This document shows positions 1-24,066 of a stretch of 24,066 nt of DNA, in pieces (the first letter of the stretch is position 1; each line of letters opens with the position of its first letter). The DNA is taken from NCBI GenBank assembly GCA_902810755.1, contig CADDYT010000096.1:1-24066 (forward strand), read 5' to 3'. The stretch comes from Chloroflexota bacterium (GTDB lineage Bacteria; Chloroflexota; Ktedonobacteria; Ktedonobacterales; Ktedonobacteraceae). The translations under genes and the position numbers were made by a program. Under the pieces are notes generated by a model. The model saw nothing but the letters and a program-made list of their open reading frames with translations, was not told where the DNA came from and did not search any database.

Positions 1-7
1 CGGCTTT

Positions 8-1354
8 TCAGAATGCGGTGCCGTTCGAGGCGATAAAGTCGCGGTACCAGCGACCGCTATCTTTGAGGATGCGGCGCTGGGTGGGATAGTCGACGTAGAC
101 CAGGCCGAAGCGTTTGCTGTAGCCGTGCGCCCACTCGAAGTTATCCATCAGCGACCAGACGAAGTAGCCTGCCAGGGGAACGCCGGAAGCGATGGCTTCC
201 AGAGCTTCCTGGAAGTGGGCGCGCAGGTATTCCACGCGCCGCGCATCGTGGACGAGGTTGTCCGCCGTCACGACATCAGGGAAGGCGGCCCCGTTCTCGG
301 TCACGTAGAGCCTGGGAATGCGGTACTCGTTGTGCATGCGCAGCAGGAGTTCGCGCAGCCCGGCGGGATAGACCTCCCAACCCATCTCCGTATACTCGCC
401 TGCCGGTTGAACCTGCTCGATGTCGAACGGGCCGCCACCCCGTCTGCGGCGGGCGATGATGCGGAAGTAGTAATTGATACCGAGGAAGTCGAGCGGCGCG
501 GCAATCAACTGAAGATCGTTCTCCTCCATGTGCGGCATCAGCTGCTGCTGATCGAGATATTCCAGCAGGTCGGCGGGATAGCTGCCGCGGAAGACTGGCT
601 CGAGGAACCAGCGATTGGTCTTTGCGTCGAGCAGGCGCGCGCTTTCTTCGTCCGCCGCCGAGTCGCTGGCCGGGTGAATGGGGGACATGCTGAGCGTGAT
701 GCCAACCTCGGTGCGGGCCTCGCTGTTGGCGCGCAGGACGGGAACGGCCAGGGCGTGGCCCAGCAGCAAATTGTGCGAGACCTGCCAGGCCAGCTTCGGG
801 TTGCGCAGGCCGGGAGCCATCTCGCCCGTCTCATTGCCCATGAAGGCTACCACTGCCGGTTCGTTGAGCGTGATCCAGTGCTGTACGCGATCACCCAGGC
901 GGCGTGAGACGACCTCGGCATAGTCGGCGAAGGCATAGGCCGTCTCGCGGCTGCCCCAGCCGCCGACCGCGTCTTGCAGCGCCTGCGGCAAATCCCAGTG
1001 GTAGAGCGTGATAAACGGCTCGATATTCGCGCTGAGCAGCGTATCGACCAGCCGGTCATAGAAATCGAGGCCGGGAGCGTTGACCCTCCCCTTGCCTGTC
1101 GGCAGGATACGCGGCCACGCGATCGAGAAGCGATAGGCATTGACGCCTATCTGCTGCATCAGTTGCACGTCTTCTTTGAAGCGGTGATAGTGGTCATCGG
1201 CGACCATGCCGGTTTCGTTGTTATGCACATTGCCGGGGATAGCACTGAAGCGATCCCAGATCGATTCTCCCCGTCCACCCTCGTTGGCGGCTCCCTCAAT
1301 CTGATAGGCGGCAGTCGCCACGCCCCAGTAAAAATGTTCAGGAAATGCTGCCAT
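8..1354 (-). CDS. GH1 family beta-glucosidase
   Basis: A 448-residue protein of normal GH1 length, predicted to hydrolyse beta-linked glucosides or related beta-glycosides in the cytoplasm; no signal peptide is visible. The N-terminus has the family's usual FYWGVATAAYQIEG stretch (about 8-21). The acid/base glutamate lies in TLNEP (E165) and the nucleophile in YVTENG (E353). WSLMDNFEW, near residue 405, is the usual C-terminal aglycone-site motif. The gene starts 20 bases after the stop of the upstream PP-loop ATPase gene, so the two are probably co-transcribed. The ribosome-binding site is poor: AGGGAG lies about 14 bases before the ATG. The exact substrate (cellobiose, galactoside or fucoside) cannot be read from sequence. 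Confidence 0.95.
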   Translation of the reverse strand: MAAFPEHFYWGVATAAYQIEGAANEGGRGESIWDRFSAIPGNVHNNETGMVADDHYHRFKEDVQLMQQIGVNAYRFSIAWPRILPTGKGRVNAPGLDFYDRLVDTLLSANIEPFITLYHWDLPQALQDAVGGWGSRETAYAFADYAEVVSRRLGDRVQHWITLNEPAVVAFMGNETGEMAPGLRNPKLAWQVSHNLLLGHALAVPVLRANSEARTEVGITLSMSPIHPASDSAADEESARLLDAKTNRWFLEPVFRGSYPADLLEYLDQQQLMPHMEENDLQLIAAPLDFLGINYYFRIIARRRRGGGPFDIEQVQPAGEYTEMGWEVYPAGLRELLLRMHNEYRIPRLYVTENGAAFPDVVTADNLVHDARRVEYLRAHFQEALEAIASGVPLAGYFVWSLMDNFEWAHGYSKRFGLVYVDYPTQRRILKDSGRWYRDFIASNGTAF

Positions 1355-1374
1355 AGAAATTGCTTATACTCCCT

Positions 1375-2028
1375 CTACTCTAACAACATATCGATCAGTT
1401 GAAACCCTGGCATGGTCATGACCGCGCCCGTGCGCGTCGCCAGAGGATGGGCGAACAGCGGCCCATTGCTCACAAATGTATGATATTCACCGCGCTCACC
1501 GCAAGGGTCAATGCCGCTCCGCTCAAAATCCTGCACCAGTTGCTCTGTGAGGGTCGCGCCGAGCCATGTCGGCTTTGCCCGCGCCAGCTCAATACAGGTC
1601 AACGTCGCCTCGTAGCCACGCGCAAGGCATTCGCGCACGAGATCGGCGGGCGCATCTCCCCATAGCGGTTCGATGTGGGAGAGACCGGCGGCAGTGGTAC
1701 GTTCCTCGTACCAGGCACGCACATCGGCGAGGTGAATGTTACCGAAGATGATGCCCGTCACAGCGCGCAGCCGCAGATCGGCGAGCGATTGCAGGAAGAC
1801 ACGTTCAAACGTTTCCGGGCGCGTGGGGTAGCGCAGCAGGGGAATGCCCAGCGCGTCTGCCTGCGCCTGAATCAAGGCGATGGGAACGCCATGAAAGCGC
1901 ACGCGCTGGCTGTCCTCATCGAAGAGCGTTACCAGGTACTCGACACGCAGACCGGAGCGCACCGCGCGATCAAGCGCAAGCATCGAATCCTTGCCGCCGC
2001 TGAAGCTCAATGCATACTGTTGTGCCAT
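1375..2028 (-). CDS. Dph6/DUF71-type PP-loop ATP-binding protein
   Basis: A 217-residue adenine-nucleotide alpha hydrolase of the diphthine-ammonia-ligase (Dph6/DUF71) family. The PP-loop SGGKDS is at residues 10-15. Later family motifs are GNIHLADVRAWYEE and, near the C-terminus, DPCGERGEYHTFV followed by GPLF. In archaea and eukaryotes this family amidates diphthine on EF2. Bacteria lack diphthamide, so the bacterial role is unknown. I place the start at 2028 because GGGAG sits 8-9 bases upstream and the protein then begins right before the PP-loop; an in-frame extension to 2082 adds 18 residues without family character. It precedes the beta-glucosidase gene by 20 bases, but no functional link is evident. 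Confidence 0.9.
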   Translation of the reverse strand: MAQQYALSFSGGKDSMLALDRAVRSGLRVEYLVTLFDEDSQRVRFHGVPIALIQAQADALGIPLLRYPTRPETFERVFLQSLADLRLRAVTGIIFGNIHLADVRAWYEERTTAAGLSHIEPLWGDAPADLVRECLARGYEATLTCIELARAKPTWLGATLTEQLVQDFERSGIDPCGERGEYHTFVSNGPLFAHPLATRTGAVMTMPGFQLIDMLLE

Positions 2029-2096
2029 GTGAATATGCTCCCAGGGTATACTGTCCCTGTAAGAGTATAGCACAGGAAGCATGATACGATGGTACG

Positions 2097-2127
2097 AAAA
2101 ACCCCCACATGGGCATGTGGGGGTTTC
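2097..2127 (-). terminator. Rho-independent terminator after the Rieske gene
   Basis: A perfect 10-bp stem (2102-2111 with 2114-2123, CCCCCACATG and its complement) has a 2-base apparent loop. It is followed on the minus strand by a run of five T. It begins a few bases after the Rieske stop codon at 2130 and would end the sigma/Rieske transcript. The flanking A run and T run let it work weakly in the other direction too. Confidence 0.9.
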
Positions 2128-2129
2128 GA

Positions 2130-2999
2130 TTACGACTGATGGTTCAGCCTGGGCGGCTTTGCGGTAGAAGGGCCGCCAGTTGGCACCTCAACGTAGATAT
2201 TGCCGTTTTCTACCTTTGTTCTCAGGCGAGGGAGCGCGCTCAGGTAGCGCACAGGGGATCGTGGGTCTGGCTCGCCATATTCGGTGAAGAGGCCGTTGTG
2301 ACAGGGACAGACAAATCGTTGCTCGGCTGAGTTCCACTGCACGATGCAGCCCATGTGCGTGCAGGCAGCAGACATGGCAACAAGCTTCCCTTCATCGGGG
2401 TCGCCCTTCGTATCATCAAACGTCAGGTAGCCAACGATGGTATCGGTGGCGAAGCGCACAACCTTATCGCCAAGCTCGGCCAGGGTCGTCACAAAATGCC
2501 AGGTTGTGGGCTGACCATCCGCAATGAGCTGTTCGTCCCATTGTATAGTTGTACCCGAATTCGTTGCAGACGGCTTACTGGTGGCCTGATCGACTTCGTG
2601 CATGAGACCGGCGCCGACCACGAGCGAGGCCGCGACGGCGGCGCCACCGGCCAGCAGGGCGCGGCGTGATACATTACTTCTGCCATTGTCGCGGTCTGCC
2701 TCTCTGCCGCTTGACCCCTGCTTTCTATACAGGAAAGGCAGGAGCTTTGGCCGCTCGCGCTTTTTCTGCCGCTGCTGAATCTCCTCTTCAAGACGGGCAT
2801 GAAGTTCGGCGGCGAATTCCGGGCGCAATTCGGCGGCATCCGGGGAGGCAGAACGAAACAGGGCAGCCATGCGGTAGATATTCGCCTTTTCGGGCGTCAA
2901 CTCAGCCGGTGGATGGGCAGCATGGCCCGCCTGAAGCTCCTCGATAAATTGCTCTAGCTCCAGATAGTCTTCAAATCGTTCCTGGTCATCCCCTTGCAT
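2130..2999 (-). CDS. Membrane-anchored Rieske [2Fe-2S] protein with anti-sigma-like N-terminus
   Basis: A 289-residue protein in three parts. Residues 1-110 are charged and helical (LELEQFIEEL, then RPEFAAELHARLEEEI) and recall the cytosolic part of anti-sigma factors encoded beside ECF sigma genes; this is judged by eye. Residues 111-132 are a twin-arginine SRRALLAGG motif running into one hydrophobic segment. Residues about 150-275 are a Rieske domain with both cluster motifs intact: CTHMGC (C213, H215, C218) and CPCHNG (C231, C233, H234). The cluster domain should lie outside the membrane. The gene starts 17 bases after an ECF sigma gene and ends in a strong terminator, so the two form a closed operon. 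Typical respiratory Rieske proteins have only a short N-terminal tail, and no cytochrome b gene lies nearby. It may be an electron carrier or a redox-sensing anti-sigma factor. Rieske identity is certain; the regulatory role is inference. Confidence 0.93.
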   Translation of the reverse strand: MQGDDQERFEDYLELEQFIEELQAGHAAHPPAELTPEKANIYRMAALFRSASPDAAELRPEFAAELHARLEEEIQQRQKKRERPKLLPFLYRKQGSSGREADRDNGRSNVSRRALLAGGAAVAASLVVGAGLMHEVDQATSKPSATNSGTTIQWDEQLIADGQPTTWHFVTTLAELGDKVVRFATDTIVGYLTFDDTKGDPDEGKLVAMSAACTHMGCIVQWNSAEQRFVCPCHNGLFTEYGEPDPRSPVRYLSALPRLRTKVENGNIYVEVPTGGPSTAKPPRLNHQS

Positions 3000-3016
3000 A
3001 CTATCTCTCCGCTAGT

Positions 3017-3589
3017 TTAACCGGTGACAACCGATTCGAGATCGGCGGCGCGTTTAAGCGCCCGGAATTGCAATACTTTGACATTGGCCTCCGTCAGCCC
3101 CATCTTCTGGGCAGTATCCCGGATCGAGAGGTTGAGCAGAAAGCGACAGGTTAGGACTTCTCGATAATGTTCGGGCAGCGCCTGCAGGATGCGTCTCACC
3201 CGTTCCTCTGGCCTGACGCTCTCAAGTGTGACCGCTTCCTCTGCCGGGCCTTCCCAGCCCGCTTCCAGCAGTTCATCGAGCGAACTGACGGAGACGCGAT
3301 AATGGACACGCCAGTAATCGGCGATCGTCGTGCGCGCCACCTGGAAGAGCCAGTGCTGCATGCTCAACGCGCCGCGTTCGCGGTCTATCCCACGTACTGC
3401 CTTAATAAATATCTGTGAAGTCAGGTCCTCGGCCTCTTCCCGGTTTCCAACCCTACTATAGACGTAGCGGTAAATCTGGCCGAGATGCTCCTGATAGAAT
3501 TTTTGAAATTCCTGCACATCCACGCTATCCTGCCCCGATCCTGCTATGGCAGGTTCTTTCCTGGCTGATTTCCCGTGCAGCGTACCCAC
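3017..3589 (-). CDS. ECF-family RNA polymerase sigma factor
   Basis: A 190-residue sigma-70 family protein. Region 2 covers about residues 30-95 (FYQEHLGQIYRYVYSRVG, then EEAEDLTSQIFIKA and the core-binding WLFQVARTTIADYWR). Region 4, near 130-185, has LPEHYREVLTCRF followed by a helix-turn-helix LSIRDTAQKMGLTEANVKV. The start is a GTG at 3589, supported by AGGAG six bases upstream. The next gene downstream, 17 bases away, encodes the Rieske protein with the anti-sigma-like N-terminus, which suggests a cognate regulator. Divergently, 536 bases away, lies the sdh operon; whether this sigma factor controls sdh is unknown. Confidence 0.93.
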   Translation of the reverse strand: MGTLHGKSARKEPAIAGSGQDSVDVQEFQKFYQEHLGQIYRYVYSRVGNREEAEDLTSQIFIKAVRGIDRERGALSMQHWLFQVARTTIADYWRVHYRVSVSSLDELLEAGWEGPAEEAVTLESVRPEERVRRILQALPEHYREVLTCRFLLNLSIRDTAQKMGLTEANVKVLQFRALKRAADLESVVTG

Positions 3590-3726
3590 ACCGCTCTCCT
3601 GCTGAGATCGCTCTCATCATTGTGCCTGTATTTATATCGGCAAGACAACTTGTTTTCAGAGATTACTACGCCACCAGGTTACATTGCAGAGCCTATTATA
3701 TACCTTCACGGGCGGGAAAAAAAGAT

Positions 3727-3801
3727 GGGCGGGCCAATGCTTTTCACACCCCTGCAAAATACCGGCAGTCTGCCTTTGCAGGGGCGAAGCACGGCCCGCC
3801 C
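3727..3801. repeat. Nested intergenic inverted repeat
   Basis: Three nested arm pairs share one centre: GGGCGGGCC (3727-3735) with GGCCCGCCC (3793-3801); CCCCTGCAAA (3749-3758) with TTTGCAGGGG (3775-3784); and GGCA (3764-3767) with TGCC (3771-3774). The element lies between the divergent sigma and sdh genes, upstream of both. It has the look of a short interspersed hairpin repeat of the kind found elsewhere in this window. No coding frame is credible here. The rest of the 3590-4125 gap holds the sdh promoter and leader hairpin; I see nothing else in it. Confidence 0.75.
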
Positions 3802-3939
3802 CGGGTAATATGCTGTGGCTATCTCTCTGCTGGAATTGTTCCTTCCTACTCTATTATATACCAGAGAAGCAAATTTTTTTAGTGGTTTTGCCTCTTTTTC
3901 TCCCGTTGTTGTTGGAAATCGGTCAAAACCACAAAGAGT

Positions 3940-3968
3940 TTGCGCATGTCTGCGGCGTGGAGTATAAT
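3940..3968 (+). promoter_or_regulatory. Predicted sigma70-type promoter of sdhCDAB
   Basis: TTGCGC (3940-3945), a 17-base spacer and a consensus TATAAT (3963-3968). Transcription would start near 3975 and give a leader of about 150 nt before sdhC. The -10 box is perfect, while the -35 box matches only its first half. Confidence 0.6.
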
Positions 3969-4056
3969 GAAGCAGAGACAATATGACCGCCCTGGCGTGG
4001 TGTGACACAAGGACGTGTCGTGCGTAATTTCGTCTGTCGTCGTTGTATGATGGCGT

Positions 4057-4100
4057 GCGCGACGGGAGCGGGTTTTCCTGTTTTACCCCCATCGTCGCGC
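4057..4100 (+). promoter_or_regulatory. Leader hairpin upstream of sdhC
   Basis: GCGCGACG (4057-4064) pairs perfectly with CGTCGCGC (4093-4100). Inside the loop, a GGG/CCC pair can extend the stem. It ends about 16 bases before the sdhC ribosome-binding site (GAGGA). It could affect mRNA stability or translation, but no known riboswitch motif is recognisable. Confidence 0.45.
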
Positions 4101-4125
4101 CGCGCCGTGAAGAATTGAGGAAGGC

Positions 4126-4506
4126 ATGTACAAAGGTCAATCTGGTATGTGGTCCTGGCTGCTGCACCGCGTGGCCGGGCTGGGTATTCTCCTCTTTCTC
4201 CTCGTCCATATCGTGGACATCTCGCTGTTGAACTTCGGCCCCACCGTCTATAATGAGGGCATCGCGTTATTTGGCACCGCGATTGTGCGCCTGATCTCGC
4301 TGGCGCTGATCGCCGCCGTCCTCTATCACGCTTTCAATGGCGTGCGCATTATTTTGATCGATTTCTGGCCGAAGGCGGTGCGCTTTCAGGCGGCGATGTT
4401 CGCGATCGTGCTGGTCGTGACGATTGTCTGCTTTCTGCCGATGGCGTATTTTGTGATCGGCCCGGTCTTTGGCTGGCCGACGGGCAACATGCCCGCCGGG
4501 ATGTAG
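4126..4506 (+). CDS. sdhC: Succinate dehydrogenase cytochrome b subunit (SdhC)
   Basis: A 126-residue membrane subunit of complex II that, with SdhD, anchors SdhAB and passes electrons to quinone. Three membrane segments lie at about 12-34, 50-72 and 88-112. The N-terminus carries HRVAG (H14, R15), the quinone-site type motif of SdhC. H28 and H68, the latter in YHAFNGVRIILIDFW, sit in helices 1 and 2 as candidate haem ligands. Two membrane histidines here plus two in SdhD would fit a two-haem, type A-like enzyme; this is inferred from position only. GAGGA lies five bases before the ATG. It is the first gene of the sdhCDAB operon. Confidence 0.92.
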   Translation: MYKGQSGMWSWLLHRVAGLGILLFLLVHIVDISLLNFGPTVYNEGIALFGTAIVRLISLALIAAVLYHAFNGVRIILIDFWPKAVRFQAAMFAIVLVVTIVCFLPMAYFVIGPVFGWPTGNMPAGM

Positions 4507-4568
4507 AAGGATGTTCGCGTAGCATGGCCTGCTGGCTAATGCGGGCCGGTTGATGTAGGAGAGCAACA

Positions 4569-4982
4569 ATGCGTATTTCGACTGGATATGGGCCGCGCCC
4601 GGCGAGCGGTACCGGTTTTGAAACCTTTAGCTGGTACTTCATGCGCTGGTCGGCTCTTGGCCTCATCTTTCTGGTGATTATTCACTTACTGTTGAATCAC
4701 GTCACAACCGACGTGTCCTGTACAAGTTATCAGCTGGTTGCCTTGCGCTATACCAATCCGTTCTGGCGGCTCTACGACTGGCTGCTGCTCACGCTGGCCC
4801 TGCTGCACGGCATGAACGGATTGCGTGTGGTTATCGACGATTATGTACGTTCTCGTAGCTGGCGGCTTGTATTGCAGTCAAGCGTAGGCGCGTTGACGTT
4901 GATTTTCTTTATGCTGGGAACGATTACGCTGATCACGTTTCATCCAGTCGCGGGCAGCTTAGGTCCCAATTGTCTGCAATAG
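4569..4982 (+). CDS. sdhD: Succinate dehydrogenase membrane anchor subunit (SdhD)
   Basis: A 137-residue protein with three membrane segments, at about 28-46, 68-90 and 104-127. H39 (helix 1) and H80, in LLHGMNGLRVVIDDYV (helix 2), are candidate haem ligands. They mirror H28 and H68 of SdhC, which suggests the two anchor subunits are ancient paralogues. The conserved DDY follows helix 2, as in other SdhD proteins. A TAGGAGAG ribosome-binding site precedes the ATG. It starts 62 bases after sdhC and ends 16 bases before sdhA, so co-translation with sdhA is likely. Confidence 0.9.
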   Translation: MRISTGYGPRPASGTGFETFSWYFMRWSALGLIFLVIIHLLLNHVTTDVSCTSYQLVALRYTNPFWRLYDWLLLTLALLHGMNGLRVVIDDYVRSRSWRLVLQSSVGALTLIFFMLGTITLITFHPVAGSLGPNCLQ

Positions 4983-4998
4983 AACGAGGAAAGAGCTT

Positions 4999-6735
4999 AT
5001 GTATCATAAGTTTGATGTGATCATTGTCGGCTCCGGCGGCGCGGGCCTGATGGCGGCTATCCAGCTTGGGGGCGCGAGCGTGGCCGTGCTGACGAAGGTC
5101 TATCCTACGCGCTCGCACACGGGCGCGGCACAGGGCGGGGTGGCAGCCGCGCTGGGCAATCAGGAAGAAGACCACTGGAAATGGCACATGTACGATACCG
5201 TCAAGGGCGGCGACTATCTGGTCGACCAGCCGGCGGCGGAGATTCTGGCGCGTGATGCCATCGATGCCATCTATGAGCTTGAGCATCGCGGCCTGCCGTT
5301 CAACCGCATGGCTGATGGGCGCATCGACCAGCGCCGCTTCGGCGGCCACACGCGCAACTATGGCGAGGCAGCCGTGCGCCGCTCCTGCTACGCGGCAGAC
5401 CGCACGGGCCACATGCTGCTCCAGACGATGTACCAGAACGCTATCAAGAACGAGGTGCGTTTCTTCAACGAGTTTCTCGTGCTTGATCTGCTGCTCAACG
5501 AGGGCCGCGCCTGCGGTGTGGTGGCGATGGAGATTCGCACGGGCGAAATTCATACCTTCCACGGCAAGGCGGTCATGTTCGCTACCGGCGGCTATGGCCG
5601 CGCCTGGCGCGTCACCAGCAACGCTTTTGCCTGCACGGGTGACGGCATGGCTATTGCCTACCGGCGCGGTATCCCCTTGCAGGACATGGAGATGTACCAG
5701 TTCCACCCGACAGGCATCTACAAGGTTGGCGTGCTGCTGAGCGAGGCGGCGCGCGGCGAGGGCGGCAAGCTGCTCAACGATAAGGGCGAATACTTTATGG
5801 AGCGGTACATGCCCACGCTCAAAGACCTGGCGCCGCGCGATATCGTCTCGCGCTGCATCTTGCAGGAGATTCATGAGGGGCGCGGCATCAACGGCAAGGA
5901 CTACGTCTATCTCGATGTGCGCCATCTCGGCGAGAAGGTCATCACCGAGAAACTGCCCGATATCACCGATTTCGCGCGCAACTACCTGGGCGTCGAGCCG
6001 ATTACCGAGCCGGTTCCCATCCAGCCGACGGCCCACTATGCCATGGGCGGCATCCCGACCGATAACGATGCGCGCGTGGTGATCGACCCGCAGTGGACGC
6101 CTCTGCCCGGCTTCTATGCCGCTGGCGAGGTCGCCTGCGTCTCCGTGCATGGCGCCAACCGCCTGGGAACCAACTCGCTGGTCGACCTGATCGTCTTTGG
6201 TCGCCGCGCCGGCAGGCACATGGCGAAGTTCATTGCCGAAAACGAGCACGTGCCGCTGCCGCCGGAGCCGGAGAGCTACTCTCGCGAACTGCTTGATCGC
6301 CTCTATTCCTCAAAGGGCGGCGAGTCGGCGTACCGCATTCGCTCAACCTTGCAGAACGAGATGGATGCGCGCGTCTTCGTCGAGCGCGATGAACGCGGCC
6401 TGCGCCACGCGCTGGATACGCTGGATGGCTTGCAGGATGTGTACCGCCGCGTGCAGTTGCAGGACAAGGGCAAGACCTTCAATACCGAACTGGTCGAGGC
6501 CGTCGAACTCGGCTTCCTGCTCGACTGCGCCGAGGCCACCATTCACGGCGCCCTGGCGCGCACCGAGAGTCGCGGCGCGCACTACCGCACCGACTATCCC
6601 AAACGTGACGATGCCAACTGGCTCAAGCACACGCTGGCCTATAAAGGCACCAAAGCCCATGATGTGCGGCTTGACTACAAGGATGTCGTCCTTATCGACG
6701 ATCCCATTTTCAAGCCCAAAGAGCGGAAATACTAG
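4999..6735 (+). CDS. sdhA: Succinate dehydrogenase flavoprotein subunit (SdhA)
   Basis: A 578-residue FAD subunit, the usual length for SdhA, which oxidises succinate to fumarate on the cytoplasmic face. GSGGAG (11-16) is the dinucleotide-binding turn. H40 in TRSHTGAAQGG is the covalent FAD attachment site. HPTGIY (236-241), RGEGGKLLN (252-260) and LAPRDIVSR with R280 form the active site; R280 matches the catalytic arginine of the family. H346 in AHYAMGGIPTD contacts substrate, and ANRLGTNSLVDLIVFGRRAG closes the FAD domain. GAGGAAAGAG precedes the ATG. Fumarate reductase activity cannot be excluded from sequence, but the C-D-A-B order and aerobic gene context favour succinate oxidation. Confidence 0.97.
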   Translation: MYHKFDVIIVGSGGAGLMAAIQLGGASVAVLTKVYPTRSHTGAAQGGVAAALGNQEEDHWKWHMYDTVKGGDYLVDQPAAEILARDAIDAIYELEHRGLPFNRMADGRIDQRRFGGHTRNYGEAAVRRSCYAADRTGHMLLQTMYQNAIKNEVRFFNEFLVLDLLLNEGRACGVVAMEIRTGEIHTFHGKAVMFATGGYGRAWRVTSNAFACTGDGMAIAYRRGIPLQDMEMYQFHPTGIYKVGVLLSEAARGEGGKLLNDKGEYFMERYMPTLKDLAPRDIVSRCILQEIHEGRGINGKDYVYLDVRHLGEKVITEKLPDITDFARNYLGVEPITEPVPIQPTAHYAMGGIPTDNDARVVIDPQWTPLPGFYAAGEVACVSVHGANRLGTNSLVDLIVFGRRAGRHMAKFIAENEHVPLPPEPESYSRELLDRLYSSKGGESAYRIRSTLQNEMDARVFVERDERGLRHALDTLDGLQDVYRRVQLQDKGKTFNTELVEAVELGFLLDCAEATIHGALARTESRGAHYRTDYPKRDDANWLKHTLAYKGTKAHDVRLDYKDVVLIDDPIFKPKERKY

Positions 6736-6893
6736 GTTTCCAACCCGAACGGGAGGAAGGGCTTGAATGCTGCCGCTTCTGCTTGAGGCAAGTATACCCT
6801 CACAACCCGAAAAGCTCAAGCGCAAAGGGACTGATAGGGCGCAATAAACTGCGTCTGGACGGACACGCTGGTTGTGTCATTGGAGTGAAAACT

Positions 6894-7601
6894 ATGAACT
6901 TACAGATGCGTATCAAACGCTTCGATCCAGAGAAGGACGCGAAGCCATACTGGGCCGAGTACACCGTCGAGGCCGATCCCATTGATCGCCTGCTGGACGC
7001 GCTCAATATCGTCAAGTGGACGATGGACGGCTCGCTGACGTACCGGCGTTCGTGCGCGCACGGCGTCTGCGGCTCCGATGCCATGCGCATCAACGGGCGC
7101 AACCGCCTCGCCTGCAAGGTTCTCGTGCGCGACGTGGGCGAGAAGGTGACGATTGAGCCGATGCTCGGTTACCCCGTCATCAAAGACCTGGTCGTCGACA
7201 TGGACGGCTTCTTTGAGAAGTACAAATCGGTCAAGCCCTACCTGATTACGTATGATAGCGAGCCGGGAACCGAGCGGCTGCAATCACCGGAGCAGCGCGC
7301 GCGCTACGACGAGGGAACGAAGTGCATTCTCTGCGGCGCCTGCACCGGTTCCTGCCCGTCGATCTGGGGCAACGCCGACTGGGTTGGCCCGGCCTCGATT
7401 GTCAATGCCCACCGTTTCATCTTCGACAGCCGCGACCAGGCGACGCAAGAGCGGCTCTCGATTCTGGGCCAGCGCAACGGCGTCTGGCGCTGCCGCACCA
7501 TCTTCAACTGCGTCGATGCCTGCCCGCGCGGCATTCCCGTCACCGACCTGATCGAACAGGTCAAACGCGCCATTGTCTACAATGACCGCGACGTGGAATA
7601 A
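6894..7601 (+). CDS. sdhB: Succinate dehydrogenase iron-sulfur subunit (SdhB)
   Basis: A 235-residue electron-transfer subunit with three clusters. The [2Fe-2S] site is C54, C59, D62, C74 (SCAHGVCGSDAM); the aspartate in place of a cysteine also occurs in E. coli SdhB. CILCGACTGSCP (C144, C147, C150, C154) and C200, C206, C210 supply the [4Fe-4S] and [3Fe-4S] ligands. The start at 6894 is chosen because GGAG lies eight bases upstream and family homology begins at once; the frame is open upstream to 6783, but that part looks non-coding. The 158-base gap after sdhA is large for an operon and shows no clear terminator or promoter. Confidence 0.96.
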   Translation: MNLQMRIKRFDPEKDAKPYWAEYTVEADPIDRLLDALNIVKWTMDGSLTYRRSCAHGVCGSDAMRINGRNRLACKVLVRDVGEKVTIEPMLGYPVIKDLVVDMDGFFEKYKSVKPYLITYDSEPGTERLQSPEQRARYDEGTKCILCGACTGSCPSIWGNADWVGPASIVNAHRFIFDSRDQATQERLSILGQRNGVWRCRTIFNCVDACPRGIPVTDLIEQVKRAIVYNDRDVE

Positions 7602-7619
7602 CTGGCCATGCCACCCTGC

Positions 7620-7714
7620 AGGCCACCCGCCAGGGGTGGCCCTACTATACTACGGGTATCCGTATCATCTGGAGAGCTGTCGAGTATAGTAGGGCCACCC
7701 CTGGCGGGTGGCCT
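7620..7714. repeat. Long perfect inverted repeat with hairpin-forming arms
   Basis: A 32-base arm (7620-7651) is repeated exactly in inverted orientation at 7683-7714, with a 31-base spacer. Each arm also folds alone: GGCCACCC (7621-7628) pairs with GGGTGGCC (7634-7641). The arms contain CTACTATACT/AGTATAGTAG. The element lies 18 bases after the sdhB stop and could end the sdh transcript, although no T run follows. The two-level symmetry resembles REP/BIME-type elements. The GGCCACCCG core recurs at the right end of the window (24012-24066). Confidence 0.85.
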
Positions 7715-7769
7715 GGGAGGGGGTGCGAGCTATTAATTGCTGCGCCCATTATAGTAGGAGAGACCATAC

Positions 7770-8675
7770 ATGGCTATTCCAACGGAATTGTGGCGGCATC
7801 ACGACATTATGACTAACGGCATACGCATGCACTATGTAACGGTGGGCGGCGAGGATGATGAGAAGCGCGCAGAAGGCGAAAAGCCGCTGGTGCTGCTGCT
7901 GCATGGCTTCCCGGAGTTCTGGTACTCCTGGCGCTACCAGCTTCCCTTTCTGACGGAGCATGGCTACCTGGCGGTCGCGCCCGACCTGCGCGGTTACAAC
8001 GATAGCGATAAGCCGCGGGGGGGCTATGATGTGGCGACGCTGATTCGCGACATCGAGGGCTTGATAAAGGGGTTGGGGCGCGCGCGCGCGATCATCGTGG
8101 GCCATGACTGGGGCGGAGTGCTGGCGTGGGCCTTTGCTATGCGCTACCCACAGATGACCGAACGGCTGATCGTCATGAACGCGCCGCATCCGGCGGCGAT
8201 GATACGCGAATTGCGCACGCCTGAGCAACTGCGCAAAAGCTGGTATATTTTCTTCTTTCAGTTGCCCTGGCTGCCCGAATATGTGCTACTGCGCAACCAC
8301 GCGAACGAGATCGGGCGCATGCTGCGCGGGGCCGCCACGCAAAAAGAGGTCTTCCCGCGTGAGGTGACGGCGAAATTTCAGCAGGCGATGAGCAAGCCGG
8401 GGGTCATGACTGCTGCGCTCAACTACTATCGCCAGCTCTTTCGCGACTTTCCCCGCCGCCTGCGGCAGCCCCAGGCCAGCACGAGGCGCATCTCCGCTCC
8501 CACCCTGCTCATCTGGGGCGAGCAGGATATCGCCCTCGGCCTTGCCATGACCGAGGGCCTGGAACAATGGGTGGAGCATCTCCAGCTCAAAAGAATTCCT
8601 GATAGCGGCCACTGGGTGCAGCAGGAGAAGCCGGACCTGGTCAACTCGTTTGTGCTGGATTTTCTCAGAAGGTAG
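7770..8675 (+). CDS. Alpha/beta hydrolase, epoxide-hydrolase-like
   Basis: A 301-residue cytoplasmic hydrolase. HGFPEFW (45-51) is the oxyanion-hole motif. D113 in GHDWGG is the nucleophile, an aspartate rather than serine as in epoxide hydrolases and haloalkane dehalogenases. D253 (GEQDIAL) and H281 (DSGHWVQQEKP) complete the triad. Cap-domain tyrosines at Y159 (SWYIFFFQ) and Y219/Y220 (NYYR) are in the places where epoxide hydrolases hold their ring-opening tyrosines, which favours epoxide hydrolase over dehalogenase. AGGAG lies about ten bases before the ATG. It stands alone between two repeat elements, so the substrate cannot be inferred from neighbours. Confidence 0.9.
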   Translation: MAIPTELWRHHDIMTNGIRMHYVTVGGEDDEKRAEGEKPLVLLLHGFPEFWYSWRYQLPFLTEHGYLAVAPDLRGYNDSDKPRGGYDVATLIRDIEGLIKGLGRARAIIVGHDWGGVLAWAFAMRYPQMTERLIVMNAPHPAAMIRELRTPEQLRKSWYIFFFQLPWLPEYVLLRNHANEIGRMLRGAATQKEVFPREVTAKFQQAMSKPGVMTAALNYYRQLFRDFPRRLRQPQASTRRISAPTLLIWGEQDIALGLAMTEGLEQWVEHLQLKRIPDSGHWVQQEKPDLVNSFVLDFLRR

Positions 8676-8700
8676 CAATCCATAAAAAAACAACAGAGAG

Positions 8701-8790
8701 ATGTCATGCTGAGCGCAACGAAGCATCTCTCGTCGGCCATGTCGCCTGGCTGGTGGCACCAGATACTTCGCTGCCGCTCAGCATGACATG
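8701..8790. repeat. Interspersed repeat, inverted pair (ATGTCATGCTGAGCG family)
   Basis: The left arm begins ATGTCATGCTGAGCG at 8701 and runs to AGCATCT (8728). The right arm (8761-8790) is an inverted, slightly diverged copy starting AGATACTTCG. The spacer is about 32 bases. Further copies of the same core occur at 12902 and 14179. The sequence after the right arm, GACATGTCCGGGGACGATTC, also recurs after the third copy. The element lies 25 bases after the hydrolase stop and may also act as its terminator. Confidence 0.85.
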
Positions 8791-8828
8791 TCCGGGGACG
8801 ATTCCCATAGTATGACATATCGATAGTG

Positions 8829-8916
8829 CCAAAAAAGAAAGGGCCTGGATCGTTGTTGCTCCTTGGGGGGAGTGAGCAACAGGTTCATGCGATGCAACAT
8901 GAACACGATCCGGCCC
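8829..8916 (-). terminator. Three-way-junction RNA with poly-U tail
   Basis: Three helices are visible. P1 pairs 8841-8853 with 8905-8916 (12 bp, one bulged base). P2 is GTTGCTC (8855-8861) with GAGCAAC (8874-8880). P3 is GTTCATG (8883-8889) with CATGAAC (8898-8904). The joints are only 0-2 bases long. On the minus strand P1 is followed at once by TTTCTTTTTT (8840-8831), so it can serve as an intrinsic terminator for the small zinc-ribbon gene and the sigma/anti-sigma genes upstream. Two more hairpins lie between it and that gene: GCGACGT with ACGTCGC (8922-8939) and GGCCT with AGGCC (8974-8986). It is more elaborate than a plain terminator, so a small RNA or 3'-UTR-derived RNA is possible. 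The rest of the 8676-8986 gap is the repeat at 8701-8790; I see no gene. Confidence 0.6.
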
Positions 8917-8986
8917 TCGGGGCGACGTTTGCACGTCGCTGCATAGCAGGAGAGTTTCTATCTTCAATGAGAAGGCCTTTCAGGCC

Positions 8987-9232
8987 CTATACCTCAATTC
9001 TTTCTCCCGCGAATAATGATCGATAATCGTAATACACATCTGAAGCAGCTTTTTGCTCTTCGCTCTCAGGCCAGCAGGGATTGCCCAGCACGGCTTCTAG
9101 CCACTCGATGGCGCACGGGCGGCACATACCGTGTGTCGCCTCGTAGTCTTTAGGCAACGGCTTCGTTGAAAGCGGCTCCCCACATTGATCCATCTGGCGC
9201 AGGCACCAGGCACATTGCCGTATCATCATCAT
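8987..9232 (-). CDS. Small zinc-ribbon-like protein, function unknown
   Basis: An 81-residue protein with two cysteine pairs, CAWC (C7, C10) and HGMCRPC (H34, C37, C40), spaced as in a small zinc ribbon. The pattern C-A-W-C followed later by H-G-(I/M)-C-x-x-C resembles a short module seen near the ends of some sensor and response-regulator proteins. The C-terminal half is acidic and aromatic (YYDYRSLFAGE) and matches nothing I recognise. The start is one of three consecutive ATG codons after GGAAAGGAAAG; the first is used here. It lies 42 bases after the anti-sigma gene in the same direction and may belong to that operon as an accessory component. Confidence 0.75.
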   Translation of the reverse strand: MMMIRQCAWCLRQMDQCGEPLSTKPLPKDYEATHGMCRPCAIEWLEAVLGNPCWPESEEQKAASDVYYDYRSLFAGERIEV

Positions 9233-9274
9233 CTTTCCTTTCCACTTCCCCGGCTCTCTATTCGCTTTCTGCGC

Positions 9275-10312
9275 TCAGTGATGTCTGGAAAACGAACAAC
9301 TGCTGAGCGAACCGATTTGCAAGGTTGCTATCCTGCGACTGCTTGCATCAAATGCCGTAATCTGAAGAGGCATTAACCGGCAGTCATTAACAGTAAACGT
9401 GATATCGATGTTTCCTCGCCCATCTGCTGTGCGCGGAAAGATCACGTTGAACCCATAGACTGCCAGCCATACGCGCCCGTACTTTGTGAAACCGGAGCCG
9501 CAGATCTGAACAATGTTCCGTTTGAGCTGGCTCGGCGTGCTGCAGAACACAATCTGCGGCCCGGAGTGCGTAGGAGTCGGCGTTTTCGTCTGCGCCGACG
9601 GACTTTTCGACGTTACCGGTATCGATGTATTGTGCTGCCGGGGAATTGACGGCGGTGTTTGTTGTGCGTGGCTTTCCGTCATCACCGGCTTCATTATCGG
9701 CGATGCTAACAGGCCAATCATCAGTGTGAGAACTGCCGCCACAACGACCAGCGCAATGGCGAGCCGCCGGAACGAGCGGGGCGCGGAACGACGGCTTCCG
9801 GTCGGGCCAGAGCGCAACGCGCCGCTAGACCGCAGCGCGGCGAACGGGCCGGGTAACGGCTCGTCCGTGAGGGGAGAGAGCGGTGAGACAAATAAGCCCT
9901 GCTCCCTGTTCTCTGCCTGTGCCTGCCCGCGTTGCTGCCCCAGGATCTTCTGCACAATCCCTTCCAGCAGCGAGTATTTATAAGCTCGCTGCAAATCGGC
10001 CAGAATGCGCTCTCGCCGCGTGAGGCGGTTTTCCAGCGCGACCCGCTGCATCACACGATTGGTGATAGAGGGATAGAATTGCTGCTTCTGCTCCTGCATA
10101 TAGGGCGAGAGTAGCCGACCATCCTGCTCAAAGGCGTGGCATTTATGGCGGCAAAAAGGGCATTCGTTGATGTGCTGTTCGATCTGTATTCGGTTGTCAA
10201 GGTGCTGCTGGCGCACGGAAGCGAGTAGCAGGTCATCGGATGGATGCCGCCCTTCACTATAGTCATATTCCTTTGAAGCCCGCGTATGCGCGGGTGGCCT
10301 CTGATCTGACAT
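9275..10312 (-). CDS. Zinc-finger anti-sigma factor, membrane-spanning
   Basis: A 345-residue protein encoded 23 bases after an ECF sigma gene. The cytoplasmic part holds a HxxxCxxC zinc-binding anti-sigma motif (H47, C51, C54, in EQHINECPFC). A basic linker (RRSAPRSFRR) precedes one membrane segment at about 183-204. Outside lies a Ser/Thr/Pro-rich stalk (about 212-250) and a compact C-terminal domain (252-340) with five cysteines and beta-strand-like texture, starting PQIVFCSTPSQL. The outer domain probably senses an envelope signal, but I do not recognise its family. The sigma/anti-sigma order and spacing make it the likely partner of the upstream sigma factor. Confidence 0.88.
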   Translation of the reverse strand: MSDQRPPAHTRASKEYDYSEGRHPSDDLLLASVRQQHLDNRIQIEQHINECPFCRHKCHAFEQDGRLLSPYMQEQKQQFYPSITNRVMQRVALENRLTRRERILADLQRAYKYSLLEGIVQKILGQQRGQAQAENREQGLFVSPLSPLTDEPLPGPFAALRSSGALRSGPTGSRRSAPRSFRRLAIALVVVAAVLTLMIGLLASPIMKPVMTESHAQQTPPSIPRQHNTSIPVTSKSPSAQTKTPTPTHSGPQIVFCSTPSQLKRNIVQICGSGFTKYGRVWLAVYGFNVIFPRTADGRGNIDITFTVNDCRLMPLQITAFDASSRRIATLQIGSLSSCSFSRHH

Positions 10313-10335
10313 AGCGCCTGCCGTTCCGCCTCTTC

Positions 10336-10884
10336 CTACATACGTTTTTTCGGGGCTGTGCCGTATGATGCGCGGAACTTCGTCACCCCGCGCGATACTC
10401 GTTTGCGCACCGCCTCTGGACTGAGCTGCAAGATCTGGCCGATTTCTTCGTAGGTGAACCCATCACCATAGTGCAATTGCAGGCAGGCCGCATCTTCCGG
10501 TTTGAGTGAACGCAGCGCCTGTTCCACGAGAATACGAGTCTCCGCCTGCCCCTCTGGCCCTTCGACCGCGAGGCAGGGATGGTAGTCTTCGCCCGTATCC
10601 AGATGAACAAACGAGCGCAACTTTTTTCGGTTAAGATAGCGCAGACCGTAATTGGTAGCAATACGATAAATCCAGGCATTGAGTGAGAGATCCTGCGGCA
10701 TTTTGCCAATCTCCTTATATACCTGTAAAAACGTATCTTGCGCAAGGTCCAGCGCCACTTCACGGTCGCCGACGAGCCGATGTAAATAGCCGATGATCGG
10801 CTGTTCCAACCGTTCAACCAGAGAACGAAAGGCGTTCGCATCTCTCGCCTGCAGACTCTCTACCACCTGTATATCAGTGAACAT
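10336..10884 (-). CDS. ECF-family RNA polymerase sigma factor
   Basis: A 182-residue sigma factor. Region 2 spans about 15-85 (FRSLVERLEQPIIGYLHRLV, DLAQDTFLQVY, WIYRIATNYGLRYL). Region 4 spans about 120-175, with LKPEDAACLQLHYGDGFTYEEI and the helix-turn-helix IGQILQLSPEAVRKRVSRG. It is followed by the zinc-finger anti-sigma gene, which should hold it inactive at the membrane until a signal arrives. An inverted repeat lies about 65 bases upstream and could be a regulatory site. It is distinct in sequence from the sigma factor at 3017-3589. Confidence 0.93.
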   Translation of the reverse strand: MFTDIQVVESLQARDANAFRSLVERLEQPIIGYLHRLVGDREVALDLAQDTFLQVYKEIGKMPQDLSLNAWIYRIATNYGLRYLNRKKLRSFVHLDTGEDYHPCLAVEGPEGQAETRILVEQALRSLKPEDAACLQLHYGDGFTYEEIGQILQLSPEAVRKRVSRGVTKFRASYGTAPKKRM

Positions 10885-10947
10885 GTAACCTGATATGGGT
10901 GCCCCCTGTTCCCCCTTGATGAGCCTACACTTCTATAATCATCGAGC

Positions 10948-10967
10948 AACCTGAAACCGGACAGGTT
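10948..10967. promoter_or_regulatory. Possible operator upstream of the sigma/anti-sigma operon
   Basis: AACCTG (10948-10953) and CAGGTT (10962-10967) form a perfect 6-bp inverted repeat with an 8-base spacer, 64 bases upstream of the sigma start. No convincing -35/-10 pair was found beside it. It may be a protein-binding site or chance. Confidence 0.3.
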
Positions 10968-11015
10968 TTTGAGGAAATTTTTCCCCCGGAAAATATTGCC
11001 TCACAATGCCAACTC

Positions 11016-11059
11016 GTAGGCGCCGATTATGAATTGTTCCGATCAAAATCGGCGCCTAC
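11016..11059. repeat. Inverted repeat GTAGGCGCCGATT
   Basis: GTAGGCGCCGATT (11016-11028) is repeated exactly in inverted form at 11047-11059. A related half-copy, TCGGCGCCTAC, lies at 14140-14150, downstream of the ROK kinase gene. The element lies 16 bases after the stop of the molybdopterin oxidoreductase, on its 3' side. It may be a terminator without a U tract or, given the second copy, an interspersed repeat. Confidence 0.65.
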
Positions 11060-11075
11060 AGGTAATTGCTTCATA

Positions 11076-12791
11076 TTAAGAGACGGACACCGATATAGTG
11101 TGGTAGCCCGATGACCCATTCGGGAGGGGTGGAGCGGGGTTGGGGTTTTGCACATTGCCTTCGAGGTCGATGGCGCGCACGATGATGGTATGATTGCCCG
11201 GCGTCGGCGTCCAGGGCAGTTCCCACAGCACCCAGGTGAGGTTCGAGTACGGGCGTTTGAGCGTGGCGCGCTGCCAGCTTGCGCCGTTATCCAGGCTGAC
11301 ATCTACCTCGCTGATGCCCCTGTCGCCGGAGAAGGCCACGCCCGCGATGTAGGCGGGTCGGTTGGCGGCCAGCGTCGCGCCGGTCAGTGGCGTATCGATG
11401 CGCGAGGTCAGCCGCACGGGCGCGGCGTCGCTCCAGCCGCGCTGCTGCCAGTAGCCCTGATAGTCGGTGTTGACGACTTCGATGCGCGTGAGCCATTTGC
11501 AGTGCTTCATGCCATAGATGCCCGGCACCAGCATACGAGCGGGGAAGCCGTGTCCATCCGGCAGCGTCGCGCCGTTCATGCGCACGGCCAGCAGCGTCGT
11601 CGGCTCCAGCGCCTTGCTGAGATGGATGCTATCGCTGTAGCCGTCGGCAGCATAGAAAACGACTTTACTGGCCCCGACTCTGATGCCCGCCCGTTGCAGC
11701 AGGTCGCTCAATGGCACGCCTTCCCACAACGCATTGCTCATATACGGCCCGCCCACATCGTTGCTGATGCATTCAAGCGACTCATATTGCTGCTTCATAG
11801 GCAGCGCCAGCATCTGTTGATACGTCAGGCTGAAGGGATGCTCGACCTCGCCATCGACGACCAGATTCCAGTTTGAGGCATTGACGGTGGGATCGGAGAA
11901 GAGATTTTTGGAGACAATGTAAAATTGATCGTTGGAGGTGATCTCCGGCGAGAGGCCACGCACGGGCTGAATGGAGCCATAGTTGGGAACCGGCGGCGGT
12001 ACAATCTTGCTCTTGAACTGCTGCACCAGCCGCCCCACCGGCACGCTCACCGTGCCGCCGCCCTCGCTGATAAAGCGGTACGCGGCCACCCCTAGCAGAC
12101 CGATCCCGGCGATGATGAAGCCGCGTTTGAGCAGGGCGCGGCGCGAAAGCCCGAAGCCAGTTTCCTCGTCCTCATCCTCCTCGCTTGCCCTGCGCTTCCC
12201 CCGACCGAAGGCCAGCCAGTTCTGGAAGGAAGCGAAGAGCAGACCGAAGATGAGGCCGACGATGCCCAGGCTCACCATGCTATTTTGCAGGCCAACAGGC
12301 GTCTGTGCGCCAAAGATGCCCGCCCCCGTTGCAGGCAGCAGCAGGAAACCGGTGAGCAGCCAGAGGATAAAGGCCAGCGCCACGCCATCCAGCCAGTCAA
12401 GCCGCGTGCCGGTGCGCGCCGTTATGATACGTGAAGCAAGGGCGAGATTGTACAGCCCGCCACTCAGCGCGAAGACAAAACATTGCCCCACCAGGATGAT
12501 AGCGAACAGGTAAAACTTGGCATCGCCCCCGATCAACTGATGCAGGTAGGCAAACATGGTCGGTGGCATGAGCGCGGTAATCTCCGAGCCAAACTCTTCC
12601 GGCAGCGAGATACCGCCGAAGACCGTGCTACCCAGTAACATAGCGCCAGAAGCAATAATACCGGCAGCCAGCCCGGCCAAAAAGCCATACTTGAAGCGCG
12701 TTCTCCCGCTCAACCTGCCGCCCTCATTGCCGCTCGTGGTCGTTGTACCGGGCGCAGGCATCTCGCCGCGCGTCCTGTCCTGTGTATCCAT
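11076..12791 (-). CDS. Membrane-anchored sulfite-oxidase-like molybdopterin oxidoreductase
   Basis: A 571-residue protein. Residues about 34-58, 92-118, 136-156 and 172-192 are membrane segments. A twin-arginine SRRALLKRG (216-224) then leads into a fifth segment ending near 240. Residues 270-465 are the oxidoreductase molybdopterin-binding domain: C341 in LECISND is the expected molybdenum ligand, and GHGFPARMLVPGIYGMKHCKWL-type sequence (412-434) is the classic cofactor-binding stretch. Residues about 465-570 form the Ig-like Mo-co dimerisation domain (VSLDNGASW). The catalytic part should lie outside the membrane. The substrate may be sulfite or another S- or N-oxide. The ATG has AGGAAGA seven bases upstream, and a TATAAT (minus strand, 12842-12837) may be its -10 box, without a clear -35. 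No haem subunit lies next to it, so the electron acceptor is unknown. Confidence 0.92.
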   Translation of the reverse strand: MDTQDRTRGEMPAPGTTTTSGNEGGRLSGRTRFKYGFLAGLAAGIIASGAMLLGSTVFGGISLPEEFGSEITALMPPTMFAYLHQLIGGDAKFYLFAIILVGQCFVFALSGGLYNLALASRIITARTGTRLDWLDGVALAFILWLLTGFLLLPATGAGIFGAQTPVGLQNSMVSLGIVGLIFGLLFASFQNWLAFGRGKRRASEEDEDEETGFGLSRRALLKRGFIIAGIGLLGVAAYRFISEGGGTVSVPVGRLVQQFKSKIVPPPVPNYGSIQPVRGLSPEITSNDQFYIVSKNLFSDPTVNASNWNLVVDGEVEHPFSLTYQQMLALPMKQQYESLECISNDVGGPYMSNALWEGVPLSDLLQRAGIRVGASKVVFYAADGYSDSIHLSKALEPTTLLAVRMNGATLPDGHGFPARMLVPGIYGMKHCKWLTRIEVVNTDYQGYWQQRGWSDAAPVRLTSRIDTPLTGATLAANRPAYIAGVAFSGDRGISEVDVSLDNGASWQRATLKRPYSNLTWVLWELPWTPTPGNHTIIVRAIDLEGNVQNPNPAPPLPNGSSGYHTISVSVS

Positions 12792-12901
12792 ATGCTATCT
12801 TCCTGCTCTGCATAGCGGGCAATATGCCCTGCTACTATTATATTCTTTATCCTGTTACACGGCTACTGAGTTTAAGATTTACAAAACGTTCGTGGGCGTG
12901 C

Positions 12902-12964
12902 CATGCTGAGCGGGAGCGAGCGAGGCATCTGAGGTAGGCCAGGGCGGAGGCAAGCTCCGCCCTG
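12902..12964. repeat. Interspersed repeat fragments: ATGCTGAGCG copy and GC-rich hairpin
   Basis: A second copy of the ATGCTGAGCGGGAGCGA element (12902 to about 12931) is followed by a perfect 10-bp hairpin, CAGGGCGGAG (12940-12949) with CTCCGCCCTG (12955-12964), loop GCAAG. Both lie in the gap between the divergent molybdopterin enzyme and ROK kinase genes. They look like insertion sites of small non-coding repeats, not like regulatory sites of either gene. Confidence 0.75.
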
Positions 12965-13047
12965 ATCCACACTATTCAATCTTGTTCGTTCACATCCATC
13001 ATTGCATCCTTACGCTACAATACGATATCATCCGCATACGAAAACAT

Positions 13048-14124
13048 ATGGATAATGATGAGCATGAAGCTATGCAAAACAAAGGGGATGAAGCAGCTTT
13101 GCCACCTGTGCTGGCAGTAGACCTGGGAGGGACGCAGATGCGCGCAGGCGTGCTACGCGGCGCGGAACTGCTCTCGCGAGTTGTGTTGCAAACGGGGGCA
13201 GACCGCAGGCCGGAGAGCATGTTGCCCCGCGCCTTTGCCGCGCTGGAGCAGGCATTACAGCAAGCGGGTGTGACTTTAGAGCAGGTTGCAGGCATCGGGA
13301 TTGGCGCGCCGGGGCCGCTGGACAGCCGCACGGGAATTGTCTACACGCCGCCTAACATGCCCGGCTGGGAGGCATTGCCGCTGCGGCAGCTCTTCGCGCA
13401 GCGGTACCACGTACCGGTGTATGTCGAGAACGATGCCAATGCGGCTGCCCTGGGCGAGTTTCTCTTTGGCGCGGGCCAGGGCTGCCAGCACATGGTGTAT
13501 CTGACCATCAGCACGGGCATCGGCGGCGGCGTGATCGCCGATGGCAGGTTGCTGGCGGGCGCGAGCGGCGCAGCGGCTGAACTGGGCCACATGACGATTG
13601 ACTGGCAGGGGGAACGCTGCACTTGCGGCAATACCGGCTGCCTCGAATATCTTGCATCCGGCACCGGCATCGCGCGCCGCGCCGATCAGCTCATCCAGAC
13701 AGGTCAGGGCAACGACCTGCTGGCCTTTGCACGCCAACTTGCACAACAGGAACGCGCCGGAAAGGCGCAACATGACGATCAGCCCGGACATGGAGGGCAA
13801 ATCCCGGTAACGGCGCGCATGGTGGCGCTGGCAGCAGCGGCAGGCGTAGCGGCGGCGCAGCAGATCATCGAACGAGCGGCGGAGGCGCTGGGGGTGGGCC
13901 TTGTCAACATCATCCACATTTTCAATCCTGAGAAAATCGTTCTCGGCGGCGGTGTGACGCAGATGGGGCCGCTCTTGATGGAACCGGCGCTGCGCGTGGT
14001 GCATGAGCGGGCAATGCGCGCCCCACGTGAGGCTGTGCGCATCGAGCTTGCTCGCGCAGGCCCCGATGTCGGCCTTGTCGGAGCCGGATCATTGCTCTAT
14101 TATTATCACAATACGGGTTTGTGA
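13048..14124 (+). CDS. ROK family glucokinase
   Basis: A 358-residue sugar kinase from this start. The ATP-binding turn DLGGT is at 25-29, and the catalytic aspartate D129 is in VENDANAAALGEF. The ROK zinc site is complete: H181 (ELGHMTIDW) with C191, C193 and C198 (CTCGNTGCLEYLASG). It probably phosphorylates glucose to glucose-6-phosphate; other hexoses are possible, and there is no N-terminal helix-turn-helix, so it is not a NagC/XylR-type repressor. The start is uncertain: ATG at 13048 and ATG at 13072 are both possible, neither has a good ribosome-binding site, and the frame is open upstream to 12982. A low-complexity Q/H/G-rich segment near residues 235-255 is a family-length insertion. 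Confidence 0.9.
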   Translation: MDNDEHEAMQNKGDEAALPPVLAVDLGGTQMRAGVLRGAELLSRVVLQTGADRRPESMLPRAFAALEQALQQAGVTLEQVAGIGIGAPGPLDSRTGIVYTPPNMPGWEALPLRQLFAQRYHVPVYVENDANAAALGEFLFGAGQGCQHMVYLTISTGIGGGVIADGRLLAGASGAAAELGHMTIDWQGERCTCGNTGCLEYLASGTGIARRADQLIQTGQGNDLLAFARQLAQQERAGKAQHDDQPGHGGQIPVTARMVALAAAAGVAAAQQIIERAAEALGVGLVNIIHIFNPEKIVLGGGVTQMGPLLMEPALRVVHERAMRAPREAVRIELARAGPDVGLVGAGSLLYYYHNTGL

Positions 14125-14139
14125 CCGGCTGCCGATCAA

Positions 14140-14231
14140 TCGGCGCCTACGGGATGCTATGAACAAGTGGCCGCGACGTGTCATGCTGAGCGGGAGCGAA
14201 GCATGACATGTCAGGGGACGATTCTCATGGC
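14140..14231. repeat. Interspersed repeats between ROK and tlyA-like genes
   Basis: A TCGGCGCCTAC half-copy (14140-14150) is followed by a third TGTCATGCTGAGCG element. Here TGTCATGCT (14179-14187) and AGCATGACA (14200-14208) form a compact palindrome. The next 20-odd bases, GACATGTCAGGGGACGATTC, match those after the right arm at 8781-8806. The block overlaps possible upstream starts of the methyltransferase frame, which argues against those starts. Confidence 0.8.
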
Positions 14232-14309
14232 ATGCATGCCGTAAAAATGACCCTCGAGCATCTCACATGCGGGATGTCATATGTTTCCAGGAAACAGAAA
14301 CAGGATAGC

Positions 14310-15062
14310 ATGGCAACAAACAAAGAGCGGCTGGATGTGGCGCTGGTGAGGCGCGGGCTGGCGCCGAGCCGGGAACGGGCGCGGGCCTTGATAATGGCCG
14401 GGCAGGTCTACGTGGGCGAGCGCATGGTTGACAAGGCCGGGACGCTCGTCCCGCTGGAGGCGGCGCTGCGGCTCGCCGAGACGCCAGAAGAATTGAAATA
14501 CGTGAGTCGGGGCGGGCTGAAGCTGGAAAAGGCGCTGGACACCTTCCGGCTCAACCCTCAGAGCCTCGTCGCGCTCGACGTCGGCGCCTCGACCGGCGGC
14601 TTCACCGATGTGCTGCTCAGGCGCGGGGCGAAGCGCGTCTATGCCGTAGATGTGGGACACGGGCAACTGGCGTGGACGCTGCGCAACGATGAGCGCGTGG
14701 TTGTCATGGAAGGCGTCAATATTCGCCACCTGAGCAGCCTGCCGGAACCCATTCAGGCCGTCGTCATCGATGTCTCGTTCATCTCCCTGCGGCTCGTGCT
14801 GCCTGCGCTGGTGCCGCTGCTCGCGCCGGATGCGTGGGTGGTGGCGCTGGTCAAGCCGCAGTTCGAGGCAGGCAAAGCCGAGGTTGATCGCGGGGAGGGC
14901 GTGATTACCAGCCCCGAAGTGCATGCTCGCGTCCTGCGCGACCTGCAAAGCTGGATTCCTGAACACACTCCCTTCCGCGTCCGGGGGCTGACCGAATCGC
15001 CCATTCATGGCAGGGAGGGCAACAAAGAATTCCTGCTTTATCTGGACATGGACAATGGTTGA
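14310..15062 (+). CDS. TlyA-family rRNA 2'-O-methyltransferase
   Basis: A 250-residue protein of TlyA (hemolysin A-like) type, which methylates cytidine 2'-hydroxyls in 16S and/or 23S rRNA. An S4 RNA-binding domain fills about 1-65 (RLDVALVRRGLAPSRERA, AGQVYVGERMVDKAG). An FtsJ-like Rossmann methyltransferase follows, with SAM motif I LDVGASTGGFTDVLL (89-103). K71 (RGGLKLEKAL), D154 (IDVSFISL), K182 (LVKPQFEAGK) and E240 are the expected catalytic tetrad. The start at 14310 is preferred, with AGGA a few bases upstream; the open frame runs back to 14208, but that stretch is interspersed repeat. Its older name, hemolysin, does not imply toxicity here. Confidence 0.93.
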   Translation: MATNKERLDVALVRRGLAPSRERARALIMAGQVYVGERMVDKAGTLVPLEAALRLAETPEELKYVSRGGLKLEKALDTFRLNPQSLVALDVGASTGGFTDVLLRRGAKRVYAVDVGHGQLAWTLRNDERVVVMEGVNIRHLSSLPEPIQAVVIDVSFISLRLVLPALVPLLAPDAWVVALVKPQFEAGKAEVDRGEGVITSPEVHARVLRDLQSWIPEHTPFRVRGLTESPIHGREGNKEFLLYLDMDNG

Positions 15063-15080
15063 TGTGTTGATGTTGTTCGC

Positions 15081-15109
15081 TTGCCAGCGTTGTTTTCCCA
15101 TGAGATAAT
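15081..15109 (+). promoter_or_regulatory. Predicted promoter of the CoA-ligase operon
   Basis: TTGCCA (15081-15086), a 17-base spacer and GATAAT (15104-15109) form a good sigma70-type promoter. Transcription would start near 15116 and give a leader of about 50 nt. The downstream genes are the CoA ligase, crotonase-like protein and Nudix hydrolase. Confidence 0.6.
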
Positions 15110-15165
15110 GGAGAAAATCGTAAAATCATTGCTTGTGCGTAGCGTGCAGGAAAGAGGTGTGATCG

Positions 15166-16773
15166 ATGGTAAGCATGCCTTCCGTTACCGTACCCGACCA
15201 GTTTAATGTCGCAACCGCGTTTCTTGATCGTCACCTTGCTGAGGGGCGAGGGAACAAGACGGCTATTTATTATGAAGGGAGAGGCTACACCTACGCGCAG
15301 GTGGCCGAACTGGCGAACCGCGTGGGCAATGGCCTGCTCGCGCTGGGCCTGGATCTGGAGCAGCGCGTCGCCCTGCTCCTGCTCGATTCGCCCGAGTTTG
15401 CCGCCAGCTTCTTCGGCGGCATCAAAATGGGAGCCGTGCCGATTCCGATGAATACCTCACTGCGACCGGCTGATTATGTCTACATGCTCAATGACAGCCG
15501 CGCCCGCGTCTTGCTGATTCACGCGGCGGTCTGGAAGCAGTTGCAGCCGATCTTCCCGCAGTTGAAGTACCTGCGCCATACCGTCGTGGTAGGGCTGGCG
15601 CGTGAGGGTATCGCCGAGACGGCCACGCTGCACGATTTCGATAGCTGGGTAGCGCGCGCCTCAGGCAGCCTGGCGGCGGCGGAGACCAGCAAGGATGACA
15701 GCGCCTTCTGGCTCTACAGTTCAGGCAGCACCGGCTTCCCCAAAGGCTGCGTCCACCTGCAGCACGACATGGTCTACTGTACGGAATATTACGCGAAGCC
15801 GATTCTGGGCATCAACGAGAACGATATTACCTTCTCTGCCGCCAAGCTCTACTTTGCCTACGGCCTGGGCAACAACCTGTACTTCCCCTTCGGCGTCGGG
15901 GCCAGCGCAGTGCATTACGCCGGGCGACCGGTGGCCGAGGACATGTTCAAGGTGGTTGAGGAATACCGCCCCACCATTTTCTTCGGCGTGCCAACGCTCT
16001 ACGCCGCCATGCTGGCCGTGCCGGAGGCGGAGCAGCGATTCGACTTCTCGTCTGTGCGCGTCTGCGTCTCCGCCGGGGAGGCGCTGCCCGCCGACATTCT
16101 ACGCCGCTGGGAGAAAGCGTTCAACGTCGAGATTCTCGACGGCATCGGCAGCACGGAAATCCTGCATATCTTCATCAGCAACCGGGCGGGGGAAATTCGA
16201 CCGGGCAGCAGCGGAAAGCTGGTGCCGGGCTACGAGGCGAAGATCACCGATGAGCAGGGCAACCCGGTCAAGCAGGGCGATATCGGCAACCTGATGATTC
16301 GCGGCGACAGCATCGCTGCGCTCTACTGGAACAAGCACGAGAAGACGAAGGATACCATCAACGGCCACTGGATCAATACCGGCGACAAGTATTTCCAGGA
16401 CGAGGATGGCTATTACTGGTACTGCGGGCGTTCAGATGATATGCTGAAGGTGAGCGGGCAATGGGTCTCGCCGGTCGAGGTCGAGGCCGCGCTGATCGCG
16501 CACCCCGCCGTACTGGAGGCAGCGGTCGTGGGCGATTTCGACGCCGATGAACTGGTCAAGCCAAAGGCATATATCATCCTGAAGCAGGGCTACCAGCCAT
16601 CGGACGAACTGGCAAACGAACTCAAGAACTTTGTCAAGGAGCGACTGGCCCCGTTCAAGTACCCGCGCTGGATCGAGTTCCTGCCGGAACTGCCCAAGAC
16701 GGCGACCGGCAAAATTCAACGCTTCGTCCTGCGCGGAACCGGCGAGACTATGAAGCTGGCAGAACCAAAGTAG
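15166..16773 (+). CDS. Benzoate-CoA ligase family acyl-CoA synthetase
   Basis: A 535-residue ANL-superfamily enzyme that activates a carboxylic acid to its CoA thioester through an acyl-adenylate. The ATP-binding loop SSGSTGFPKG is at 185-194. The adenylate motif DGIGSTEILHIF is at 325-336. TGDKYFQDEDGYYWYCGRSDD (405-425) holds the hinge aspartate region, and the catalytic lysine is K516 in TATGKIQR. HLQHDMVY (197-204) just after the P-loop is characteristic of the benzoate-CoA ligase subfamily, so an aromatic acid substrate is likely; benzoate itself is not proven. GAGGTG lies six bases before the ATG. A crotonase-like gene starts 28 bases downstream. No benzoyl-CoA oxygenase or reductase is in the window. 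Confidence 0.92.
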   Translation: MVSMPSVTVPDQFNVATAFLDRHLAEGRGNKTAIYYEGRGYTYAQVAELANRVGNGLLALGLDLEQRVALLLLDSPEFAASFFGGIKMGAVPIPMNTSLRPADYVYMLNDSRARVLLIHAAVWKQLQPIFPQLKYLRHTVVVGLAREGIAETATLHDFDSWVARASGSLAAAETSKDDSAFWLYSSGSTGFPKGCVHLQHDMVYCTEYYAKPILGINENDITFSAAKLYFAYGLGNNLYFPFGVGASAVHYAGRPVAEDMFKVVEEYRPTIFFGVPTLYAAMLAVPEAEQRFDFSSVRVCVSAGEALPADILRRWEKAFNVEILDGIGSTEILHIFISNRAGEIRPGSSGKLVPGYEAKITDEQGNPVKQGDIGNLMIRGDSIAALYWNKHEKTKDTINGHWINTGDKYFQDEDGYYWYCGRSDDMLKVSGQWVSPVEVEAALIAHPAVLEAAVVGDFDADELVKPKAYIILKQGYQPSDELANELKNFVKERLAPFKYPRWIEFLPELPKTATGKIQRFVLRGTGETMKLAEPK

Positions 16774-16801
16774 AGAGAAAGCAGACAGGAAAAGCGTTTT
16801 C

Positions 16802-17575
16802 ATGCAACAAGCCTATCATGTCCTGCGGGTCGTCTCGGAGGCGCAGACGGTTCGCATGGTTCTCAGCGCGCAGCCGGACGAACTGGCGCTCAGCGAACTC
16901 GTCAGCGCGCTCTCCACTGTAGAACCGAAAACGGGCGGCAGCGGCGTCAAGGCCATCGTCCTCGATTTCACCGCTTCCTCAGCCGGAGGCGGAGAGGAGC
17001 AGAAGCAGGCAACGCCCTCATCTGCGCTGGTGGAGCAGGCGCGGCAGGCGGTGCGGGCGCTGGCCCCGCCCGTGCTGGCGGTTGTGCGCGCCACGCTTTC
17101 GCCGCAGGCCAGCGTGCTGGCGCATGCAGCCGACCTGCTGCTGGCAGCAAACGATGCCCTGCTCACCATCACGGACCCGCAGTGCCAGCATGACCGCTTA
17201 TCGGGAGAGCAGGCGGAGCGACTGGGCTACGTCACCTGGTGCGCGCCAGTCGGCAGCCTGAAGGCAGAGATGGAACGCATCCTGGATATGTTGCGCGACA
17301 AAAGCGCCATCGCCCTGCGCCACGCGAAGAAGGCCACGCGGCTGGGCATTGAAACAGGCGGCGGCCAGAAAGCTCCGTGCGAAGAGGGCCAGCAGCCGGT
17401 TTCGCCCGCAAACGCCCTGCAAACGCCCTACCCGGTCAGTGGGGCAGAGCAACGGCTGGCCGCGCTCGCGCAGGTCAACGCCTTCTATCTCGCCGCTACC
17501 ACGCAGAGCGAAGATGCGCAGGAAGGTCTGCGCTCGTTTCTTGAGAAACGCCAGCCCCGCCGCGAAAATCGATGA
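16802..17575 (+). CDS. Degenerate enoyl-CoA hydratase/isomerase (crotonase-like) protein
   Basis: A 257-residue protein with the crotonase outline. KAIVLDF (50-56) matches the core strand, PPVLAVVRATLSPQASVLAHAADLLLA-like sequence (about 89-115) sits where catalytic crotonases have G-x-A-x-G-G-G, and AERLGYVTWCAP is at 138-149. The C-terminal helix ends EDAQEGLRSFLEKRQPR, typical of the family. Catalytic features are missing: the first oxyanion loop reads SSAGGGEEQK, the GGG turn is replaced by LSPQ, and the usual glutamates are not in place. A long Gly/Gln/Pro-rich insertion lies near 185-212. It may be a structural, CoA-binding or specialised member; it is not a clear pseudogene, since the frame is intact. 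It is co-directional with the CoA ligase (28 bases) and Nudix gene (22 bases). Confidence 0.8.
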   Translation: MQQAYHVLRVVSEAQTVRMVLSAQPDELALSELVSALSTVEPKTGGSGVKAIVLDFTASSAGGGEEQKQATPSSALVEQARQAVRALAPPVLAVVRATLSPQASVLAHAADLLLAANDALLTITDPQCQHDRLSGEQAERLGYVTWCAPVGSLKAEMERILDMLRDKSAIALRHAKKATRLGIETGGGQKAPCEEGQQPVSPANALQTPYPVSGAEQRLAALAQVNAFYLAATTQSEDAQEGLRSFLEKRQPRRENR

Positions 17576-17597
17576 GCTTTCAGAGAAAAGAGCGAGT

Positions 17598-18176
17598 ATG
17601 ACACAATTTGAACACAGTCCCTGGCAGGTTCTCTCATATGAGCAGGTAATAGATACCCCCTACTTGAAAGTGCGCCGTGAAGAGGTGGCCGTGCCGAACG
17701 GCCCGGTCATCCACGATTATTACATCATTGAAAATCGCGGCTGGGTGGGTATTGTACCGGTCACGGAGGATGGCCGTTTTCTGATTAACAACCAGTACAA
17801 GCACGGCATTGGCCAGGCCGTGCTGGAATTTCCCGCCGGCACCATCGACGCGAACGAGGAAGACCCGCTCGTCACAGCCAGACGCGAACTGATGGAGGAG
17901 ACAGGCTACAGCGTCGCCGACGACCAGATCGAACTGCTGGCCCACATGTACGCCAACCCCACCGGCGCGCGCACACGCATCTGGTGGTACCTCGCCCGCA
18001 ATGTGCGCAAGACAGGCGAACAGAAGATCGACCCGGTCGAAGTCATCGAAAATCGGCTCGTCACGCCCGCCGAACTGCTCGAGCTGATCCACAACGGCAG
18101 CTTCGCCGTCCAGGGACAGATCTCGGCTGCCTACATGGCCCTGGAACGGCTCGGCTATCTCAAGTTCGCGGGGTAG
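17598..18176 (+). CDS. Nudix hydrolase, ADP-ribose pyrophosphatase-like
   Basis: A 192-residue Nudix enzyme that probably cleaves ADP-ribose or another nucleoside diphosphate derivative. The Nudix box runs from G81 to Y104 (EFPAGTID, then ARRELMEETGY). It appears to have one extra residue in the loop before the REL segment compared with the G-x5-E-x7-RE consensus. The metal-binding glutamates of RELMEE are intact. The proline after LEFPAG and the downstream YANPTGARTRIWWYLARN are typical of ADP-ribose pyrophosphatases. The ATG at 17598 is preferred; the frame is open further upstream, but that part overlaps the crotonase-like gene. Its last 17 bases overlap, on the opposite strand, the end of the heptad-repeat gene. 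Confidence 0.93.
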   Translation: MTQFEHSPWQVLSYEQVIDTPYLKVRREEVAVPNGPVIHDYYIIENRGWVGIVPVTEDGRFLINNQYKHGIGQAVLEFPAGTIDANEEDPLVTARRELMEETGYSVADDQIELLAHMYANPTGARTRIWWYLARNVRKTGEQKIDPVEVIENRLVTPAELLELIHNGSFAVQGQISAAYMALERLGYLKFAG

Positions 18177-18462
18177 GAGTTTCGTCTACGCCAGCCTTTT
18201 TCAAAGTTTGCCAGGCCGCTCGCTGTTGTTCAAAGCGGCTCCGCTGCTGCTCGAACCAGATTTGCTGCTGCTCAAAGAGCGCCTGTCGCTGCGCAAAATC
18301 GATTTGCTGTTGCTCAAAGTCGCAGCGTCGCTGCTCATAGCAGGTCGCTAACTCATCCGTCAACCGTTTCCAGCGTTCCAGCAGGTGCTGTGGATATAAA
18401 AAGTTGAGAGGGTCGGTGCGTAGTGCCTCCAGTTGCTCGAGTACGAGCAGAAAGCTATCCAT
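18160..18462 (-). CDS. Small coiled-coil protein with aromatic heptad repeat
   Basis: A 100-residue protein I do not recognise. Residues 1-40 look helical and leucine-rich (MDSFLLVLEQLEALRTDP). From Y42 an aromatic residue recurs exactly every seven positions: Y42, F49, F56, F63, F70, F77, W84. The intervening residues are mostly E, Q and R (FEQQQI type units). At DNA level this is a diverged 21-base repeat rich in CTGCTGCTC. It should form a long helix with an aromatic stripe and probably oligomerise. The start at 18462 has AGGTGG five bases upstream; the frame is open to 18537. The 3' end overlaps the Nudix gene by 17 bases on the opposite strand. A 214-base gap separates it from the receiver gene upstream; I see no gene in that gap. 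Confidence 0.7.
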   Translation of the reverse strand: MDSFLLVLEQLEALRTDPLNFLYPQHLLERWKRLTDELATCYEQRRCDFEQQQIDFAQRQALFEQQQIWFEQQRSRFEQQRAAWQTLKKAGVDETPTPRT

Positions 18463-18676
18463 GCTTGCCACCTTTCTTCTTTTCTCAGAGAAATCTGTAT
18501 CGGGGGGACTAACAAACCTCTCAAAGTATAGCAGCAATCAATAGGTAAATGCCAGTAGATAAATACAATAGTAGAGCAGGGAAAGCAGGGCCTGACCACC
18601 CTTGACTCTGGAAGAAAGATGGATTAGCGATAGGACTTTTAGCTCAAAACGCCCGTGTCCGTCCCTGGAAGCGCGC

Positions 18677-19099
18677 TCAGGCGGCATTGCCCGTTTTGAA
18701 GCGCGCCAGCGTGAGTAAGAAGGTGATGGCTTTGAGCAGTTCAGTGGGCCTGCACGGTTTGCTCAAGCCAAGAAGCTGGCGTTTCATGATTTCATTCTGC
18801 CAGCGCGGCATGTTTGTGGTGAGCAGGATGGCTGGAATGTTCTCCATACCGGGCTGCGCGTGGAGTCGGTCATAGAGTTCTATACCTTCGGCGTCCGTCA
18901 GGATAAAAAGATCAATATGGAGATGGCGCACCAGCCCGAGGGCCTGTCTCGCGTCGGGGACGACCAGGACATCACAGTCAAATGCCTCTTCGATGATAAG
19001 ACGCAGGAAAAATGCCACGGACTCATCGGCTTCCACCAGCAGCAGTGTTTTGCCAGAGGGTTGTTGTGTCGTGAATACCTGTTCAGCGTTTTTTGCCAT
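18677..19099 (-). CDS. Single-domain response-regulator receiver protein
   Basis: A 140-residue protein with a receiver fold and no output domain. D25 (VEADES) is one acidic-pocket residue, with alanine where the second is usual. D69 (FILTDAEG) aligns with the phosphorylated aspartate, T94 (ILLTTN) with the switch threonine, and K114 (LSKPCRP) with the conserved lysine. The loop after D69 seems about five residues shorter than in CheY-type proteins, lacking the usual MPxMDG stretch. Phosphorylation may therefore be altered. No histidine kinase lies nearby. The start at 19099 has AGGTGGGGGAT upstream, and the frame is open to 19351 without family character. The divergent gene is the MaoC-like protein. 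Confidence 0.8.
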   Translation of the reverse strand: MAKNAEQVFTTQQPSGKTLLLVEADESVAFFLRLIIEEAFDCDVLVVPDARQALGLVRHLHIDLFILTDAEGIELYDRLHAQPGMENIPAILLTTNMPRWQNEIMKRQLLGLSKPCRPTELLKAITFLLTLARFKTGNAA

Positions 19100-19169
19100 A
19101 GTATCCCCCACCTTTCTATGCGTCGGCATGGTCAATGGAATCCATAACGCTTTTCTCCCCCTGTGTACA

Positions 19170-19199
19170 AGCATAGCAGACAGCCCTGACTGGTTGCAA
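19170..19199 (-). promoter_or_regulatory. Possible promoter of the receiver gene
   Basis: On the minus strand, TTGCAA (19199-19194), an 18-base spacer and TATGCT (19175-19170) would start transcription near 19163, about 64 nt before the ATG. Both boxes are imperfect. Confidence 0.35.
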
Positions 19200-19372
19200 G
19201 GTAACAACATTAAAATTGCATTAGAAAAGGCTGAATCTATCGATAAGGTACACCTGGACAGAAAGAAAAGAGGGAGAGAGGAAACCGGGCAGGCCGCCCT
19301 TGCCGTTCGGTCAGAAATGAGACATACTACCTCAAGAAGCATATTTCTCACTCAAAGGAGGAGATCGAGCCT

Positions 19373-19783
19373 ATGGCAATAGACAGCAGCCTGGTTGGTA
19401 TGACATCGGAGCCGCGCACCTTCGAGGTGACAGAAGCGGCGGTGCGCAAGTTCATGGAGGCGACCGGAGACCCGGCCCTGCAGAGCGGGAAGCCGTTGCA
19501 GTACGCGCCGCCGACCTTCCCCACGACCTTCCGTATGGGCGTACCGGGCCTGGCGCTCGACGGCTCAAAAATGCAACTGCTGCACGGTGAACAGGCATAT
19601 AGCTACACTCGCCCCCTGCGCATCGGTGAGCAGGTCACCTGCGTCGTGCGCGTGGCGGAAGTGACCGAACGCAGCGGGCGCAGCGGCCCCATGACCTTCC
19701 TCATCACGGAAATCATCGGCAGCGACAGCCAGCAGCAGCCCATCTTCACAGGCCGCAGCACGCTCATCATCCGCCAGCGATAG
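19373..19783 (+). CDS. MaoC/FAS1-like dehydratase domain protein
   Basis: A 136-residue hot-dog-fold protein resembling the N-terminal (FAS1-like) half of MaoC-type hydratases. Visible family features are an early AVRKFMEATGDPA stretch, then APPTFPTTF, LLHGEQAYSYTRPLRIGEQV and SGRSGPMTFLITE. Such proteins usually pair with a second subunit carrying the D/H catalytic hydratase motif to act on (R)-3-hydroxyacyl-CoA or -ACP thioesters. No partner gene lies beside it, because tRNA genes follow. It could be a partner for a distant subunit or a CoA-thioester-binding protein. AAAGGAGG lies about 11 bases before the ATG. The thioester theme links it loosely with the CoA ligase and crotonase-like genes. 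Confidence 0.82.
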   Translation: MAIDSSLVGMTSEPRTFEVTEAAVRKFMEATGDPALQSGKPLQYAPPTFPTTFRMGVPGLALDGSKMQLLHGEQAYSYTRPLRIGEQVTCVVRVAEVTERSGRSGPMTFLITEIIGSDSQQQPIFTGRSTLIIRQR

Positions 19784-19861
19784 CCCGCCCAGCCTGTGTG
19801 ATGGCATGCAGACGTTCATCAGAGGGCAAAAATCGAGGGGAAAAAACGACTCCAAAACCTG

Positions 19862-19890
19862 TTGACAAATCACAATGATCGGTATAAAAT
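19862..19890 (+). promoter_or_regulatory. Promoter of the tRNA-Leu gene (and perhaps tRNA-Val)
   Basis: A consensus TTGACA (19862-19867), a 17-base spacer and TAAAAT (19885-19890) end 26 bases before tRNA-Leu. This is the best promoter match in the window, as expected for a stable RNA gene. Confidence 0.8.
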
Positions 19891-19916
19891 AGGCAACGTA
19901 ATCCGTTAGGAGTCAT

Positions 19917-19998
19917 GCCCTCGTGGCGGAATGGTATACGCGGCAGGTTGAGGGCCTGTGCCCGAAAGGGCGTGGTGGTTCGAGTCCACTCGAGGGCA
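19917..19998 (+). tRNA. tRNA-Leu (anticodon GAG)
   Basis: The acceptor stem GCCCTCG (19917-19923) pairs with CGAGGGC (19991-19997), with discriminator A at 19998. The anticodon stem CAGG/CCTG encloses the loop TTGAGGG, so the anticodon is GAG, which reads CUC/CUU leucine codons. A long variable arm (GCCCGAAAGGGC) marks it as a class II tRNA, and the T loop TTCGAGT is normal. The CCA end is not encoded. The gene is uninterrupted, unlike the next tRNA. Confidence 0.95.
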
Positions 19999-20003
19999 CC
20001 CGC

Positions 20004-20068
20004 GAGACGCAGCAGGCACCCGCAAGGGTGCCACCATTGTCTTAGCGACAGCATTTTTCTCGCGTCTC
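20004..20068 (+). other. Hairpins in the tRNA-Leu/tRNA-Val spacer
   Basis: GGCACCC (20015-20021) and GGGTGCC (20026-20032) form a perfect stem with a GCAA tetraloop. It is enclosed by GAGACGC (20004-20010) and GCGTCTC (20062-20068). A T5 run at 20054-20058 follows the inner part. It may be a processing structure or a weak terminator between the tRNAs. Confidence 0.4.
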
Positions 20069-20691
20069 TACATATACCCGCTAAAGGCAAGAAACACAGG
20101 CAAGTAGTCAAGGGCGACTAGCTCAGCTGGTTAGAGCGGCTGCTTTACACTTGCGCCGTCGACGCACATTAACTCTTGCCACCGAAGGGTGGCGCCACTG
20201 GTACTAAGGTGGCTAAAGCAACGCCTTACCTGATGGGGAAACCCAAAGGGGACAATAGCATGGCGGAATAAAGGCTGGATGGGATAAGTACCTAATCGCA
20301 GGTCAGTCAGCTAGGCCGCATAAGGTCAAGGCTACACTGCTTGAACTCTAGTCGGGCGGTCCAGGTCAGCGACTCAGGTCTTCATGGTACTATTGGGCCT
20401 GCGGAGCGGTTCACGGTAGAGCGTGTAAGTGCTGTGAAAAGTACCACGCTCCGGCCACCCTCAGTGAGAGGGGACAGACGAACAGAGGACCTACGTGCGG
20501 AGCGGAGTTAATGTGAAACGACGGGATCACCTACAAGCCGAGAGGCTCATGGTGACAGAGTACCCATAGTACTCAAATGATCGGGGTAATGCCCGATACA
20601 CGGGGAAGGGGTACAGACGCAGGCATTCAAGGTTCTGATCGGATGTGCCGGATGGCACGCCAGTCCGAGAGGGACGAATGCAAGTGTTGGA

Positions 20692-20725
20692 GAGCCGGAT
20701 GCGCCGAAAGGTGCCCGTCCGGTTC
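20692..20725 (+). other. Group II intron domain V (catalytic hairpin)
   Basis: Exactly 34 nt. GAGCCGGA (20692-20699) pairs with TCCGGTTC (20718-20725). The upper stem CGCC/GGTG carries a GAAA tetraloop, and a bulge separates the two stems. The AGC catalytic triad is at 20693-20695. This is the most diagnostic part of any group II intron. Confidence 0.97.
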
Positions 20726-20727
20726 GG

Positions 20728-20922
20728 AAAGGGGTAGTTGGAAACGTGACGGGTAGACCGAACATTCTCGGATGAGCCGAGGTTCTGTTCAGGAGACTTG
20801 AAAGAGTCTTCTGTCTCCTTCGAGCAGAAGGACTCGGCGGCTGCAAAGCCGCCGACAAAACACAGCTCACAAGTCCGAAGAGTGTTCGCAGGACACCCGT
20901 TAACGCGCTGGCTATCTACTTT
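20728..20922 (+). other. Domain VI with branch-point A and about 166-nt insertion
   Basis: Two bases after domain V, AAAG (20728-20731) pairs with CTTT (20919-20922), and GGGTAGTTGG (20732-20741) pairs with CTGGCTATCT (20908-20917), with G-U pairs included. Only A20918 is unpaired on the 3' strand. It lies seven nucleotides from the intron end and next to a G-U pair, as expected for the branch point. Between the strands, 20742-20907 is an insertion with several hairpins: ACGGGT with ACCCGT, CTCGG with CCGAG, GGAGAC with GTCTCC, and GGCGGC with GCCGCC. Domain VI is usually about 35-45 nt. Confidence 0.8.
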
Positions 20923-21005
20923 ATGCAGTAGGTCCGGGGTTCGAATCCCTGGTCGCCCACTTCTCCTGTTCTCCTCTTTTTCAGGAGTGACTTCCTTTCC
21001 TCCGA

Positions 21006-22397
21006 CTATCTCACCTCCACCTCCATCTCCGCTTCAAAGGCGAGGTCGCGTTTCCGCGTTTTTGCGCGGGGCGAGCGTATGTTCCGGGCGGCGCGGCGCG
21101 CGGCGCGGATGGGCAGGTAGGGCTGCATGGCGTGGAGCAGGTTGATGTAGACCTGCTGCTGCTGCTCAATGATGCCCTGGGAGCCGAGGGACCACCACTC
21201 ATGGGGAGTGAAGTAGGAGGAGACTTCGGCTTCGGGGCCGCTATGTCCGTACCACTGGATCAGGTGCAGGTTGTCGGACTGCGCCATCCAGCGGGCGAGG
21301 TTGAGCAGCGCCGGATTTCCCGTCAACTTTGCTTCGTTGTAGACGTGGCCCATGAGCTGGTAGATGGACTGCTGCGCGCTGTTGCCCAGGAAGAAGTCCA
21401 TGCCGCCGCTGCCCGCCCAGGTGGAGGGGAAGACGGGCAAGGGCAAGTAGTATGTGCGCTCGCAGGCCCCGTAGCGGTCGATGAGTTCGCCGGGGGTGCG
21501 CGTAGCGATGCCGTGCCGGTCGAGTTCGAGCGCGAGCATGCGCATGAACTGGAAGATACCGGTCTCGCGGCGGTGATGCTCGCCGAAGGTCTCGAAGTCC
21601 CAGCCCAGCAGGACGAACTCGCCCGGTGTCTGCGCGATCCAGTCGGTGTAGGTGTGAGCGAGCAGCGGGTAGCGGTCCCAGTTACGGTTGGAGAAGCGAT
21701 AGCCTACGTCGTCGCTGAGCGAGACGTGGCGCGCCAGCAGGTACGGGCCGTTTTCGCGCACGGGCGGCTCGCCCGCTTTGCGCCGGGGCGGCTTTGTCTG
21801 GATTGGCAAGGGGTAGGGGCCTTCGTCGCCATTGCGGTAGAGGTGGGTCGGCTGGCGCCAGTCCAGCACCCATTTGCGCCCATCCATCAGCGCGCCGCGA
21901 AAACCGGCGGTATCCAGCGCGTCGTAGATGCCTGCCGACATCGCCATCTCGGTCGTGTCGGTGACGGTAGGTCGCCTGCCGAAGATGCGCTCCATCTCGT
22001 CCGCCATCCACTGCATGTCCTGCACAAAGGCCGGGAGATCGAAGAGGAAGAGGAAACTGTGGTACGGTTCTACCCCGATCAACTCCACGTTCTCCTCCGC
22101 GACCAGTTCGCGGAACCGTTCGAGCAGGTCAGGGTCCCATTGTTCAGCCTGCCGGATGAACGAGAGTGAGAAGCCGATGGAGAGGTGCAGCCCGCGCCGT
22201 ACAAGCTCCTGAAACATGCTCAGGGCGGGAGCGTAGCTGTAGCGCGCGACCTTTTTGAAGTAGCGTTCATTCATGCGTTCATCAAACAGGCAGCGCGTGA
22301 TATCCTCGATGGAGGCACCGCGTGGGATGGGCTGTGCCGGCAGCTTCAGGCGACGCGGTTGATGCACGACCGTATAGATCGCCAGGTCTGCAACCAT
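21006..22397 (-). CDS. GH57 family glycoside hydrolase (alpha-amylase-like)
   Basis: A 463-residue retaining glycosidase of family GH57. The conserved regions are visible: HQP at 12-14; GVEPYHSF at 108-115; the presumed nucleophile E150 in VTDTTEMAMS; and the acid/base D267 in LGWDFETFGEHH. It should act in the cytoplasm on alpha-glucans such as glycogen or maltooligosaccharides, since no signal peptide is visible. It starts 13 bases after the glycosyltransferase stop, with AGAGGA eight bases before the ATG, so the two form a pair that may build and trim an alpha-glucan. The C-terminus is basic and probably disordered (RAARRAARNIRSPRAKTRKR). It converges on the tRNA-Val gene. Confidence 0.92.
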   Translation of the reverse strand: MVADLAIYTVVHQPRRLKLPAQPIPRGASIEDITRCLFDERMNERYFKKVARYSYAPALSMFQELVRRGLHLSIGFSLSFIRQAEQWDPDLLERFRELVAEENVELIGVEPYHSFLFLFDLPAFVQDMQWMADEMERIFGRRPTVTDTTEMAMSAGIYDALDTAGFRGALMDGRKWVLDWRQPTHLYRNGDEGPYPLPIQTKPPRRKAGEPPVRENGPYLLARHVSLSDDVGYRFSNRNWDRYPLLAHTYTDWIAQTPGEFVLLGWDFETFGEHHRRETGIFQFMRMLALELDRHGIATRTPGELIDRYGACERTYYLPLPVFPSTWAGSGGMDFFLGNSAQQSIYQLMGHVYNEAKLTGNPALLNLARWMAQSDNLHLIQWYGHSGPEAEVSSYFTPHEWWSLGSQGIIEQQQQVYINLLHAMQPYLPIRAARRAARNIRSPRAKTRKRDLAFEAEMEVEVR

Positions 22398-22410
22398 GTT
22401 GGTTTTCCTC

Positions 22411-23724
22411 TCAAGCCAGCACGATGTCCTGTTTGCGTGCCAGGAATTCCAACTTTGCTACGAGGTTCTCGATCACACGATCCCACTGAAATTCTTTTGC
22501 CGTCTCATGCCCGTTGCAGCGTATGCGCTCCTGCTCGGCGGGATGGCGGCGCAGGTAGAGCAGGTAGCCGACGATCTCATCCGGGTCGTCCGTCTCGGTG
22601 ACGATGGCGTTCTCGAAAGGCACAGCGTAGTCTTCGCCTGTCGAGCCGGTGACGGCCACCCCCTTCGCGGCCATGACTTCCAGGCCGACGAGGCCGAACG
22701 GCTCGTGTCCGCTATTGGCCAGCGTGGCGTCAGCGGAGGCATAGGTAGCGCGCACGAACTCTTCGGGCAGGAAGAAGCGCAGATTGTAGATGTCCGCCGG
22801 GCCGACGCTGGCTACCGCATCGATGCTCTGTTCCAGTGTGGGCCGGTGGGCCGTCACGTCGTGAATGCTCAGGCCGATTTCGTAGGCGTGGCGCAGCACG
22901 TCCGCGCCGTGCGGCTCGATGCCGCCGCGCACAAAGAGCGTGACGGGGTGACCGCTGGCCTTGAGGCGGGCGACGGCATCAATCGCCATCATCCAGCGTT
23001 TATCGGGGTCGAAGCGGCCAATTTTGAACAGGAAAAAGCGGCGCGCATCTCCCTGATGACCGATCTCACGCAGGCGGCGCACAGCCTCATGATCGACCGG
23101 ATTCAGGTGGCGCGAAGGGATGCCGTTGGGGATGACCAGCGGGTTGACGCCATATTCCCACATTTTGTGCTTCATGTAGCGGCTGACGGTGGTAATTGTC
23201 GTCACGTAGTTGAGGCGCGGCCAGTTGATGCGGTGCAGCGACATCAGGCTGTTCAGGTTCCAGAGCATGAGGACTTTCTGGCGCAGGCCAAACCAGTGCA
23301 GCAGGTCGGAGGTGCGAATCATGGCCTCGGCGGTCTGCCAGTCTTCGCCCTGAATGACGACCATCTTGCCCTGCGACACCGCCGGGCGCACGATCTCCTC
23401 GTAAATATGGTATGGCACGCTCTCGTTGTAGTCGTAGAGCTTCTCCTCTTCACCATCATAGACGCCGTTGAGGTGATACTTGCTGATCCATTGCGACCAG
23501 CGTTTGAGGATCAACTTGCCGTTGACGCGCTCCTCCACGCCGGGCTTTGTGGGATCGCCAATGTAAATAAGGTGGGTGGTAAAGCCCTGCGCGGCCAGCG
23601 CCTCGCTCAGTTCGGTCACGCGCGTCCCCAGGCCGCCCGCCGTCGAATAGACATCCGGCCCCTCAAAGCTGAGCAAAACAAATACCGTATTCTCTGGTGT
23701 TATAGCACCATCCAGTTCAATCAT
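22411..23724 (-). CDS. GT-B glycosyltransferase, glycogen-synthase-like
   Basis: A 437-residue GT-B fold transferase. The N-terminal STAGGLGTRVTEL (27-39) matches the glycine-rich acceptor/donor loop of glycogen synthase-type enzymes. GRFDPDKRW (236-244) opens the nucleotide-sugar domain, and the E-x7-E motif is E341 and E349 in HEPFGLVGLEVMAAKG. It probably transfers glucose from a nucleotide sugar to a glucan or other acceptor, together with the GH57 enzyme encoded 13 bases downstream. Start choice is uncertain: ATG at 23724 has GAGAAG nearby, while a GTG at 23742 adds six residues but has no ribosome-binding site. Assignment to GT4 or to a glycogen synthase family needs a profile search. 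Confidence 0.88.
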   Translation of the reverse strand: MIELDGAITPENTVFVLLSFEGPDVYSTAGGLGTRVTELSEALAAQGFTTHLIYIGDPTKPGVEERVNGKLILKRWSQWISKYHLNGVYDGEEEKLYDYNESVPYHIYEEIVRPAVSQGKMVVIQGEDWQTAEAMIRTSDLLHWFGLRQKVLMLWNLNSLMSLHRINWPRLNYVTTITTVSRYMKHKMWEYGVNPLVIPNGIPSRHLNPVDHEAVRRLREIGHQGDARRFFLFKIGRFDPDKRWMMAIDAVARLKASGHPVTLFVRGGIEPHGADVLRHAYEIGLSIHDVTAHRPTLEQSIDAVASVGPADIYNLRFFLPEEFVRATYASADATLANSGHEPFGLVGLEVMAAKGVAVTGSTGEDYAVPFENAIVTETDDPDEIVGYLLYLRRHPAEQERIRCNGHETAKEFQWDRVIENLVAKLEFLARKQDIVLA

Positions 23725-24011
23725 GATCTTCTCAATCCTCACAGATACAAACAGGGGAGAGCATGGCCGTACACGGTATCCCTCCCTGGATCATAGAAAA
23801 ATCTTTCAGGAAAAGCAGGGGTAGCTTCGTGGCTCCCTGAAGAAACGCATCCTCGCGCCTTCCAGTATCAAAGCTGCTCTATAATACTGCAAGCAAAGGT
23901 ATTGCCTGTGTATAGTATATCTTCCCTGCCAAGTATACCACAAAGGGAGATGTGGTGTCACAGGCAGGAGACGTAGATACCGCCAGCTCCACGCAGGCCA
24001 GCCGCGTTCCA

Positions 24012-24066
24012 GGCCACCCGCCACCCGTCGGCCCGCCACCCGTCGGCCCGCCGACCAGGCCACCCG
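24012..24066. repeat. GGCCACCCG repeats and 15-bp tandem repeat at the window edge
   Basis: GCCACCCGTCGGCCC occurs twice in tandem (24020-24034 and 24035-24049), flanked by GGCCACCCG at 24012-24020 and 24058-24066. The motif matches the arms of the inverted repeat at 7620-7714. The element runs off the window end. The remaining upstream sequence of the glycosyltransferase (23743-24011) shows no convincing gene or promoter; it has several TATA-like stretches near 23879-23940. Confidence 0.7.

Follow-up and report, generated by a model that had tools for sequence, protein, structure and literature searches.

In the window analysed here (the whole stretch of 24,066 nt of contig CADDYT010000096.1, from a Chloroflexota bacterium of the family Ktedonobacteraceae), a tRNA-Val(UAC) gene was found to be interrupted between standard tRNA positions 38 and 39 by a 774-nt insert which, judged from its sequence, is a genuine, structurally complete group IIA-type intron lacking an ORF. 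Very probably this intron is removed by the predicted lariat splicing, probably aided by a trans-acting maturase, and the tRNA that results is functional. Making the valine tRNA that reads GUA is therefore likely to depend on a self-splicing RNA together with a protein encoded elsewhere. The parts of the tRNA-Leu/tRNA-Val locus of the window described below lie on the forward strand unless stated otherwise.

The 5′ exon (positions 20112–20150, 39 nt) extends to standard tRNA position 38, and its 3′ end is the whole anticodon loop, UUUACAC, which corresponds to IBS1. The 3′ exon (20925–20959) runs from position 39 to the discriminator base A; it opens with GCAGU, which forms the 3′ side of the anticodon stem and whose first base (G20925) is δ′. 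When joined, the two exons were recognized by ARAGORN as a 74-nt tRNA-Val(tac) with all stems intact and no sign of decay; the first-pass annotation had claimed that they join to a perfect tRNA-Val(UAC), and its coordinates proved to be exact. Enumeration of possible cuts gave four that yield a 74-nt tRNA with five anticodon-stem pairs, and only one of them (20150/20151 together with 20924/20925) left an intron with UGCG at bases 2–5 and an AY 3′ end. Because the insertion separates the strands of the anticodon stem, the precursor cannot form a normal anticodon arm until the exons are joined; the spliced tRNA-Val(UAC) would be expected to be functional.

With default settings on the intact window, ARAGORN did not call the split tRNA-Val, its sole call being the uninterrupted tRNA-Leu(GAG) gene at 19916–20001 (Rfam tRNA, 49.8 bits). 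When introns were allowed, a split gene was reported at the right place, but with a wrong anticodon and a wrong cut. The 5′ half of the tRNA-Val(UAC) gene begins 110 bases downstream of the tRNA-Leu(GAG) gene, and a sigma-70 type promoter-like site (TTGACA-17-TAAAAT, 11 of 12 positions matching) was found upstream of the pair at 19862–19890. Two such sites were found in all, against 0.4 expected from shuffled sequences, the second and weaker one lying inside the intron. From its sequence and location, the site at 19862–19890 is a possible common promoter of the two genes, in which case the interrupted tRNA-Val would be transcribed together with the upstream tRNA-Leu. A neighbouring GH57 protein pointed to a bacterial host resembling Ktedonobacteria: among the best 120 of its 1116 homologues, the nine rows that named an organism comprised eight Ktedonobacteria and one ‘Chloroflexota’, the top such homologue being 81 % identical. 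The other genes of the window were ordinary bacterial ones by Pfam, including succinate dehydrogenase subunits, sigma-70 family factors and an FtsJ-like methyltransferase.

The insert (20151–20924) was assigned to the group II introns, subgroup IIA type, on the basis of the covariance model RF00029 (Intron_gpII), its predicted fold and its alignment with IIA-type relatives. RF00029, for which the gathering score is 40, reached 47.2 bits in a scan of the window, rising to 52.5 bits (E 2.6e-9) for the segment 20100–20970 by itself. The latter match covered an enlarged domain VI and ended exactly at 20924, the 3′ splice site defined independently by the tRNA, so that the group II domain V claimed for the insert in the first-pass annotation was confirmed above the gathering score. 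Domain V was placed at 20692–20725 by RF00029 and by folding. Domain VI (20728–20922) was predicted to consist of a basal stem (20728–20741 paired with 20908–20922) and an apical insertion of approximately 165 nt. The single bulge in this basal stem was A20918, base 7 counting back from the 3′ splice site, which falls within the distance of 7–8 bases at which group II introns are expected to carry the branch-point adenosine, in agreement with the earlier prediction of such a base; given this single bulged A, lariat splicing is expected and the intron would leave as a lariat. Domain I (20156–20524) was closed by a 20-nt inverted repeat that was 85 % complementary (20156–20175 with 20505–20524), as found by the repeat search and in the MFE fold. 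The intron as a whole folded at z = −10.6 relative to 60 dinucleotide shuffles. The 3′ end, AU, fits AY, and the 5′ end, UUGCG, deviates from GUGYG at its first base. The picture drawn in the first-pass annotation held for domains V and VI and for EBS1 (see below); the deviant U1 had gone unmentioned. The apical insertion of domain VI (20742–20907) was itself strongly structured, the segment 20735–20905 folding at z = −6.3, and 20735–20910 found no match in plasmids.

Genes for tRNAs are common integration sites, and the split gene might be an integration-site or assembly artefact; a Planctomycetota locus described at the end (L003) may be an example of such a site. Here, however, both exons are found on the same strand and in the right order, what separates them is a complete group II intron with ends that match the exons, and the domain V–VI match ends at the exon boundary, so that an artefact was given a negligible probability.

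The pairings between intron and exons were then considered. The sequence GUGUAAG at 20423–20429, located by alignment with relatives and by a pairing test, can pair as EBS1 with the exon sequence UUUACAC through six Watson–Crick pairs and one G-U pair. When folded alone, it lay in a hairpin (20411–20437; stem 20411–20418 with 20430–20437) whose 11-nt loop (20419–20429) contained δ and EBS1, whereas in the MFE fold of the whole intron and in a 52-nt context a competing pairing covered part of EBS1. Relatives folded in the same 52-nt way formed a stem-loop around the EBS1 place in five of six cases, the exception being the Providencia intron. The matching EBS1 of the first-pass annotation was recovered with seven pairs, although it is modest evidence on its own, since 760 of 20,000 random 7-mers paired as well within the same 70-nt stretch. 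Across 10 introns, the homologous EBS1 place matched the intron's own 5′ exon over six to eight bases in eight, no EBS1 being found at this place in L014 and L018. Taken jointly over eight bacterial introns, with both of these misses kept in the test, the own-exon EBS1 pairing was equalled by only 11 of 20,000 exon shuffles. In subgroup IIA, the nucleotide immediately upstream of EBS1 (δ) pairs with the base that opens exon 2 (δ′). This feature was present as C20422–G20925, although a single base pair is weak evidence when taken alone. The corresponding pair was G-C in an intron of Microvirga described below, for which exon 2 was taken from unoccupied sites. It was also G-C in two plastid trnV introns, where δ is G and exon 2 was read as starting with C. 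For EBS2–IBS2 no convincing pairing was found; the candidates contained one to three G-U pairs and none lay at the place of the Microvirga candidate. This does not exclude splicing.

In an alignment of introns that had been fetched by similarity, the domain I landmarks of the window intron were common to introns of Microvirga, Streptomyces, Komagataeibacter, Providencia, Sphingobium, Lactococcus, a Streptococcus phage and plastid trnV (the non-plastid relatives being L012–L018). The Lactococcus intron (L017, plasmid pAH82), which we take to be of the Ll.LtrB type, a IIA intron, shared with the window intron a homologous EBS1 stem-loop and a domain I motif; it differed in encoding a maturase and in lying between two pieces annotated as relaxase genes. 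The maturases of the Streptomyces (L013) and Sphingobium (L016) introns were 36 and 37 % identical, respectively, to that of the Lactococcus intron. By sequence similarity, the closest relatives found thus appear to be bacterial introns of LtrB-like IIA type. No record in plasmids, phages or E. coli genomes covered 80 % of the window intron used as query, and in the plasmid search 18 of the 20 best rows (of 1558 records) matched around domain V only.

No reverse transcriptase ORF was present in the window intron, and the one ORF of at least 100 aa wholly inside it encoded 107 aa on the minus strand. As this was the only such ORF and the part from domain III to domain V amounts to approximately 80 nt by alignment, there is no room for a maturase. 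Elsewhere in the window, no reverse transcriptase was detected among the 20 of 65 listed ORFs that were scanned with Pfam. A trans-acting maturase would probably assist the intron, and this is plausible in such a host because Ktedonobacter racemifer is reported to have 34 group II reverse transcriptase genes (PMC3236041). A domain I of IIA type was also seen at 3431–4100 of the Providencia rettgeri plasmid locus (L015), in an unannotated stretch without an annotated reverse transcriptase; this intron is possibly ORF-less or truncated.

A second bacterial tRNA gene with a group IIA-type intron was found on the Microvirga lotononidis megaplasmid NZ_CP141049.1 (L021), where a tRNA(CAU) gene at 5741–13658 is cut between positions 38 and 39 by an intron at 5779–13620. 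This intron was 71.5 % identical to the window domain I over 144 nt and was the first row among the plasmid matches listed; in a second plasmid search it stood below three Komagataeibacter records, yet had the lowest E-value among the 40 matches listed. A query made of the tRNA half and the start of the Microvirga intron matched 57 plasmid records. Since 38 of the 39 others listed matched exactly the first 38 bases (the remaining one the first 36), similarity stops where the Microvirga intron begins. Two of these records (L019 and L020) hold a contiguous tRNA-Met(cat) gene and so represent empty sites. Exon 2 of the Microvirga gene was located 7,842 bases downstream. Once joined, the exons give a tRNA-Met(cat) with two differences from the unoccupied site of Microvirga ossetica: a single base in the D loop and another in the CCA end.

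The Microvirga intron resembles the window intron in being a bacterial group IIA-type intron with a related domain I, a cut between positions 38 and 39, an EBS1 of eight pairs out of eight and a δ pair (G-C). It differs in possessing a maturase gene, in starting with GUGCGCC, in enclosing both another group II intron and a complete tRNA gene, and in its location on a megaplasmid. The outer maturase gene was in two pieces, with an ORF for a resolvase-family recombinase between them, and an intact tRNA(CAT) gene was present inside the insert at 11037–11112. The inner group II intron (11161–13559, 2,399 nt, with its ends placed to within a base or two) had its own maturase and a domain V of 52.8 bits, and no EBS1 match was found for it by simple search. 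It sits in domain V of the outer intron: rejoining the two outer halves restored a well-formed domain V with a domain VI behind it. From its sequence organization, the locus may be described as a twintron-like nest in a bacterial tRNA gene.

Group I introns are known from bacterial tRNA genes, for example in tRNA-Leu UAA. They resemble the window intron in that they are self-splicing and interrupt a bacterial tRNA gene in its anticodon region, but represent a different ribozyme; the group I core model RF00028 was unmatched in the window, and gave no match at E ≤ 1 in 20100–20970. Group II introns in bacterial tRNA genes were considered by the first-pass annotation to have no well-described example. 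This has to be revised, since TeI4h, a group II intron in the single-copy tRNA-Ile(CAU) gene of Thermosynechococcus elongatus, has been published and studied experimentally (PMC2882425; Mohr et al., 2010), and the Microvirga case was found here. As presented in the accessible text of that paper, TeI4h is like the window intron in being a bacterial group II intron in a tRNA gene with good EBS/IBS pairing and U as its first base, and its host tRNA is said to be single-copy and putatively essential; it is unlike the window intron in being framed with group IIB (EBS1, 2 and 3), in having a maturase ORF and in residing in another tRNA (PMC2882425). Elsewhere in the open-access literature, the accessible parts of two reviews remark briefly that introns of group I or II occur in bacterial tRNAs, with no named group II example (PMC4390854; PMC3978253), and the accessible part of a survey of group II introns mentions none in tRNA genes (PMC8919778). 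Our searches of this literature, for which Microvirga was not a query, found no bacterial group II tRNA intron other than TeI4h and no report of one in bacterial tRNA-Val(UAC). It is thus the tRNA-Val(UAC) case that appears to be new, whereas a bacterial group II intron in a tRNA gene was already known from the one published precedent found.

Counted against the preferred explanation, a spliced intron in a functional tRNA gene, were U1 in place of an almost invariant G, the lack of a convincing EBS2–IBS2 pairing, the long insertion in domain VI, the MFE fold that competes with the EBS1 hairpin and the absence of a maturase among the window ORFs that were scanned. The unusual U1, the missing EBS2 and the domain VI insertion would also fit a retroelement remnant, decaying or already dead, lodged in a copy of the gene that is dispensable, with an intact tRNA-Val(UAC) gene at work elsewhere and the present locus splicing poorly or not at all. 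The intact tRNA(CAU) gene inside the Microvirga insert lends some weight to this explanation, as it indicates that an interrupted tRNA can have a spare copy. In the window, however, the exons are intact to the base and EBS1, δ, domain V and the branch-point A have all been kept, which drift would not be expected to do unless the insertion was very recent, and a remnant was therefore regarded as unlikely. Nor does U1 alone argue that the window intron is dead, because TeI4h also starts with U and this base was favoured over G in mobility assays. According to the accessible text of PMC2882425, the U1→G change lowered the mobility of TeI4h at 37 °C from 3.4 to 0.5 %, and that of an improved construct from 39 to 8.4 %; at 45–48 °C the U1 and G1 versions of the improved construct were nearly equal in mobility, and more than 600 sequenced retrohoming products of improved TeI4h all began with T (PMC2882425).

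The plastid trnV-UAC intron provided a further comparison. Having group II introns in tRNA genes is generally seen as something particular to plastids, and the parallel with chloroplast trnV-UAC suggested in the first-pass annotation turned out to extend to an identical site in the same tRNA. Two loci (L002 and L007) containing trnV, trnM, trnF and a group I intron, which look like chloroplast DNA within MAGs labelled Lactobacillus and Trichormus, had trnV-UAC genes cut at the identical point, UUUACAC|GUGCGCC. The plastid trnV-UAC introns of streptophytes are thus like the window intron in tRNA and anticodon, in the site after UUUACAC, in being of group IIA without an ORF and in the δ pairing, while they start with GUGCG rather than UUGCG. 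In the accessible parts of the sources, the plastid trnV intron is classed as group IIA (PMC2694360), its domain VI is reported to be without the bulged adenosine (PMC13172542) that is kept in the window intron, and a plant intron at the same site, listed as IIA, is reported to splice (PMC13172542; PMC2694360).

The shared tRNA, the 38/39 position, the subgroup and the similarity in EBS1 (GUGUAA in L007 and GUGUAG in L002, compared with GUGUAAG in the window) could be taken to indicate that the insert and the plastid trnV-UAC intron are counterparts related through shared ancestry or transfer. The identity in EBS1 is, however, also expected under convergence, because EBS1 must match the exon. 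When the window intron was compared by BLAST with five loci (L002, L006, L007, L012 and L013), the matches to two bacterial introns reached 60.8 and 54.5 bits, whereas plastid trnV yielded a single 17-nt stretch, in L007, of 27.4 bits, representing a motif common to other bacterial introns of the set. The body of the window intron was thus not closer to plastid trnV than to bacterial introns, and common descent or transfer was considered very unlikely. Since little beyond the exons and the matching EBS1 was in common apart from this one 17-base motif, which other bacterial introns share, the sequence comparison makes it likelier that the two introns chose this target independently than that the window intron and plastid trnV share an ancestor; the original insertion would have occurred by retrohoming or retrotransposition.

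It is quite possible, if still somewhat doubtful, that bacterial IIA introns have repeatedly settled at tRNA position 38/39, the niche of plastid trnV, and that the present organism cannot decode the valine codon GUA without an ORF-less ribozyme, which in turn relies on a maturase encoded outside it. If so, this would be a bacterial counterpart of the plastid MatK arrangement. A bacterial intron at the identical site of the identical tRNA and without a maturase offers a free-living system in which to study how a ribozyme intron is tolerated in a translation gene. It allows one to ask how a maturase becomes the trans-acting helper of an intron, as MatK did in plastids, and whether introns have converged on the anticodon loop as a place to land.

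The occurrence of such introns was investigated in 84,980 species genomes using a pattern composed of the 5′ half of tRNA-Val followed by KTGCG, so that both the insertion site and the opening bases of the intron were prescribed. Among the seven pattern matches there was no further intact tRNA-Val(UAC) gene of a bacterium with an intron start at this site. L001 was an uninterrupted tRNA-Val, L002 and L007 were read as chloroplast DNA in MAGs from their tRNA and Rfam content, L004 and L005 were read from their sequence as chance matches with no tRNA, and L006 (Leptolyngbya FACHB-36) was not a tRNA. Wider tRNA patterns with KTGCGCC matched in six of 397 genomes of the Roseibium order, none of the six being tRNA-like by eye or called as a tRNA by ARAGORN. 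Such patterns matched none of 386 genomes of the Leptolyngbya phylum and one of 149 in the phylum of L003, which was L003 again, and two patterns gave no matches in viral contigs. Introns at other sites or with other opening bases escape these patterns, and TeI4h was recovered by none of them, so that the true number of cases may be higher. Taken together, TeI4h, the Microvirga gene and the window gene suggest that group II introns in bacterial tRNA genes are under-annotated, since ARAGORN with default settings missed both of the split genes seen here (window and Microvirga).

Two of the loci retrieved by the scan had features of their own. In L006, the stretch at approximately 4056–4250 looks like the start of a group II intron (GTGCGAC...) but lies outside any tRNA gene; no RF00029 match was found in the locus, and it is probably a fragment. 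In L003, from a Planctomycetota MAG (JACQVR010000125.1), the 5′ half of a tRNA-Val(UAC) gene at 4414–4460 is directly followed by GTGCGCC. No group II match was found in this 8-kb locus and no matching 3′ half in the genome (one pattern, allowing one mismatch). At least five group II matches were detected in the genome when 150 of 235 candidates were scored, none of them on the L003 contig. Our guess is that L003 is a relic of another kind, perhaps of an integration site.
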